64,000 nt of DNA, from NCBI RefSeq assembly GCF_011764545.1, contig NZ_AP022870.1, positions 5,998,001 through 6,062,000 of the forward strand. The letters are read 5' to 3'. The DNA is from Phytohabitans flavus. GTDB lineage: Bacteria; Actinomycetota; Actinomycetes; Mycobacteriales; Micromonosporaceae. The notes under the pieces are model-generated. The model saw nothing but the letters and a program-made list of their open reading frames with translations, did no database searches and was not told the origin of the DNA. A program made the translations under genes and the position numbers. Position 1 is the stretch's first letter, and each line of letters opens with the position of its first letter. Positions 1 through 64,000 of this stretch are shown here, one piece after another.

Positions 1-581
1 GGCCCGCGCTGGCCCAGCCGGTTGACATCGACGACCGCGGTCAGGTTGTCCAGGCCCGCGGTCCCCGCCTGCTCGAACGCCTCCCAGATCGAGCCCTCGG
101 CAAGCTCACTGTCACCGCACAGGACCCAGACGTGGTACGGCAGGCGGTCCAGCCGCGCGCCGGTCAAACCCAGCCCGACGCCGACCGGCAGGCCCTGCCC
201 CAGCGACCCGGTGGCCACTTCCACCCAGGGCAGCCGTGGCGTCGGATGCCCTTCCAGCCGGCTGCCCAGCCGCCGGTACGTCATCAGCTCGTCGAAGTCG
301 ATCGCGCCGGTGGCGCGGAGCATCGCGTACAGCAGCGGCGAGGCATGCCCCTTGGAGAACAGCAGGTGGTCGTTGTGCGGGTCGTCCGGCCGTGCCACGT
401 CGTACCGCAGGTAGCGGGTCAGCAGCACCGACATCAGGTCCGCCGCCGACATCGACGAGGTCGGATGTCCCGAGCCGGCGGCCGCGGCGGCGCGTACGGC
501 GTCGACCCGCAGCTGCTGGCCCAGCTCGGTCATCCAGCCCACGTCCGGCCGAGCCTCGAGGTTCGTCCCAGTAACAGCCAT
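1..581 (-). CDS. Transketolase, N-terminal part (runs off left edge)
   Basis: Translation from the ATG at 581 gives a transketolase thiamine-diphosphate-binding domain: an early GSGHPTSSMSAADLM stretch, FSKGHASPLLYAML, a GHPTPRLPWVEVATGSLGQG segment, and the cofactor motif starting GDSELAEGSIWEAFE and ending in VVDVNRLGQ. The enzyme belongs to the non-oxidative pentose phosphate pathway (transfers two-carbon ketol units). About 193 codons are present; the C-terminal part lies outside the window. No stop codon is seen. Whether it is a full-length or a split transketolase cannot be told from this end. Confidence 0.9.
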   Translation of the reverse strand, partial: MAVTGTNLEARPDVGWMTELGQQLRVDAVRAAAAAGSGHPTSSMSAADLMSVLLTRYLRYDVARPDDPHNDHLLFSKGHASPLLYAMLRATGAIDFDELMTYRRLGSRLEGHPTPRLPWVEVATGSLGQGLPVGVGLGLTGARLDRLPYHVWVLCGDSELAEGSIWEAFEQAGTAGLDNLTAVVDVNRLGQRG

Positions 582-656
582 AACCCCGCGCCTACCCGTA
601 CGCCGGGCGGCCAAACCCGTGTGCGACCGGCTACGTCACGAAGTCATCCACGCCGG

Positions 657-1109
657 TCAACGGGCGAACATGCCCACCAGCGTGCCAGAGGCCAGCTCCT
701 TCCGCCCTATGGCCCGCCGTACGTCGGTGACGCCCGGCCGGTCCGGCAGGTCCAGCGGCTCCCGGACGGCGTACACGTGGAAGAAGTACCGGTGCGGCTC
801 GTCCCCGATCGGCGGCTGCGGACCAGCCCAACCGGTGCTGCCGAACCCGTTGGTCCACTCCGTGCCGTGCGCGGGGACCAGGCCCTCGCCCACCTCGCTG
901 ACCTCCGGGTCGATCCCGGTGACCAGCCAGTGCAGGAACGGCTCCTCCCCAGCGTCCGCGTCCTCGCAGAGCAGCACGAGCTCCGCCGTACCACCGGGCG
1001 CGGCGGACCACTCCAGCGGCGGCGAGCTGTTGTCCCCGGATCGGGACATGCGGTCGGGCATCAGATCGTGGTCGTTGAACGCGGTACTACGCAGCATGAG
1101 ACCTGACAC
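657..1109 (-). CDS. PEBP family (YbhB/YbcL-type) protein
   Basis: 150-residue protein of the phosphatidylethanolamine-binding / Raf-kinase-inhibitor fold, bacterial YbhB/YbcL branch. Diagnostic ligand-pocket segments are visible: CEDADAGEEPFLHWLVTGID (equivalent to the DPDAP...HW motif) and HRYFFHVYAV. The GTG at 1109 is chosen because GAGG lies 5 nt upstream; ATG at 1097 is an alternative. It starts 7 nt after the end of the CBS-domain gene and is probably co-transcribed with it. Ligand and role are unknown for most bacterial members. Confidence 0.85.
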   Translation of the reverse strand: MSGLMLRSTAFNDHDLMPDRMSRSGDNSSPPLEWSAAPGGTAELVLLCEDADAGEEPFLHWLVTGIDPEVSEVGEGLVPAHGTEWTNGFGSTGWAGPQPPIGDEPHRYFFHVYAVREPLDLPDRPGVTDVRRAIGRKELASGTLVGMFAR

Positions 1110-1116
1110 GGCCACC

Positions 1117-1539
1117 TCAGATGTTCTCGTGAGCGACGCTGATGTCCGCCAGCGCTGACCGCGGGTCCCGCTCGATGGCCATGTCGCCGAGGGACAGCAC
1201 ACCGACCAGCTCGCCGCGATCCACGACCGGAATGCGGCGTACCGCCCGCTGGCGCATCATCTGGACGGCCTGGTCGGAGTCGTCGTCCGGGCCGATCACC
1301 GCCAGGTCCGGACTGCAAATCTCACCGATTGTGGTCGAGCTCACGTCCCGCTCCTCGGCCAGGACACGGACGATGATGTCCCGGTCGGTGACGATGCCGC
1401 GCAACCGCCCGTCGCCGCCGACTACCAGCACGTCTCCGATGTCCTTCGCGCGCATCTGCTTGGCCGCCGCGGCGAGCGAGGCGTCGGGCGCCAGCGTGAC
1501 CGGATGCGGCGTCATGAGCTCGCGGACCTTCTCCGCCAT
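1117..1539 (-). CDS. CBS domain pair protein
   Basis: 140-residue stand-alone protein made of two CBS motifs, roughly residues 8-60 and 75-130. Typical CBS features are VRELMTPHPVTLAPDASLAAA, DVLVVGGDGRLRGIVTDRDI and RRIPVVDRGELVGVLSLGDM. Stand-alone CBS pairs bind adenosine nucleotides or similar ligands and act as sensors. The ATG at 1539 has GGAGG 8 nt upstream; an in-frame TTG at 1554 overlaps that ribosome site and is rejected. The PEBP gene follows directly. Confidence 0.9.
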   Translation of the reverse strand: MAEKVRELMTPHPVTLAPDASLAAAAKQMRAKDIGDVLVVGGDGRLRGIVTDRDIIVRVLAEERDVSSTTIGEICSPDLAVIGPDDDSDQAVQMMRQRAVRRIPVVDRGELVGVLSLGDMAIERDPRSALADISVAHENI

Positions 1540-1650
1540 TAGTCGCACCTCCAAAAGACTTCAGTCTCCTGACGGCCTACCCGTGCGAGGCTCGGTGAAA
1601 CCCGCTCCGCCGGGGGATGGCGAGGGCCGGTGCGTCCGCGGGCAGTCGGA

Positions 1651-2088
1651 TCAGGCGAGGTCGAGCAGCTCCATCTCGCCGCCGCGGACCATCCAGCGCG
1701 TGAACGAGCCGATCTTTCCGCAGGCGACGCAGCGCTCGGCCGTGGCCAGCGAGCGGATGCCCTTGCCATTCGGGTACAGCGAATAGCCGACCGCGACGTC
1801 GAAGCCCTCCTCCTCGCAGACGCAGACCATGACCTGGACGTCGTCCTCGGACCAGTACTCGCCGCTGCCCGCCACGAAGTGCTCCGCCTCGCACTGGCGA
1901 CAGGTGCGGCGCATCGTGCCCTCCACCGGGTCGCCGGAGACGCCGAACACGCCGGCGCCGCACTGCCCGCAGGCCGAGTGCCGGATCTCGTGCACGTCAT
2001 ACCCCTCGGCGCCGATCTCCTCCAGGAACGCGTCGAGGTCGTCAGGTCCGTCACCGACGTGCCATTCGCCGTCCATCCGCAAAGCCAT
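1651..2088 (-). CDS. Zinc-ribbon-like protein with several CxxC pairs
   Basis: 145 residues, acidic, cytosolic. Cysteine pairs resembling zinc ribbons are seen in CGQCGAGVFG, TCRQCEAEHF, CVCEEE and CVACGKIGSF, so it may hold two structural zinc sites. I do not recognise a named family. The ATG at 2088 gives a compact protein beginning MALRMDGEW; ATG at 2076 is an alternative and the upstream ribosome site is weak for both. It lies between a membrane/coiled-coil gene and the CBS gene, all on the minus strand. Confidence 0.7.
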   Translation of the reverse strand: MALRMDGEWHVGDGPDDLDAFLEEIGAEGYDVHEIRHSACGQCGAGVFGVSGDPVEGTMRRTCRQCEAEHFVAGSGEYWSEDDVQVMVCVCEEEGFDVAVGYSLYPNGKGIRSLATAERCVACGKIGSFTRWMVRGGEMELLDLA

Positions 2089-2129
2089 GGACGGATCCAA
2101 CCAGAGACCGCCAGCCGGCGGTGCCCCAG

Positions 2130-2924
2130 TCAGGTGAGGACGACGCGTGGGATGGGAGCGGTGTCCGCCTCCCAGGCGGGCATCGGGCGGACGCCGCGCA
2201 CCGAACGGCGGGCCGGGCGGGTACGGCGAGCGCTGGCCGCCTCGCGTACGCGGAGTGCGGCCGAGAGTGCCTCTGTGTCGAGGCTCCGCTTGGCGGCCAC
2301 CGCGACCTCCGCCGCCTGCCACGCCGAACTCTCCACTTCAGACAGTGTCTCGCACGCGCGGCGCAGGCGGTCGCGGCGGGCCACGCTCAACCGGGTGTCC
2401 TGCTCGAACGGGTGGCGCCGCGGGTCCCAGCCGTCGCGCCCGGCGAGCACGGCGCCGAACTCTTCCGCCGCAAGGTCTCCTCGGCGGTACGCGGCCGCGG
2501 CGGCACGCTCCAGGTAGCGGCGGCGTACCGCTACCTCATCCACTGTGGATGGTGGATCCGGAATGCCGAAGGCCTCCGCCTGTATGGAGCGCAGTGCCGC
2601 CTCAGCCGCCTCGTCGTACGCCCGCCACGCCGCCTGTTGAGTGCGGCACACCGCGGCCCACGCGGCGCGCCGCCGCTCCGCCGTCACCGCCGCACGGCTC
2701 GCCGCGACGGCCACCTCCTCCGCGTACCGCCGCAGCTCGGCCTGTCGCGCGGCGAGTGACTCGCGTCGCGCCCTGACCCGCTGCTCAGGCCGGGTCCGGC
2801 GCCACCGGCGCCGGGCGGAGATGGCCATCGCCACGAACGGCACAGCGCCCACGGTGACGAGCGCCAGCCAGATCAAAGCGGCGCCGCGCATGTCCAGCAG
2901 GAGGCCATGGAAATCGATCTTCAC
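2130..2924 (-). CDS. Membrane-anchored coiled-coil protein of unknown function
   Basis: 264 residues. One hydrophobic segment near residues 12-32 (LIWLALVTVGAVPFVAMAI) is followed by a long, Arg/Ala/Glu-rich helical region that looks like a coiled coil, so the bulk is probably cytoplasmic and tethered by a single membrane helix. GTG at 2924 is preferred because GGTGAGG precedes it at proper spacing; two upstream GTG codons in frame are less likely. I recognise no domain. Confidence 0.6.
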   Translation of the reverse strand: MKIDFHGLLLDMRGAALIWLALVTVGAVPFVAMAISARRRWRRTRPEQRVRARRESLAARQAELRRYAEEVAVAASRAAVTAERRRAAWAAVCRTQQAAWRAYDEAAEAALRSIQAEAFGIPDPPSTVDEVAVRRRYLERAAAAAYRRGDLAAEEFGAVLAGRDGWDPRRHPFEQDTRLSVARRDRLRRACETLSEVESSAWQAAEVAVAAKRSLDTEALSAALRVREAASARRTRPARRSVRGVRPMPAWEADTAPIPRVVLT

Positions 2925-2977
2925 GGGAAACACCTCACCCACGGATCGGAGGGGTACGGGAGGAGGTTGTGCCGGGG

Positions 2978-3298
2978 TCAGCGCACGAGCTGGGGCGGGG
3001 CGCGCTGGCCCTGCGCCGACCGATCGGCGCTGTCGGCGGTGACCCGCTCGGCGGGCACCGGCGCCTGGGCGGCCCGCGGCTCGGCGGCCACGGGCACGGA
3101 GGTCTCGACCACGGCCGCCGCATCGATCTCTGTGGACAGTCCCACCTCGACACAGACGCCCACCGGCGTCGACACGTCAGGCGGGGGCGCGGCGTGGACG
3201 GATCCGGGCACGGCCAGCACGGCCAGGAACGCGAGGCCCGCGGCCAGACGTCCGCGCAGCCGACCCCGCACGCGGCGGGCGGGCGCGGCGTCGGACAT
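2978..3298 (-). CDS. Small putative secreted protein
   Basis: 106 residues with an Arg-rich N-terminus followed by a hydrophobic core (LAAGLAFLAVLAVPGSVHA) that looks like a Sec signal peptide cleaved near residue 36, then a low-complexity Val/Ala/Glu-rich tail. No known domain. It ends 53 nt before the membrane coiled-coil gene and is divergent from the lipoprotein gene at 3348. The ribosome site is weak, so the start is uncertain. Confidence 0.5.
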   Translation of the reverse strand: MSDAAPARRVRGRLRGRLAAGLAFLAVLAVPGSVHAAPPPDVSTPVGVCVEVGLSTEIDAAAVVETSVPVAAEPRAAQAPVPAERVTADSADRSAQGQRAPPQLVR

Positions 3299-3347
3299 CC
3301 ATACACGTTATCGCAGCCGGGAACCGGACACGCCGAAGTGCCGTCAG

Positions 3348-4232
3348 ATGGAGATGACGATCGCACCTGGCTTCCGCGCGGCGGCCGCCGCATCCCTATT
3401 CCTGCTGGTCGCGTGCGCCCAGGAGGGCGGTGACAGCACGTTACCGGCCGACGCGCCGGCCCAGCGTCCGGCGGACGCCATCGCGTTGCGGATCGACCAC
3501 ACCGGCGGCTTCACCACTCCCGGTGACGGAGTCGCACGGCTACCGGTCGTGGCGATCTACGGCGACGGCCGGGCGATCGTCCAGGGTCCCCAGCTCACGA
3601 TCTACCCGGGTCCGGCGCTGCCCAACCTTCAAGTGATCCAGATCTCGGCCGCGGACCTGGACAAGCTCGTCGCGCGGGCCACGGACGCCGGCGTCGGCAC
3701 AGCCAAAGACCTGGGACAGCCGCCGATCGCCGACGCGCCGTCCACCCGCTTCACCGTCGACACCGCGGACGGCCCGGCGACCACGGAGGTGTATGCGCTG
3801 GACGAGACCGGCGGCACCGGCAGTGGCCTCACCGCCGACCAGGTCGCGGCCCGCACCAAGCTGCGCGACCTCCAGGCGGCCGTCCGCGACCTGCACGGCA
3901 CGCTCGGCGTCAGCTCTGGATCGGAGCAGCAGTACAAGCCGGTGGCGCTGGCCGCGGTCGCCACGCCGTACGTCGCGCCCGAGGGAGCCCCGGGCATCAA
4001 GGAGCAGCCGGAGGTCGCCTGGCCGGGGCCGGCACTGCCCGGCACGTCGATCGGCAAGGGCCTGGAGACCGGGTGCGTGACGGTCACCGGTGACGACACC
4101 GCCAAGGTGCTGGCCGCCGCGGAAAAGGCCAACGCGGCGACGCCGTGGGCCTCCGGTGGTCGCAAGTGGACGGTCATCATCCGCCCGCTGCTGCCGGACG
4201 AGACGGACTGCGCCGATCTGCTCAACCGTTAG
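3348..4232 (+). CDS. Lipoprotein of unknown function
   Basis: 294 residues. An N-terminal signal (ATIA-type basic start, then AAAAASLFLLVAC) ends in a lipobox with Cys near residue 20, so the mature protein is probably lipid-anchored outside the membrane. The remainder is a soluble domain containing two further Cys residues near the C-terminal end (GCVTVTG and DETDCADLL) that could pair. ATG at 3348 and ATG at 3354 are both possible; neither has a good ribosome site, so the mRNA may have a very short leader. No family recognised. Confidence 0.7.
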   Translation: MEMTIAPGFRAAAAASLFLLVACAQEGGDSTLPADAPAQRPADAIALRIDHTGGFTTPGDGVARLPVVAIYGDGRAIVQGPQLTIYPGPALPNLQVIQISAADLDKLVARATDAGVGTAKDLGQPPIADAPSTRFTVDTADGPATTEVYALDETGGTGSGLTADQVAARTKLRDLQAAVRDLHGTLGVSSGSEQQYKPVALAAVATPYVAPEGAPGIKEQPEVAWPGPALPGTSIGKGLETGCVTVTGDDTAKVLAAAEKANAATPWASGGRKWTVIIRPLLPDETDCADLLNR

Positions 4233-4239
4233 CGGACTG

Positions 4240-4286
4240 CCGGCGGGTCTTGGTGGGCGGTCGGCGGGCCCACGGAGACCCGCCGG
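4240..4286. terminator. Bidirectional hairpin terminator
   Basis: Perfect 11-bp inverted repeat (CCGGCGGGTCT and its complement, 25-nt loop) between the convergent lipoprotein gene and sulfotransferase gene. There is no clear T-tract, as is common in high-GC actinobacteria. Confidence 0.6.
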
Positions 4287-4295
4287 GCCCCGCTG

Positions 4296-5138
4296 TCAGT
4301 CGGACCCGCCGGAAGCGGGCCAGGGGTCGCGCCAGCCCAGCAGCTCGGCGAGCCGCGCGTTGTACGGCACGAAGTAGTCGCGCAGTGCCCGGGCCACCTC
4401 CGCCGGTGGCCCGCCCCGCTCCACCCGCCGCGTGTGCTGGGCGAACCGGGGCGGCAGAAACGGCTCCAGGTCGAGAAACTCCAGCAGCTCCGCGTACGTC
4501 GACGCGGGGTCGGCGTAGAAGTCCTCGCTGCGCACGACCATGACCTGCTGGCGTGGCACGTGCCGGAACCACCGCTCCAGCTGCTCGGCGTACCGCCCGC
4601 GCGCCGTGTACGAGTACCGTCGCAGCACCGTGTGCGCGGCCCGGCTGTCCGGGCCGGCGCGCAGGGCCCACGCCAGCCGGTCGTGCTCGGCCGCAATCGC
4701 CTCGGCGAAATTGAGCGGCTCCACACCGGACGACCGGGTCTGTAGGTAGTGCGAGTAGGCCCGCTCCACCGGGTCGCGCAGCAGCGCGATGTACCTCCCG
4801 TACGGCAGCGTGGCCGCCGCCCGCTCGGCCGCGCGCGGGTGGAAGAGGTAGTACGGGCTCGCCTCGAAGCTCAGCCGCCCGGCCATGGGCGCCGGGAAGT
4901 GACCCCGGTACCAGCGCTCACCGCGTCCATAGTGGATGCTGAAGAACTGGATCTCCTTGCCGGCCGCTGCGCGCACCTGCGGGTGCTCGGCGAGGTACTG
5001 GTGCAGCGAGGTGGTGCCGCACCGCTGGGCGCCGACCACGAGGAAGTCCGGCAGCGCGCCGGGGGCCACCGACCGAGCCCACGCCCGGGTGCTGCGCACG
5101 GCTCGGCGCACGGTGTCGACCGCGGGACGGCGGCTCAT
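4296..5138 (-). CDS. Sulfotransferase (PAPS-dependent)
   Basis: 280 residues of the Sulfotransfer_1 / heparan-sulfate-N-sulfotransferase-like fold. The 5'-phosphosulfate-binding loop is FLVVGAQRCGTTSLHQYL at about residues 32-49, and the 3'-phosphate site is LLRDPVERAYSHYL near residue 120. It transfers sulfate from PAPS to a hydroxyl or amine of an unknown acceptor. Its ATG overlaps the stop of the 44-residue ORF by ATGA, which implies translational coupling. It lies just downstream of the Ebo-like operon, so its acceptor could be that pathway's product, but this is inference only. Confidence 0.88.
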   Translation of the reverse strand: MSRRPAVDTVRRAVRSTRAWARSVAPGALPDFLVVGAQRCGTTSLHQYLAEHPQVRAAAGKEIQFFSIHYGRGERWYRGHFPAPMAGRLSFEASPYYLFHPRAAERAAATLPYGRYIALLRDPVERAYSHYLQTRSSGVEPLNFAEAIAAEHDRLAWALRAGPDSRAAHTVLRRYSYTARGRYAEQLERWFRHVPRQQVMVVRSEDFYADPASTYAELLEFLDLEPFLPPRFAQHTRRVERGGPPAEVARALRDYFVPYNARLAELLGWRDPWPASGGSD

Positions 5139-5269
5139 GACAGCTCTGCTGGCTGGCTCGCTCCGCTCGCTTCGGCCCCGGATGCCGGCTCAATCCGGGC
5201 CGATCGCGCCGCGCCCAGCTCCGGATTGAGCTGGCCCCGCAGCCACGCCGCTACCGCTCGTAGCGCCAT
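5135..5269 (-). CDS. 44-residue ORF coupled to sulfotransferase
   Basis: Short ORF starting MALRAVAAWLRGQLNPELG, with a strong ribosome site (GGGAGG, 5 nt before the ATG). Its TGA overlaps the sulfotransferase ATG as ATGA. The first half could form an amphipathic helix; the second half is rich in Ala, Ser and Glu and contains a GAGCGGAGCGAGC-type sequence also common as intergenic repeat in actinobacteria. It may be a true small protein or only a leader that delivers ribosomes to the sulfotransferase. Confidence 0.5.
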   Translation of the reverse strand: MALRAVAAWLRGQLNPELGAARSARIEPASGAEASGASQPAELS

Positions 5270-5324
5270 GGTCACCTCCCGAACCACCCGGTACGGACGG
5301 CTCAGAGTCTGCCATACGGCGGTG

Positions 5325-6394
5325 TCAGCGCTGCCTGTTGATCGCCGATGCGGCAAGTGCCACCAGAGCCTCGCGGGCGTCGGCGGGGATCGGGGCTTCG
5401 GCGAGGGCGGCAACGGCAGCGTCGGCCCGTACCCGGATCATCTGCTCGATCCGCTCCAGCGCACCGGTATCCACGATGATCGCGCGCAGATCCTCGGCGC
5501 CGCCGGAGTCGAGGTCCGGGTTGCCGAAGAGGTCCCGCAGCCGGGCGGCCTGTGTCCGGTCGGCGCCGCTGCGGGCCAGCGCCATCATGACGGTCGGCTT
5601 GCCCTCGCGCAGATCGTCCAGGATGGACTTGCCGGTGAGCGCGGGATCGCCGAAGACGCCCAGCACATCGTCGCGGAGCTGAAACGCGTCGCCGAGCGGG
5701 TCGCCGAACGCGGCGTACGCGGTGTGCAGCTCCGCCCCTCCCCGGCCAGGCCGGCGCCGATCTGGAGCGGCCGGGTCACGGTGTACCGGGCTGCCTTCAT
5801 CCGGATCACCGTGAGCGCGCTCGCCACCGAGCCGTCGCCGACACCGGAGACGAGATCGAGGTACTGGCCGGCGATCACCTCGGTGCGCATGTGGGCGAAT
5901 ACGCCGTACCCGTGGTGGATCTGCTCGGGCGGCAGGCCACACTCGTGGAACATCTGGTCGGCCCACGCGGCGCACAGGTCGCCACAGAGCAGGGCGGTGT
6001 TGCGGCCGAACGATGCCGGGTCGCCGCGCCACATCGACTTCGCGTGCAGCTCGGCGAAGACCTTGTGCACCGAAGGCTCGCCGCGGCGCCGGTCGCTGCC
6101 GTCCATGATGTCGTCGTGGATCAGCGCGAAGGCGTGGAACAGCTCCAGCGCGGCGGCGGCCACCACCACCTCCGGGCTGTCCGTGCCGCTGGCCCCGCGC
6201 CAGCCCCAGTAGCAGAACATCGGCCGCAGCCGCTTGCCGCCCGCGAGCACGAACCGCCGCAGCGTCGCCAGTACGCCCCGGGGCGCGCCGTCCGGCCAGT
6301 CCGGGTCCTGCCGGTCGATGAACGCCGCGAGCTCGGCGTCGAAGCGCTTCCGCAACCCGTCCAGCTCCGACTCGGGGACGACCTCGACACTCAC
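5325..6394 (-). CDS. Polyprenyl (E-isoprenyl diphosphate) synthetase, frameshifted
   Basis: About 356 residues when one base is restored. The first Asp-rich motif HDDIMDGSD and upstream GGKRLRPMFCYWGW match trans-prenyl diphosphate synthases; the second motif region reads FQLRDDVLGVFGD. Such enzymes condense IPP onto allylic diphosphates to make geranylgeranyl-like chains. The N-terminal part (from 6394) and C-terminal part (to 5325) lie in different frames; the switch fits loss of one G in the G4 run at 5740-5743. It is the last gene of the Ebo-like operon, 43 nt after the phosphatase-fold gene, and could supply the prenyl donor for the UbiA enzyme. Confidence 0.85.
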
Positions 6395-6437
6395 GTCAGT
6401 CCCCGCTTCGCCGCAGGAAGTCGCTCGCCGTGCCCGC

Positions 6438-7820
6438 TCATGACCGCAGCCCTGCCAGGCCGAGCAGGAAGCGCTTGACCTCCGTCGCCGCGAGGTGCGG
6501 GCGGGCGGCCGAGCGGTCCGAGCAGATGAGCACGGGTGCGTCGTTGGGGTGCGCCGGAAGGCGGCCGTGGGTCCCGCGCACGGCCTTCGCCCCGGCGTCC
6601 AAGCCGACGACGCTCATCATGTAGCGCATGCCGAGCTTCTTGCGGGCCAGCGCCTTGGCCGCCCGCCGCTTGGCCGCAGCCGGCGCGGCCGGGTCGAACA
6701 AAAGCTCGGCCGGGTCGTACCCAGGCTTGCGGTGGATCTCGACGAGTCGCGCGAAGTCGGGGGCGTGGGCGTCGTCGAGCCAGTAGTAGTACGTGAACCA
6801 GGCATCTGACTCGGCTACGAGCACCAGCTCGCCCGAGCGCTCGTGGTCGAGGCCGTGCGCCGCCTTCCCCGCCTCGTCCAGCACCTCGGCGACCCCGTCC
6901 AGAGTGGAGCAGAGCTTGGCGACGGCCGGGATGTCGGCCGGATCCTTCACGTACACGTGGGCGATCTGGTGGTCGGCGACCGCGAAGGCCCGCGACGTCC
7001 ACGGGTCCAGGTACTCCATACCGTCCTGTGTGTACACCCGCAGAAGACCCTCGGCGCGCAGCATGCGGTTGATGTCGACCGGGCGGCGGGCGTCGGTGAT
7101 GCCGTACTCGGAGAGCGCCACCACAGTGGCCTCCCGTGCCGCGGCCGCGTCGAGCAGCGGGCCGAGCACCTCGTCGAGGGCCGTCGCGGCGGCGGCCGCC
7201 TGGGTCGAGGAAGGGCCGAAGCGCTGGAGGTCGTAGTCGAGGTGTGGCACGTACACGAGGGTCAGGTCCGGATTGTGGTCCGCCATGATCTTCTCGGCCG
7301 CCTTGCAGATCCAGGCCGACGAGGGCAGGCCGGCGCCCGGGCCCCAGTACGTGAACAGCGGGAAGCTGCCCAGCGCACCCACCAGGTCGTCGTGCAGCTC
7401 CGGCGGATCGGTGTAGCAGTCCGGCTCCTTGCGCCCGTCGGCGTAGTAGATGGGGCGCGGCGTGACCGTCCAGTTGACGTCCGCACCCATCGCGTACCAC
7501 CAGCAGACGTTCGCCACGGTATACCCGGGCTGCGCCTTACGGGCCGCGTGCCACAGCTTCTCCCCGCCGACGAGCGCGTTGTGCTGGCGCCACAGCAGCA
7601 CGTCGCCGACGTCACGGAAGTACCAGCCGTTGCCCACGATGCCGTGCCCGGCGGGCGTCTCCCCGGTCAGGAACGTGGACTGCACGGTGCACGTGACCGC
7701 TGGCAGCACGGTGCCGAGCGAGGCGTGGAATCCGGCGTCGGCCACGGCTTTGAGCCGTGGCATGTGTGCCAGCAGCCTGGGTGTCAGGCCCACCACGTCG
7801 ATGACGACCAGCGGCGTCAT
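6438..7820 (-). CDS. Alkaline-phosphatase-fold phosphodiesterase (nucleotide pyrophosphatase type, EboF-like)
   Basis: 460 residues of the type I phosphodiesterase / nucleotide pyrophosphatase family. The N-terminal metal Asp is in VVIDVVGL and the nucleophile Thr is in AVTCTVQSTFLTG (about residues 41-53), followed by the family hallmark TPAGHGIVGNGWYF. Further metal-site segments are PHLDYDLQRFGP, VALSEYGI and DHERSGELVLV. No signal peptide, so it acts in the cytoplasm. It sits between eboE and the prenyl synthetase in the Ebo-like operon, where such enzymes are a standard member; its substrate is not known. Confidence 0.88.
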   Translation of the reverse strand: MTPLVVIDVVGLTPRLLAHMPRLKAVADAGFHASLGTVLPAVTCTVQSTFLTGETPAGHGIVGNGWYFRDVGDVLLWRQHNALVGGEKLWHAARKAQPGYTVANVCWWYAMGADVNWTVTPRPIYYADGRKEPDCYTDPPELHDDLVGALGSFPLFTYWGPGAGLPSSAWICKAAEKIMADHNPDLTLVYVPHLDYDLQRFGPSSTQAAAAATALDEVLGPLLDAAAAREATVVALSEYGITDARRPVDINRMLRAEGLLRVYTQDGMEYLDPWTSRAFAVADHQIAHVYVKDPADIPAVAKLCSTLDGVAEVLDEAGKAAHGLDHERSGELVLVAESDAWFTYYYWLDDAHAPDFARLVEIHRKPGYDPAELLFDPAAPAAAKRRAAKALARKKLGMRYMMSVVGLDAGAKAVRGTHGRLPAHPNDAPVLICSDRSAARPHLAATEVKRFLLGLAGLRS

Positions 7821-7839
7821 GCTGATACCTCCTCGCTCA

Positions 7840-8943
7840 TCAGAGCCCGGGCTTGTCCATCAAGGTCCGGGCGAAAGCCAGCTCGGCCGCGATGCCCGCG
7901 GCCACGTCGGCGTCCGTACGGGGGCGCTGCTCCCGCGGGAGTACGCCCCAGGTGTAAGTCTCCACGTCGAAGTGGTCGCACAGTGGCTCAGGGCCCCCGA
8001 GCAGCTCGCGCATGGCGGCGCGGAGCACCGGCACGGTGGAGGTGAGCGGTGCGGCCGGCTCGGCGTGCAGCGGTACGTGGTAGTGCACCCGCCACGGGCC
8101 CTTCAGCTCCCGCTCCAGCGCCTCGTCCAGGTCGTCGGCGGCGTCCCCGTGCGCGGAGCGGGTCTGGTGCAGGAAGCGCGGCTCGACGTACCCCCGCAGT
8201 ACCTCGCGCGCGGCGACCGGGTCGGTGGCCTCCAGCGCGGCGGAGACCTGCACCTTGACCACCGGCAGGCCGGCCGCCCGGAGGCGGGCCAGCGCCTCGG
8301 CCGGCTCCTCCCAGGCGCAGGCGAGGTGGGCCAGGTCGAGGCAGACGCCGAGCCGCTCGGTGTCCACGGCGGACAGCGCGGCGGCGGCCTGCGCGGTGGT
8401 CTCCACGATGCAGCCCGGCTCGGGCTCGAACGCGACCCGCACCGGGCGGCCGGACCGGTCGGCGATCTCGGCGAGGCCGGCGGCGAGCTGGTCCAGCATC
8501 CGGGCGGCGGCGTCCGCGCGATCGGCGTCCCACGGCTCCCGCCAGGCCAGCGGGAGCGTGGAGATGGAGCCGCGGGCCGCGCTGTCAGGCAGCAGGTCGA
8601 CGAGCACCCGGGCCAGGTCCAGCGTGTAGTCGAGGCGGCGCTGGTCGGTCCAGTCCGGGTAGTAGACGCCGAGCTTCACCACCGGCGCCTGGAACGCCTC
8701 GTACGGGAAGCCGTTGAGCGTCACCACTTCCAGCCCGCGCGTGTCCAGCTCGCGGCGCAGTCGCTGGCGCAGCGCGGCGTCGGCGGCCAGCTCGGCGGCG
8801 AGCGGGGCGGCCAGCCACAACCCCAGCCCGAGCACATCCGCGTCGAGGTGGCGGCGGATCGCGACGGCGTACGTGTCGAACTGCCGCACGATCCCGTCGA
8901 AGTCCTCGGCCGGATGCACGTTAGTGCAGTAGCTCAGGTGCAT
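7840..8943 (-). CDS. eboE: EboE-type metabolite traffic protein (TIM barrel)
   Basis: 367 residues, opening MHLSYCTNVHPAEDF, the typical start of EboE proteins, followed by a xylose-isomerase-like TIM barrel. Probable metal ligands are in VAFEPEPGCIVE, VCLDLAHLACAWEE and HYHVPLHAEP. EboE is required with the other ebo genes for export or processing of metabolites such as scytonemin precursors in cyanobacteria; the reaction is unknown. The start overlaps the TatD stop by one base (TGATG), so the genes are co-translated. Confidence 0.88.
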   Translation of the reverse strand: MHLSYCTNVHPAEDFDGIVRQFDTYAVAIRRHLDADVLGLGLWLAAPLAAELAADAALRQRLRRELDTRGLEVVTLNGFPYEAFQAPVVKLGVYYPDWTDQRRLDYTLDLARVLVDLLPDSAARGSISTLPLAWREPWDADRADAAARMLDQLAAGLAEIADRSGRPVRVAFEPEPGCIVETTAQAAAALSAVDTERLGVCLDLAHLACAWEEPAEALARLRAAGLPVVKVQVSAALEATDPVAAREVLRGYVEPRFLHQTRSAHGDAADDLDEALERELKGPWRVHYHVPLHAEPAAPLTSTVPVLRAAMRELLGGPEPLCDHFDVETYTWGVLPREQRPRTDADVAAGIAAELAFARTLMDKPGL

Positions 8944-9794
8944 CAGCTGCCTCCCCGCAGGATGGAGTTGCCGGCGAAGGTCGCCTCCTTAGCCTCCACA
9001 TCGGACAGGTCGAGGCGGCCGGACTGGCCGTAGAACTCCACGGGGTTGCGCCACAGCACAAGGTCGACGTCGTCCTCGCTGAAGCCGGCGGCGAGCATCG
9101 CGTCCGCCGTGGTCCGGGTCAGCAGCGGGTCCGAGCGGCCCCAGTCGGCGGCCGAGTTGACGAGCATCCGCTCCAGCCCGTACTCCTGGAGGATCTTCAC
9201 CATCCGGGGCGGCGACATCTTCGTGTCCGGGTAGATGGAGAAGGCGAGCCAGCAGCCCGAGTCGCGGACCAGCCCGACGGTGACCTCGTTGAGGTGGTCG
9301 ACGACGACGCGCCCCGGATCGATCCCGGACTCCGCGACGACCGCGAGGGTCCGCTCGGTGCCGCGTGCTTTGTCCCGGTGCGGCGTGTGCACCAGCGCGG
9401 GCAGCTCGTGCTCGATCGCGAGGGCGAGCTGCGCGGCGAAGACCTCGTCCTCCTCGGGGGTCATCGAGTCGTACCCCACCTCGCCGACCGCGACCACGCC
9501 GTCCTTCTCCAGGTAGCGCGGGAGCAGGGCGAGCACCTCGCGGCAGCGCGGGTCGTTGGCCTCTTTGGGGTTCAGCGCGATGGTGGCGTGGTGCCGTACT
9601 CCGAACTGGCTGGCCCGAAACGGCTCCCATCCCACGAGCGAGTCGAAGTAGTCGGTGAACGAGCCGACGCTTGAGCGCGGCTGTCCCAGCCAGAAGGCCG
9701 GCTCCACGATGGCGGTGATGCCGGCGGCCGCCATCCGCTCGTAGTCGTCGGTGGTCCGCGAAGTCATGTGGATGTGCGGGTCGAAGATGCGCAT
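8943..9794 (-). CDS. TatD-like metal hydrolase (EboB-type)
   Basis: 283-residue amidohydrolase-fold protein. The first metal motif is DPHIHM near the N-terminus; others are AVGEVGYD, PALVHTPHRDKA, VVVDHLNE and a late Asp in VNSAADWGRSDP. TatD-family members in ebo clusters are called EboB; the substrate is unknown. It ends exactly at the eboE start and begins exactly at the end of the EboA gene, so all three are translated from one message. Confidence 0.87.
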   Translation of the reverse strand: MRIFDPHIHMTSRTTDDYERMAAAGITAIVEPAFWLGQPRSSVGSFTDYFDSLVGWEPFRASQFGVRHHATIALNPKEANDPRCREVLALLPRYLEKDGVVAVGEVGYDSMTPEEDEVFAAQLALAIEHELPALVHTPHRDKARGTERTLAVVAESGIDPGRVVVDHLNEVTVGLVRDSGCWLAFSIYPDTKMSPPRMVKILQEYGLERMLVNSAADWGRSDPLLTRTTADAMLAAGFSEDDVDLVLWRNPVEFYGQSGRLDLSDVEAKEATFAGNSILRGGS

Positions 9795-10384
9795 CAGATT
9801 CCCTTCAACCGGTCGAGCAGGGCGAGCGCGTCGGGTGCCATGTCACGGCCGGCCGCCCGGCGCTCCTCGACAAGGCCGCTGAGCATTGTGGCGAGCTCGG
9901 CGTCGGCCCGCTCGTCAAGACCGTCCACGTTGGAGAGCGGAAGGCCCATGAAGACGCACTTGAGCACCGCCTGCCGCCAGGCCGCGTCATCGAGGTGCCG
10001 CGCGTACGGGCCGACCGCGGCGGCCACCAGCCGGGTGTCGTTGGTGCGGATCGCGTCCAGCAGCAGCGGTACGCCTTCGTCCGCGATGGGCAGCAGCGGC
10101 AGTCCTTTGAGGACGGCTCGCTTCTCGGCCGCGTCGCCGTACCGGTAGAGCCCTTCCGCCTCGTCGGCGACGCGCTCCGCCGGCACCGCCGCCAGCAGCT
10201 GCACCCGCGCCGCCTCGTCGGCACTCCAGCCCGGTACGTCGGCCAGCGCCTCGCGCCCCACCCGGCGTCCCGCCGCGGGGAAGAGCCGCCCGATCACGCC
10301 CGGGTCGGCCGCGACGCGCTCCAGCGCCTCGCCGAGCCACCCCTGTGCGGGTACGGCCACACGTAGCTCGTCCAGTGTCGTCAT
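9794..10384 (-). CDS. eboA: EboA domain protein
   Basis: 196 residues, mostly helical, repeat-like. Recognisable EboA features are the LYRYGDAAEKRAVLKGLPLLP segment and the C-terminal VLKCVFMGLPLSNVDGLDERAD. EboA is one of the defining proteins of the ebo cluster; biochemical role unknown. The ATG at 10384 has GGGAGG upstream and overlaps the isomerase stop (ATGA). Confidence 0.88.
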   Translation of the reverse strand: MTTLDELRVAVPAQGWLGEALERVAADPGVIGRLFPAAGRRVGREALADVPGWSADEAARVQLLAAVPAERVADEAEGLYRYGDAAEKRAVLKGLPLLPIADEGVPLLLDAIRTNDTRLVAAAVGPYARHLDDAAWRQAVLKCVFMGLPLSNVDGLDERADAELATMLSGLVEERRAAGRDMAPDALALLDRLKGI

Positions 10385-11220
10385 ACCGCCTCCCCATCCC
10401 GCTCGGCCTTGCGGAGGAACTCGATGGACTGGGCGGCCACCGTGGGGGCCGCGTGCGAATGGCGGGGCAGCTCGACGGCGACCAGGCCGGTGTAGCCGGC
10501 GGCGGAGAGCGCGGCCAGCACGGGCGGGAAGTCGATCTCGCCGGTGCCGAACTCGAGGTGCTCGTGCACGCCCCGGCGCATGTCGTCGATCTGCACGTTG
10601 ACCAGGTGGCCGGCGACCTCGCGGACACAGTCCGGTATGGGCAGCGGCTCCAGGCACCGGCAGTGTCCGATGTCGAGGGTGATGCCGAAGCCGGGCGGGG
10701 CACCGAGGTCGGCGTGCAGCCGGCGCCAGGCGGCGATGTCGTCGCCGAGCATGCCTGGCTCGGGCTCGAAGCCGAGCGTCACGCCCGCCCGCGCCGCCTC
10801 GTCCACGATCTCGGCGCACCCCCGCACGAGGCGGTCCCACGGGTCGGCGACGCCGGGCGGGGTGATGCCGGACCAGAACGAGACCGCCTCGGCGCCCAGG
10901 TCGGCACCGATCCGGACCGCGTGGCGCAGGAACTCCAGGCGCTTGGCCGGATCGTCGTGCAGCAGTGTCGGCGCGTGCTTGTGCCACGGGTCGAGCAGGT
11001 AGCGGGCGCCGGTCTCGATGACCACCGACAGGCCGAGGCGGTCCAGTGTGGACGCCACGTCCGCGGTGCGGCGGGCCAGGTCCGGCGCGAAGGGGTCGAG
11101 GTGATCGTGGTCGAGCGTGAGCGCCACGCCTTCGTACCCGAGGTCGGCGATGACCGCCAGCGCGTCGGAGAGGCGATGGTTGGCGAAACCGTTGGTGCCG
11201 TACCCGAATCGAAGGCTCAT
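10381..11220 (-). CDS. Sugar phosphate isomerase/epimerase (xylose isomerase-like TIM barrel)
   Basis: 279 residues of the AP-endonuclease-2 TIM-barrel fold. Probable metal ligands: Glu in LGFEPEPGML, Asp/His in GITLDIGHCRC, Asp in NVQIDDMRRG, Glu in VAVELPRHSH. Proteins of this fold isomerise or epimerise sugars and inositol derivatives, which suits a pathway headed by an inositol-phosphate-synthase-like enzyme. It overlaps both neighbours by ATGA (prenyltransferase before, eboA after). Confidence 0.85.
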   Translation of the reverse strand: MSLRFGYGTNGFANHRLSDALAVIADLGYEGVALTLDHDHLDPFAPDLARRTADVASTLDRLGLSVVIETGARYLLDPWHKHAPTLLHDDPAKRLEFLRHAVRIGADLGAEAVSFWSGITPPGVADPWDRLVRGCAEIVDEAARAGVTLGFEPEPGMLGDDIAAWRRLHADLGAPPGFGITLDIGHCRCLEPLPIPDCVREVAGHLVNVQIDDMRRGVHEHLEFGTGEIDFPPVLAALSAAGYTGLVAVELPRHSHAAPTVAAQSIEFLRKAERDGEAV

Positions 11221-12083
11221 GTCGGTGACACAATCCGGGCGAGGCGGCGGGCGAGCGGCGCGAAGGCCGCGACCACGACGCCGGTGGCCGGTGCGCCGGC
11301 GCTGGCCGCGAGCGCGCCTTGCAGGGGCGGGAGGCCGGTGATGCCGGCGCCCACGGCGGCCCGCACCCGCGCGGCGGAGGGGTCGGCGGCGACCCGGGCC
11401 TGCGCGGCGCCGTACCCGGCCGCGTACCAGGCGGCGAGCGCCCCGGGCACCGCGGCTGCCGCGCCCCGTCCGTTCCGCGCCGCGGGGAGGCTGGCCGAGA
11501 GCGCCACCGCGGCGGTGCCGGCCAGCGTCGCGGCGGGCAGCGCGCGGTCGGCGCCGGAGACCTCACGGCGGGACAGGGCGGTGACCGTGTACGTGTGCGC
11601 GGCGACCGTCAGCGCCGCCGGCACCGCCCGCACGACCCGGCCGGGTGAGGCGCCGAGCAGCACGTCGAGGCCTCGGCAAGCGGCCATGACGGCAGGGCCG
11701 GCGGGGGTGTTCTTGGCCCGCAGGTCGTACGCCCACACCGCCCCGGCCAGCGGGAGCGCGACGGCCAGCGCGCGGCGCCCACCGGCGAGGGCGGCGAGCG
11801 CGATGCCTGCCGCGGTCAGGCCGGCCGCGACGCCCAGCGCCTCCGGCGGCGTGATCCGGCCGGACGGGATGGGACGCTCGGGCCGCTCGACCGCGTCGAG
11901 GTCGCGGTCGGCCCAGTCGTTCGCCGCCATGCCGGACCAGTAGAGGCACACCGACGCGGCGGCGAGGCCCGCCGTGCGCGGCCCGAGCACACCACCCGCG
12001 GCCCCGCCCGCGACAACATCGCCGGGTACGGAGAGCGCGGCGGGCGCCCGGACCAGCTCGGCCAGCGAGCGCAGACTAGGCAT
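11217..12083 (-). CDS. UbiA-family prenyltransferase (SCO3242/EboC type)
   Basis: 288-residue integral membrane protein with about eight hydrophobic helices. The first Asp-rich catalytic motif is NDWADRDLDAVERPERPIPSG and the second region is WAYDLRAKNT. UbiA enzymes attach a polyprenyl chain to an aromatic or, in this clade, probably cyclitol-like acceptor. The ATG at 12083 lies inside the last codons of the cyclase gene (8-nt overlap); an upstream TTG at 12101 is less likely. Confidence 0.87.
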   Translation of the reverse strand: MPSLRSLAELVRAPAALSVPGDVVAGGAAGGVLGPRTAGLAAASVCLYWSGMAANDWADRDLDAVERPERPIPSGRITPPEALGVAAGLTAAGIALAALAGGRRALAVALPLAGAVWAYDLRAKNTPAGPAVMAACRGLDVLLGASPGRVVRAVPAALTVAAHTYTVTALSRREVSGADRALPAATLAGTAAVALSASLPAARNGRGAAAAVPGALAAWYAAGYGAAQARVAADPSAARVRAAVGAGITGLPPLQGALAASAGAPATGVVVAAFAPLARRLARIVSPT

Positions 12084-13215
12084 CGGCGAGCCCGCGGACA
12101 AACGACGCGAGCAGGGCCCACTGCTCGGCGAGCGAGTGCGGCACCGAGCCCAGCGGATCCTTGAAGAAGAACGCGAGGTCGGTCAGCGGCCCGCTGCGGC
12201 CGGACTTGTGCGCGGCGGCGGTCAGCCGGGCCAGGTCCAGCACGAGCGGAGCGGCGAGCGCCGAGTCGCACCCGTGCCAGGTGAACTCCATCCGCATCGA
12301 GGTGCCAAGGAAGCCGCTGAACGTGATGAGGTCCCAGGCGGTCTTGAAGTCGCCGATGTCGTCCACGTACTCGATGCGGGTGTTGCCCTGCGGCTCGTAC
12401 CCGAGTGTCTCCCCCAGCACGCGCTGCTTGCTGGTCGCCTTGGCCGCGTTGGCGCCGGGGTCGGCGAGGTTGGCACCGTCGCCGCCGCCCAGCAGGTTGG
12501 TGCCGGACCAGGTGCGCACGCGCAGGTTGCGCATCGCGAACATCGGCGCCAGCACCGACTTGACAAGCGTCTCGCCGGTCTTGCCGTCGTGCCCGGCGTA
12601 CGGGACGGCGTGGCGGTGTGCGAGCGCGTCGAGCGCGGGCAGCCGGGCTCCGGTCGAGGGGGTGAAATCGATGTACGAGCAGCCCGAAATAAAGGCCGCG
12701 TACGCGTACAGGGAGCTTGCCGGGAGCACCGCGCCCGGCTCGCCCAGCGCCTGCCGCAGCGCGTCCGCGTCGGCGTGCGCCGGGTGGGCGGCCGGGGCCG
12801 GCTCGGTGGACGAGACGTTGACGACGACCACGCGTTCGAGGCTGTGCCGGTAGCGGAACGCCGAGATGTCCTCCGCGATCAGCGCGGCGGTCTCGAGCTG
12901 CGTGGCGGCCGCCGGTACCGGCCGGATCTCGGGCTCGACGGTGGCCAGCTCCTCGGTGAGCGCGGCGACGAGCCGGGCCGGTATCACGCCGGCCACGGCG
13001 AGCGCCTCGGCCTTCTTGCACAGCGGAATCGACGCCGGGTCGTGCCCGCCGAAGACCAGCTCGCCGATGGCCGGGAACGCTGGGCTGCGCAGCTGGGGCA
13101 GCTCCGTAACGCAACCGGTGGTATCGGCCAGTCCAGCCCTGATCGCGGTCGCACCGACAATGCTGGTCACGGCGACTGAACCGCGCCCGCCAGCGAGCCA
13201 AATACCTGTCGCCAT
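12076..13215 (-). CDS. Inositol-3-phosphate synthase family cyclase
   Basis: 379 residues. The NAD-binding start is IWLAGGRGSVAV and the conserved catalytic block GHDGKTGETLVKSVLAP followed by SGTNLLGGGDGANL matches myo-inositol-1-phosphate synthases, which convert glucose 6-phosphate to inositol 3-phosphate. ATG at 13215 has GGGAGG at correct spacing. First gene of the Ebo-like operon; it occupies the place held elsewhere by the dehydroquinate-synthase-like cyclase EboD. It may therefore make a cyclitol for a special metabolite and need not be the housekeeping ino1. Confidence 0.88.
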   Translation of the reverse strand: MATGIWLAGGRGSVAVTSIVGATAIRAGLADTTGCVTELPQLRSPAFPAIGELVFGGHDPASIPLCKKAEALAVAGVIPARLVAALTEELATVEPEIRPVPAAATQLETAALIAEDISAFRYRHSLERVVVVNVSSTEPAPAAHPAHADADALRQALGEPGAVLPASSLYAYAAFISGCSYIDFTPSTGARLPALDALAHRHAVPYAGHDGKTGETLVKSVLAPMFAMRNLRVRTWSGTNLLGGGDGANLADPGANAAKATSKQRVLGETLGYEPQGNTRIEYVDDIGDFKTAWDLITFSGFLGTSMRMEFTWHGCDSALAAPLVLDLARLTAAAHKSGRSGPLTDLAFFFKDPLGSVPHSLAEQWALLASFVRGLADA

Positions 13216-13414
13216 GGTGACCTCCCACCTTCGATTAGATACCAGCGATCGATACCTCGCCGGGATTGTTTTGGGCCCCGTCCACCCGCCTGCCGAGATG
13301 GCACCACCGTGACGGCGCCGGAGTCGGCGGCACCGACGCTGTCGCGGCCCGGCGGGCAAGGCGGACGGGGCTGTGGTGGGCGAGACCGGTCGGCGTCCGT
13401 TCCCGCCCCCACGT

Positions 13415-16400
13415 CTAGGCTCCGGCGGCGCCGGAGAACTCGACCCAGTTCAGGTTGACCAGTCCGGTGGTCGGGCCGCCCGACACCGAACCGAACACCA
13501 GGTAGAGCCGCTGCGTGCCGGCCGGGTAGCTGACCGGCAGGCTCTGGCTCGCCCAGGAGTTGGTACCGCTGGTCGCGTTGAGCGTGGCCGTGGCTACGAC
13601 CGCGCCGGTGGGCGAACCCACCCGCAGCTCGACCGTCGCGCGCGGCGTGCCGGCCGTGGCGTTGCCACCGCTGGCGTAGCGGAAGGTGACCGAGCCGACG
13701 CCACCCAGGTTGACCGGGTCGAACGCGATGTGGTCACCGGGGTCGATGCCGGTCACGTGCTGGCCACCGCCCGTGTCGCCGGTGTTGGCCAGCGTCACGC
13801 CCTGCTGCACCTGGGCGAACTCGGCCTGCTGCCGGCGGACCTGGATGACCGCCTGGCCGACCGTGGTCAGTGCCGGCTGGCCGTTGCCGCCCAGGTCGGT
13901 GTACGAGGCGCTGATCCCGCCGTACAGGTAGCCGCCCGCGTGGTCGGCGCCGTCGGCCGGGGTGGGCAGCGTACCCGAGCACCCGGTGGTGGTGGTCATT
14001 TCGTGGCCGTGCGTGTCGTGACCGAGCACGAAGGACACTCGCACCCGGCTGCAATCGATGGTGCCGTCCTCGGGGTCGGTGACCGTCACCGTGTAGGGAA
14101 CGGTGTCACCCCAGTTGAAGAACGTGCCGGACGTCGGCACCGTTACCGTCACCGCCGGCGCGGTGTTGCCCACGACGATCTCGCGGGTCAGCACCGCGGT
14201 CTTGCCGGTGGAGTCGGTCACGGTCAGCTTCGCGTTGAAGACGCCGTTGGTCGTGTATGTGAACGACGGGTTCGGATCGGCGGAGTCCACCGTGCCGTCG
14301 CTGGTGAAGTCCCAGGCGTACGAGATGGACTCGCCCGGGTCCGGGTCGTAGGTGCCCGCGCTGCTGAACGCCACGGTAAGCGGGGCCTGGCCGGACGTGG
14401 GGTGGCGGCCAGCTTGGCCACCGGCGCCCGGGTGCCCTTGACGTACCTGATCATGGCGAGCTGCGCGTCCGGGTTGGCCCGGAAGAAGCCGTCGCCGTAC
14501 TCCAGGAAGTAGATGTTGCCTTCCGGACCGATCTCCATCTCCATCAGGTTGTCGAAGACGAAGCCGGGCAGGAACTGCTCGACGCCGGTCAGGTTGCCCT
14601 TGCCGTCGGTCTGCATCACGAACATCTTGTCCCGGGTGAACTCACCGAAGAAGACCGCGTTGTTGTAGTACTCCGGCAGCTTCGTCTGCGAGTCCAGCTC
14701 GGCGTCGTACTTGTAGATGGGGCCGCCGTGCGGGCCGACGCCGCCGGTGCCGATCACCGGCCACTTGAAGTCGCACGTGGTCGGCGGGTTGGACAGGTAC
14801 CCGCCCGGGCACGTGGTCAGGGCGTTGTAGGTGTACCAGAACTGCGGCTGCTGTACCGCCGGGAGCACGGTCCGGCCGGTGTTGCGCGGCGAGTTGTTCA
14901 CCGGCGCACCGCAGTTGAACGGCTGGCCCGAGGTGCGGGTCACGAAGTCGAAGTCGATGTACGGCAGGCTCGGCGAGTAGCAGTACGGCCAGCCGTAGTT
15001 GCCCGCCGTCTTGGTGGCGAACCACCGGCCGGTGCCCTCCGGGCCGCGGGTGGGGCTCGGGACCCGCGAGTCTGGCGAGTAGTCACCGACGTACACCAGG
15101 CCGCTCGCGTCCACATCGAAGCGGAACGGGTTGCGCAGGCCCATCAGGAAGATCTCCGGACGGGTCTTGCTGTCGTAGTCCTGGGTCTCCGGGAAGAGGT
15201 TGCCGTTCGGGACCGTGTACGTCCCGTTCGGCTTCACCTTGATGCGGAGCACCTTGCCGCGCAGGTCGTTGGTGTTCGCCGAGGAGCGCTGGGCGTCGTA
15301 GCCGGGGCCCTGGGTCGGCGACTCGTTGATCGGCACGTAGCCGTCCGAGCCACCGGCGTTGGTGTCGTCACCCGTGATCAGGTACAGGTTGCCCTTGCCG
15401 TCGAACTTCACCTTGCCGGCGACGTGGCAACAGATGCCGCGGTCGGTGTCCACGCGGATGATCTGCTGCTCGCTGGCGAGGTCGAGGTGCGGCGTCGGCT
15501 CTTCCACGAACTTGAACCGGGACAGCTGGTTGTACCCTTGAACTTGTCCCAGACCGTGGGGTCGTTGCTGGTCGCCGGCGCGTCGCCCTCGTTGACGCCG
15601 GGCGTGGCCGGGTCGTCCACCGGCGTGTTGAGCCGCGGCGCGTAGTAGACGTACACCCACTTGTTGTTGGCGAAGTCGGGGTCGATCGTCAGCGTCTGGA
15701 GGCCGTCCTCGTCGTGCGTGTACACGGGGACGTTGGTGATGACCGGGCTGGCGCCGGTCTCCGGGTCGTACAGCCGGATCTCGCCGCCGCGGGTGTTGTG
15801 CAGTACACGGCCGTCGGGGAGCACCGACAGCGACATCGGCTCACCCGGCTCGTCGTTGAGCGTGACCTTCTCGTAGTTGGCGAGCACTGTCGCGCCACAG
15901 TCGCCCTCGACCACGCCGGCCGACCACTGGATGCCGCCCAGCAGATGCTTCTTGAAGCTGCCGTTGCGGTACGACTCGATGGAGTGGCCGAGCCCGGTGT
16001 ACCACGAGCGGCCGCCCTGGTAGTCCTTGCACCACGCCACCGGGTGGTCGAAGCCCATCGTGCCGCCGGCGTAGCTCTTCTCGTCCACAGTGGCCAGTAC
16101 GTGCGAGGCGCCCCGGACGTTGGAGGTGTAGTTGTACCACTCCTCGTTCAGCGACAGCTCCCGCGGCACCGTCTCGGTCGACGGGTGCGCCCGGTCGGCG
16201 ACCTTCACCGTCGCGCCGTCCACTCCGGACACCCCGGAGACACCGGTGCCGAGCACGTTGCGGTAGAACGTCCAGTCCTGCTCGGTCTCGGCCGCGGCGT
16301 GCACGCCCACGTAGCCGCCACCGGCCCGGAAGTAGGCCTCGAACGCGGCCTCCTGGGCCGGGTTGAGCACGTTGCCGGTGGTGTTGAGGAAGACCACCGC

Positions 16401-16732
16401 GCGGTACTCGGCCAGGTTGACCGCGGTGAACGCGCCGCCGTCCTGGGTGACGGTGACGGTGAAGCCATTGTCCTCACCGAGCGCGCGGATCACGCGTACG
16501 CCGTCCTGGATGGACGCGCGGCGGGCGCCGTCGGTCTTGGTGAAGACGAGTACCTTGTACGACTCGGGGCGCGGGCGGCAGAGCGGAGGGTCGCGGGGCC
16601 ATTCTCCTGTGCGGTCAGGCTCTCGCTGGTGCCAGGCTCGGGGGCGGCGGTGGCCGGTCCGGCGGCAACCAGCGGGATGGACAGCGCGGTAGCGGCGGCT
16701 ATGGATAGCCACCGTCTAGCGGTTGGAGCCAT
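13415..16732 (-). CDS. Secreted ThuA / sugar dehydrogenase / PKD / CBM protein, frameshifted
   Basis: About 1106 residues if three lost bases are restored (G4 at 16566-16569, C3 at 15535-15537, G4 at 14399-14402). Order: signal peptide (RRWLSIAAATALSIPLVAAGP), ThuA trehalose-utilisation domain (YKVLVFTKTDGARRASI to WSAGVVEGDC), glucose/sorbosone-dehydrogenase beta-propeller (LSVLPDGRVL, GLRNPFRFDVDASG, NYGWPYCY), a PKD domain (SAGTYDPDPGESISYAWDF) and a C-terminal CBM6-like beta-sandwich (VTFRYASGGNATAGTPRATV). It acts outside the cell on a sugar or polysaccharide. It is the last gene of the sugar operon, 240 nt after the Gfo/Idh gene. Confidence 0.87.
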
Positions 16733-16820
16733 GTAAACCTCCGGGGTGTGGGCGTGGGTTCCCTACCCCTGGCGCGGTGCCATGCCCGCCAAGGTCGTGC
16801 GAGCGCGCGGTGTTGCTGGT

Positions 16821-16860
16821 CGTACGGCGCGGCTGAGTCTGGGTTCAACCGCGCCGTACG
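16821..16860 (-). terminator. Hairpin between Gfo/Idh gene and ThuA gene
   Basis: Perfect 12-bp arms (CGTACGGCGCGG and complement) around a 16-nt loop, 113 nt after the stop of the oxidoreductase gene. Could end or attenuate the sugar operon before the large secreted protein gene. Confidence 0.5.
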
Positions 16861-16972
16861 GCCGCCCCGGTACCCGACCATCCGGACGCGGGGCGCAACC
16901 GCTTCCGGACCCTCGCGGGCGGGCCCGAGGTGTCGAGGTGGGCGCGTGCCTCCACGCCCACAGTGGATGGGG

Positions 16973-18175
16973 TCAGGCGGCGACTTCGGCGAGCGCCGGC
17001 GCCACTTCGGTCCACGCCGAGCCCTGCTCCGCCGAGCGGGTGACGGCGTCCATCACGAGCTGCACCTGGAGCGCGTCGACGAACGACGGCGTGGGGTCCG
17101 CTCCGCTGCCGACCGCGTCCAGGAAGTCGCGCATCTCGTGGGTGAACGTGTGCTCGTACCCGATGATGTGGCCGGGTGGCCACCAGGCCGACATGTACGG
17201 GTGGTCGGACTCGGTCACCAGGATCCTGGTGAAGCCCTGCTCGGTGCCGGGCGCGCTGGCGTCGTAGAACTCCAGCTCGTTCATCCGCTCGAAGTCGAAG
17301 GCGACCGAGCCGAGCGAGCCGTTGATCTCCACGCGCACGGCGTTCTTGCGCCCGGTGGCGAAGCGGGTGGCCTCGTACGTGCCCACCGCCCCGCCGTCCA
17401 GCCGGGCCAGGAAGAGCGCGGCGTCGTCCACGGTGACCGGGCCGGTCGCCGAGCCGTCCGCCAAGGCGGCGAGGCCGGCGGCCGCCGACGGCAGCGGGCG
17501 CTCCTTGACGAAGGTCTCGGTGAGCCCGCTGACGCCGGTGATCTGCTGACCGGTCACGAACTGGGTCAGATCGATGATGTGCGCGCCGATGTCACCCAGG
17601 GCGCCGGAGCCCGCCTTGTCCCGCTGCAACCGCCAGACCAGCGGAAACTGCGGATCCACGATCCAGTCCTGCAGGTACGCCGCGCGGACGTGCCGAACCA
17701 CGCCCAGCCGTCCACTTTCGATGAGCTGACGCATGAGGGCCACGGCCGGTACCCGGCGGTAGTTGAACCCGCACATGGACCGAACGCCGGCCGTCTGGGC
17801 CTGGACCGCCGCGGCGACCATGGCCCGCGCCTCCTCGACCGAGTTGGCGAGTGGTTTCTCGCACAGGACGTGCTTGCCCGCCTCTAGCGCAGCGATCGCG
17901 ATCTCGGCGTGGCTGTCGCCCGGCGTACACACGTCGATCACGTCGACGTCGTCGCGGGTGATCAGCTCACGCCAGTCGGTCGTGTACGCCTCCCAGCCGA
18001 GCCGCGTGGCGGCCTCGGCCACCTTCGACTCGTCACGGCCGCAGATGACGGACATGCGGGCGCGTGCCGGAAGGTCGTACACGCGGTTCACGGTGCGCCA
18101 CGCTTGCGAGTGCGCGGCGCCCATGAACGCGTAGCCGACCATGCCGACCCGCAGCTCTTTCTCCATGGTGGACAA
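16973..18175 (-). CDS. Gfo/Idh/MocA family oxidoreductase
   Basis: 400-residue NAD(P)-dependent dehydrogenase. Rossmann motif VGMVGYAFMGAAHSQAW at the N-terminus, the family signature CEKPLANSVEEA near residue 105, and GDIGAHIIDLTQFV with the catalytic His. Related enzymes oxidise inositol, glucose or other cyclic polyols. TTG at 18175 has GGGGGAGA about 7 nt upstream; ATG at 18166 is too far from it but remains possible. Located between the ABC solute-binding gene and the secreted sugar dehydrogenase gene. Confidence 0.9.
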   Translation of the reverse strand: MSTMEKELRVGMVGYAFMGAAHSQAWRTVNRVYDLPARARMSVICGRDESKVAEAATRLGWEAYTTDWRELITRDDVDVIDVCTPGDSHAEIAIAALEAGKHVLCEKPLANSVEEARAMVAAAVQAQTAGVRSMCGFNYRRVPAVALMRQLIESGRLGVVRHVRAAYLQDWIVDPQFPLVWRLQRDKAGSGALGDIGAHIIDLTQFVTGQQITGVSGLTETFVKERPLPSAAAGLAALADGSATGPVTVDDAALFLARLDGGAVGTYEATRFATGRKNAVRVEINGSLGSVAFDFERMNELEFYDASAPGTEQGFTRILVTESDHPYMSAWWPPGHIIGYEHTFTHEMRDFLDAVGSGADPTPSFVDALQVQLVMDAVTRSAEQGSAWTEVAPALAEVAA

Positions 18176-18195
18176 GGTGGGTCTCCCCCGTTACG

Positions 18196-19254
18196 TCAGA
18201 ACCCGAGCTTGAGGTAGTTGCTCGCGTTCTCCTTGGTGATGGTCTCGGAGGCGAGGATGATCTCCTTCGGGACCTGCAACTCGACCAGGTCGGACATGCC
18301 CTTGTTCTGGGCGATGAGCCGGGCGAGCGAGATCGCCGACGATGCCATCGAGGGGCTGTACGTGACCGTTGCCTTGAGGACGCTCTTGTCGGCCTGGATG
18401 TCCTGGATCGCCTTCAGCGAACCGGCGCCGCCGACCATGATGAACTCGCTGCGGTTGGCCTGGGTGATGGCGGCCAGGACACCGATGCCCTGGTCGTCGT
18501 CGTGGTTCCACAGCGCGTCCATCTTGGGCAGCGCCTGGAGCAGGCTGGCCGCCTCCTGCTGACCCGTGTCGGCGGTGAACCGAGCGGCACGCCGGTTGGC
18601 CACCTTGAAGCCGGCCTGGGTCAGCGTGTCGGTGAAGCCCTTCGAACGCTCCTGGGTCAGCTCCAGCTCGTCCATGCCGGCGATCTCGCCGATGACCGGG
18701 CTGGCGACGTTCTTCGCCTTCATCTGCTCGATGATGTAGTGCGCGGCGGACACGCCCATGCCGTAGTTGTCGCCCTTGATCTGAAGGCGGTAGGCGAGCG
18801 GGTCGGGGAAGGCGCGGTCCAGGTTGACCACCGGGATACCGGCCTCCATCGCCTCCAGACCGAAGGCGTTGAGCTCCTTGCCGTCGTGCGGCAGCAGCAC
18901 GATGATGCTGGGCTTCTGCGCGATGAGCGTCTGGAGCGCGGCGCGCTGGGCGGCCGCGTCGCCACCGGCCTCGACCGTCTTGAACTCGACGTCCGAGTAC
19001 GTGCCGGCCTGCGCCTTGGCGTTCTTGGTGATCGCGGCGATCCAGCCGTGGTCGGCCGCCGGGGCGGAGAAGCCGATGGTCACCTTCTCGCCAGGTGCGG
19101 CGTTCCCGTTGCTGCCGGCGGCGACCGTCTGTGCCCCGCCGCCGCTGGGCTCATCCGGCTCGTTGCTGGTGCATGCGGTGAGCAGGGCTCCCGCGCCAAG
19201 CGCGGCCCCGCCCAGCAGCATCCGGCGGCGGGACAGGTCGGGCGCGTGTTTCAT
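18196..19254 (-). CDS. Sugar ABC transporter substrate-binding lipoprotein
   Basis: 352 residues. N-terminus SRRRMLLGGAALGAGALLTAC combines a twin-arginine-like signal with a lipobox. The mature part is a type I periplasmic-binding fold for sugars (RbsB/Peripla_BP_4), with KVTIGFSAPAADHGWIAAITKNAK, GIPVVNLDRAFPD and LWNHDDDQGIGVLAA. It delivers sugar to the permease encoded 80 nt upstream. Confidence 0.92.
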   Translation of the reverse strand: MKHAPDLSRRRMLLGGAALGAGALLTACTSNEPDEPSGGGAQTVAAGSNGNAAPGEKVTIGFSAPAADHGWIAAITKNAKAQAGTYSDVEFKTVEAGGDAAAQRAALQTLIAQKPSIIVLLPHDGKELNAFGLEAMEAGIPVVNLDRAFPDPLAYRLQIKGDNYGMGVSAAHYIIEQMKAKNVASPVIGEIAGMDELELTQERSKGFTDTLTQAGFKVANRRAARFTADTGQQEAASLLQALPKMDALWNHDDDQGIGVLAAITQANRSEFIMVGGAGSLKAIQDIQADKSVLKATVTYSPSMASSAISLARLIAQNKGMSDLVELQVPKEIILASETITKENASNYLKLGF

Positions 19255-19334
19255 GACGACCTCCGGTATAGGGGTGCAAGGGATCCGGCGGCCGTCCCGT
19301 TATCGGACGGTCACCAAGGGTTTTATTACGGGTA

Positions 19335-20399
19335 CTAGCTGGTGGTGATCTTGTTGTTCTTAGCGAAGAACTGGCTGAGCGACTTGAACTGAACCTGCTG
19401 GACCAGAACCGCGGCGACGATGATGCCGCCCTTGACCATGTTCTGGACCTCGGTGGAAAGGTTGTTGATCGCGAACAGGTTGGTGATGGTGGAGAACACC
19501 AGCACGCCCAGGAGCGAGCCGATGATCGTGCCGCGGCCGCCGCTGAGCAGCGTGCCACCGATGATCGCCGCGGCGATCGCGTCGAGTTCGTACAGGTTTG
19601 CCATGGCCGCTTGGGCGGAGTTGGCCTGCGAGGTCAACATGATGGCGGCGATGCCGCAGCAGAGGCCGGACAGCGCGTAGAGGAGCAGGGTGTGCCGCTT
19701 GACGTTGATGCCGGCCAGCCGGGCCGCCTCGGGGTTGCCGCCGACCGCGACCGTGCGCCGACCGAAGGTGGTGCGATTGAGCAGGACCCAGCCCGCGGCC
19801 ACGACCGCGGCGAGGATGTAGACCAGCACCGGCACACCGAGGAAGTCGTTGGCGGCGAGGCCGTTGATGAAGTCGCTGTTGGAGACCTGGGTCTGCTTGT
19901 CGGAGAGCTGTGCCGCCAGGCCGCGGGCCGCCACGAGCATGGCGAGCGTCGCGATGAAGGCGACAAGCCGCCCGTACGAGATGAGGATCCCGTTGACGAC
20001 GCCTACCCCTATGCCGACCGCGAGCGCGCAGAAGATCATGCCGCCGGGGCCGAGGTCCTGGGTGGCGAGCGTGGTGCTCCACACGCCGGCGAGCGCGATG
20101 ATCGCGCCGACCGAGAGGTCGATGCCACCGCCGATGATCACGAAGGTCATACCGACCGTGACCACGCCGATGACGGACGCCAGCTCGAGGATGGTGAAGA
20201 TGTTGCTACGCACCCAGGCGCCGTCGCTGTAGAGGTCCGGCTTGGTGATGATGCCGACGACGATCAGCGCGATCAGCACGCCGACGAGGCCGAGGTTGCG
20301 GCGCATCGACTCGGACGCGTCGTCACGCCACCAGCTCCGCTTTTCCGGAGCCGAGTGCTCTGGCTCCTTCACCGGCGCAGGCGCGGTCTGCGCTGTCAT
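19335..20399 (-). CDS. Sugar ABC transporter permease (RbsC type)
   Basis: 354 residues with about ten membrane helices of the BPD_transp_2 family. The signature loop is GGNPEAARLAGINV (EAA-like) and ISYGRLVAFIATLAMLVAARG and GGTLLSGGRGTIIGSLLG are typical of RbsC. N-terminal 40 residues are cytosolic and Pro/Glu-rich. Its ATG overlaps the ATPase stop (ATGA). Confidence 0.92.
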   Translation of the reverse strand: MTAQTAPAPVKEPEHSAPEKRSWWRDDASESMRRNLGLVGVLIALIVVGIITKPDLYSDGAWVRSNIFTILELASVIGVVTVGMTFVIIGGGIDLSVGAIIALAGVWSTTLATQDLGPGGMIFCALAVGIGVGVVNGILISYGRLVAFIATLAMLVAARGLAAQLSDKQTQVSNSDFINGLAANDFLGVPVLVYILAAVVAAGWVLLNRTTFGRRTVAVGGNPEAARLAGINVKRHTLLLYALSGLCCGIAAIMLTSQANSAQAAMANLYELDAIAAAIIGGTLLSGGRGTIIGSLLGVLVFSTITNLFAINNLSTEVQNMVKGGIIVAAVLVQQVQFKSLSQFFAKNNKITTS

Positions 20400-21943
20400 A
20401 TGGTGACCTCCTCAACTTGCAACGATCCCGCCATCACGAGGTCGAGCACGGTGTCTTCGTCGATCTGCCCGGCCGGTGCCTCGTGCACCATTCGGCCTTC
20501 CCGCATAACCAGCACCCGGTCGGCCAGACCCAGCACCTCGGGCACCTCGCTGGAGACCAGCAGCACCCCGACGCCCTGCGCGGCGAGGTCCCGGATCACC
20601 TGGTAGAGCTCGGCCCGCGCGCCCACGTCGACGCCCCGTGTGGGCTCGTCGAGCAGCAGCAGCCGGGTGTCGCCGAGCAGCCAGCGGCCTACGACCACCT
20701 TCTGCTGGTTACCGCCGGAGAGCGTGCGCACGGCCCGGCGCACGTCGCGCGGGCGCAGGTCGAGCTGGTCGGCGATGCGGTTGGCCTCGTCGATCTCGCG
20801 GCCGGCATTGGTGAAACCGGCCCGGGCGTACTCGCTGAAGGTGGAGAGCGTGACGTTGCGGTAGATCGGCTCGCCGAGCAGCAACGCCTGGCTCTTGCGC
20901 TCCTCGGGGGCCATGCCCAGCCCCGCACGCACGGCCGCGCTCACGCTGCCCGGCCGGAGCACCTTGCCGGCCATCCGCACCGTGCCCGCCTCGGAGCGGC
21001 GGGCGCCGAAGATGGTCTCCAGCAGCTCGGACCGGCCGGAACCGACTAGGCCGGCGATGCCCACGATCTCACCACTGTGGACGGTGAGGGAGACGTCGGC
21101 GAACTCGCCGGAGCGGGTAAGCCCCTCCACCCGGAGCAGCTCCTCGGCGCCGCTGACCGCGGGTACGGGCTCCGGGAAGACGTACTCGATCGTGCGGCCG
21201 GTCATCCGGCTCACCAAGTCGCGGGTCGGCGTGCTGCGGGCCGGCAGGTTGGCCGCCGTGGTGCGGCCGTCCTTGAGCACCGTCACCCGGTCGCCGATCT
21301 CGCGGATCTCCTCGAGCCGGTGCGAGATGTAGATGACCGCGATGCCCTGTGCGGTAAGGCCCCGGATGATCCGGAAGAGGTTGGCCACCTCGTCGTGGGC
21401 GAGCACCGCGCTCGGCTCGTCCATGATGATCAGACGGGCGTCGTGGGAGAGCGCCCGGGCCATGCTGACCACCTGCTTGCCGGCCGCGGGCAGCGAGCGC
21501 ACCAGGCGTGACGGCGGGATTTCGGCGTGCCCGAGCTTGCCCAGGATCTCGCGGGTGTGGCGGGCCATGAAGCCGCGCCGCACGAAGCCGAACGCCCGCG
21601 GCTCGTGGCCGAGGAACGCGTTTTCGCTCACCGACAGGTCCTCGACGAGGTCGAGCTCCTGGTAGATGGTGGCGATGCCGGCTTTCATCGCGGCCTGCGG
21701 GTTGGCCGGGGCGAAATCCTGGCCGAGCCACTCGATCTGGCCCTCGTCCGGGCGGTGCACGCCGGCGAGCACCTTGATGAGGGTGGACTTGCCGGCGCCA
21801 TTCTGCCCCAGCAGGCAGTGGACTTCGCCGGCACGCACCTCAAGCTGCACGCCGTCGAGCGCGCGCACGCCGGGGAACGTCTTGACGACATCGGTGAGGC
21901 GGAGGACGACCTCGGCGCTCTGGTCTTCAGTGGTCTCAGTCAT
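20396..21943 (-). CDS. Sugar ABC transporter ATP-binding protein (RbsA type, two ATPase domains)
   Basis: 515 residues with tandem ABC domains. First: Walker A GQNGAGKSTL, signature region SLPAAGKQVVSMARAL, Walker B LIIMDEPSAVL. Second: a degenerate P-loop GLVGSGRSELL, signature LSGGNQQKVVVGRW, Walker B LLLLDEPTRGVD. This is the normal pattern for ribose/sugar importers. ATG at 21943 overlaps the end of the ROK gene. Confidence 0.92.
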   Translation of the reverse strand: MTETTEDQSAEVVLRLTDVVKTFPGVRALDGVQLEVRAGEVHCLLGQNGAGKSTLIKVLAGVHRPDEGQIEWLGQDFAPANPQAAMKAGIATIYQELDLVEDLSVSENAFLGHEPRAFGFVRRGFMARHTREILGKLGHAEIPPSRLVRSLPAAGKQVVSMARALSHDARLIIMDEPSAVLAHDEVANLFRIIRGLTAQGIAVIYISHRLEEIREIGDRVTVLKDGRTTAANLPARSTPTRDLVSRMTGRTIEYVFPEPVPAVSGAEELLRVEGLTRSGEFADVSLTVHSGEIVGIAGLVGSGRSELLETIFGARRSEAGTVRMAGKVLRPGSVSAAVRAGLGMAPEERKSQALLLGEPIYRNVTLSTFSEYARAGFTNAGREIDEANRIADQLDLRPRDVRRAVRTLSGGNQQKVVVGRWLLGDTRLLLLDEPTRGVDVGARAELYQVIRDLAAQGVGVLLVSSEVPEVLGLADRVLVMREGRMVHEAPAGQIDEDTVLDLVMAGSLQVEEVTI

Positions 21944-23117
21944 GATGCCTGCTCGAATGCCACGTCGCTGGCGAGCACACCGGCGCCGGTCACACCGGCT
22001 CGGGGCCCCAGCTCGGAAAGGACGACGGGAAGGTTGCCGGTCGCCAGGGGGAGCGATCGGCGGTACACAACACTGCGGATCTCGGCGAGGAGGATGTGGC
22101 CCAGGTGGGCGAGGCCGCCGCCGATCACGATCATCGACGGGTTGGCGAAGCTGACCAGGCCGGCCAGCACACCGCCGATCCGCCGGCCCCATCGCGGATG
22201 AGGCGGATGCAGGTGACGTCGCCTTCGCTGGCGGCCTCGGCGACGTCGCGGGCGGTCACCGTGCCGTTGGCCGCCAGCCGCTCGGTGAGCGCCGGCGAGG
22301 TGCCGTTACGCGCGGCCAGCGTGGCGTCCTTGGCGAGCGCCGCGCCGCTGAAGAGCGCCTCCAGACACCCGACGTTGCCGCAAGTACACATCGGACCGTG
22401 CGAGTCGACCTGGATGTGGCCGATGTCGCCGGCACACCCGTCGGTGCCCCGGTAGACGTCGCCGCTGAGGTAGATGCCGCAGCCGATGCCGGTGCCGATC
22501 TTTACGAAGAGGAAGTCGTCGACCGAGTGGGCCACGCCGCCGTGCCGCTCGCCGATCGCCATGATGTTTACGTCGTTGTCCACCACGGCGGGGCAACCGT
22601 GCTCGCGGGTGAGCAGCTCCCGCACCGGGAAGCGGTCCCAGCCCGGCATGATCGGAGGGGAGACCGGCACGCCGTCGCGGAAGCTGACCGGTCCCGGCAC
22701 CCCGATGCCGACCGCGTCCAGCTTCTCGTACGCACCGTCCACTTTGGCCTTGGCGAGCAGCTCGTTGACCCGCTGCAGTATCACCTTGGGGCCGGAGCGG
22801 ATGTCGGCGATCTCGTTGTACGCCGCGATCGGCTCCAGCCGGCCGTTGGTCACCTCGACGTCGACCGAGCTGGCGCCCAGGTCGACCGCGGCGAAGCGCA
22901 GGCCCGGGTTGAGCTCGACCAGAGTGGACCGCCGGCCGCCGCGGGAGGCAGCCATGCCAGCCTCGGCCACGTATCCGAGCGCGACCAACCGGTCCAGCTC
23001 GCCCAGCAGCCGGGGCCGCGGGATCTCGAGCCGGTCGGCGAGCTCAGCACGGGAGATCGTGCCGTGGTCTCGCAACAGGCGGAGAAGCCGCAGGTGCAGA
23101 GGTTCGGCCGTACGCAC
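21940..23117 (-). CDS. ROK family transcriptional regulator, frameshifted
   Basis: About 392 residues after restoring one G in the run at 22187-22190, which recreates RDGGRRIGGVLAGLVSF like the second ROK protein at 27274. N-terminal winged helix (LLRDHGTISRAELADRLEIPRPRL), then a sugar-kinase-like ROK domain with the zinc motif CTCGNVGCLE and GIGVPGPVSFRDG. GTG at 23117 follows GGAGGGAGGG. Being first in the transporter operon it is the likely local repressor, responding to the imported sugar. Confidence 0.88.
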
Positions 23118-23156
23118 GGACCCTCCCTCCGAGGGGGTTCACATCGACGCAATGTC

Positions 23157-23178
23157 AGTGTGTTGTGTCCGACACACT
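23157..23178 (-). promoter_or_regulatory. Inverted repeat upstream of ROK/ABC operon
   Basis: AGTGTGT and its complement ACACACT flank an 8-nt spacer about 40 nt before the ROK start. Placement suits an operator over the operon promoter; the regulator is not proven. Confidence 0.35.
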
Positions 23179-23223
23179 AGGAGCCTTCCGCTCCCGATGT
23201 CCAGACCTTTACTCGTACTGATA

Positions 23224-23255
23224 CACAACTTTTTTCTAAGTCAGCAGAAGTTGTG
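23224..23255. promoter_or_regulatory. AACTT-N16-AAGTT inverted repeat
   Basis: CACAACTT and AAGTTGTG (8-bp perfect arms, 16-nt AT-rich spacer) lie between the isomerase terminator and the ROK gene, about 110 nt before the ROK start. Resembles a repressor site; the other ROK gene has inverted AAAGTT/AACTTT halves with the same 16-nt spacing. Confidence 0.35.
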
Positions 23256-23286
23256 ATCAGGGCGCCAAGTTCGACGCCCTGATCAC
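23253..23286 (-). terminator. Terminator hairpin after Tat-isomerase gene
   Basis: Perfect 12-bp inverted repeat (GTGATCAGGGCG and complement) with a 10-nt loop, 8 nt past the TAA of the isomerase gene on the minus strand. Confidence 0.65.
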
Positions 23287-23293
23287 CGCCCCG

Positions 23294-24379
23294 TTACTGC
23301 CGGTAGATGGTCAAGTCGGACATGTTCTTGTAGCTGATGTCCGCGAACGAGAGGGACTGGCCGGGGTTGGCCGCGCCACCGGGGGCGGTGTCCTGCTCCC
23401 AGTTGGCGTGGTGGAACTCGGGCTCCCCGATCACCTCGAAGAACTGCTGGAAGTTGATGTCGCCCTCGCCCAGCGGCGTCATCACGTGCCCGTTCGCCTG
23501 CTCGGGCGCGCGGTCGCCGTCCTTGGCATGGAACAGCGGGAAGCGCTTGGTCCGGTTCGCCACGTTCAGGATCGGGTCGAAGAGGTCCGTCCTCACCTGC
23601 CCGCGGGAGTTCGTGTAGGTCCGGTGCTTGAACCGGGCCACGTACCCCCAGTAGATGTCGAACTCGAAGAACACGTACTTCGGGTCGGTCTTGGCGAAGA
23701 AGTACTCCAGGCGCCGCACGCCGGACGAGGCGGTGGGCCGGCCGTTGGCGTCCAGCGGGCCGGAGTCGAGCAGGAAGCTGTACGCCACGTCGTGGTTGTG
23801 CGTGTACAGCCGGAGCCCGCGCTCCTTGGCCTGGCGGCCCAGCTCGTTCCAGAGGTCCGCGGCCGCGTCCCAGTCCGACTGGTAGGCGCTGTTGGTCGGG
23901 TCGGAGCCCGTGCCGATGTTCTTCATGCCGAGCGTCTCGGCGATGTCCAGCTGCTGCTGGAACGTGGCCGCGTTGATCGAGGCGTGCGTGCCGTTGGCGA
24001 CCAGGCCGTTGTCATCGAGGATCTTGCGAATCTCGGCCGGCGTGATCTGCCTGCCCAGGATCGAGGTGTGCTGCGTGTAGCCAGCGAACTCGACTTCCTT
24101 GTATCCGATCTCGGCGATGCGGGCGAGGACCCGCTCGAAGCCGTACGGAACGCCGCTGTCGTCCGGTGCCGCCGTGATCCGGTCGCGCACGCTGTAGAGG
24201 ATGATGCCGCGGTTCTGGCTCGGGATCAGCGGCTCCACCGTGAGCTTCTTGTCACCGAGGGCCGGCGTGTTGGTCTGGAGCACCGGCAGGCCGGCTGCAC
24301 CGATCGCGGCGGCAGCGCCGGCTGAGGCTTGAAGCACGCGGCGGCGGGTCAGCGCTTTCTTGGACTGTGGCTCGGTCAT
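23294..24379 (-). CDS. Tat-exported sugar phosphate isomerase/epimerase-like protein
   Basis: 361 residues. The N-terminus ALTRRRVLQASAGAAAAIGAAG is a twin-arginine signal. The mature part is a xylose-isomerase-like TIM barrel (YGFERVLARIAEIGYKEVEFAGY, LRLYTHNHDVAYSF, VFFEFDIYWGY, PLFHAKDGD). Extracellular proteins of this type accompany sugar or inositol operons; a 3-keto-sugar or inositol-like substrate is possible. It is transcribed just ahead of the ROK/ABC operon but separated from it by a terminator. Confidence 0.87.
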   Translation of the reverse strand: MTEPQSKKALTRRRVLQASAGAAAAIGAAGLPVLQTNTPALGDKKLTVEPLIPSQNRGIILYSVRDRITAAPDDSGVPYGFERVLARIAEIGYKEVEFAGYTQHTSILGRQITPAEIRKILDDNGLVANGTHASINAATFQQQLDIAETLGMKNIGTGSDPTNSAYQSDWDAAADLWNELGRQAKERGLRLYTHNHDVAYSFLLDSGPLDANGRPTASSGVRRLEYFFAKTDPKYVFFEFDIYWGYVARFKHRTYTNSRGQVRTDLFDPILNVANRTKRFPLFHAKDGDRAPEQANGHVMTPLGEGDINFQQFFEVIGEPEFHHANWEQDTAPGGAANPGQSLSFADISYKNMSDLTIYRQ

Positions 24380-24578
24380 GTGCCTTCTCCACCTTTCTTC
24401 GGCGGCCGGGACCGCCGTCGACGACGAGAGCAGAGGTGTATGACGTGTGACGTTGAGCGGGCGCGGACGACCCAGCCCAGCGGCCGCAGACGCGCCGGAC
24501 CTGCGTGAATGAGGGGACTGAGAACCGTTTGTGTCTCACGTGTTACGTCTGAGAGCAGACGCTAGCTGCCGTGCTCGG

Positions 24579-24635
24579 CGAAAGATAGTCCTCAAAGCAA
24601 CAAACTTTTGACTGTACGGACGAAAGATTGTCCTC
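24579..24635 (-). promoter_or_regulatory. Two 15-bp direct repeats upstream of isomerase gene
   Basis: CGAAAGATAGTCCTC (24579-24593) and CGAAAGATTGTCCTC (24621-24635) lie 42 bp apart, four helical turns, with a CAAACTTTTG motif between them. The stretch 24380-24662 has no gene and is less GC-rich than its surroundings; it should hold the isomerase promoter and operator sites. Confidence 0.4.
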
Positions 24636-24662
24636 GGGTTTGTGAAAGCGCTCTCTAGGCCA

Positions 24663-25472
24663 TCACTTGCACAACAACTTCGCCATCCGGCGCGAAGCGA
24701 TCATCAGGCCCACGGCCGTGACCACCAGCAGGTACGCCAGGTCGAGCCAACCGGTGGCGCCGAGCGAACCGGTGCTGATGCCGCGGAGCAGGTCGACCGC
24801 GCGGTACAGCGGAGTCACCTCGATGAGCCAGCGCAGCACGGACGGATAGGACTCGGCCGGGACAAAAGTGCCAGAGAAGAGAAACAGTGCGAACTGCGCC
24901 GAACCGATCAGATCAAAGTCCTGCCAGCCGCGCATGTACGTGGATAGCGCCATGCCCAGCGCGCCGAACGCGAAGCCGACCAGCACCGCCGCCGGAAACG
25001 CGGCCAGTGCCCGGAGCCCCGTGGTGAGGTCGAGGGCGAACATGACGACGAGGAACGCGGCCGAATAGAGCGAGCCGCGCACCATCGCCCAGGCGAGCTC
25101 GCCGAGCGCGATCTCGAAGGGCTGCACGGGAGTGGCGAGCACCCCGTCGTACAGCTTCATGAACTTCATCTTCCCGAAGAAGTTGAATGTCGTTTCCGAC
25201 AATGCGCCGGACATCGCGGAGGAGGCGAGCATTGCCGGCGCGACGAACGCGGCGTACTCGACGACCTGCCCGCTCGGCAGCGTGAGGTCGCCGACCAGGC
25301 CGCCCACGCCGACGCCGATCGACAGCAGGTAGAGCAGCGGCTCGAAGAAGCCTGAGATCAACACGACCCAGTACGCCGACTTGAGCGCGGCGACGTTGCG
25401 CTCGGTGACCGAGGCCGAGCGGCGCCCGGCACCCTCGAAGCTGAGCAGCCGGGGCAGCACAAGCGTGACCAT
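24663..25472 (-). CDS. ABC-2 type transporter permease (second subunit)
   Basis: 269 residues with six predicted membrane helices and the ABC-2 pattern (SYWVVLISGFFEPLLYLLSIG, FVAPAMLASSAMSGA, FGKMKFMKLYDGVLATPVQP, LFLFSGTFVPAE). Homologue of the permease encoded just upstream. With that permease and the ATPase it should form an exporter of unknown substrate, of the daunorubicin/NodJ group. It begins 2 nt after the upstream permease stop. Confidence 0.88.
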   Translation of the reverse strand: MVTLVLPRLLSFEGAGRRSASVTERNVAALKSAYWVVLISGFFEPLLYLLSIGVGVGGLVGDLTLPSGQVVEYAAFVAPAMLASSAMSGALSETTFNFFGKMKFMKLYDGVLATPVQPFEIALGELAWAMVRGSLYSAAFLVVMFALDLTTGLRALAAFPAAVLVGFAFGALGMALSTYMRGWQDFDLIGSAQFALFLFSGTFVPAESYPSVLRWLIEVTPLYRAVDLLRGISTGSLGATGWLDLAYLLVVTAVGLMIASRRMAKLLCK

Positions 25473-25474
25473 GA

Positions 25475-26224
25475 TCAGACCACCAACCGCTTCTTGAACC
25501 GGACGCGGGCGATCGCGTAGCCGCCGCCCGCCCACAGAGCCAGGTAGAGCACGTGCCCCGCGATCGACCACTGCGCCGGTAGGCCGAGCGTGGCGGCGCG
25601 GGTCAGGTCGACGCCGTGCCACAGCGGCGACGCGTACGCCAGCCAGCGCAGCCCCACCGGCAGCGACTCGACCGGGAAGAACACGCCGGCGAACAGCGAC
25701 ATCGGGATCACCGCGAACCGGAACAGCAGCGCGAGGTAGCTGTCGCTGGTGACCGAAGAGCTGTACGCGAACGTGGGCGCCGCGAACGCCAGCGAGAGCA
25801 GCACCGAGATCGGCAGCACGGCCAGCGCCCACCACGAGTGCAGCGTGCCGAACACGGCCGCCACCAGCAGGAACGCCACGGCGCTGGTCAACGCCCGGAA
25901 GACCGCGAAGAGCAGGCCGCCACCAAGGATGTCGTCGAGTCGGACCGGTGTCGCGGCCTGTCCCTCGTACGTACGCACCCAGTTGAAGCTGCTCAGCACC
26001 GGCCAGGTCGACTCGAAGATGGCCACCTGCATCACGGTCGAGGCGATCAGGCCGGGGACGATCCAGTCCAGGTACGGCACACCGCCGATGCCACCCTGGA
26101 CGTACTCCCCCACGCCAAGGCCGAAGCCGAGCACGGTGAGCAGCGGCAGCACGAACGTGGACAGCGCGCTGCCCCGCCACACCCGCTTGTAGACAACGAG
26201 GTAGTACTCGAACACCGCCGCCAT
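25475..26224 (-). CDS. ABC-2 type transporter permease (first subunit)
   Basis: 249 residues, six membrane helices, ABC-2/NodJ-like ([61 protein letters not shown]). The two different permeases encoded in tandem suggest a heterodimeric exporter. ATG at 26224 follows the ATPase stop by 3 nt. Confidence 0.88.
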
Positions 26225-26227
26225 GGG

Positions 26228-27168
26228 TCAGTCCACCAGCGTCCGGCCGGTCAGGTGGAGGAAGACGTCTTCCAGGGAGCTGCGGCGCACGAGCACGCTG
26301 GCCGGTGTGAGCCCGCGCGCCTGCACGTCGGCGACCGCCGAGTCACCGTCGCTTGTGTACAGCAGGATGCGGTCGGGCAGCACCTCGACCCGCTCGCCGA
26401 GGCCGGTCAGCTTGCCCGCGAAGTCTTCCTGCGACTCGGCGACGAAGCGGAGCTCGACCACCTCACGGGTGGAGTGGCGCTCGATCAGCTCGCGGGGCGA
26501 ACCCTCGGCCACGATGCGGCCGCCGTCCATCACCACGAGCCGGTCGCACAGCTGCTCGGCTTCGTCCATGTAGTGCGTGGTCAGCACCAGCGTCACGCCC
26601 TGCTGCTTGAGCCGGAAGAGCCGCTCCCACACCAGGTGGCGGGCCTGCGGGTCAAGGCCGGTGGTGGGCTCGTCGAGCAACACGATGTCGGGCTCGTTGA
26701 CCAGCGCGCGGGCGATCGTGAGCCGCCGCTTCATGCCGCCGGAGAGCGGCTCGACCTTGCTGCCCGCCCGCTCGGCGAGCTGCACGAAGTCGAGCAGCTC
26801 GGCGGCCCGCTCGCGGGCGACGCGGCGCGGGATGCCGAAGTAGCGGGCATACGTCGTCAGGTTTTCCCGGACGGTCAGCTCCGGGTCGAGGTTGTCGAGC
26901 TGGGGCAGACGCCGAGGCGGGCACGGATGGCCGGGCCGTCACGGGTCGGGTCCTTGCCGAGGATCCGCAGGATGCCCCCGGTGGGCGGGGAGACACAGCC
27001 GATCATGCGCATGGTCGAGCTCTTGCCAGCGCCGTTGGGACCGAGGAAGCCGAACGCCTCGCCCGGCTGCACGTCGACGTCGATACCATCGACGGCCGTG
27101 AAGTCGCCGAACCGCTTGACCAGCCCCCGCGCTTGGATGAGTGGTTGGACTTTGGACACGATCGGCAC
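26228..27168 (-). CDS. ABC exporter ATP-binding protein, frameshifted
   Basis: About 313 residues once one C is restored at 26902-26905, which rebuilds the Q-loop sequence GVCPQLDNLD. Walker [12 protein letters not shown], signature [15 protein letters not shown], Walker [15 protein letters not shown]-loop TTHYMDEAE, and a C-terminal DUF4162-like extension. It powers the two ABC-2 permeases that follow. GTG at 27168 has CGGAG 5 nt upstream; GTG at 27159 is an alternative. Divergent from the second ROK gene. Confidence 0.87.
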
Positions 27169-27229
27169 CCTAACTCCGCCCTCCGACACGTCCTCAAGCA
27201 TTTTTCGGGGACTTTTGATGTCTCCGTAG

Positions 27230-27257
27230 AAAGTTCTCTCGGGATCGACCAAACTTT
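27230..27257. promoter_or_regulatory. AAAGTT-N16-AACTTT inverted repeat between exporter and ROK gene
   Basis: 6-bp perfect arms, 16-nt spacer, in the 105-nt divergent intergenic region immediately before the ROK start at 27274. Placement and AT-rich arms suit ROK autoregulation and control of the exporter genes. Confidence 0.4.
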
Positions 27258-27273
27258 GCGCTATCTTGGCCGA

Positions 27274-28485
27274 ATGGTTGGAGTGTGGCCCGACAATCGG
27301 CACCAGGCGGCGGTCCTCCGCCTCCTGCGCGACGGCGGGCCCCGCTCCCGCGCCGAGCTCGTCGACGCGGTGGGACTGTCCCGATCGAAGCTCGCGGTGG
27401 AGATCGACCGCCTCATCGACCGAGGTCTTGTCGACACCGCCGGGCCGGCCGCCTCTCGGGGCGGCCGCCGTTCGTCTGTGGTCCGGATCGCCGCGGCCAC
27501 CCGCTACCTCGGCATCGACATCGGCGCCAGCACGCTCGACCTCGCCGTCACCGACGGCGAGATGCGCCTGCTCGGCCGGGTCAACGAGCGCACCGACCTG
27601 CGCAAGGGCCCGACCGCGGTGATCGGCCAAGCGCTGGAGATGATCAACAAGCTGCGCGTGGAGACCGGAACGACGCGGTTCACCGGCGCTGGCGTGGGCA
27701 TCCCGGGGCCGGTGAGCTTCCGCGAAGGCATGCCGGTGTCGCCACCCTTCATGCCCGGCTGGCACCGCTTTCCGGTACGGGAGACGCTCGCCGCCGAGCT
27801 GAGCTGTCCGGTGCTGGTGGACAACGACGTCAACATCATGGCGCTCGGCGAGATGCACTCGGGGATCGCCCGCTCGTTCGAGGACTTCCTGTTCGTCAAG
27901 ATCGGCGCTGGCATCGGCTGCGGCATAGTCGCCGCCGGCGAGGTCTACCGCGGCGCCACCGGCAGCGCCGGCGACATCGGCCACACGTCGGTGGATCCGC
28001 ACGGCCCGGTCTGCGTCTGCGGCAACACAGGCTGCCTGGAGGCGTTCTTCGGCGGCGCCGCCCTGACCCGCGACGCGCTGACCGCCGCCCGCTCCGGCCG
28101 CTCCCCGCACCTCGCCGAGCGCCTTCGCGAGGCCGGCACGGTCACACCGGTCGACGTCTCGGTCGCCGCGGCGGACGGCGACCCGTTCGCGATGAACCTT
28201 GTCCGCGACGGCGCCCGCCGTGTCGGCCAGGTCCTCGCCGGCCTGGTCAGCTTCTTCAACCCGGGCCTGATCGTGATCGGCGGCGGCGTCGCGGGCATCG
28301 GCCACGCCCTGCTGGCGGAGATCCGCTCGGTCGTCTACCGCAAGTCGCTGCCGCTGGCCACCGGCGACATGCCGATCGCCCTGTCGGAGATGGGCGACGA
28401 GGCCGGCCTAGTGGGCGCCGCCCGCATGATCAGCGACCACATCTGCCACGACCAGAGCGTCCACAGCGCCCCCCACCCGACCTGA
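27274..28485 (+). CDS. ROK family transcriptional regulator
   Basis: 403 residues. N-terminal winged helix (LLRDGGPRSRAELVDAVGLSRSKL), then ROK domain with LGIDIGASTLDLAV, GVGIPGPVSFREGMP, DNDVNIMALGE, and the zinc motif CVCGNTGCLEAFFGG. Very similar throughout to the ROK protein at 21940-23117, so the two are recent paralogues. It is divergent from the ABC-2 exporter and may control it. The ATG at 27274 has only a weak ribosome site, so the message may be nearly leaderless. Confidence 0.9.
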   Translation: MVGVWPDNRHQAAVLRLLRDGGPRSRAELVDAVGLSRSKLAVEIDRLIDRGLVDTAGPAASRGGRRSSVVRIAAATRYLGIDIGASTLDLAVTDGEMRLLGRVNERTDLRKGPTAVIGQALEMINKLRVETGTTRFTGAGVGIPGPVSFREGMPVSPPFMPGWHRFPVRETLAAELSCPVLVDNDVNIMALGEMHSGIARSFEDFLFVKIGAGIGCGIVAAGEVYRGATGSAGDIGHTSVDPHGPVCVCGNTGCLEAFFGGAALTRDALTAARSGRSPHLAERLREAGTVTPVDVSVAAADGDPFAMNLVRDGARRVGQVLAGLVSFFNPGLIVIGGGVAGIGHALLAEIRSVVYRKSLPLATGDMPIALSEMGDEAGLVGAARMISDHICHDQSVHSAPHPT

Positions 28486-28880
28486 GGCCTTCGCGGCGCA
28501 TTGACAAGAAAAAGATCGCGACCTCATCTGGCCCGGCTGAGTAAAGATCGCAAAGCTAAGGCAATAACACAAACGAGGGCTACCGCGATGTCCGCGGTGG
28601 TCCGGACCGCTGCTCCCGCGGCCTCACCCTCCGCGGTCCACAACCACTACGGCACTGACACGATGCAAAATCTCCGACGGCTGGAGTGACCGCGTTCGGG
28701 GCCGGCCCTCTTTCGGTGCATGAAGCGGCTAACCACCGGCACACACACCCGGGGAATCCGACAGTTTCCCCGGTCCCCCTTTCGAGAACCGGGCGCAGGG
28801 CGGCCGGGTCCGCGTTGACTCTGCGAGCTGCTTGCGGGCATGAACAGCCGGTGTGACAGTGGCCTTCGTTCCTCCTCGTC
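28486..28880. other. Intergenic stretch without a convincing gene
   Basis: 395 bp between the ROK gene and the membrane-protein gene. It holds copy 1 of the 67-bp dispersed repeat and an AT-richer leader before it (28500-28578). A 33-codon ORF starting at 28588 with GAGGG upstream overlaps the repeat but lacks a counterpart start in copy 2, so it is not called as a gene. Confidence 0.5.
28579..28645 (+). repeat. 67-bp dispersed repeat, copy 1
   Basis: Matches 37729-37795 in inverted orientation with 6 mismatches in 67 (about 91 percent identity) and sharp ends. Core contains the palindrome GGTCCGGACC. Lies 94 nt downstream of the ROK gene, same orientation. Confidence 0.75.
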
Positions 28881-29605
28881 CTAGGCCGACGTGTTGTCGG
28901 GACGGTCGGCTGTTCGAGCGCGCACCAGCCGTACGCCGGTCGCGAGTAGCCACACGAGCCAGGCGGCGTAGCCGGGCAACCCCACGAACAGGAACGCCGA
29001 GCCGTCCGCGATCGCGAGGTTGGCCGCCCCGGCGGCGAGCAGCAGGCCTCCCCGGCCACTGCGAGCAGACGCTGCCACCGCGGTGTCAGCCCGCTCGCAT
29101 GCGTCGCCAGCGCAGCGCCGATGAAGGTGGTGCCGAGCGCCGGCAGTGCCAGCGCGAACGCTGCCGCATGCAGCTGCCAGGCGAGCTCGAACGCCGGGCT
29201 CGGCTCGGCGAGCTCGCCGGCGGACAGCACGACTCCGTCCCACAGAACTGCGTAGAGCGCGAAGATCGCCGAGAGTGTCGCGCCCGCGGCGACCGCGAGG
29301 CGCGACCAGTCCGCGCCCGCACCCCCGCGGCGCCCGACGAGCCCGTGGAGACCGGTCACGAACCCGAGCAACAGCGGCAGGTTCAGCGCCTCCAGGCCGA
29401 CCGCGATCGCGACCGCGAGCCGGTTCTCCGCGTGGAATGCGAGCACCTCCTTGATCGGGTCCCCGTAGGCGGGCGCTCCGGCCCCGACCACCACCGCGTT
29501 CTGGATCGCCACTGACGCTGTCAACGCGATTGCCGTCGCGCCTACGACCCGCTCTCGGAGCGCTCGGGTCGGGGCGGTACCCGTCGTTGCCGCTACCGCA
29601 CTCAT
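28881..29605 (-). CDS. Integral membrane protein (unknown), frameshifted
   Basis: About 241 residues with seven or so hydrophobic segments (ATAIALTASVAIQNAVVVGAG, LPLLLGFVTGLHGLVG, SAIFALYAVLWDGVVLSAG, FALALPALGTTFIGAAL, GSAFLFVGLPGYAAWLVWLL). The two frames join if one G is restored at 29050-29053. ATG at 29605 follows GGGAGAGG. I recognise no specific family. It is divergent from the TetR gene, sharing the operator region, so it is the probable target of that regulator. Confidence 0.7.
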
Positions 29606-29645
29606 TCGAGGCCTCTCCCGCTTCCTAAGCTGGTCCATGCCAGGC

Positions 29646-29692
29646 TCGTACACTGTACGTCGTACACCGTACTATCGACGTACGCTGTACGA
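29646..29692. promoter_or_regulatory. TetR operator: three copies of a 12-bp half site
   Basis: TCGTACACTGTA (29646-29657) and TCGTACACCGTA (29660-29671) are direct repeats; TACGCTGTACGA (29681-29692) is the inverted copy, with one mismatch to the second. They lie between the divergent membrane-protein and TetR genes, a typical autoregulatory arrangement. Confidence 0.7.
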
Positions 29693-29726
29693 TTGTCAAG
29701 CCGTACGAGCGAGGAGGCCCGTGTCC

Positions 29727-30395
29727 GTGAGGGAACGACGCCAGGTCGCGTCAGACGCGGGACTGAGCAAGCAACGGGTGGTCGTCGAGGCGATCCGGCT
29801 CGCCGACCGCGAAGGGGTCGACGGGCTGAGCATGCGCCAGCTGGCCGGCGCGCTCGGCGCGGGCGCAATGTCGCTCTACCACTACGTGGCGAACAAGGAA
29901 GAGCTGCTGGACGCCATGATCGACGTCGTGTTCGAGGAGATCGAGCTCCCGCCCGAAGAGGCCGACTGGCAGTCGGCGATGCGACGGCGGTCGGCATCCG
30001 CCCGGCAGGTTCTCGCACGCCACCCGTGGGCGATCGGCCTGATGGAGTCGCGGACATCGCCGGGGCCCGCGCACCTCCGCCACCGCGAAGCGGTCACCGC
30101 CTGCCTGCGGAGGGCCGGCTTCTCGATCGTCATGGCGACGCATGCCAACTGGTTGCTCGACAGCTACGTCTACGGATTCGCCCTGCAGGCAGCCAGCCTG
30201 CCGTTCGACACCGCCGATGAGTTCGCGGACATGGCCGAGGACGTCTTCCTGCCCCAGCTTCCTCCTGACGAGTTCCCCTACCTCAACGAGTCCGCCGCGG
30301 CGCTCGTCGGTGCCGGCTACGACCCGGCAGAGGAGTTCATCTTCGGCCTCGACCTCATCCTGGCCGCCCTCGAGCCCCTGAGAGCCTCCGCATAG
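29727..30395 (+). CDS. TetR/AcrR family transcriptional regulator
   Basis: 222 residues. N-terminal helix-turn-helix LADREGVDGLSMRQLAGALGAGAMSLYHYVANKEELLDAM (in two blocks around residues 22-60), followed by an all-helical ligand domain of the tetracycline-repressor C-terminal type. GTG at 29727 is 9 nt after GGAGG; GTG at 29721 is the alternative. Probably represses itself and the divergent membrane-protein gene through the operator at 29646-29692. Confidence 0.9.
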   Translation: MRERRQVASDAGLSKQRVVVEAIRLADREGVDGLSMRQLAGALGAGAMSLYHYVANKEELLDAMIDVVFEEIELPPEEADWQSAMRRRSASARQVLARHPWAIGLMESRTSPGPAHLRHREAVTACLRRAGFSIVMATHANWLLDSYVYGFALQAASLPFDTADEFADMAEDVFLPQLPPDEFPYLNESAAALVGAGYDPAEEFIFGLDLILAALEPLRASA

Positions 30396-30435
30396 CAACG
30401 CTCACAGACATGATCAACAAGGCTAACCGCGAAGA

Positions 30436-30963
30436 TCAACAGCCAAGTGTCGCTGTGTCAGGCGGGGTGGCTGCGGCGCGGGCCGCGGCGACGAGTTCGT
30501 CGACCGTGGCCTCGTCCTTCGGGGTGCCGGGGTCGTAGCGGACCGTCCAGGTCAGGCCGTCGACGCCGCTCACCCGCCGCGCCACAACGCGGACGCCGCC
30601 GCCGTCGGGCAGCGGGTGGTGTTCGGTGTACGCGACCGAGCGGGTCACGCGGGCACGGATCTGGTCGGGCACATCGCCGGGGTCGAGCAGGAGCATCGAG
30701 AGGATGGGCTGGTCGGCGACCACCTTGTAATCGGAGCGCTCGTCGACCACAGACGCCGGGGTGACCACCAGGTCGCGGCCGGACCAGACGGCCTTGTGGA
30801 TCTCGTGCCAGCCGAGGCGGTGGAGGCCGGGCAGCCACAGGCCGCGGTTGGTTACCACCACCACGCCGTCAGCCGCTGGAGACCACGCCAGGATGCGCTC
30901 GTCCTGCTCCAGCGCCGGGCGCTGGTCGGCCGGCAGCTTCGGCTTGCGCCTGAACAGTGCCAC
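30436..30963 (-). CDS. Conserved actinobacterial protein downstream of dnaG
   Basis: 175 residues, starting ALFRRKPKLPADQRPALEQDERILAWSPA. A short basic start, then a PH-like beta-rich domain (VVVVTNRGLWLPGLHRLGWHEIHKAVW) as in bacterial PH-domain proteins. GTG at 30963 has GAGG 5 nt upstream. Follows dnaG by 88 nt on the same strand. Function unknown. Confidence 0.75.
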   Translation of the reverse strand: MALFRRKPKLPADQRPALEQDERILAWSPAADGVVVVTNRGLWLPGLHRLGWHEIHKAVWSGRDLVVTPASVVDERSDYKVVADQPILSMLLLDPGDVPDQIRARVTRSVAYTEHHPLPDGGGVRVVARRVSGVDGLTWTVRYDPGTPKDEATVDELVAAARAAATPPDTATLGC

Positions 30964-31051
30964 CTGCGCCTCTACCTTCGTCCGTGACTGCGGGGCTCGC
31001 CGCCGGGCCGCCGCTGGGCGGTCCGGGCCGTCGAAACTCTCTCCACGCGCC

Positions 31052-32902
31052 TCACAGGCCACCCACCGCCTGCTCGCGCAGCGCCCGCGCATGCTGCTCC
31101 AGCGAGAAGAGTTCCCCGGCGAGGGTGAGGTACTCGTCCTTGCTCGTCACCGGGTTGACCCGCTGCACCTTCGACTTCAGCTCGCGGATCCGCGAGGCCA
31201 CCGAGCCGAGCTGGAGGCGGGCCAGCGCGACCGAGACGTAGCGGGGGTCGGGATCGTAGTCGAGGCGAAGCGGCTCGACGGCGAGCTCGCCGACGAGGGC
31301 CTTCGCGGCCAAGTCGCCGGACGCGTCGCGTACCCCCTCGATCCAGACGGCCCCGGCCGCCGCTGAGGCCGCACCGCCTGCGGTGGCGATGGCCTCGCGG
31401 ACCGCCACGTGTACCGGGTGCCGGTAGACGTCGGCGCCCAGCGCGTCGAACATCGGCCCGGCCAGTGCCGGCATTTGCAGGGCCAGCTTGAGGCACTCGC
31501 GTTCCACCATCGCCTGTGGACTGTCCACAGCGGACTCGACGGGAGCGGGGCGGTCCGGCGCGGCCTCGGCGCGACCCGCGGCGGCCGCCACAGCGCGCTG
31601 TACCGGCTCGATCTCCATGCCGAGGTCGCCGGCGAGCTTCCGGACGTACTCCGGCCGCTTTTCCCGGTCTTTGATCTTCGCGACCAGCGGCGCGGCCCGG
31701 CGCATCGCGTCCACCCGGCCCTCGACGGTGTCCAGGTCGTGGCGGAAGAGCACCTGCCGCAGCGCGAAGTCGACGAGCGGCTCGCGGCGGGCGATCAGGT
31801 CGCGCACGGCGAGGTCGCCCTTTGCCAGCCGCAGGTCGCACGGGTCCATGCTGTCCGGGGAGACCGCGATGAAGGTGCGGCCGACAAACTTCTGATCCTC
31901 CTCGAACGCCCGCAGCGCCGCCTTCTGCCCGGCCGCGTCGCCGTCGAACGTGAAGATGATCTCGCCGGTGAAGCCGTCGGTGTCCATCAGCAGCCGCCGC
32001 AGCACGCCGATGTGGTCGCTGCCGAACGAGGTGCCGCAGGTCGCCACGGCGGTGGGCACGTCGGCGAGGTGGCAGGCCATCACATCGGTGTACCCCTCGA
32101 CGATCACCACGCGGCCCTGCTTGGCGATCTCCCGCTTGGCTAGGTCGACGCCGTAGAGCACGTGCGACTTCTTGTAGATGGGCGTCTCGGGGGTGTTGAG
32201 GTACTTCGGGCCGTCGTCCCCCTCCAAAAGCCGGCGTGCGCCGAAGCCGATCACGTCGCCGGTAAGATCCTTGATCGGCCACATCAGCCGGCCCCGGAAG
32301 CGGTCGATGAGCGAGCCTGAGCGCGCCTCGCGGGCCAGCCCGGCGGTGATCAGCTCCTGCGGCGTGAACCCCTTCTGCCGCAGGTGCTTGGTGAGGTGGT
32401 CCCAGGCGTCCGGGGCGAAGCCGCAGCCATACAGCTGGGCGGTGGCCCGGTCGAAGCCGCGCTCGGCGAGGAACTCGCGGGCCTTGTGCGCGGGTCCGGT
32501 GCCGAGCTGGTCGGCGTAGAACTCGGCGGCGGCCACGTGCGCGGCGACGAGGCGCTGTCGCTGCCCCTGCTGCTGCCGCACCGGCGCTGGCCCGGCCTCC
32601 ATGTAGCGCAGCTGGATGCCGGCCCGCCCGGCCAGCCGCTCGACCGCCTCGACGAACGAGAGGTGGTCGATGTCCATGAGGAACTTGATCGCGTCGCCGC
32701 CGGCCCCACACCCGTGACAGAAGTACACATTGCGACCGGGTGCGACGGTGAACGATGCGGTCTTCTCGTCATGAAAAGGGCACAGCCCTTTGAGGTTGCC
32801 GCCGCCCGCCGCCTTCAGCGTGACGTGCTCGGAGATGACGTCGGCTATCGCCGTCCGCTCACGGACCAGCGCGATGTCCTCGTCCCGGATGCGGCCAGCC
32901 AT
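31052..32902 (-). CDS. dnaG: DNA primase
   Basis: 616 residues with all DnaG parts. Zinc-binding domain: CPFHDEKTASFTVAPGRNVYFCHGCGAGGD near residues 41-70. RNA-polymerase core: YLNTPETPIYKKSHVLYG, the TOPRIM motif VIVEGYTDVMA, and FDGDAAGQKAALRAFE. C-terminal DnaB-interacting helical region from about 480. It makes RNA primers at the replication fork. Essential gene lying next to the surface-protein region. Confidence 0.97.
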   Translation of the reverse strand: MAGRIRDEDIALVRERTAIADVISEHVTLKAAGGGNLKGLCPFHDEKTASFTVAPGRNVYFCHGCGAGGDAIKFLMDIDHLSFVEAVERLAGRAGIQLRYMEAGPAPVRQQQGQRQRLVAAHVAAAEFYADQLGTGPAHKAREFLAERGFDRATAQLYGCGFAPDAWDHLTKHLRQKGFTPQELITAGLAREARSGSLIDRFRGRLMWPIKDLTGDVIGFGARRLLEGDDGPKYLNTPETPIYKKSHVLYGVDLAKREIAKQGRVVIVEGYTDVMACHLADVPTAVATCGTSFGSDHIGVLRRLLMDTDGFTGEIIFTFDGDAAGQKAALRAFEEDQKFVGRTFIAVSPDSMDPCDLRLAKGDLAVRDLIARREPLVDFALRQVLFRHDLDTVEGRVDAMRRAAPLVAKIKDREKRPEYVRKLAGDLGMEIEPVQRAVAAAAGRAEAAPDRPAPVESAVDSPQAMVERECLKLALQMPALAGPMFDALGADVYRHPVHVAVREAIATAGGAASAAAGAVWIEGVRDASGDLAAKALVGELAVEPLRLDYDPDPRYVSVALARLQLGSVASRIRELKSKVQRVNPVTSKDEYLTLAGELFSLEQHARALREQAVGGL

Positions 32903-32976
32903 GACCTACATCCTGCCTCACCCGTCACGGCCGCCGCCGCAGCCTCCGCTCGCCGGGTCGGACCGGGAGCCCTTGG

Positions 32977-34194
32977 TCAGGCGAGCGTGAGCGTCAAGGT
33001 GGCGAGGTACACACCCGGCTGGGTGGACGCCGGGATCGACAGCGCGAGGGCGGCACCGCACTCGAACACTCCGGTGCTGCTCGACGCCGCGGCCGAACAG
33101 AGGGTGCGGGCGCTGCCGAGATCGGCGCCCTCACCCGCGGCGACCTCGCCCGGGCCGCGTGCCCTGCCCGCCGTCGGGTCCCAGCTGAGGCTGGCGGCCG
33201 GGATCGAGGCCGTCCCCAGTTGGGTGGTGAAGTCCGGAAGCTGGCCGGTCAGGGCCCAACCCGCGCTGGAGCCGCGCAGGTCGGTCACCTCGGCCTGCGG
33301 CAGGTCGCCGCTGGCGGTACCGCCGACGGTGCCACCCGCCAACAGCACTGCCGTGCTCGCGAGCGCCAGGGTGAAGGGGCCTGGCGCGATCTCTGCGATG
33401 ATCTCCTGCTGGACCGAGCCACCCGGTGACTCGCCCGCGATCGTGTACGGCTGCGGGGCCGACGTGGAGCTCTGGAAGGCGCTCGAATCGGTCGGTACGA
33501 ACGTCGCGGTGATCGAGTAGGTCCCGATCGGGAGCGACGTCGTGGTCAGCGTGGCGGTAGCCTCCGCACCGGTGACCGGCGCGGAGCCGATGGTGACAGT
33601 CTCCCGCCGAAACTCCACCGTGCCCGTCGCCGCGTCTGGCTCGACGTCGGCGGTGAGGGTCACCTCGGTCCCCGGGTCGACCGGGCTGGCCGGGGTGATC
33701 GCGAGGCTCGTCGTGGTCGCCACCGCGGTCTCGTTCTTAAGCGCCCAGTTGCCGCCGGTGACGGTCACCGGGGTGATGAACCTGTCCGGGTGCCGCCCCA
33801 GGTTCAGGTGGTAGCACTCCAGCACTACCCACCACTCGCCGTCGGTGGGAGGGGTGCCGCCCAGCGCGTCGGCGAACGACCGGTTCGGCGCCGCCAGCAC
33901 GGGAGCGGTGTCGTAGCCGCCGGCGTCCAGCGACCGCGCGAGGTTCTGAAACGCGTCGCTGCCGGCAGGCCCGATCCTGAGCTGCGCGTTGACGCCGAAC
34001 CCTGACGGGCACGGTGCGGACGTCGTGCCGCTGGTGAACATCGGCCGGTCCGCCACGCTGCCGCCGCTCTGCGACAGCGTGATGGTGCCGAGCGGGGCGG
34101 CCTGGGCCGGCGACGCGACGGCCACGAGACCGCCGGCGGCCACGGTCACCGCTGCCAGCAGCGCGGCCGCACGGGCGGACCAACGCGCGCTCAT
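32977..34194 (-). CDS. WxL-domain secreted protein with Ig-like repeat (WxL-B)
   Basis: 405 residues. Signal peptide (AAALLAAVTVAAGGLVAVASPAQA). Residues about 33-155 are a domain shared with the products at 35885, 39752 and 50323 (LGTITLSQ, CPSGFGVNAQLRIGPAG, GGYDTAPVLAAPNRSFADALG, ECYHLNLGRHPDRFITPVTV). Then one bacterial Ig-like domain (SPVDPGTEVTLTADV). The C-terminal third is WxL-like: DLRGSSAGWALTGQL and final VYLATLTLTLA. WxL domains bind peptidoglycan non-covalently. ATG at 34194 follows GGGGAG. Confidence 0.82.
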   Translation of the reverse strand: MSARWSARAAALLAAVTVAAGGLVAVASPAQAAPLGTITLSQSGGSVADRPMFTSGTTSAPCPSGFGVNAQLRIGPAGSDAFQNLARSLDAGGYDTAPVLAAPNRSFADALGGTPPTDGEWWVVLECYHLNLGRHPDRFITPVTVTGGNWALKNETAVATTTSLAITPASPVDPGTEVTLTADVEPDAATGTVEFRRETVTIGSAPVTGAEATATLTTTSLPIGTYSITATFVPTDSSAFQSSTSAPQPYTIAGESPGGSVQQEIIAEIAPGPFTLALASTAVLLAGGTVGGTASGDLPQAEVTDLRGSSAGWALTGQLPDFTTQLGTASIPAASLSWDPTAGRARGPGEVAAGEGADLGSARTLCSAAASSSTGVFECGAALALSIPASTQPGVYLATLTLTLA

Positions 34195-34221
34195 GAATCA
34201 CTCCCCTTTTGAGGATGCAGC

Positions 34222-34249
34222 CGGCCGGGCTCCACTACCCGGCCGGCAA
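34222..34249 (-). terminator. Hairpin between WxL-interacting protein gene and WxL-B gene
   Basis: Perfect 10-bp arms (GCCGGCCGGG and complement) with an 8-nt loop, just before the WxL-B ribosome site. Terminator or attenuator. Confidence 0.5.
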
Positions 34250-34358
34250 CCAGACTTCCTACCGGCTGTGACCCCGCAGGCAGGCCAATCTCTCCGCCGG
34301 ACATGCTGGAGTTAAACATTCGGTACACGGCAGACGGCTGTGCTTTGACCGGCATGGA

Positions 34359-35773
34359 TCACCGGGCGTTCGCGCCGTTCCGTCGCCGGCCGAGGACCCG
34401 CAGGCCGGCACCGCCACCGACGAGTGCCGCGCCGACGGCTACGAATGCGCCGATGGCGAGGCCGGTACGGGGCAGATCGTCGCCACCGCCGCCATTCCCG
34501 TCGGTCGGGCTCGGCGACGGGCTGGGCGACTCGCTCGGTGAGACGGTCGGCGAGACCGTGGGGGTGGGCGAGACCGTGGGGCTGGTGGTCGCCGGTGCGA
34601 TCGACACCGCGATGTCCACGCCCGAAGTGGGTTCGAGGCCCGCGGGTGCGCCCATCGACGTGGCCGCCGGCGCCCCGAACAGGACGAGTGCCACCGCGAC
34701 CAGAAGCACGCCTCGGGCCGTCGACCCGGCCTCCACCGTCACCGCTTCGCCGCTGCCGTCGAAGTCGGGCAGTGCCGGCTGCCGGCGGGAACGCCACCGC
34801 CGGAAGAGCCAGAACAGGAGCAGCGCGACGATGAGCAGCAGCACCACGACGATGAGCCACGGTACCGCCCACATCGAGCGGGACTGGGTCAGCGAAAGCG
34901 TGGTGTTGTCGATCTGCGGGTTGACCGTGACCTGAGCCTTCAGCCAGCCAGCCGGGAAGACACCCTCGACCTTCCTGCTGATCCGGATCTCGGAGTCGGG
35001 CAGCAGCTCCGGAATGTCGATTACCTCGCTGTTGCCGAGCCGGATGCCGAACGGCCCTCGGACCTCGATCCGCGCCTTGCCGGAGAAGCGCACGTTGCCC
35101 GTGTTCGCGACCTGGTAGGTGACGGTCATGTCGCCGCCGCCGAACGGGATCAACGGGTTGTCGTACTGCGTGTCGATCTTAGTGATCTCCGCGGCCGGCA
35201 CAGAGGGCCCGTCCACGCGGAGGTAGACGCGGGCCGCGACGCGGCGCTCGACGTTCACCTGCTGGCCCTGCTCGTTCGTGGCGCTGCCGGTGGCCGAGGC
35301 GATCAGGCCCCGATGTGGTCGCCCGGCTCGGCGTTCGCGGGAATCTTCACCTTGAACGGGATGTCCACCCGCTTGCCCACCGGAACCGTGTAGTCCTTGC
35401 GGGGCAGCGTGATCCACGCGCCCACGTCCTTCGGCTGCTCACTCGCGGGCAGCAGCGCGAACCCACCGTCCGGGGCGTTGAACGCGTCCGTCGCGTACAC
35501 ACTCACCTTCAACGGCTCCGTGCCGAGGTTGCTCACCCCGACCCAGTCAGACACCTCCTCACCCGGCTTCAGCCCGTACTCGAACCGGCTGCGCACGGTT
35601 GGGCCCTTCGGGCTCGACGGGACGACGCTCCACTTGAAGTCGTCCCCGGGTGCCTTGACCGGGGCGGCGCCAGCGGGGGCAGAGGGAAACGCCGCGAAGA
35701 GCACGGCCAGCAGTGCGAGCAGAAGCCCGGCGCGCGTGGCGGGCCGGGGTCGGTCGGTTCGGTCGGGTTTCAT
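34359..35773 (-). CDS. WxL-interacting protein (DUF916-type) with LPxTG-like end, frameshifted
   Basis: About 471 residues after restoring one C at 35308-35311. Signal peptide (GLLLALLAVLFAAFPSAPAGA); DUF916 peptidoglycan-binding domain (WSVVPSSPKGPTVRSRFEYG, DWVGVSNLGTEPLKVSVYATDAF, VDIPFKVKIPANAEPGDHIGG); a second Ig-like half (PLIPFGGGDMTVTYQVANTGN); a membrane helix (VPWLIVVVLLLIVALLLFWLF); then a Ser/Pro/Thr-rich linker and a sorting signal LPRTG, hydrophobic stretch and RRR tail. It should partner the WxL proteins encoded on both sides. Confidence 0.85.
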
Positions 35774-35884
35774 GGCTCGGGCTCCTCGGTGCATCCGGAA
35801 ACAGGCATGCGGCGGAGGTGTCGCAGGCTATCGCCCACGACACCTCCGCCTATGTCAACCCGTGGCTGGGCTTGACCGCGAGGA

Positions 35885-37099
35885 TCAGGCCAGCGTCAGG
35901 GTCAGGGTGGCGGCGTACGCACCCGGGTTGGCGGTGTCCGGCACGGACAGCGTCAGACCACCAGCGCAGTCGAACACACCAGCGCTGCTCGCCGTAACGG
36001 CCGAGCAGAGGGTGCGAGCGTCGCCGAGGTCAGCGCCGGCACCCGCGTTGACCGCACCGGAGCCGCTGACCTTGGTCGCGCTCGGCGCCCAGGTCAGGTT
36101 GGCGTTCGGGATCGCGGTCGTCGCCGGGGTGGTGTTGAAGTCCTCCAGCTGGCCGGTGAGGTCCCAGCCCGCGTTGCTACCGCGCAGGTCGGTGACCGTG
36201 GCCTTCTGCAGGTTGCCGGTCGCGGTGCCACCGACGACGCCACCCTCGAGCAGGGCGGTGTCACCGGCAACCGTGAGGGAGAAGGCGCCGGGGATGACGT
36301 CCGCGACGATTTCCTGCTCCGCCGCCGGGCCCTCACCACTGAGCTCGACCGTGACGGTCTTCGCGGTGGAGGTGGAGGGCTTGAACAGCGCCGGGTTGCC
36401 CGGCGTGAACGCGGCCGTGATCGAGTGGGTCCCGACCGGCAGCGAGGTGGTGGTCAGCGTCGCGACACCGGCGTTGACCGGCGCGGTGCCGATCACGGTG
36501 CCGGCGGCGCCCCGCTTGAACTGCACGGTGCCCGCGGCGGTCGCCGGGGCCACCGTCGCGGTCAGGGTGACCTCCTCACCCGACTCGACCGTGGCCGGCG
36601 AAACGGCGAGGTCGGTGGTGGTGTCCTCGACAACCGGGCCGGTGTCGACGCGCCAGTTGGTGCCCTCGACGACGATCGGCAGCTGGAACTCATCGACGTG
36701 CCGGCCAGCGGTCAGGCTGAAGCACTCGATGATGATCAGGTACGAACCCGGCGTGACCGTCGTAACGCCCAGCGCCTGGGCCAGCGACCGGTTCGGCACG
36801 ATCGACACCGGAGCCTGGTCGTACCCGCCACCGCCCAGCGGGCGGCCCAGGTTCTGGTACGGACCACCGACCGGGCCAACCCGCAGACCAGCGTTCTCAC
36901 CGAACGTGGCCGGGCACGGGTTCGACGAGGTCGCCGACGTGAACATCGGGCTGGCGTCGTTCGAGCCGCTCGTCGGGGCGACCGTGATGCTGCCCAGCGA
37001 CGCCGCCTGCGCGGGCGACGCGACAGCCACCAGAACACCTGCCGACATCACGGCCGCACCAAGCAGCGCGCCCGCGCGAGCGAACATGCGCTTGCTCAT
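35885..37099 (-). CDS. WxL-domain secreted protein with Ig-like repeat (WxL-A)
   Basis: 404 residues, full-length paralogue of the product at 32977. Signal peptide ending ASPAQA; shared N-terminal domain (LGSITVAPTSGSNDASPMFTS, CPATFGENAGLRVGPVGGPYQN, GGYDQAPVSIVPNRSLAQALG, ECFSLTAGRHVDEFQLPIVV); one Ig-like domain (ATVESGEEVTLTATV); WxL-like C-terminal part with DLRGSNAGWDLTGQLEDF and final AYAATLTLTLA. Ribosome site GGAAG precedes ATG 37099. Followed by the WxL-interacting protein gene. Confidence 0.83.
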   Translation of the reverse strand: MSKRMFARAGALLGAAVMSAGVLVAVASPAQAASLGSITVAPTSGSNDASPMFTSATSSNPCPATFGENAGLRVGPVGGPYQNLGRPLGGGGYDQAPVSIVPNRSLAQALGVTTVTPGSYLIIIECFSLTAGRHVDEFQLPIVVEGTNWRVDTGPVVEDTTTDLAVSPATVESGEEVTLTATVAPATAAGTVQFKRGAAGTVIGTAPVNAGVATLTTTSLPVGTHSITAAFTPGNPALFKPSTSTAKTVTVELSGEGPAAEQEIVADVIPGAFSLTVAGDTALLEGGVVGGTATGNLQKATVTDLRGSNAGWDLTGQLEDFNTTPATTAIPNANLTWAPSATKVSGSGAVNAGAGADLGDARTLCSAVTASSAGVFDCAGGLTLSVPDTANPGAYAATLTLTLA

Positions 37100-37697
37100 G
37101 AATCACTTCCTCTCGCTGAGGATGATGCCCAGGCCGGACCCTTGGTGACCCGGCCGGCCCTCAGGCTCTACAGCAGCCATGACCCGGTAAACAGGCCAAT
37201 CTCTCCGCCGAACGTGCGTAAGACGAATTCTCGGTGCCTCTTCATCAGGTAAAAGGCGGAGAGCAAGACCCATTCGGGCGGCCGGGAATGGCCGAAAGCA
37301 GTAGTTTGCCCGACGATGCTTCATCGCCAGGTACATCGTGTAGGAAATTGGCGCTGGCGTCGAGGCACCAAAACTCGTCGGCACGAAGGTGTACGCGCGC
37401 AAGGCAAACTCCGGGTTTTCCAAGCAAAATCCCGGATTCCGGCGGGTAGCCGAACGCTTCTGTCCACACTCGACGGTCACCGCAATGGAGCTGGAGCGCG
37501 GCGCGCGCGGCTGCCCACCAGGCGCCGCCGACCGCTGGAAAGGACGACCGGCTCGGGAGGTGGTCGCCGGGGGCGGTGTCGTAGCCACAGGCGGCCCAGC
37601 GGACCCTCGCAAGGGTCGAGTACTCACCGCCCGGCCCGCGGATCCTCGGCGCCGTAGCTGGTCGAGCGGGGCCGCCGGATCAGGCGGGCCGCAGCCG

Positions 37698-37724
37698 CAC
37701 CGCCGGCCGTGCCGGCCGGCGGTG
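37698..37724. terminator. Strong GC hairpin followed by TTT on plus strand
   Basis: Perfect 11-bp arms (CACCGCCGGCC and complement) with a 5-nt loop, next to copy 2 of the 67-bp repeat, 140 nt downstream of pstB on the minus strand. Confidence 0.5.
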
Positions 37725-37728
37725 TTTG

Positions 37729-37795
37729 GGTTGTGAACCGCGCAGGGTGAGGCCGCGGGAGCAACGGTCCGGACCACGACGGACGTCGCGGTAGC
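37729..37795 (-). repeat. 67-bp dispersed repeat, copy 2
   Basis: Inverted copy of 28579-28645, 61 of 67 bases identical, ends sharp. Lies 68 nt downstream of pstB in the same orientation relative to the preceding gene as copy 1. Confidence 0.75.
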
Positions 37796-37862
37796 TCAAA
37801 TCACCATCCTGAATGGACCTGTCGTCACCATTGTGGACAGACCAAAAATGAACGGTGACGAC

Positions 37863-38723
37863 TCAGCCGAAACGGCCGTTGACGTAGTCGGAGGTACGAG
37901 GGTCCTGCGGATGGTCGAACATCGCCGACGTCGCCCCGTGCTCCACGATCACCCCAGGCGTCCCCTGCGAGGCGAGGAAGAACGCGCATAGGTGCGAGAC
38001 CCGGGCGGCCTGCTGCATGTTGTGCGTGACGATGACGATGGTCACCTCGTGGACCAGCTCCGCGATGGTCTCCTCGATACGCCGCGTGGACGTGGGGTCG
38101 AGGGCTGAGCATGGCTCGTCCATGAGCAGCACCCGCGGGCGTACGGCGAGCGAGCGGGCGATGCAGAGTCGCTGCTGCTGCCCACCGGAGAGTGCCCCGC
38201 CCGGCTGGCGCAGCCGGTCGCGGACCTCTTTCCAGAGGCCCGCCTTCGTCAGCGTCTCCTCCACCAGGTCGTCCCGGTCGCTCCGGGAGACCCTGAGTCC
38301 GGTGAGCTTCAGCCCGGCCACGACGTTGTCGTAGATGGACATCGCCGGAAACGGGTTGGGCTTCTGAAACACCATGCCTACCTGGCGGCGGGCGTCGGTG
38401 ATGCGTCGCTCGGCGGAGTACAGGTCACGCCCGTCCAGCAACACCTCGCCGGCCAGCGACGCGCTCGGCACGAGCTCGTGCATCCGGTTGAGGATCCGCA
38501 GGAACGTCGACTTGCCACACCCCGACGGGCCGATCAGCGCGGTCACCTTGCCAGCCGGCATGGTCAGCGACACCCGGTCGAGCACCTTGTGGTCGCCGAA
38601 CCAGGCGGAAATCGACCGCGCGTCCAGGCTCGCCAGCCCGTCCGCGTTCGGCCGGGGTACGGGCGCGGTCGCGGCGACCGGCGGACCGAGGTCGATCACG
38701 GTCGAGTCGTCGAGCTTGGCCAC
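37863..38723 (-). CDS. pstB: Phosphate ABC transporter ATP-binding protein
   Basis: 286 residues. Walker A IGPSGCGKSTFLRILNRMHE is the characteristic PstB form, with MVFQKPNPFPAMSIYDNVVAG, signature LSGGQQQRLCIARSLA and Walker B VLLMDEPCSALDPTST. An unusual 30-residue N-terminal extension precedes the domain. GTG start with AAAGGA upstream. In this locus pstB is separated from pstC/pstA/pstS by genes for surface proteins and a sortase-like protein. Confidence 0.95.
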   Translation of the reverse strand: MAKLDDSTVIDLGPPVAATAPVPRPNADGLASLDARSISAWFGDHKVLDRVSLTMPAGKVTALIGPSGCGKSTFLRILNRMHELVPSASLAGEVLLDGRDLYSAERRITDARRQVGMVFQKPNPFPAMSIYDNVVAGLKLTGLRVSRSDRDDLVEETLTKAGLWKEVRDRLRQPGGALSGGQQQRLCIARSLAVRPRVLLMDEPCSALDPTSTRRIEETIAELVHEVTIVIVTHNMQQAARVSHLCAFFLASQGTPGVIVEHGATSAMFDHPQDPRTSDYVNGRFG

Positions 38724-38747
38724 GGCACTATCCTTTCTGGACTGTCG

Positions 38748-39755
38748 CTAGAGGAGGTTGGGCAGGAGACGCGCGGCCTGGTCGGCGATGGCCAGCCCCA
38801 AGGCGAGCAGGACGGGTGCACCGACGACCCAAGCCTGCCAACCGCCCCAGCGGGCGCGCAGGTAAGTGATCGCCAGAGTGGCGAGGAGCAACGCCTGAGC
38901 CCAGAGCATAAGCGGCGTCCACGCGCCCTGGTCAGTGGCCAACGCGGCCTCCGCGGGCGGGAGCGACGCGGCGTTGAACTTGCGGGCCGGCGTCGGCTGG
39001 ACCGTGCTGACCAGGTCGGCGTCGACCCGCACGAGATCCTGCGGGACGAACGGGGATCCGTCCGCCGTGACTAGCGTTATCCGCCCCTTGCCCTCGGTCA
39101 GCGGCGGCGGCGCGGGCTCGCCGGGGTAGCGCAGCCCGCGTACCCGGTACTCGTGCGTGCCCTGCCCGGTCGTCGCCGTGATCCGGTCACCGGGCAGCAG
39201 CAGGTCCAGGTCGCGGAACGGACCTCCGTACGCCGCCCGCCGGCCCATCACGACGGCGGTGCCGGCCTGTCCGGGCAGCACACTGTCCCGGCGGTGCCCC
39301 GGACCCTTCTGGAGCACGTCGCCGCGGGTTCCTTCGAAGACGACGGTCCGCAGGCCGACCGCCGGGATCTCGAGCACGGCGACCGCCGAGCCCGGCTCGA
39401 CGAGGCGCTCGGTGCCTTCCTCGGCGCCGTCCGTGAACTCCAGCCGGGTCTGCCCCACCGGCGCGGTACCCCGGGCGAGTTCGGCGCGGAAGTCGGCAAA
39501 GGCCGTCTGCTGGTTGCGCTGATACTGAAGCTGCGAAATCACCGTCAGGTGGACGACGAAGCCCAGCGTCACCGCGGCGAGAATGCTCAACGCGATGCCC
39601 GGTACCTGGAGCGCCAGCACGATCACCGGGGAATCAGGCCGTCGTGGTGGTGGCGTCGCGGCCGGCGGCGCGGGCGCGGAGGGCGGCGGCGGGACCGGAG
39701 CCGCCGGCTCGCGAGGCGTACTCGCGGCCGGCGGCTCGTGCATCGTGATGGTCAT
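38748..39755 (-). CDS. Sortase-fold membrane protein lacking catalytic His and Cys
   Basis: 335 residues: Pro-rich cytosolic start, membrane helix (VPGIALSILAAVTLGFVVHL), then a class E/F-like sortase domain (VLEIPAVGLRTVVFEGT, GPGHRRDSVLPGQAGTAVVMG, GGPFRDLDLLLPGDRITA, YRVRGLRYPG, ITLVTADGSPF, DLVRVDADL). In active sortases the first core reads GHR and the second TLxTC; here they read VVMGRRAAYGG and LVTADG, so His is Arg and Cys is Ala. The Arg near LVRV remains. Two more membrane helices end the protein. Start overlaps the LAxTG protein stop (ATGA). Probably a structural or binding sortase homologue. Confidence 0.83.
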   Translation of the reverse strand: MTITMHEPPAASTPREPAAPVPPPPSAPAPPAATPPPRRPDSPVIVLALQVPGIALSILAAVTLGFVVHLTVISQLQYQRNQQTAFADFRAELARGTAPVGQTRLEFTDGAEEGTERLVEPGSAVAVLEIPAVGLRTVVFEGTRGDVLQKGPGHRRDSVLPGQAGTAVVMGRRAAYGGPFRDLDLLLPGDRITATTGQGTHEYRVRGLRYPGEPAPPPLTEGKGRITLVTADGSPFVPQDLVRVDADLVSTVQPTPARKFNAASLPPAEAALATDQGAWTPLMLWAQALLLATLAITYLRARWGGWQAWVVGAPVLLALGLAIADQAARLLPNLL

Positions 39756-41449
39756 TCCTTGTCGTCCGGCCAGTTCACCGGCTGGGGCTCCGGGCGCCGG
39801 CGGCGGGTGAAGAGCATCGTGCCCGCGCCAGCCCCGATCAGGGCGAGGCCAGACGCGCCGATCGCGATCAGCGGGGCGCCGGTGCTGGCCAGGTTGCCAC
39901 CACCGTTGCCGTCGCCATCTCCGTCACCGTCCCCGTCACCATCACCATCTCCGTCGCCGTCGCCATCCCCGTCACCATCTCCGTCATCGGTGGCGGTAAT
40001 CACGTACGTCCGCGCGGCGGAGGTCGAGGGTTGGAACGCGGTGGCGTCGGTGGGCGTGAAGACGGCGGTCAGCTGGTGTGTGCCGACTGCGAGCGCGCTC
40101 GCGACGACGGTAGCCGCGCCGTTGTTCACAGTCACGTCCGCGCCGATCTGGGTGGAGCCGTCCATGAAGCGCATGATGCCGGCGGCGGTGCTCGGGGTCA
40201 CCGTGGCGCTCAGCGCCACGGGCGTGCCCTGCACCTGCGGCGACCCCGGGTTCGTCACCAGAGCCGTCTGCGTCGCGACGGCTCCGGCCGGTGCCTCACC
40301 GATCCGGTATGCGCTCTTCACTCCGACGGACGTGCCGACCGTGTCCTCTTCCCCCTCCGCCGGGGTGAACCCCGCCTCGAATGTGTACAGACCGTCCGCG
40401 AGACCCGAGACCGTCGCCTCCGCCGTCCCGTCGGTCAGGGGAACGGTGTCGATGACCGTCGTGGCGGAGCCGGCGGTGTCGGGCTTGTACCGGAACTCGA
40501 TCGTGCCGCCCGTCGGCTTCTCTACCGTACTCGTGAAGATCACCGAGGCGGACAAAGCGACTTCGGACCCGGACGGGGCCTGGTTCTCCGGCGTGACGGT
40601 CAGCGCGGTCGTCGTCGGCCGCTCGTCTCCCGGGAACAGGACGATCTCGACGTCCGCGGAGGTCGATGCCAGAAATGCGTTTGAGTCGGTGGGGGTGAAG
40701 GCGGCACTGACCAGATAGGTCGTGCTGCTGGCGCCGATCACGGGCAGATGGGCCTCGGCGTTCGGCAGGGTCGCCTTCCCATCCGCGCCGACCGCCACCG
40801 GGTCGCCGATGTTCTCCACCACCGTGGTGCCCGCGCGCTTCCGGCGGAACTGGACGGGACCCGCGGCCGACGGCGGGTCGATTGTGGCGGTGAGGGTGAT
40901 CGGCGTACCTTCCGGCACCGCGCCGGACGGCTCGGCGGTCACGGTCGTGGTGGTCGGTTCGGCCGTGCCGCAGCTGGCGGCCGTCGTCCACGTCGTGCCG
41001 TCACAGATCAGGATCGGGAGCTGGAACTCGTCCACGTGCCGGCCAGCGGTCAGGCTGAAGCACTCCATGATGATCAAGTAGGTGGTCTCGGTCGGCGGCG
41101 CACCGAGAGCCTGGCTCAGTGACCGGTTCGGCGCGATCGTCACCGGCGCCTGGTCGTACCCGCCGCCACCGAGCGGACGGCCCAGGTTCTGGTACGGACC
41201 GCCCACCGGGCCGACCCGCAGACCCGCGTTCTCTCCGAACGTGGCCGGGCACGCCCGCTCCGACGTCGCCGAGGCGAACATCGGCGAGGCATCGATGGTG
41301 CCGTTGGTTGGTGTGATCGTGATGGTGCCGAGCGAGGCCGCCTGCGCCGGAGTGGCGAACGCGAGGACGACGCCGGTCGCCAACACACCGCTGGACAGAA
41401 GGGTCGCCAATGCCAGCGCGAACCAGCTGCGACGTCGTTGCCTACTCAT
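39752..41449 (-). CDS. Ig-like repeat surface protein with LASTG sorting signal
   Basis: 565 residues. Signal peptide (LALATLLSSGVLATGVVLAFATPAQA); the N-terminal domain shared with the three other paralogues (CPATFGENAGLRVGPVGGPYQN, ECFSLTAGRHVDEFQLPILI); three Ig-like Big_3_5 domains; a run of alternating Asp-Gly (about residues 495-525); and the C-terminal sorting signal LASTG, hydrophobic segment and RRRRPEP. LAxTG is the class E sortase motif. The neighbouring sortase-like protein cannot cleave by the usual mechanism, so another sortase must anchor it. No WxL end, unlike its paralogues. Confidence 0.83.
   Translation of the reverse strand: MSRQRRRSWFALALATLLSSGVLATGVVLAFATPAQAASLGTITITPTNGTIDASPMFASATSERACPATFGENAGLRVGPVGGPYQNLGRPLGGGGYDQAPVTIAPNRSLSQALGAPPTETTYLIIMECFSLTAGRHVDEFQLPILICDGTTWTTAASCGTAEPTTTTVTAEPSGAVPEGTPITLTATIDPPSAAGPVQFRRKRAGTTVVENIGDPVAVGADGKATLPNAEAHLPVIGASSTTYLVSAAFTPTDSNAFLASTSADVEIVLFPGDERPTTTALTVTPENQAPSGSEVALSASVIFTSTVEKPTGGTIEFRYKPDTAGSATTVIDTVPLTDGTAEATVSGLADGLYTFEAGFTPAEGEEDTVGTSVGVKSAYRIGEAPAGAVATQTALVTNPGSPQVQGTPVALSATVTPSTAAGIMRFMDGSTQIGADVTVNNGAATVVASALAVGTHQLTAVFTPTDATAFQPSTSAARTYVITATDDGDGDGDGDGDGDGDGDGDGDGDGDGNGGGNLASTGAPLIAIGASGLALIGAGAGTMLFTRRRRPEPQPVNWPDDKE
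39904..39992 (-). repeat. Asp-Gly coding hexanucleotide repeat
   Basis: About 14 imperfect GACGGN/GATGGN units encode an Asp-Gly run just before the LASTG anchor. Likely an acidic, flexible wall-spanning linker, possibly cation-binding; prone to length variation. Confidence 0.7.
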
Positions 41450-41475
41450 CGCTCACTTTCCTCCGGGTTGGTGAT

Positions 41476-41504
41476 GTCCGGGCGGCCTTGTGGGCCGCCC
41501 GGAC
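41476..41504 (-). terminator. Terminator between PstS-like gene and LASTG protein gene
   Basis: Perfect 12-bp arms (GTCCGGGCGGCC and complement) with a 5-nt loop, 19 nt past the stop of the 41523-42730 gene on the minus strand. Confidence 0.7.
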
Positions 41505-41522
41505 CTCAGATTTGGTACGTGA

Positions 41523-42730
41523 TCAGCTGTTGAACCGGAGGTCGGTGTAGCCGCAGTTCGCCTCCAGAGGGCTGGAGAACGTGCCGCGGTAGCCGAAACC
41601 GAACAGCTCGATGACACGCCGCGGCTGGCCGTTGACGGTCACCGTGTCGCTGCACACCGCCGAGTTGATGCCGACGAACGTGCTGGCGATGGTCGCGTTG
41701 CCCAGGTCAGCCGTGGGAACGACGTTGTAAACGTCCCGGCGGAACGGAGCCGGGAAGTTGACGTTCAGCACGCCGTTGACGACCGGCTCCGTGTTGGGAA
41801 CCGAGGTGGTGCTCATGGCAACCGGGTGGGCGAAGCCACGCCGGTCCGCCACGACCACCGGCGGCAGGGCGGCCTCGATGACCGCGTGGTTGGTCTGCGC
41901 GACGTACTGACCGGCCGAGAACGGAACAACGTGGGTCAGGTTCCCGTTCAGGACGGTGCCGTCGTGCTCCTGCACCCGGGGGTGCACCGGGATGGCGGGG
42001 GTGGTGATGTTGTTGTCCTGGTCCACCGCCATGCAGGGGTAGTCACCAGCGTTGATCTCGTTCTCGGTGATAGCCATACGAGCCGGCTGGATCCAGAAGT
42101 CCCAGGTGCCCGAGCCGGTCTGGATCATCCGCGGCACGACGGCGTTGCCGGCGACCCGGGTGTCGAAGCACTTGTACACGCGCTGGATCTGCGCGAACGA
42201 CCACGCGAACGGCAGGTCACCCTGCTCGTGCACGGCCAGCGTCACCGCGTCCACACCCGCGGGATGTAGGTGTAGGCGCCGGTGGTCGACGGGGTGCTGC
42301 CGCCGCCGTAGCTCGACGAGCGAGCGAAGTCGACGCAGCCCTGAACGTTCACGCCGGTAACGGCCGGGTACTGGCCGGGCGTGCCCGGGCCGGCACCGTC
42401 AAGGTCCTCGCCCTCGGACGCGCGCAGCGCCTGGCGGCCCGCACCGGAGCCGTTCGGCCGCGAGAACGAGCAGCCGGTCGCCTTGGTCTTGATGGTGGTG
42501 GTCCCGCCCGCCGGCGGACGGGCGTCCCACGAAGCGACGATATCGCCGGCACCGAGCGCCTCGCCGAGGCCGTTGCCGAGGTCCTGCGTGGTGTCCGAGC
42601 CGACACCGGCCAGCTGGCGGAACTCGGTGGCCGGGTCCGGGTCCGCGACGGCCGGGGTGGCCGCCACGGCAAGCGCGACGACGGCGCTGACGCCGATCAC
42701 CGCCGCTCTGCCGATGGTCTTGACCTTCAT
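41523..42730 (-). CDS. Secreted PstS-like protein of unknown function, frameshifted
   Basis: About 402 residues after restoring one base at 42256-42258 (CGGGGTGTGGAC reading PRGVDAVTLAV). Signal peptide (AAVIGVSAVVALAVAATPAVA), then FRQLAGVGSDTTQDLGNGLGEAL, which resembles the substrate-binding-fold opening of PstS proteins (GAGST/SDTT loop). No membrane anchor or lipobox. ATG at 42730 has AAGGGAG upstream. A single PHO-like unit lies at 42919-42929. Could be a soluble phosphate- or oxyanion-binding protein; the specific ligand is inference. Confidence 0.68.
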
Positions 42731-42918
42731 ATGTGCTCCCTTTCTGCGGGACTCAGAGGCCTGGCGCGTAGGTTGAGCCGTAACCCAGACCTCCGGGCAA
42801 GACACTCAAGACTCGCCTCCATGCCAGACGAGCCGAAACGATCCTCGCGTCGCTGGACTGGCCACCGAAACCGATGCCAGACAAACGTTTCGCGCATGTG
42901 TCTCTCGCCAACACTTAG

Positions 42919-42929
42919 GCCGGATGAAC
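42919..42929 (-). promoter_or_regulatory. PHO-box-like unit
   Basis: Minus-strand GTTCATCCGGC about 190 nt before the PstS-like gene. Only one good 11-nt unit is seen, so support is modest. Confidence 0.4.
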
Positions 42930-42963
42930 AGAGGCTGGCGAATTAGCCCTTGCGCGAGGAGGG

Positions 42964-45577
42964 TCATTTTCTACCCGATCGGATGGCGAATCGCTGCATG
43001 ATCGGACCAGCGATGCCACCGACCAGTCCCATAATCAACGCGGCAATCAGCAGGAACCGGATGATCCCCAATGGACTACCCAGCGTCGATTGCGATTGCG
43101 CCGCAGGGGTCGCCGATGGTGGGGCACCGGGTGCCGGGGTACCGGGGACGGGGTGGCACCTTCGCTGGGCACGCCGCTGGGCGTCGGCGTCTCACTGGGC
43201 CCGGATCCGTTGTCCGCCGGTGGTGACGTTGGGTTCACCCAGTTTTCCAGCTGGCTCGCCGCGATCATCGTCTGCTCCCGGAACGAGGCCGGCAGCGGGA
43301 CGTAGCCCTGCGGCAACTGCCCCCACGCCTCACCCGGATCCTGGCCCGAGCCGGCGGCGTACCGCAGCAGCTTGGCGTACTCCCGCCGGGCGTCGGCCGC
43401 CTCACTGGTGTCGGCGATCGCGTAGGTCACGCTCGTCAGCGGGTACGCCCCCGGCGTCGCCCACGCCTTCACCGGGTCCACCACCTTCACGCCGTCCACC
43501 TGGCTCGCCACAGCGGTCGCGGCAGCGGCGCTCATCCCTTCCCTGGTAGCGGTCCGGCAGTCATCCGGCGGGAGAAGCGTGCCGGCCGCGTCCCGCTTGG
43601 GCTTGCAGAGCTGAGCGGTGAAAAGCCCGTACTTGGCCGCCGACGCGGAATCAGTGACCGACATGATGAACCGAGACCCAGCAGACTTTCGCGGGAGGTC
43701 GGAGAAGCGGCAGCACTCCGTGAGGTCCTGGGCCGGGGGAAGGAGGGGGAGCAGCGGCACTCCCTTTCCCTTCGTCTGGGCGCGGAGCGTCTGCAGCGCG
43801 GCCTCGCTCATCGAACCCATGTAGGGCCACTGGTCGAGCGCGCAAAGCAGAAAGTCGACATCGACCCCCTGGATCGGTACGAAGCGCCTCTCCTTGTAAC
43901 AGTCGGGATCAGCCTTCGGGAAGGTCTCCGGCGCGCTTGCGAACAGATCCTTGTACGCCGGGTTGACCCACATGCCGTTCTCGTCAGGTTTCTTGCCCTG
44001 GATCCACGCCTTCGCTTCCGGGTCGCTCAGAATCCACTGCCAAACCTCGCGCGCGGCCGTGGAGCTTCCGACAGCGACCATCAGACCGGCCAGAGTCGCC
44101 GTCTCCGACCTCGGCCAATCTTTAAATACCGGGTTGAGGGTCAGGAACTCCGGGTCATAGCGGATGCTGTTCGGGTTACCCGCGGTTTGATCGGGGTTCT
44201 CGCCAGGGATGCCGTCGCGCGGATAGCTCTGGGTGAGCAGCTTGGCCAGTAGCCGCGGGGTCAGCTTCAGGTCGGTCAACGCCAGCCCGTGCAGTCGCTG
44301 GATCTCCTCCGGTGGCGGCTGACCACTGACGTCTAGCGGGTTGATGATGTTGTAGTCGATGTTGATCGCGACCACGGTACTGGCAAGCGTCACAGGGGCG
44401 TGTACGACCGGCGGGTTACTGGAGACCACCGGATCGCCGCTGTAGACCAAGCCGGGTGCGCCCTCGAGCGGGCTGGTGACCTGCGTCGCCGCCTCGAAGT
44501 CACTGATGGCGGAGTAGCCGAAGATCGGGCCGTTGCCGGCGCACAGCACGGGCTGCCAGGACGTCACGGCCTCGGCCACCGCCTCGGTGCCGGCGGTGCG
44601 CCGCTCTGCCTTGTCGAGTGAGCAGCCGCCCTCGACAGGTGCGAAGTCCAGCGGCACGACGATCCGGTGCTTCCACAGCGCCGGCGTGAACGGCGAGCCG
44701 TGCACGGCTTTCTCAGTGGCATCGACGTCATCGCCGTTGTACGGGTTGTGGAATCCGCGCGGGACGATCACCAGGGAACAGGGGCGCGGCCCCAGCACAC
44801 CATCCGGTGCCCGGTACTGCGCCCCGCAGCCCAGGTTCGGTGAGAGCCGATCGTTCTGCACTTCGAAGGTCGCCCGGCCGGTACCGTCGGCGGCCGTCAA
44901 CGCGTACGGGTACTCGTTGGTGGAGTCCTTGGAGAAGTACCTGGTCATGACGTCGTAGTCAAGCTCGTCACGAGTGCCGAGCGAGGGGTCAGGAACCTTG
45001 CCGAACGGCTCGGCGGCGCTACCGTCCCGGGAGCTCTCGCCGGTCACCGACTTGAACGGCACCATCCTGGCGTCTTCCCGCACCCCGGTCTTCGTGGGCG
45101 TCTCGTCCGGGTCCCGGACCGGGTAGACGACGCCGTCGCCCTTGAAGATCGATCGCCGGCCGGCCTCCGCGCTCGACTCCGTACCACCCGCGCCGATGAG
45201 CGTCGGTTTATCGAGATCCATACCGAACGCGCAGGTCTCCCGGAAGTCCATCGCCGCCGGATTGCCCCAGCACTGCATCAACTGGAGGTAGTCCGTGCCC
45301 AGCGTGGAACGCCGGGTGTGGGCTTGGCGCCCGTCCAGGTCACGATGAGTGCTTCGTTCGTGAGGTTTCTGGTCTTGGAGACGGTGACGGCGAGGCCGCT
45401 GAAGTCTTCGAAGCCCTGCTTCGTGCCGCGCACGGTCACTGCCGAGCCGCCGTCGCCGCCCCCGCCGCCACCTCCTTCGGCCGCGCCCTGCGCCGGGTCG
45501 GCGGCCGGTTCGATGACGAAGAGCAGGCCGGCGGCGATCATGGCCACCAGGAACCCGGCGATACTCCGCCGGTTCAT
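42964..45577 (-). CDS. Large membrane-anchored PstS-like protein, twice frameshifted
   Basis: About 871 residues after restoring one base near 45306-45309 and one at 43136-43139. Signal peptide or anchor (GFLVAMIAAGLLFVIEPAAD), Gly-rich linker, a beta-rich first half, then a PBP-like half with VHAPVTLASTVVAINIDYN, LKLTPRLLAKLLTQSYP, LTSVTYAIADTSE and GQLPQGYVPLPASFREQ, which follow the order seen in PstS. Restoring the second base yields a Pro/Ser/Thr linker and a final membrane helix IIRFLLIAALIMGLVGGIAG ending at TGA 42964. Starts inside the end of pstS (ATGA). Confidence 0.72.
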
Positions 45578-47247
45578 ACCCGACCCCCGTCGTCGCGACG
45601 GCCCCGCAGCGCGTTGGCGAGCAGCGGCGGTCCGAGGATCAGCCCGAGGAAGACCAACCCGGCGATCACCATGATCGTGTGCCGGAGGCGCCAGCCACCC
45701 TCGCCCTCGAGGGAGACCGGCTCGGCCACGACCTGCTCGCCGTCGCCCGCGCCGCCGCCGTCGTTGCCGGCGGCCAAGCCGGTGTCCGGATCGATCGGCC
45801 CGGAGCTGGTCGGCGGACCGGTCGTGGCCGAGCCGTTTGGTCCGTTCCCGTCGCCGTCACCGTTGTTGTTGCCGTTGTTGTTGCCACCGGTCGCGCACCG
45901 GGCCGACGTCTTGACCGGGGTCTGCTCGGTACCGGCGGTCCCGGCCGGGTTCTGCCTCGACCCCTTCCGGTCGCACTCGGACGGCCGGGGGGCGGTTTGG
46001 AGCAGCACGTTCCGACCGCCGCGGAAGGTCGGGTTGTTGCAGCCGGCGACGTTGATGTTTCGGTCCTCCGCGCCGGGGATCCGGTGCACCTGGCTTATCC
46101 CGGCGTCCACGAGGTTTTTCGGCAGCGGCGAGTAGCCCAGGACCTCGGCCTGCTGCTGCCCCTCGCAGAGGAAGTAGTAGGCGAACAGGCCCAGCGTGTA
46201 TCCCTTGTCGACGGTCATGCTTGTCACGTCGAGTCGGTCGACCGGGATGATCATGTAGGAGTACGACGACAGCGGGTACGTCCGCGGGTCGTTGAACCGG
46301 TACACGCCGTCGAGGATCTGCGTCAGGTACGCCGGGCTGCTCTTGTTTTCGTTGATCTGGGCCTTGGTGAGCGCGACCGCCACGTTGGACGCGGTCGGCT
46401 CGGTGTAGTAACCGGCCTCGTTCAGCACCTTGGCCACGGGGAAGCGCGCGTTCTTGGCGTACGAGTACTCGACGTAGGTGATCGAGCCCTCGGCGTTGCT
46501 CTGCGAGACGTAGCCGGACACACCGTTCGAGCCGGTCTGCCCGATGAAGCCTTCATTGGACCGGTACGGGTACTGCGAGGTGAGGCCGCACGGCGACGGC
46601 TTGTTGAACTTCCGGCAGTAGGCGTCCCAGATCGACCCGTGCTCCTTGCTCATCCAGAGCGTGAACTGCGCGCTGGTGCCGGAGCCGTCCTGGCGGACCA
46701 CCGGCACGACCGACCGCGCGGGCAAGTTGAGCCCCGGGTTGTCGGCCACGATCGCTGGGTCGTTCCAGCGCTTGATCGCGCCCGTGAAGATCTTCGCGAT
46801 AACCTCGCCGGAAAGGCGCAGGTTGGTCACCCGGCGCCCGCCGATCCGCAGGTTGTACATGAACGCGGTACCGCCGGCCACGATCGGCATGTACGCGTAC
46901 GTGCGCGTGGGAGGCGGGTCGGTGCCGGCGAACCTGTCCGTCATCCCGTACGGGATTTCGGACACGCCGAAGTCGACGGTGCCCTGCTTGTAGCGGTTAC
47001 GGCCGTCCGTCGAGCCGCTCGCGTTGTAGTTGACCGTGATGCTGCGCGCGACGTTACGTCGCCAGTTCTCGATCGCGTTGGAGCTCCAGGTCGAACCCGC
47101 GCCGTTGATCGGCACCTTTCGCGGCGCTGGCGCGGGTGCGGCCGCCCCCGGCGCGGGTGGCCCGGCAAGAAAAACCAACATCAGTGCCGCGGTAGCGGCG
47201 ACGACGCGGGCCAGGCGGTGGGCCACGTCGGTCCACTTTCTGGTCAT
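45574..47247 (-). CDS. pstS: Phosphate-binding protein PstS-like with C-terminal membrane anchor
   Basis: 557 residues. Signal peptide (AAATAALMLVFLAGPPAPGA), then a PstS-type binding domain: INGAGSTWSSNAIENWRR, YNASGSTDGRNRY, DFGVSEIPYGM, LRLSGEVIAKIFTGAIKRWND, VVRQDGSGTSAQFTLWM and the late LGLFAYYFLCEGQ. After about residue 430 come an Asn/Gly/Asp-rich linker and a single membrane helix (TIMVIAGLVFLGLILGPPLL). Most PstS proteins are lipoproteins; this one uses a C-terminal helix. Overlaps pstA (ATGA). Confidence 0.9.
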   Translation of the reverse strand: MTRKWTDVAHRLARVVAATAALMLVFLAGPPAPGAAAPAPAPRKVPINGAGSTWSSNAIENWRRNVARSITVNYNASGSTDGRNRYKQGTVDFGVSEIPYGMTDRFAGTDPPPTRTYAYMPIVAGGTAFMYNLRIGGRRVTNLRLSGEVIAKIFTGAIKRWNDPAIVADNPGLNLPARSVVPVVRQDGSGTSAQFTLWMSKEHGSIWDAYCRKFNKPSPCGLTSQYPYRSNEGFIGQTGSNGVSGYVSQSNAEGSITYVEYSYAKNARFPVAKVLNEAGYYTEPTASNVAVALTKAQINENKSSPAYLTQILDGVYRFNDPRTYPLSSYSYMIIPVDRLDVTSMTVDKGYTLGLFAYYFLCEGQQQAEVLGYSPLPKNLVDAGISQVHRIPGAEDRNINVAGCNNPTFRGGRNVLLQTAPRPSECDRKGSRQNPAGTAGTEQTPVKTSARCATGGNNNGNNNGDGDGNGPNGSATTGPPTSSGPIDPDTGLAAGNDGGGAGDGEQVVAEPVSLEGEGGWRLRHTIMVIAGLVFLGLILGPPLLANALRGRRDDGGRV

Positions 47248-48530
47248 ATGCTCAGTTCCCTACTGTCGGTCGATCCGGTGCTGTAGGTCTGCGCAGCCGA
47301 CGCCCGGCGGGCGTGTTCGCGGGCCGCGTACCGGCGTGCGTCGCGGTAGGACGCGCGCACCCGGCGGCGTCGCTGCCCGCGGGTGAGCTGTCCCGGGATC
47401 CGGCCGCCGATGAGGCGGGCCAGGACGAAAAGGAAGAGGACGAGCATCATCAGCACGGCCGCGGCGCCGAAGCCACGCGAGATCATGGTGTCGGACGGCG
47501 TGCGTACGAGCTGAAACGTCAGCAATGGCAGCGACATCTGCGGGTTGGCGGTCGGGTTGATGTTGGTGACCGCGGTGGCGCCGACGGTGAGGAGCACCGG
47601 TGATGTCTCGCCGATGCCACGCGCGGTGCCGAGGATGACCGCCGTCGTGATCCCGGACCGGGCGGTCGGCAGCACGACGTGCCAGATCGTGCGCCACTGG
47701 GATGCGCCGAGGGCGAGCGACGCTTCGCGCAGCGAGCCCGGCACCAGCCGGATCACCACGTCGGCGGCGCGGATGATGATCGGCAGCATCATCACGCTAA
47801 GCGCGATCGAGCCGGCCACACCCGACAGCGGCACGCCGAGGGTGAGAATGACCGTGCCGTACACGAAAAGACCGGCCACAATGGACGGCAGCGCGGTCAT
47901 CGCCTCCACGATCGTCCGTACAAACCGGCTGTACGGACCGGGCAGCTCGCTGAGGAAGACCGCGCCGACGATGCCCAGCGGCATCGTGATCGCCAGGGCC
48001 ATACCGATCTGTTCCAGCGTGCCGATGATCCCGTGCCGCACACCGCCGATGTCGAGCGACTGCAGCGGGCCGGCCGCGCGCATGTCCTCGTAGTAGAAGT
48101 TGAGGTGGAACAGCGCGTCCCGGCCCCGGATGAAGGTGAAGGACACCACCACGACCAAGGCGAGCAGCATCAGGAAGGCGAGGCTGTAGATCATCACAGC
48201 CGCCAGCCGGTCGCGCACCGCCGGGCCGGACTCGTCGATCGACACCAGCAGTGCGTAGATGCCGAGAAACAACACGAAGGAAACGACGACGAAGCCGAGC
48301 AACCCGTCGAACGGCGCGAGCTGGGTGAAGACCACCGCGGCGAGGCTGATCGCGGCCGCTCCCGCGCCGAGGAGCGCGAGTACGTCGCTGCGGCGGGTGG
48401 TGCTCGTCGTACGCCGTACCTCCGGCGCGTCGGGCTCTGGTGTATTGCGGGGCAGCGTGGTCTCCGCGGGCGCCGAGTGCCGCCCGGACGCCGGATCGGC
48501 GGTAACCACGGCCTGTACCTGGGTCGTCAT
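47244..48530 (-). CDS. pstA: Phosphate ABC transporter permease PstA
   Basis: 428 residues. A long N-terminal extension with extra membrane helices precedes the PstA core: GIIGTLEQIGMALAITMPLGIVGAVFLSE, MTALPSIVAGLFVYG, LREASLALGASQWRTIWHVVLP (EAA motif), ARGIGETSPVLLTVG. A basic cytosolic tail of about 55 residues follows. Together with PstC it forms the membrane channel for phosphate. ATG at 48530; pstC ends 2 nt before. Confidence 0.93.
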   Translation of the reverse strand: MTTQVQAVVTADPASGRHSAPAETTLPRNTPEPDAPEVRRTTSTTRRSDVLALLGAGAAAISLAAVVFTQLAPFDGLLGFVVVSFVLFLGIYALLVSIDESGPAVRDRLAAVMIYSLAFLMLLALVVVVSFTFIRGRDALFHLNFYYEDMRAAGPLQSLDIGGVRHGIIGTLEQIGMALAITMPLGIVGAVFLSELPGPYSRFVRTIVEAMTALPSIVAGLFVYGTVILTLGVPLSGVAGSIALSVMMLPIIIRAADVVIRLVPGSLREASLALGASQWRTIWHVVLPTARSGITTAVILGTARGIGETSPVLLTVGATAVTNINPTANPQMSLPLLTFQLVRTPSDTMISRGFGAAAVLMMLVLFLFVLARLIGGRIPGQLTRGQRRRRVRASYRDARRYAAREHARRASAAQTYSTGSTDSRELSI

Positions 48531-48532
48531 CA

Positions 48533-49590
48533 CTACACCTCGCTCGCCGCACCCGAGCGGCTGCGGTTGATGATGATTCCGGCACCGAAATTGACGATCA
48601 GCGTGACGCCGAAGAGCACGAGGCCGGCGGCCATCAGCGCGGCGAAGCCGACGCCGAGGTCCTCCGCGTAGCGCAACGCGATAAGTGCCGAGATCGAGCC
48701 GCCGCCGTTCTGCAGGATGTGCGGCTGGATCACGAAGACCACGGAGATGACGAGGTAGACGCCGATGGTCTCGCCGAGTGCCCGGCCGAGACCGAGCATC
48801 GTGCCGCCGATCATGCCGCCCCGGCCGAATGGCAGTACGACCGAGCGGATCATCCCCCACTTGGTGGCGCCCAGCGCGTACGCGCCCTCGCGCTCACCGA
48901 GCGGTGCCTGCGAGAAGACCTCGCGCATGATGGACGCGATGATCGGCGTCACCATCATCGCCACGACCAAGCCGGCGACGAACGTCGACGCGGTCAGCGA
49001 CGTCGGCGTCGCCAGTGGGTCGCGCGGATCGTAGTCGTCCACTCGGAAGAGCGGGATCCAGCCGAAGTAGGTCGCCAGCCAGCGGGGCAGGCCCTCGCCC
49101 TGCTCGCCGACCACGAGGAGCTTCGGCTGCAAGAGGAACAGCCCCAGATGCCGTAGACCACGCTCGGCACCGCGGCCATCAGGTCGACCAGGTTGACGAG
49201 CACGGGCTTGATCCGGGCCGGCGCGTACTCCGAGATGAAGAGCGACGCCCCGAACGCCAGCGGTACGGCGACGCTGATTGCCACCATGCCGATCAGCAGG
49301 GTACCGACGAGGACGCCCGCGATACCGAAGTCGCCACCCTGCGGGTCCCACGCCTGTGTCGTGAGGAAGCCGAGTCCGGCCTCCCGCCAGGCCGGTAGTG
49401 CGTCCCTGGTCAGGAAGATCCCGACCAGCAGCATGATCAGGAGTACGACCGTGCCACCGGCGCGAGCGACGCCGCGGAAGAGCTGGTCCGACGGCGGTCG
49501 GCGCTCTCGGATCCGGCGCGCGCTGTCCTGTGGTCCCTCCGGTGTGGACGGTACGTGCGTGGACGGTGGATCAGCCGACGTTACGGTCAT
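48533..49590 (-). CDS. pstC: Phosphate ABC transporter permease PstC, frameshifted
   Basis: About 352 residues after restoring one C at 49142-49145 (SVVYGIWGLFLLQPKLL). PstC features: VVLLIMLLVGIFLTRDALPAW, FGIAGVLVGTLLIGMVAISVAVP, ISEYAPARIKPVLVNLVDLMAAVPSVVYG, EGAYALGATKWGMIRSVVLP (EAA motif), LGRALGETIGVYLV. ATG at 49590 overlaps the upstream hypothetical gene by TGATG. Confidence 0.92.
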
Positions 49591-50039
49591 CAGCCCGCGT
49601 TCCGAAGTTCGCGGTTGGGCCGTGTCGGTGACTCCTCGACGCCGGTCCGCCGCCGCCCTCGCCGGACAGTCCTGGTACCGGCGACGACCTCTGCCTTGGG
49701 AACGGCCTCCAGGAACCGCTCGAGGTTGTACGCACACTCCCTGGCCCGAAGGTAGGAGCGGCTCGAAACGGCCACCGGCTCACCGTCCAGCTCGATACGC
49801 CACGACCACTGGCCGGTCAGCTCGACCGTCGTCTCGACCGACTTGACCCGCTCGCTGTTGGCCTGGAGGTCCAGCACCGACTGGCGGCAGGAGCTGTAGG
49901 TCTCGTGGTATGTGGTGCCGCGCCCCAGCGGGCGGTTGTTCGGCGAGACCAGCATCCAGAGGATGCCGTCGGCCCCGTCACCGTCCTTCGACTCGGGCAT
50001 CGGCGCGGCCAGAAACACGAACCGTGAGTGCTGCACCAT
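49590..50039 (-). CDS. Small pst-linked protein of unknown function
   Basis: 149 residues from ATG 50039, which has GGAAGGG upstream. Contains SRFVFLAAPMPE, GTTYHETYSSCRQSVLDLQ and ELTGQWSWRIELDGEPVAVSSRSYLRARECAYNLERFLEAV; the latter half resembles the short DUF1508-like beta-hairpin repeats that carry a W-x-W-R pattern. The frame stays open to 50273 but that part overlaps a PHO-like site and looks non-coding. Translationally coupled to pstC (TGATG), so it is likely part of the phosphate-starvation response. Confidence 0.65.
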   Translation of the reverse strand: MVQHSRFVFLAAPMPESKDGDGADGILWMLVSPNNRPLGRGTTYHETYSSCRQSVLDLQANSERVKSVETTVELTGQWSWRIELDGEPVAVSSRSYLRARECAYNLERFLEAVPKAEVVAGTRTVRRGRRRTGVEESPTRPNRELRNAG

Positions 50040-50158
50040 GATCCCTTCCGCAATGCGCACTTTTCGTACGCATGGCTGGTCAGGCTCACCCCAACGTGCC
50101 CGACCAGTGAGATCAGCCTCGGCAGGCACAATGTCCTCGCGCGCAGGCGAAGACTCAC

Positions 50159-50180
50159 GCCGGACATGCAAGAGGTGAAC
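50159..50180 (-). promoter_or_regulatory. PHO-box-like site before pst operon
   Basis: Minus-strand GTTCACCTCTT followed by GCATGTCCGGC, two 11-nt units, about 120 nt before the first gene of the pst operon. First unit fits the PhoP repeat consensus well; the second is divergent. Confidence 0.55.
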
Positions 50181-50322
50181 AGCGGGTAAGGAGGCATCCA
50201 CCTTTCGGATAGCGTGACCGGCCGAAAACATGGCCGTGAGCTGCTTCGTCATCATTTCGACGGTTTCTTTCATTGATGTAGACGTATCCGTAGGTCGTCT
50301 TCGTCCGGCGCCCCTGAAGCGG

Positions 50323-51050
50323 TCAGTTCGGCCGGCGCCGGCGGGTCAGCAAGGCGATCGCGCCGACGATCCCGAGCACCAGCACCACGCCGCCGACCCA
50401 CAGCGCGCTCGCCAGCGGCGAGGCGGAGCCGGATCGGTTGTTGCTCGCGAGTTCCGGATCTGGGACCGCGGGCGGGGTCGTGGCCGGGCCAGGCTCGGTG
50501 GCCTGCGGGGCGCCGGTGGGGCGGCGGACCCGGAGGGGTTGGCGATCGGCACGGTCGGCTGCGGCGAGGGCGGCGAGTCGAGGGAAGCACCGCCGGCCGG
50601 CTGGCCCATCTTCCAGTCGCGCCCGGTGACCGTGAGCGGGGTGATGAACAGCTCGGGGTGCCGGCCCAGCGTCAGGCTCCAGCACTCCACCACGACCCAC
50701 CACTCGCCGTTGGCCGGCGCGCCACCGATCGCCCTGCTGAACGAGCGGTTTGGCTTGGCCGAGACCGCCTTCTTGTCGTACCCGCCTTCACGCAACGGGG
50801 TGGCGACGTTCTGGTACGGCCCACCGGGCGGCCCGATCCGGACCGCGGCGTCCGAGCCGAACCCGTCCGGGCACGGCTTGGAGGTGGAGGCGGTACCGAA
50901 GATCGGCGTCTGGTCGACGGTGCCCTTGGCTTGCGAGAGCTTCACGGTGCCGAGGGGCGCCGCCGATGCCGGCGCCGGGAACGCGACCGCGGCGAGGGCG
51001 GAGACGGCGACAGCGGACAGCGCGGCGAGGGTGGGTCGGACTCGAATCAC
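50323..51050 (-). CDS. Secreted protein with the shared N-terminal domain, frameshifted
   Basis: About 242 residues after restoring one C at 50518-50521. Signal peptide (LSAVAVSALAAVAFPAPASA), then the domain shared with products at 32977, 35885 and 39752 (LGTVKLSQAKGTVDQTPIFG, CPDGFGSDAAVRIGPPGGPYQN, GGYDKKAVSAKPNRSFSRAIG, ECWSLTLGRHPELFITPLTV), a Pro/Ala/Thr-rich linker and a C-terminal membrane helix (ALWVGGVVLVLGIVGAIALL) with an RRRR tail. It is the minimal member: one domain plus anchor. GTG at 51050; a strong PHO box is 52-84 nt upstream. Confidence 0.75.
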
Positions 51051-51101
51051 ACGGACGGGTCTATTCAGCCTGCGCTAAGGCCATCTCAATGGACGCCGCG
51101 C

Positions 51102-51134
51102 GCCAGACACACAACAGGTGAACGGGACGGTCAC
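51102..51134 (-). promoter_or_regulatory. PHO box (three 11-nt units)
   Basis: Minus-strand units GTGACCGTCCC, GTTCACCTGTT and GTGTGTCTGGC directly adjoin each other, the tandem 11-nt arrangement of actinobacterial PhoP sites. The first overlaps the end of the CHAD gene. Lies just ahead of the gene starting at 51050. Confidence 0.68.
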
Positions 51135-51996
51135 CCGAGCCAGCTGCGCACCTTTCCGCTCCTGGCCCGCTGGGTGGCGGCCGGCAGGTCACCCAGCACG
51201 GCCTCCCCCGCGGCCTCCTGCCGGGCGTGCAGCCGGCCGTAGGTGAACGCGTTGCCGCCCTCCCGGTACGCGCGCATGCTGAGGTCGCGCAACACGGCCC
51301 GGGTGACCACGGTGTCCTGGTGGGTGCCGAGCACGTCCTGCACCGCCTTGAGCCGCTGAGCCAGCCGGTGGGCCGGCTTGACGTCGATCGCCTCGGCCGC
51401 GTACCGGGCCCGCTTGTACGCTCTTCGCGCCTCGTGCAGCTGGACGTCCCGCTCGTGCTCGTCCAGCGAGTCCACGCTGTCGAGCATCCGGTCGGCGCGG
51501 CGTACGGCCTTGCGGACCCGCCCCAGCACCCACGCGTCGTCCCGCCCCGCGGTGGCGTTGCCGAGCGCGTCAAGCTCGGCGAGCAGCCCGCCGTACTGGT
51601 CGTCTTCGAGAGCGCCGCGCATCCGCTCCAACGCGTCCGAGGTGTCCTGGCCAACGTAGTGCTGGATGCGCGCCTCGACCGGTCCGACGACGAGCTGCCG
51701 CGGCTCGGACCGGACCGCGCCGGCGAGCCGGCCTACCATCACCTGGCCGTCGCGCACCGGCCCGAGCCGGTCGGCGAGCCACCTCAGCTCGTCGCGCAGC
51801 GCGTCCACCCGCTCGCGGTCCCACATCCCCGGAACGACCGCAGGGTGCTGCGCGCCCGCCGGATCGCCACGCGCATGTCGTGCACGGCGTTCTCGTCGCC
51901 GGCACGCACTCCCGACTCGTAGTTCGCGATAACGTCCCGCTGCGCGCGGAGGTAGGCCTGGACGGCGCCAGCCGCGCCCGACGGTGTGGCGGTCAT
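51131..51996 (-). CDS. CHAD domain protein, frameshifted
   Basis: About 288 residues after restoring one G at 51827-51830 (LRSFRGMWDRERVDAL). All-helical CHAD domain with its conserved basic/His residues: NAVHDMRVAIRRARSTLRSF, HEARRAYKRARYAAEAI, KAVQDVLGTHQDTVV. CHAD proteins bind inorganic polyphosphate. The start is uncertain: ATG at 51996 or ATG at 52020; the gene begins inside or just after the phoD end. A polyphosphate-binding protein fits this phosphate-dedicated neighbourhood. Confidence 0.85.
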
Positions 51997-52039
51997 ACCG
52001 ACCGGATACCCGACCGGCATGCCGCCACACCAGAACTCG

Positions 52040-53623
52040 TCAGGCGGGTACAACTCCTGGGCGGCCCGCCTCGACCGCGAAGGACGCCGAGGTGTAAACG
52101 GGTGCCTCGCGCACGTCGATCGTGTCGACCACCCGTACGTCGGTGCGCCACGACTCCCGGGTCACATCGCAGCGCAGGTAGCCCCGCTTGAGCCCGTCGA
52201 AGTAGCGCACGTGCGGGTTGAGCAGCGGGTTCGCCTGCTTGAGCGGCGCGTCGAAGGCAACCGGGAAGTCCGAGCTGATCGACGTACCGACGAACTCGGC
52301 CGCGACCACCGGCGAGGCCGGGTCGTCGAAGTTCAGCTTGAGGTCGCTGATCCACGTGGAGTGGATGTCACCGGCGAGGACCACCGGGTTGTCCACCCGC
52401 TTGTCGGCGAGCAGCTGAAGCAGTCGCTGGCGCTGCGGCATGTACCCGTCCCACTGGTCGAGGTTGACCACCGTGAGCGGCGGCTGGCCCGTCGGGTTGG
52501 GGAAGCGGGTGCGGCTCATCATCACCTGCTGCGCGATGACGTTCCACCGGGCCGGCGAGTGCACGAGGCCGTGCGCCAACCACCGCTCCTGCTCGTCACC
52601 GGTCAGCGTGCCGCTGGTGTTGCCGGCGCCGAAGGGCTCCGGGCCGAGGTCGCCGGGGCCCGGCTGGTCGGTGCGGTACTGCCGGGTGTCCAGCACGTTG
52701 ACCCGGGCCAGCAGGCCGAAGTCGAAGCGCCGGTAGATGCGCATGCCGTCACGGCCGGGCCGCAGGTGCGCCCGGATCGGCATGTGCTCGTAGTACGCCT
52801 GGTAGGCGGCCGCCCGCTGCCGGGAGAACTCCGCCGGGGTCTGGTGTGCCGCGCCCGAGTCGAGCTCGTCGACGAGGTCCGCGTAGTTGTTCTCGGTCTC
52901 GTGGTCGTCCCAGGTCACCACCCAGGCGCCGGCGGCGTGGGCGGCGCGCAGGGCCGGGTCGCTCTTGTACTGTGCGTGCCGGTTGCGGTAATCGTCCAAT
53001 GTGCGCAGTTGGTCCAGACCGAGCGTCTGGGGGGAGGTGTGCCGCCGGTCCGCGAAGCGGCTGTTCGGGTCGTACTCGTAGATGTAGTCGCCGAGGTGGA
53101 AGACCACGTCGAAGTCCTCGTCGGCGAGACCCCAGTACGCCGGCCAGTACCCGTTCTGGAGGTCCTGGCAGCTGGCCACGCCGAAGCGGAGGTGGTCCGG
53201 CCGCGCGTGGCGGTGCGGCGCGGTCCTGGTCCGGCCGACCGGGCTGAGCTGCCCCTCGGCCTTGAACCGGTAGAAGTATTCCCGCCCGGGCTCCAGCCCG
53301 CGCGCGTCCACGTGCACCGAGTGTGCGAGCTCCGGGCGCGCCCATTCCTTGCCGGAGCGCACCACGCGACGGAACCGGTCGTCCTTGGCCACCTGCCAGC
53401 TCACCTCGACCGGGCGGGACGACCGCCGGTCGCGGATCAGCCGTGTCCACAGAATTACCGAGTCCGGCAGCGGATCGCCGCTGGCCACGCCGAGGGGAAA
53501 GGGCGTCGCCGTGTCTGAACCATGCGCCGACGCGGGGTGCGCCGAGCCGGCCGCGAGGGTGGAGGCACCCACCACCGCGGCCGCGCCCGCCAGTACCTGA
53601 CGCCGGTTGGCTGTAAGATCCAT
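52040..53623 (-). CDS. phoD: Alkaline phosphatase D family protein
   Basis: 527 residues. Tat signal near the N-terminus (NRRQVLAGAAAVVGASTLAAG). PhoD N-terminal Ig-like domain (FPLGVASGDPLPDSVILWTRL), then the metallophosphatase: FGVASCQDLQNGYWPAY, FHLGDYIYEYD, VVTWDDHETENNYA, VVLAGDIHSTWISDL, EFVGTSISSD. A secreted Ca/Fe-dependent phosphomonoesterase or phosphodiesterase. ATG at 53623. Divergent from the solute-binding gene at 53743 with a PHO box between. Confidence 0.93.
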   Translation of the reverse strand: MDLTANRRQVLAGAAAVVGASTLAAGSAHPASAHGSDTATPFPLGVASGDPLPDSVILWTRLIRDRRSSRPVEVSWQVAKDDRFRRVVRSGKEWARPELAHSVHVDARGLEPGREYFYRFKAEGQLSPVGRTRTAPHRHARPDHLRFGVASCQDLQNGYWPAYWGLADEDFDVVFHLGDYIYEYDPNSRFADRRHTSPQTLGLDQLRTLDDYRNRHAQYKSDPALRAAHAAGAWVVTWDDHETENNYADLVDELDSGAAHQTPAEFSRQRAAAYQAYYEHMPIRAHLRPGRDGMRIYRRFDFGLLARVNVLDTRQYRTDQPGPGDLGPEPFGAGNTSGTLTGDEQERWLAHGLVHSPARWNVIAQQVMMSRTRFPNPTGQPPLTVVNLDQWDGYMPQRQRLLQLLADKRVDNPVVLAGDIHSTWISDLKLNFDDPASPVVAAEFVGTSISSDFPVAFDAPLKQANPLLNPHVRYFDGLKRGYLRCDVTRESWRTDVRVVDTIDVREAPVYTSASFAVEAGRPGVVPA

Positions 53624-53680
53624 TGCGCCAATATCGCGAGCGGAAATGGACCGGCACAACCGCGGCGATCCCAATTATCC

Positions 53681-53713
53681 ATTCACTGGGAATTCACCAT
53701 CCGTCAACTGTCG
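53681..53713 (+). promoter_or_regulatory. PHO box between phoD and solute-binding genes
   Basis: Plus-strand tandem units ATTCACTGGGA, ATTCACCATCC and GTCAACTGTCG, each 11 nt, in the divergent region between 53623 and 53743. Could serve both directions. Confidence 0.65.
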
Positions 53714-53742
53714 GGGTTTCCCGCCCCTACCACCATCGGGCC

Positions 53743-54792
53743 GTGAAGCGCCTTTGGATTATCGTCCCGACCGTAGTCGTGCTGGCCGCCCTCGGTGCCG
53801 GTATCGGCTGGTATCTGGGCGTCGACAGGCTGGAGACGGTCCGCGGGGTCGTGGGATCGGAGAAGGCGCCGTTCTTCGCCGACCAACGGGTGAAAGACGC
53901 GTTCGCCAGCCACGGGATGCGGGTGGAGGTGGATTCGCGCGGTTCGCGGGAAATGGCTACAACGGTCCCGCTCGACCGGTATGACTTTGCCTTCCCCAGC
54001 AGTGTGCAGGCGGCAGAGCGGGTCAAGCAGGCCCGCCCGGCTACCGGCACACACTCGCCTTTCTGGTCGCCGGTCGCCGTCGCCACGTTCACGCAGATCA
54101 CCGACCTGCTCGTGGCCGAGGGGGTGGCCCGCCGGGCGCCTGAAGGGCACTGGGTGCTCGACCTCGGCAAATACCTCGACCTGGCCAAGCGGGACGTCCG
54201 CTGGGACCAGTTGAAGGGCAACGTGGCCTACCCGGCCCGCCGCGACGTGCTGGTCACCACCACGCACCCCGGCGACTCCAACTCGGCGGGCGTGTACGCC
54301 TGGCTCGCCCTGCACCAGCTGGGCGGCGGCGCCCAGGCCCTGGACGAGGTGGTCAAGCTCTTCACCGACCAGGGCGGACTGGAGCGGTCCACGGAGGACC
54401 CGTTCGAGAAGTACCTCACCCAGGGCCTCAACTACACACCCCTCGTGTTGGTCTACGAGTCCCAGTTCGTCGAGGCGGCGCTGGCGGGCACCCTCCCCCG
54501 CAACGCGACGCTGATGTACACGGCGCCCACCACGCCAAGCACGCACACGGTGGTCGCCTTCGACGGCGCCGGCGACAAGGTCGGCGACCTGCTCGTCAGG
54601 GATCCGCAGTTGCTCCAGCTCGCCGCCGAGCACGGCTTCCGCACGGACGAGGCCACCGCCGCGTCGGTGCTTGCCCGCGTGCCGGGCGCCGGTCCCGCGC
54701 TGCCCCTGAAGCTCACCGGCATCGTCCCCGCGCCGCCGGCCGAGGTCGTCGACTCCCTCCTCACGACGCTCGACCAGCGCCTCAGGCAATGA
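53743..54792 (+). CDS. Membrane-anchored solute-binding-like protein
   Basis: 349 residues. N-terminal uncleaved helix (LWIIVPTVVVLAALGAGIGWYLG) followed by an extracellular domain with PBP-like features (VGSEKAPFFADQRVKDAFASHG, TTVPLDRYDFAFPSS, FWSPVAVATFTQITDLL, VTTTHPGDSNSAGVYAWLALHQ, LVLVYESQFVEAA). Such proteins pair with the SBP-VWA proteins encoded next door in several actinobacteria. Ligand unknown. GTG at 53743 has no clear ribosome site. The following gene starts 50 nt later. Confidence 0.72.
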   Translation: MKRLWIIVPTVVVLAALGAGIGWYLGVDRLETVRGVVGSEKAPFFADQRVKDAFASHGMRVEVDSRGSREMATTVPLDRYDFAFPSSVQAAERVKQARPATGTHSPFWSPVAVATFTQITDLLVAEGVARRAPEGHWVLDLGKYLDLAKRDVRWDQLKGNVAYPARRDVLVTTTHPGDSNSAGVYAWLALHQLGGGAQALDEVVKLFTDQGGLERSTEDPFEKYLTQGLNYTPLVLVYESQFVEAALAGTLPRNATLMYTAPTTPSTHTVVAFDGAGDKVGDLLVRDPQLLQLAAEHGFRTDEATAASVLARVPGAGPALPLKLTGIVPAPPAEVVDSLLTTLDQRLRQ

Positions 54793-54841
54793 ACACGATG
54801 GCCACGAACCTCGAATGGCCGTGAACCCGAAAAGGACTTCC

Positions 54842-56476
54842 GTGCGACGTTTCCTGGCTCTCACCCTCGGTTTGGCGCTCCTGGCGAGCGCCTGTGACAG
54901 CAGCCCCAACCCCACTGCCAGCCCACAGGCCTCGGAAGGGCCGTTCAAGAAGGGCTCCGGCACCCTGCGCGTGCTCGCCGGCAGCGAGCTACAGGACCTC
55001 GCGCCGGTCCTCGACGAGGTGAAGGCCGCCACCGGCGTGACCGTCAAACTCACCGAGATCGGTACCCTCGACGGGATCGAGAAGGTGGCGGCCGGCACCG
55101 CCGTACGCGAGCAGGACGCGATCTGGTTCTCCAGCAACCGCTACCTCGAGCTGCACCCAGAGGCCTCCGGCCGGATCGACGTCAGTACCAAGGTGGCCAA
55201 CTCCCCCGTGGTGCTCGGCTTGCGCGCCAGCAAGGCGAAGGAGCTGGGCTGGGACCAGCACCGTCCGACGTGGAGCGAGATCGCGGAGGCGGCCGGCTCG
55301 GGCCGGTTCACGTACGGCATGACAAACCCCGCTGCCTCGAACTCCGGCTACTCAGCGTTGGTCGGCGTCGCCGCGGCCCTGGCCGGCACCGGCCGCGCGC
55401 TGACCAGCGCCGAGATCACCACCCTCACGCCGCGGCTACAGCCCTTCTTCGCGGGGCAGTCGCTCAGCTCGGGTTCGTCCGGGTGGCTGGCCGACGCGTA
55501 CGTGCAGCGGCAGTCCGGCGGCGCTCCCGTCGACGGCCTGGTCAACTACGAGTCGGTGCTGCTCTCGCTGAACGCCGGCGGTGAGCTCAAGGAGCCGCTG
55601 ACCGTGGTCTACCCGGCCGACGGCGTGGTCACGGCGGACTACCCGCTCACTCTCCTGTCCGGCGCATCCGAGCAGGCCCGTACCAACTACACGGCGGTCG
55701 CCGACTTCCTGCGCCGCGCCTCCACCCAGCGCAAGATCATGGAGACCACGTTCCGGCGGCCGGCCGTGCCCGGCATCGAGCTGACCAAGTCCTTCGGCCC
55801 CACCGACGGCGCCCTTGTCGAGCTGCCGTTCCCGGCCCGGTACGGCGACGCCACCGCGCTGGTCACGGGCTTCGGCGACACAATGCGCAAGCCGGCCCGC
55901 ACCATCTACGTGCTGGACGTCTCCGGCTCGATGAAGGGCGCCCGGATGAAGGGGCTACAGACCGCGCTGCTCGGCCTCTCCGGTACGGACAACTCGCTCT
56001 CCGGGGAGTTGACCCGCTTCAACGGGCGTGAGCAGGTCATCATGCTGCCGTTCAGCACCACCCCGAGCGCGCCGCGCCAGTTCGACCTGCCCGTCGAAAA
56101 CCGGAAGCCGGTCACCAACCAGATCAGCGGCTACGTGCGCGGGCTGGCGGCCAAGGGCGACACCGCCATCTACGACGCGCTCACCCAAGCGCTGGAGCTG
56201 GCCAAGAAGCTCGACGCGGCCGATCCCAAGCGGTTCACCTCGATCGTGCTGCTCACCGACGGCGAGCGGACGGTCGGGCCGAAGCTGCCGGCGTTCAAGA
56301 CGTACCACGCCAAGCTGCCCGCCAAGATCAAGACGATTCCGATCTTCACGCTCCTATTCGGCGAAAGCAACGTCGGGGAGATGACCGAGGTATCCAAGAT
56401 CAGCGGTGGTCGCTCATTCGACGCCCGCAGCGGTTCGCTGGCCGGGGTCTTCAAGCAGATCCGCGGGTACCAATAA
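54842..56476 (+). CDS. Lipoprotein with solute-binding and von Willebrand A domains
   Basis: 544 residues. Signal with lipobox (LALTLGLALLASAC). Residues about 40-320 form a solute-binding fold (TLRVLAGSELQDLAPVLDEVK, DAIWFSSNRYLEL, YGMTNPAASNSGYSALVGVAAAL, VVYPADGVVTADYPLTLL). Residues about 350-540 are a VWA domain with a complete MIDAS: DVSGSM, the Thr in KGDTAIYDAL and Asp in LLTDGE. GTG at 54842 is taken because AAAAGGA lies 5 nt upstream; ATG 54815 is the alternative. Confidence 0.85.
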   Translation: MRRFLALTLGLALLASACDSSPNPTASPQASEGPFKKGSGTLRVLAGSELQDLAPVLDEVKAATGVTVKLTEIGTLDGIEKVAAGTAVREQDAIWFSSNRYLELHPEASGRIDVSTKVANSPVVLGLRASKAKELGWDQHRPTWSEIAEAAGSGRFTYGMTNPAASNSGYSALVGVAAALAGTGRALTSAEITTLTPRLQPFFAGQSLSSGSSGWLADAYVQRQSGGAPVDGLVNYESVLLSLNAGGELKEPLTVVYPADGVVTADYPLTLLSGASEQARTNYTAVADFLRRASTQRKIMETTFRRPAVPGIELTKSFGPTDGALVELPFPARYGDATALVTGFGDTMRKPARTIYVLDVSGSMKGARMKGLQTALLGLSGTDNSLSGELTRFNGREQVIMLPFSTTPSAPRQFDLPVENRKPVTNQISGYVRGLAAKGDTAIYDALTQALELAKKLDAADPKRFTSIVLLTDGERTVGPKLPAFKTYHAKLPAKIKTIPIFTLLFGESNVGEMTEVSKISGGRSFDARSGSLAGVFKQIRGYQ

Positions 56477-56498
56477 GTCCTCAGTGCGCGGTCGGGCT

Positions 56499-56531
56499 GG
56501 TTCAGTAGAGTTCATGCGGCGTTTCGTCGGG
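56499..56531 (+). promoter_or_regulatory. PHO box before phytase-like gene
   Basis: Tandem 11-nt units GGTTCAGTAGA, GTTCATGCGGC and GTTTCGTCGGG, about 45 nt before the ATG at 56574. The site overlaps an upstream in-frame ATG (56514), which argues for 56574 as the true start. Confidence 0.65.
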
Positions 56532-56573
56532 TGTTCCGTCGCGGCGCCCCCCAGCGGTTTGCATCAGCCCGTG

Positions 56574-58820
56574 ATGACCTCCTCGAAACGCGTCCGGGCC
56601 GCCGTCGTGGCGGTGGCCGCGGCCGCGACACTTCCGGCGCTACCGGCGTCCGGGGCTCAGGCGCACCACCCCTCCGCGGGCGCGTCCTGTGCCCCGGACG
56701 CGTCGCTTATCGGCTTTTCCGACGCCCTCGACAAGACCACGTTCGCCGACACCCCGGTGTCCGGCCTTTCCGCCCTAGCGCTGACCCGCTCGTCGCGGGG
56801 CCTCGCGCTGGTCGACAACATCGGCACCACGCCGGCCCGGGTGTACGACGTGGACCTGAACACCGACAAGCGCGGCGTCTCCGCCAAGGTGCGCGGCATG
56901 ACCGTGCTTACCCGGCCAGACGGCACTCCGTACAACGGCGGTGACTTCGACGGTGAGGGCCTTGTCGCCGAGCGTGGCGGCAAGACGATCCTGGCCAGCT
57001 CGGAGCGGGAGCCGTCGATCCGGCGGTTCCGCCTCTCCGACGGCCGCGAGATCGCCAGCCTGCCGGTGCCGGCGCGCTTCCAGGTCACCCCGGCCGGCGA
57101 GTCTGCCGTCAACCAGACCTTCGAGTCGCTCACCGCCACGTCCGACGGGCGCACGCTCTACGCCGGCATGGAGGGGCCGCTCTCCGGCGACGGCCGCGAC
57201 GCCCAGGCCCGCGGGCTGCAGCGGATCATCGAGTACGGCAGCTGGAACGGCGGCAAGTCGTACACGCCGGTCGCCCAGCTGGCGTACCGGACCGACCCCA
57301 GCCTGGGCCTGGTCGAGCTTGTCGCGCTCGGCGACGGCCAGCTGCTCGCGATGGAGCGGGGCTTCACCGCGGGCGTTGGCAACACCGTGCGGGTGTACCT
57401 GGTCAACGCGACCGGCGCGCCCGACGTCACCGGCGTGGCCTCGCTCTCCACGGTGACCGACAGCCGCACGTGGGTGGGCAAGGAGTTGCTCGTCGACATC
57501 GCCGACTGCCCGCCGTCGGGCGCTGTGGCCAAGCAGCCGCAGCCCAACCCGCTGCTGGACAACATCGAGGCGATGGCGCTCGGCGAGGCGCTGCCCGGTG
57601 GCCGCCGGCTGCTGTGGCTGCTCTCGGACGACAACGGCGGCGCCACCCAGATCACCCGCGTGTACGCGCTGTCGGTGAAGCTGCGCCCCCAGCCGGAGCT
57701 GAAGAGCCGCGCGATCCTGTCGGCTACCGCGTACCAGCCGGGCCCGATCTCCGGCACCCAGCTCGCGCCGACCCCGGTGAACGGGATCACGCCGCCCTTC
57801 CCGGGGCAGCCGATCCCCGGCTTCTCCGCGGTCATCCCGGCGAGCGCGGGTGACACGTCCGGCCGCCGGCTGCTCGCCATGCCGGACAACGGTTTCGGCG
57901 CGAAGAACAACTCGGCCGACTTCCTGCTGCGGGCGTACTACGTGAAGCCTCGCTACGACCGGCACGAGGTGGACGTGGAGGGCTTCATCAGCTTCCGCGA
58001 CCCCAACCACAAGGTGCCGTTCCCGATCGCCAACGAGACGACCCGGGAGCGCCTGCTGACCGGTGCCGACTTCGACATCGAGTCGCTGGCCCGGGACTAC
58101 CGGGGTGACCTGTGGATCGGTGACGAGTTCGGGCCGTACCTGGTCCGCACCGACAAGACCGGCAAGGTGCTCCAGGCGCCGATCCCGCTGCCGGACGGGG
58201 CGAAGTCGCCGCAGTCGCCGGACCTGGCGCCGGGCGAGACGCCGACGGTGCCGGCCAGCCGCGGCTTCGAGGCGATGGCGGTCAGCCGGGACGGCAAGTG
58301 GCTGTACCCGATCCTGGAGGGCGCCAAGACCGACGACGCCGACCAGCGCCGCCGCATCGTGTACGAGTTCGACGTGCGCGCCAACCGGTACACCGGCCGC
58401 ACGTGGTGGTTCCGGGTCGCGGATCCGTCCCTTGTGGTCGGTGACGCGGGCGTGCTCGACGGCCGCCGCCTGGTGCTGATCGAGCGGGACAACGAGATGG
58501 GCCCGCGCTCGGTGGTCAAGCGCCTCCTGGTCACCGACCTCGACGAGGTGGGCGCCGACGGCTACCTGGGCCGGCGCACCGCGGTCGACCTGATGCGCGT
58601 GGCCGACCCGCACGGCGTCTCCACCCCGGCCCGCCCCAACGAGTACGGCGTGGGCAAGCTCTTCAGCTTCCCGCTCCAGTCGGTCGAGTCGGTGCTGCCG
58701 CTCGGCGGTGACCGCGTGCTCGTGGCCAACGACAACAACTTCCCCGGCAACGACGGCCGCATCCCGGGCCGCGCGGACGACACCGAGCTGATCGTCCTCG
58801 ACGTTCCCGGACTGCGTTAA
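56574..58820 (+). CDS. Secreted esterase-like/phytase-like beta-propeller protein
   Basis: 748 residues. Signal peptide (VRAAVVAVAAAATLPALPASGAQA). Two halves related to the phytase-like esterase domain: the first with PVSGLSALALTRSSRG and DGEGLVAERGGKTILASSER, the second with LLAMPDNGFGAKNNSADFLL, FDIESLARDYRGDLWIGDEFGP, SRGFEAMAVSRDGKWLYPILE and IERDNEMGPRSVVKRL. Probably releases phosphate or hydrolyses phosphoesters outside the cell; the reaction is not established for most members. Preceded by a PHO box. Confidence 0.85.
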   Translation: MTSSKRVRAAVVAVAAAATLPALPASGAQAHHPSAGASCAPDASLIGFSDALDKTTFADTPVSGLSALALTRSSRGLALVDNIGTTPARVYDVDLNTDKRGVSAKVRGMTVLTRPDGTPYNGGDFDGEGLVAERGGKTILASSEREPSIRRFRLSDGREIASLPVPARFQVTPAGESAVNQTFESLTATSDGRTLYAGMEGPLSGDGRDAQARGLQRIIEYGSWNGGKSYTPVAQLAYRTDPSLGLVELVALGDGQLLAMERGFTAGVGNTVRVYLVNATGAPDVTGVASLSTVTDSRTWVGKELLVDIADCPPSGAVAKQPQPNPLLDNIEAMALGEALPGGRRLLWLLSDDNGGATQITRVYALSVKLRPQPELKSRAILSATAYQPGPISGTQLAPTPVNGITPPFPGQPIPGFSAVIPASAGDTSGRRLLAMPDNGFGAKNNSADFLLRAYYVKPRYDRHEVDVEGFISFRDPNHKVPFPIANETTRERLLTGADFDIESLARDYRGDLWIGDEFGPYLVRTDKTGKVLQAPIPLPDGAKSPQSPDLAPGETPTVPASRGFEAMAVSRDGKWLYPILEGAKTDDADQRRRIVYEFDVRANRYTGRTWWFRVADPSLVVGDAGVLDGRRLVLIERDNEMGPRSVVKRLLVTDLDEVGADGYLGRRTAVDLMRVADPHGVSTPARPNEYGVGKLFSFPLQSVESVLPLGGDRVLVANDNNFPGNDGRIPGRADDTELIVLDVPGLR

Positions 58821-58834
58821 GTTCCACATTGGAT

Positions 58835-58860
58835 GGCCCCGGCGCGTGCGCGCCGGGGCC
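58835..58860. terminator. Bidirectional terminator
   Basis: Perfect GC-rich palindrome (GGCCCCGGCGCG and complement, 2-nt centre) followed on the plus strand by TCTCGTTTCT, between the convergent phytase-like and phoX genes. Confidence 0.8.
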
Positions 58861-58877
58861 GTCTCGTTTCTACGGTT

Positions 58878-60311
58878 CTACAGCGAGCCGCGGTGCCAGG
58901 GACCCGTGATGGCGAACGTGATGCCGGGGCTCTGGATGTTCGCGAAGAGCCACTGTCCCCGCGTCGGCTCGAACGTCGAGCCGGCCCACTCCCGGGTGGA
59001 GTAGTCGCCGGGCGCGATCGCCGGCTTGCCCTGCACGCCGTTCGGGATGATGACGTTGTTGGCGGCGAACGGGAAGATCTCGCCGTCGGTGGTCAGCCCG
59101 TGCATGTACTGCACGCCGCTGCCGTCCTCGCACAGCACGATGCCGCCGCGCGGGCTGACACCGATGTTGTCCGGGTTGCTCAGCACGTCCTGGTTGGGCG
59201 AGGCGAAGAGCACGCGGAGCCGCCCGCTGCGCGGGTTGAACTCGAACACCTGCCCCAGGCCGGCCGGGCCGCCGCTGGTGGAGACGATGTAGATGACGCC
59301 GTTGCCGTACCAGGCGCCCTCAAGCCGGGAGAACGTCGCGCCGCCCTTGGCGATGCCCTGCTCGGTCGGGCTCGGCTCACCGTCGGCCGGGTCCGGGTCC
59401 TCGACCCGTACCCAGGACGTCTTGCGGTAGACCGTGCCCATCGCGGCGCCGTGCGTGGAGACCGTGGCGTCACCGATCTTCAGCATCTCCAGCACGCCGC
59501 CCTTGCTCAGGTGCCCCGGCACCCGCGGACGGAACCGGAACAGTCCGGAGTTGCCGGCGTCCTCGGTCTCGTACACGTACCCGGTGGCCGGGTCGACCGC
59601 GATCGCCTCGTGCTCGAAGCGGCCCATCGCCTTCAGCGGCGTCGCGCTGCCCTTGCCGGCGTGCGGCACCTCGAAGATGTACCCGTGCTTGGTGCCGGTC
59701 GTCGGGTTGACGTCGCCGGTCTCCTCACAGGTGAGCCAGGTGCCCCACGGCGTGGGCCCGCCCGCGCAGTTGCGGACGGTGCCGGAGAGGCTGCCGTAGC
59801 TCTCGATGAACTCCCCCTCGTCCAGGTCGAACGTGACGTTGGACGTACCGCCGGCGGCGTCCGGGTCGTACGCCGGGTCGGTGAACTTGCCCTCCGAGAA
59901 GCCGGCCACCTCGTGGTTGCGCACCAGGTGGACGCGGTCGCGGTGGTGCCAGCGGTGGCCGTCACCCTTCTTGACCTTGAACGCGGCCATGCCGTCGTGC
60001 AGCGAGGGCGTAGGGACCCCGTCGCTCATCCGGTCGCCGGTCCAGCCGTAGCTGATGTACTCGAAGCCCTTGGGGAGCAGCAGCAGCGGCAGGCCCGTGG
60101 TGTGGTCGCGGACCGGGGAGAGCGGGCCGTAGTCGGGGCTGAACGGGCGACGCGGGCCCTTCCCGCCGTGCGCCTCGGCGGCACGCGCGGCCAGCGCGTC
60201 CAGCGGGGCGAGCGCGGCGGCACCGGCCACGGCGGCGGCACCACCCAGCAGGGCGCGCCGGGTGGTCTCATTCATGGGAGTTGGTTCACTCGCGGGAGTA
60301 AGTTCAGTCAT
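58878..60311 (-). CDS. phoX: Alkaline phosphatase PhoX
   Basis: 477 residues. Tat signal (NETTRRALLGGAAAVAGAAALAP). PhoX/DUF839 propeller with metal-site segments LHDGMAAFKV, HLVRNHEVAGF, WLTCEETGDVN, GRFEHEAIAVD, YETEDAGNSGLFRF, LEGAWYGNGVIYIVST, NPDNIGVSPRGGIVLCEDG. Secreted Ca/Fe alkaline phosphatase induced by phosphate starvation in related bacteria. ATG at 60311 follows AGGAGG. A PHO box lies 77 nt upstream. Confidence 0.93.
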   Translation of the reverse strand: MTELTPASEPTPMNETTRRALLGGAAAVAGAAALAPLDALAARAAEAHGGKGPRRPFSPDYGPLSPVRDHTTGLPLLLLPKGFEYISYGWTGDRMSDGVPTPSLHDGMAAFKVKKGDGHRWHHRDRVHLVRNHEVAGFSEGKFTDPAYDPDAAGGTSNVTFDLDEGEFIESYGSLSGTVRNCAGGPTPWGTWLTCEETGDVNPTTGTKHGYIFEVPHAGKGSATPLKAMGRFEHEAIAVDPATGYVYETEDAGNSGLFRFRPRVPGHLSKGGVLEMLKIGDATVSTHGAAMGTVYRKTSWVRVEDPDPADGEPSPTEQGIAKGGATFSRLEGAWYGNGVIYIVSTSGGPAGLGQVFEFNPRSGRLRVLFASPNQDVLSNPDNIGVSPRGGIVLCEDGSGVQYMHGLTTDGEIFPFAANNVIIPNGVQGKPAIAPGDYSTREWAGSTFEPTRGQWLFANIQSPGITFAITGPWHRGSL

Positions 60312-60387
60312 GGGAATGTGTCCTCCTTAACAAACGTCAGTCGGGACGGGGCTGACGCTGCTACTTGGAGGCGACCGCCGAGCGGGT

Positions 60388-60410
60388 GGATTGTGGACGG
60401 CCGAATGAAC
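60388..60410 (-). promoter_or_regulatory. PHO box before phoX
   Basis: Minus-strand GTTCATTCGGC and GTCCACAATCC, one nt apart, about 77 nt before the phoX start. The first unit fits the consensus well. Confidence 0.6.
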
Positions 60411-60440
60411 TTCTGCGCGCCGTACGGTGGCGATACGTCG

Positions 60441-60956
60441 CTACGCGATCACGCGGAGGCGTTGCAGTCCCAGGTCGAGGACGTCACCGGGGCGGAGCGG
60501 GGTCTGCACCTGTAGGCGCCAGCCGTTGACCCGGGTGCCATTCGTCGAGTTGAGGTCGACGACCATCCACTGCCCGCCGACCGAGGTCAGCATGGCGTGC
60601 CGGCGGGACACCGAGTCGTGGGTGAGCCGCAGGTCGCAGCCGTAGTCGCGGCCGATCAGGTATCGCCCTGGCGCGGGCGGCAGCCGCAGGTCGAGCTGAG
60701 CCGCCTGCCGGGGCCCGAACGTGCGCCCCCACCACCCCTGGACCGCCAGCTCGGCCCGCGCCCACCACCCGGCCGGCGGCAGGTCACGCACGGCCGCGTC
60801 CAGGTCACGGCGCCGGCGGGCGTCGGCAACGGCACGCAGCCGGTGCAGGAACGTGACGTCCGACAACCGCCCCTCGCGAGCGCTCTCCCGCAGCGCCCGA
60901 GCCGCCCGCAGCCGCTCGCGGTGGGACACGCGCACCTGTTCGGGGTCGGCCGTCAT
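60441..60956 (-). CDS. DUF1707 and FHA domain protein
   Basis: 171 residues. N-terminal DUF1707 (VSHRERLRAARALRESAREGRLS, then LRAVADARRRRDLDAAVRDLP), C-terminal FHA domain with phosphothreonine-binding residues GRDYGCDLRL, DSVSRRHAML and STNGTRVNG. FHA proteins read Ser/Thr kinase signals. ATG at 60956 has GGGG just upstream. Cytoplasmic; partner kinase not in the window. Confidence 0.88.
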   Translation of the reverse strand: MTADPEQVRVSHRERLRAARALRESAREGRLSDVTFLHRLRAVADARRRRDLDAAVRDLPPAGWWARAELAVQGWWGRTFGPRQAAQLDLRLPPAPGRYLIGRDYGCDLRLTHDSVSRRHAMLTSVGGQWMVVDLNSTNGTRVNGWRLQVQTPLRPGDVLDLGLQRLRVIA

Positions 60957-61021
60957 CGCCCCATTATCGACGGTCCCCACTACCACGCCCAGCCCCTGAT
61001 TCTCCAGCGTCCTCTCACCCG

Positions 61022-61039
61022 CCCGTAGAGGGCTACGGG
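61022..61039 (-). terminator. Small hairpin after NicO gene
   Basis: CCCGTAG and complement around a 4-nt loop, 15 nt past the stop of the transporter gene. Confidence 0.4.
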
Positions 61040-61054
61040 AAGGCTAGGCCCTCG

Positions 61055-61837
61055 TCAGGCGGCCAGGACGGAGACGGCCGCGGCCAGGTAGAGGGTGCCG
61101 CCCAGGCAGACGCCGGCGCCGGCCAGCGCGGGTACCCAGGAGGTCGACCACTTGCGGGCGCGGCCGGACAGCAGGGCCCAGCCGCGGAGGCTGAGCACGC
61201 CCACGGCGGTGAGAGTGACCGCCATGCCCGCCCCGAATGCGATCACCAGTACCACCGCCCCCAGGGTACGGCCGGTGAGCAGGCCACTCACCAGCACCAC
61301 GAAGGCGGACGGCGACGGTAGCAAACCGCCGGAAAGGCCCAGCGCCACAAGCCCGCGGCGGGACCACGGGTCGTCGGGTACCTCGTGGTGATGGTCGTGG
61401 CCGTGGTCATGATGGTCATGCCCATGGTCGTGGGTGCCGGCGTGGTCGTGGTCGTGGTGATGATGGTGGTGATGGCCGCGCTTGCGGATGTGGCGCCACA
61501 GCAGATGGGCGCCGACCCCGATCACCACGATGCCCGCGGCAACCTGCATCCACGCGGTGATCGTCTCCGTGCCCAGGCTTGCCGCGCTGGACGCGCCGAC
61601 CCACACCAGCGCCAACACGAGCACCGAGAACGTGTGCATCAGCGCCACGATCAGGCCGAGTCGCAGTGCGTCGCGGTAGCGGCCCCGGGTGCCGACAAGG
61701 TACGCGGCGGTGATGCTCTTGCCGTGCCCGGGCGCGACCGCGTGGGCGGCGCCGACCGCCAGTGCGGTGACGAGCGCCAGCCAGAAGACGGCGCGGCCGT
61801 CGAAGAGGGCGACAAGCCGGTCGTCGAAGGCGCTCAT
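61055..61837 (-). CDS. NicO/RcnA-type nickel-cobalt transporter
   Basis: 260 residues, six membrane helices. Metal motif HAVAPGHGKSITAAYLVG in the first helices, a central cytosolic His/Asp-rich loop (over 20 His around residues 120-150), and LGLSGGLLPSPSAFVVL in the second half, the RcnA/NicO signature. Exports or imports Ni/Co or a related divalent metal. Its ATG overlaps the stop of the secreted protein gene (ATGA), a pairing frequent for this family. Confidence 0.88.
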   Translation of the reverse strand: MSAFDDRLVALFDGRAVFWLALVTALAVGAAHAVAPGHGKSITAAYLVGTRGRYRDALRLGLIVALMHTFSVLVLALVWVGASSAASLGTETITAWMQVAAGIVVIGVGAHLLWRHIRKRGHHHHHHHDHDHAGTHDHGHDHHDHGHDHHHEVPDDPWSRRGLVALGLSGGLLPSPSAFVVLVSGLLTGRTLGAVVLVIAFGAGMAVTLTAVGVLSLRGWALLSGRARKWSTSWVPALAGAGVCLGGTLYLAAAVSVLAA

Positions 61838-62463
61838 GCCCGCGCCCCCGACCGGCGCCGCCGAAAGGCGATCACGAGAAGCCCGAGTACGAGTACCGCC
61901 GCGGTGCCGATCGCGACCGTGACCACCGACCGGCGCACGCCGCTGTCGCCGGACGCGGTGAACGTGATGTGCTGCGTGGGCGCGGCGGCGGTGAAGAGCG
62001 CCTGGTCCGGCGTCGCGGGTGTGTCGGCCCGGAGCATCGTGCGGTACGCGTCGTTGACGTCGGTCAGCGCGGTCAACGTGAGGTCGACATCGACGACCGG
62101 CGCGGGGCAGTCGAAGGTGAGCTTGGCCCCCTGCGCCAGTACGTCTTCAAGGTCGGCGAGGTCACCGGCGCACCGGGTGCCGCCTTGGTTCACCGCGATG
62201 CGGTCGAGCAGGTAGTCGCGTACGGCCGGGGAGCGGCGGAGCAGCTCCGCGCCGGTCACGTCCGGGCTGGCGGTGTCGAACGCGCCGACGTGACGGCCGA
62301 GGGCCACCCAGTCGTCCTCGGCGGCTTGCCACGCTACGGCGACCCGCGAGCCGTCCGCGCTGACCCGCGCGGTCGAGGGCGGGCCGAATGGGTGCGCCCC
62401 CGCGGGGGTGGCGGGGAACAGGACCGCCGCCGCGACCGCGGCGGCGATGATTGCTGGCCGCAC
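61834..62463 (-). CDS. Secreted, membrane-anchored partner of NicO transporter
   Basis: 209 residues. Signal peptide (AAAVAAAVLFPATPAGAHPFG), an extracellular domain with one probable disulfide (GTRCAGDL and TFDCPAP), and a C-terminal membrane helix (VVTVAIGTAAVLVLGLLVIAF) with Arg tail. GTG at 62463 has GGAGG 4 nt upstream. Proteins of this shape precede NicO-type transporters in actinobacteria and may present metal to them; the mature start His-Pro could bind metal. Confidence 0.75.
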   Translation of the reverse strand: MRPAIIAAAVAAAVLFPATPAGAHPFGPPSTARVSADGSRVAVAWQAAEDDWVALGRHVGAFDTASPDVTGAELLRRSPAVRDYLLDRIAVNQGGTRCAGDLADLEDVLAQGAKLTFDCPAPVVDVDLTLTALTDVNDAYRTMLRADTPATPDQALFTAAAPTQHITFTASGDSGVRRSVVTVAIGTAAVLVLGLLVIAFRRRRSGARA

Positions 62464-62488
62464 CGTACCTCCGTCCAAGATGGACACG

Positions 62489-62520
62489 GTGGGCCCGCCG
62501 CAGGAGTACGGCGGGCCCAC
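62489..62520 (-). terminator. Terminator after purple-acid-phosphatase-like gene
   Basis: Perfect 12-bp arms (GTGGGCCCGCCG and complement) with an 8-nt loop, 6 nt past the stop codon. Confidence 0.8.
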
Positions 62521-62526
62521 GGCGCG

Positions 62527-64000
62527 TCACTTCGTTACGGTGATGACCGGGCTGGTGATCTGCTGGTTGGCGCTGTCCAGGTAGACCACGTGCGTGCTGC
62601 CGTTCTTGGCGCTCGGCGGCAGCTCGAACGTGTACGACAGCCGGCCCAGCTCGTCGGCGGTCTTGTAGCCGATGAAGACGCCGTTCTTGCCTTCCTCGGC
62701 CTTGGTGTTGCGCAGGTAGACGGTCACCTTCTCGCCCGGGTCGTACCCGTACGCGGAGACCTTGACCCGGCCCTGTGCCTCAACGGTGGTCTTGTTGACC
62801 ACGGCCTGCTCCCCGACGGTGTTCTGCGGGGTGCGGATCTCGTTGACGGTGCGCTCACCCTCGTTGTTCTTGCGGATGAGCACGCCGTCGTGGTGCTGGC
62901 CGTTGGCGTAGCGGGCCTCGTACCGGATCGTGTCCTCGGTGACGTCGATGAGCTGGTAGAGCTGAGTGTCCTCGCTCTTGCTCATGACGTCGGCGCCGTT
63001 GCCGACCCAGTTGGCGTCGCTCACGTCGTACATCTTGCCGCCGGAGACGGAGACCGCGTACACGGTGCTGTCGTGCACGGTCACCGACTTGCGGGAGGCC
63101 GCCGTGCTGCCCCGGCCGTACGTGTGGTCGTGGCCCTGGAGCACCAGGTCCACGCCGTACTTCTCGAACAGCGGGCCCCACTGCGCCCGGACGATCGGGT
63201 TGTTACGCCCGGAGGCCGTCGAGTACACCGGGTGGTGGAACGTGACGACCGTCCACTTGTTCGGGTTGGTCTTGAGCGCGTTCTCCAGCCACGCGGTCTG
63301 CGCGGCCATCATGTCCGGGATGCTCTGCACGTTGCTGTTCAGCCCGATGAAGCGCACGCCCTGGTAGTCGACGAAGTACGCGGTGCGGTCGACAGCGGGG
63401 TTGCTACCCCAGGCCGGGCCGTTCGCCGGGTACGGGAACTGCGGCGCCCAGAACGACGAGAGCGAGCTCCCGCTGTACTCGTGGTTGCCCGTGACCGAGA
63501 TGTTGTTGATCTGGCCGTCGATGAAGCTGCCGGCCTGGAACCACTGACCCCACTGCTCCTCGCTGTTCGCGGAGTCGATGAGGTCACCGGCGTTCACGAT
63601 CGCCTTGGCCTGCGGGCGGTCGGCGAACGCCTGGCGGAAGACGCGCGGCACCGCGGTGTCGATGTAGTTCTGCGCGTCGCCGTAGTAGAGGAACGAGAAC
63701 GGCTGGAAGTCGCTGGCCGCGGTGGTGAAGTCGATCCACTCGCTCCAGTTGGTGCCGTCCCCGACCCGGTACGTGTAGCGGGTGTTGGGCGTCAGGTTGG
63801 TGAACTCGACGCTGTGGTACGTCGAGGCGTACCCGAGCGAGGTGTTGACCGGCGTCGTGGCGAAGGCCTTGACGTTGGTCAGCGCCCCGGTCGGGGGTGC
63901 CACCTGGCCGAGGGCCTTGGGCGACTCGAGGATCTCCGCCTGCGCCCACTCGGCCGTGGCCTCGGCACGCCAGGTGACCCGCTGCGAGGTCGCCGGCGTC
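62527..64000 (-). CDS. Purple-acid-phosphatase-like metallophosphoesterase (runs off right edge)
   Basis: At least 491 codons; the frame stays open to the window edge (TWRAEATAEWAQAEILE just inside). Fibronectin-III-like N-terminal domain (VEFTNLTPNTRYTYRVGDG), then the metallophosphoesterase: YYGDAQNY, NAGDLIDSANSEEQW, VTGNHEYSG, VTFHHPVYS, LQGHDHTYGRG. A C-terminal beta domain (VKVSAYGYDPGEKVTVYL) ends the protein. Secreted phosphatase of the purple acid phosphatase group; signal and promoter lie outside the window. Confidence 0.92.
   Translation of the reverse strand, partial: TPATSQRVTWRAEATAEWAQAEILESPKALGQVAPPTGALTNVKAFATTPVNTSLGYASTYHSVEFTNLTPNTRYTYRVGDGTNWSEWIDFTTAASDFQPFSFLYYGDAQNYIDTAVPRVFRQAFADRPQAKAIVNAGDLIDSANSEEQWGQWFQAGSFIDGQINNISVTGNHEYSGSSLSSFWAPQFPYPANGPAWGSNPAVDRTAYFVDYQGVRFIGLNSNVQSIPDMMAAQTAWLENALKTNPNKWTVVTFHHPVYSTASGRNNPIVRAQWGPLFEKYGVDLVLQGHDHTYGRGSTAASRKSVTVHDSTVYAVSVSGGKMYDVSDANWVGNGADVMSKSEDTQLYQLIDVTEDTIRYEARYANGQHHDGVLIRKNNEGERTVNEIRTPQNTVGEQAVVNKTTVEAQGRVKVSAYGYDPGEKVTVYLRNTKAEEGKNGVFIGYKTADELGRLSYTFELPPSAKNGSTHVVYLDSANQQITSPVITVTK

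Follow-up and report, generated by a model that had tools for sequence, protein, structure and literature searches.

The window that we analyzed, a stretch of 64,000 nucleotides from Phytohabitans flavus, carries a cluster of minus-strand genes in which Pst-type phosphate importer components lie beside secreted and surface proteins and beside an intact, full-length open reading frame for a sortase-like protein, hereafter the pseudosortase. The genes follow one another in the order PstC, PstA, PstS, SURF, SBPx, an Ig/LASTG protein, the pseudosortase, PstB, and then WxL- and WxLIP-like proteins:

48536-49737, minus strand: PstC permease homologue with an apparent frameshift near 49141 (homology, including to locus L061 of the close relative Phytohabitans maris)
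47250-48530, minus strand: PstA permease homologue (homology, including to L061)
45574-47247, minus strand: PstS homologue (PBP_like_2) with a C-terminal hydrophobic segment (homology; L061 orthologue)
42967-45577, minus strand: SURF, a large surface protein whose C-terminal part is weakly PstS-like, with two apparent frameshifts (weak PstS match)
41526-42914, minus strand: SBPx, secreted, with two apparent frameshifts; its intact L061 orthologue has a PstS fold in the model (model, comparison)
39752-41449, minus strand: Ig-like (Big_3_5) surface protein with a C-terminal LASTG sorting signal (Pfam, sequence)
38748-39755, minus strand: pseudosortase, 335 amino acids (Pfam, NCBIfam, AF2 model; predicted topology)
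39471-39620, minus strand: pseudosortase helix 46-95, its first part the putative N-terminal membrane anchor (AF2 model; membrane assignment from sequence)
39240-39242, minus strand: codon of R172 at the catalytic His position, in VVMGRRAAYGG (alignment, tree)
39063-39065, minus strand: codon of A231 at the catalytic Cys position, in LVTADG (alignment, tree)
39033-39035, minus strand: codon of L241 at the catalytic Arg position (alignment, tree)
38766-38930, minus strand: pseudosortase helices 276-303 and 305-330, the putative C-terminal membrane hairpin (AF2 model; similar tail in the nearest active outgroup)
37863-38723, minus strand: PstB-type ABC ATPase, the next gene downstream of the pseudosortase (homology)
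35885-37099, minus strand: secreted protein with an Ig-like domain and a WxL match under the cut-off (Pfam)
34359-35794, minus strand: WxLIP-domain protein with a C-terminal LPRTG; an apparent frameshift near 35309 splits the gene (Pfam)

Homologues of PstC, PstA, PstB, and PstS occur together in one locus both in the window and in L061, where PstC (235.4 bits against an NCBIfam cut-off of 196.45) and PstA (207.9 against 193.45) scored over, and PstS (196.6 against 205) and PstB (333.6 against 343.2) just under, their cut-offs. In these components, and in the PstS fold of SBPx, the cluster resembles the E. coli-type PstSCAB importer (cryo-EM structure 9k3x), from which pseudosortase loci differ by the added pseudosortase, SURF, and SBPx and often by Ig/LASTG and WxL/WxLIP proteins. 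The L061 SBPx matched no NCBIfam family and matched Pfam only below the cut-off; its model (pLDDT of 81.4) adopts the PstS fold (4gd5; Z = 20.8, 2.9 Å over 234 residues), and because a profile comparison with PstS was too weak (probability of 3%), the fold comparison decided its assignment as PstS-like. The likeness of the C-terminal part of SURF to PstS was weak (22.5 bits with NCBIfam, and 25 bits). Four weak matches of SURF to p53 in a PDB sequence search (E of 0.03 to 0.25) were taken as low-complexity.

Compared to P. maris, the locus displays six apparent frameshifts (at 35309, 42263, about 42850, about 43130, about 45300, and 49141), which fall in the WxLIP, SBPx (two), SURF (two), and PstC genes. 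Given that the assembly has 89% completeness on a single contig, they look like assembly indel errors rather than biology. We also observed that WxL-like proteins (below the Pfam cut-off) and WxLIP-domain proteins (above it) lie beside this actinobacterial Pst locus, at 32977-37099 in the window and at L061:12184-14979; WxL systems have been described mainly from Firmicutes.

The pseudosortase was initially annotated as a sortase homologue without catalytic His and Cys, and its kinship with sortases was borne out at the level of both sequence and fold. Residues 128 to 230 match the Pfam Sortase family (PF04203) with 54.3 bits (E = 1.4e-14, cut-off of 26.6), while all listed NCBIfam subfamilies scored under their cut-offs, the best being the class E sortase (NF033747; 78.7 bits against 160). 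The AF2 model, built with 81 sequences, is confident (mean pLDDT of 89.6) and displays a long N-terminal helix (46-95), a sortase-type beta barrel (about 103-248), and two C-terminal helices. Structural searches with this model retrieved sortases exclusively among the matches listed (50 of 50 with Foldseek and 50 of 50 with VIA-align), including 4d70 (Z = 18.6, 2.9 Å over 154 residues) and the class E sortase SrtE1 of Streptomyces coelicolor (5cuw; Z = 17.0, 2.3 Å over 131 residues). The predicted layout is thus a Pro-rich N-terminal tail, one transmembrane helix (as sortases have), an extracytoplasmic sortase domain, and two C-terminal transmembrane helices that end in RLLPNLL. SrtE1 shares the barrel and the GPGH segment with the pseudosortase, but the latter differs from it in the two-helix tail, the linkage to Pst genes, and the score under the NF033747 cut-off. 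A search for relatives in a plasmid collection yielded two weak matches, one annotated as a class C sortase and one unannotated, which we set aside.

To place the catalytic columns, we aligned the family with three active class E sortases. The family alignment contained 97 rows, i.e., 80 scanned loci, 16 loci from genome searches, and the window protein; L038, L039, L042, and L048 were omitted, as they were taken to be from the same genomes as L062, L061, L076, and L118, and so was L047, which has an in-frame TGA (it is still counted among the 21 loci of the Pst linkage tally below). The scan that gave the 80 rows used a peptide pattern at positions 153-162, which leaves the catalytic columns untouched but inflates conservation at 155-157. 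In this alignment, the positions of His251, Cys320, and Arg329 of SrtE1 read R172, A231, and L241 in the pseudosortase. None of the 97 rows retained any of the three residues: the His column was R in 95 and K in 2, the Cys column A in 88 (G 4, S 3, T 1, V 1), and the Arg column V in 51 (I 13, L 13, T 10, A 7, and S, F, and P 1 each). In 18 rows from outside the pattern scan, position 172 was R in 15 and K in 3. Hence, Arg and Ala do stand at the His and Cys positions, as had been read from the window sequence, and orthologues at pst loci have lost these residues as well, but the late Arg that was thought to be retained is not the catalytic one: R243 lies two residues past the catalytic position, in a column that varies (R in 72 of 97; Y 10, Q 4, H 3, F 2, W 2, and four others).

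A catalytic residue elsewhere in the fold was not apparent either. The His of the GPGH segment, H154, is kept in 96 of 97 family rows, and because it is likewise present in all 25 active rows compared, we ruled it out as a replacement for the lost catalytic His. Cys was absent from the sortase-domain columns in 96 of the 97 rows. The protein is a sortase by fold and descent and not a catalytic sortase by the three defining residues that we tested. That transpeptidation nevertheless persists through a different nucleophile, or through residues supplied in trans, is very improbable: the fold is intact and T230, directly before the Cys site, is nearly constant in pseudosortases, but T230 is also common in active sortases (5 of 10 tailed rows and 14 of 15 others), and the domain has lost the catalytic Arg and, nearly always, any Cys.

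The apparent frameshifts in neighboring genes and the incomplete assembly could raise the suspicion that the gene itself is decaying or an artifact. We consider this scarcely credible, in agreement with the initial annotation, which judged decay unlikely: the gene is full length, all 97 rows, drawn from many genera, share the same three losses, and whole-gene dN/dS values (NG86, a simple method that gives rough values for such GC-rich genes) were 0.21, 0.24, 0.22, and 0.25 against four congeners. The shared losses and the low congener dN/dS together argue that the loss of the triad reflects neither chance nor decay. The pseudosortase is under purifying selection among these close relatives, although unevenly along its length, with 0.20-0.30 for residues 100-250, 0.10-0.15 for the C-terminal hairpin, and loose values of 0.42-0.75 for the Pro-rich N terminus. 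Against the more distant L063 and L069, the values were 0.41 and 0.44 for the whole gene and 0.45 and 0.46 for the domain, all below 1. One in-frame TGA was found in the second pseudosortase copy of a congener (G003:C1:2310107-2311060).

Relatives of the pseudosortase are widely but patchily distributed. Five of six genomes of its own genus contain a close match, and P. flavus itself has a second pseudosortase-pst locus (L045, G000:C1:6450688-6451626) whose protein is 51% identical; at 7.11 Mb of the same genome, PstS and PstB matches above their cut-offs lie within 4 kb of each other. A scan of 84,980 species genomes with one narrow pattern returned 373 relatives, of which we examined 80, with named taxa that we take to be exclusively Actinomycetota. 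When 396 genomes of the phylum were scanned with a profile, 201 had matches at E 1e-15, many of them covering only part of the query, and 30 loci were returned; among the 19 loci read for catalytic residues were full-length relatives that have the C-terminal hairpin and keep His, Cys, and Arg. These active tailed class E-like sortases have a similar tail with a mostly LLP-type end.

We then built a tree of 73 rows and 270 columns from which the catalytic columns and their neighbors were removed, rooted on 15 class E-like rows; it takes in 30 of the 80 scanned loci, excludes L142, and leaves class A-D and F sortases outside its rows. All 48 rows that lack His and Cys formed one clade (bootstrap of 100, SH-aLRT of 99; present in 100% of 200 bootstrap trees). 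Just outside this clade, in an unsettled branching order, sit ten active tailed sortases (L150-L152, L154, L155, L158, L161-L163, and L170), which all keep His, Cys, and Arg and are the nearest active relatives in the tree, in line with common descent with class E-type sortases. The earliest branch within the clade is L149 (support for this first position of 97/60), with the triad R-S-R, the only one of the 48 rows to have Arg at the catalytic position; L153 and L148, with R-S-Y, branch after it. As there is one clade and its earliest branch keeps Arg, the simplest reading would be a single loss of both His and Cys, followed later by the loss of Arg.

The linkage of the pseudosortase to pst genes, proposed for the window, was found throughout. 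Using thresholds of 150 bits for PstC, PstA, and PstS and 300 bits for PstB, we detected at least one Pst subunit at 80 of 80, 21 of 21, and 9 of 9 pseudosortase loci (three partly overlapping sets), versus 0 of 11 loci of active tailed sortases and 0 of 2 loci of other class E sortases. At three of the 11 active tailed loci (L176, L183, and L190), the flanking sequence is short on one or both sides, and near some active sortases ABC-ATPase matches reached up to 55 bits, below the threshold. No Pst gene was found at the loci of the ten active tailed sortases in the tree or at L190. The latter belongs to genome G423, which contains both an inactive copy with pst (L177) and an active copy without it (L190). 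Because the linkage and the catalytic loss each trace to one position in the tree, the perfect association amounts to one coincidence rather than many. As a separate observation, an ABC ATPase gene lies on the other strand 0.7-1.5 kb upstream in 7 of the 11 active tailed loci (L174, L175, L176, L179, L180, L182, and L183; 21-55 bits to PstB), and for this reason an ABC transporter neighbor may predate the Pst link.

Among the partners of the pseudosortase, SURF, PstB, and SBPx were the most constant, being found at 68, 67, and 66 of the 68 loci with full context, versus the LASTG protein, whose Ig/LASTG homologue occurred at 40; the surface partner thus varies. PstS (60), PstA (53), and PstC (41) followed, with counts that are lowered by the 10-kb limit on the flanks, along with WxL (45) and WxLIP (37). 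Downstream of the pseudosortase stop, the projected PstB start followed at a median distance of 24 bases, and it fell between -150 and 400 bases in 73 of 80 loci; in the other 7, the best PstB match was not directly downstream.

The initial annotation had suggested that the dead sortase fold could either bind sorting signals or act as a scaffold. In the window, the start codon of the pseudosortase and the stop codon of the LASTG gene lie in a 4-base overlap (ATGA, 39752-39755), and this overlap suggests that the two genes are translationally coupled. More widely, a loose motif filter, applied from -1.6 to +0.16 kb around the pseudosortase, picked out LxxTG-type tails at 51 of 80 loci, and reading of the tail sequences of upstream proteins added nine loci with MxxTG tails: MASTG in L080, L085, L101, L105, L109, and L135, MAATG in L111 and L137, and MPTTG in L074. 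Together with the retained sortase fold, these neighbors would fit a protein that binds the LASTG (MASTG, LPxTG) tail uncut and keeps its owner in the membrane near the importer or hands it to an active sortase. However, the upstream region was unreadable at 6 of the 80 loci (contig ends or N), and at 14 of the 74 readable ones no LxxTG or MxxTG protein was recognizable within the range tested.

The residues that would contact a sorting signal have changed as well. In docking models of SrtE1, Arg329 and Tyr229 hydrogen-bond the LAxT peptide and the beta6/beta7 loop forms a Leu pocket; strand beta3 of SrtE1 ends at His228 (PMC5148588). From this strand end, Tyr229 would map to column 155 of the pseudosortases. 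That column contained R in 88, L in 7, and E and K in 1 each of the 97 rows, where the scan pattern favored R and L; in the 21 rows of set A1, which were not chosen by pattern, it contained R in 15, L in 4, and E and K in 1 each. Active rows, in contrast, had Y or F there in all 10 tailed sortases, and Y in 14 of the 15 others. With the contact Arg absent from every family row, the putative Tyr site occupied by other residues (R in the window protein), and the motif of the Leu-pocket loop different from the SrtE1 type, binding of sorting signals is weakened, and we regard a holder of uncut tails as unlikely. The scaffold is the better half of the earlier suggestion, as a putative role.

Three Arg residues, R156, R172, and R209, are nearly invariant in the pseudosortase clade, whereas active rows lack them or have them rarely; in the family alignment, position 209 is R in 95 of 97 rows. 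One may imagine that R172, which is R or K throughout the family, together with R156, R209, and often R155, turns the former active-site groove into an anion site for phosphate, polyphosphate, or a phosphorylated wall polymer that feeds or senses the importer, and the neighboring genes do concern phosphate. Against this, the net charge of the domain did not differ between pseudosortases and active sortases (means of -1.7, -1.9, and -2.1), which also led us to reject a generally basic domain surface, and the counts for R155 and R156 in the 80 scanned loci are inflated by the scan pattern (outside the scan, R occurred in 7 of 18 and 13 of 18 rows, respectively). An anion site appears less probable still than a holder of uncut tails. 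Taken together, the near-constant Arg residues, the constant presence of PstB and of PstS-fold proteins, and the constraint on the hairpin point to binding of proteins or anions as its role within the importer. In a more specific and tentative version, the sortase fold would be a non-enzymatic, extracytoplasmic subunit of an ABC phosphate importer, and its dead, Arg-lined groove would deal either with phosphate or phosphopolymers or with the simultaneous docking of several phosphate-binding proteins.

A dead sortase might alternatively hold back an active class E sortase that recognizes the same surface proteins, as a brake or decoy. Candidate active sortases do coexist with it: elsewhere, the genome contains five other sortase-domain matches, and all sequences read keep His and Cys. 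Yet the signal-contacting residues are lost in the pseudosortase, and a constant Pst linkage is not expected of a general sortase brake, which renders such a role highly doubtful.

Overall, we favor the reading that a class E-type sortase with a C-terminal two-helix tail was recruited into a Pst importer operon in a single event, lost its triad, and was kept as a non-enzymatic, membrane-anchored subunit, to which we assign a probability of roughly 0.5. The more general notion of the initial annotation, a conserved non-catalytic sortase fold in a pst-linked surface system, is supported by the fold, the family-wide loss of the triad, and the Pst linkage, and the pseudosortase probably now works as a non-enzymatic part of the phosphate importer. 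In our leading model, for which the chance is about one in two, it serves as a docking subunit through which several phosphate-binding proteins are held at PstC/PstA. The recruited sortase would have given up His and Cys before Arg; its membrane hairpin would sit with PstC and PstA, and its extracytoplasmic domain would serve as a docking platform for PstS, SBPx, and SURF near the permease and, in most loci, would also hold a wall protein close to it. The LASTG protein itself would be covalently anchored by another, active sortase of class E, whose gene lies elsewhere in the genome. Operon membership is not equivalent to membership of a complex, and the pseudosortase could also play a role in assembly or regulation.

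Sortases are known as wall-anchoring enzymes. Searches of the open full-text literature brought up no account of a naturally inactive sortase at an importer locus, and by that measure this widespread and conserved branch of catalytically dead sortases tied to phosphate import would represent an undescribed natural pseudoenzyme of the superfamily. Since the window protein passes the Pfam sortase cut-off, automatic annotation may well label such proteins as sortases. The tree provides a stepwise series from active tailed sortases, via a lineage without His and Cys but with Arg, to a clade without all three, and the conversion of an enzyme into a part of a transporter is therefore open to experiment. 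If the more specific version outlined above is true, actinobacteria would gain a multi-receptor, wall-spanning phosphate scavenger.
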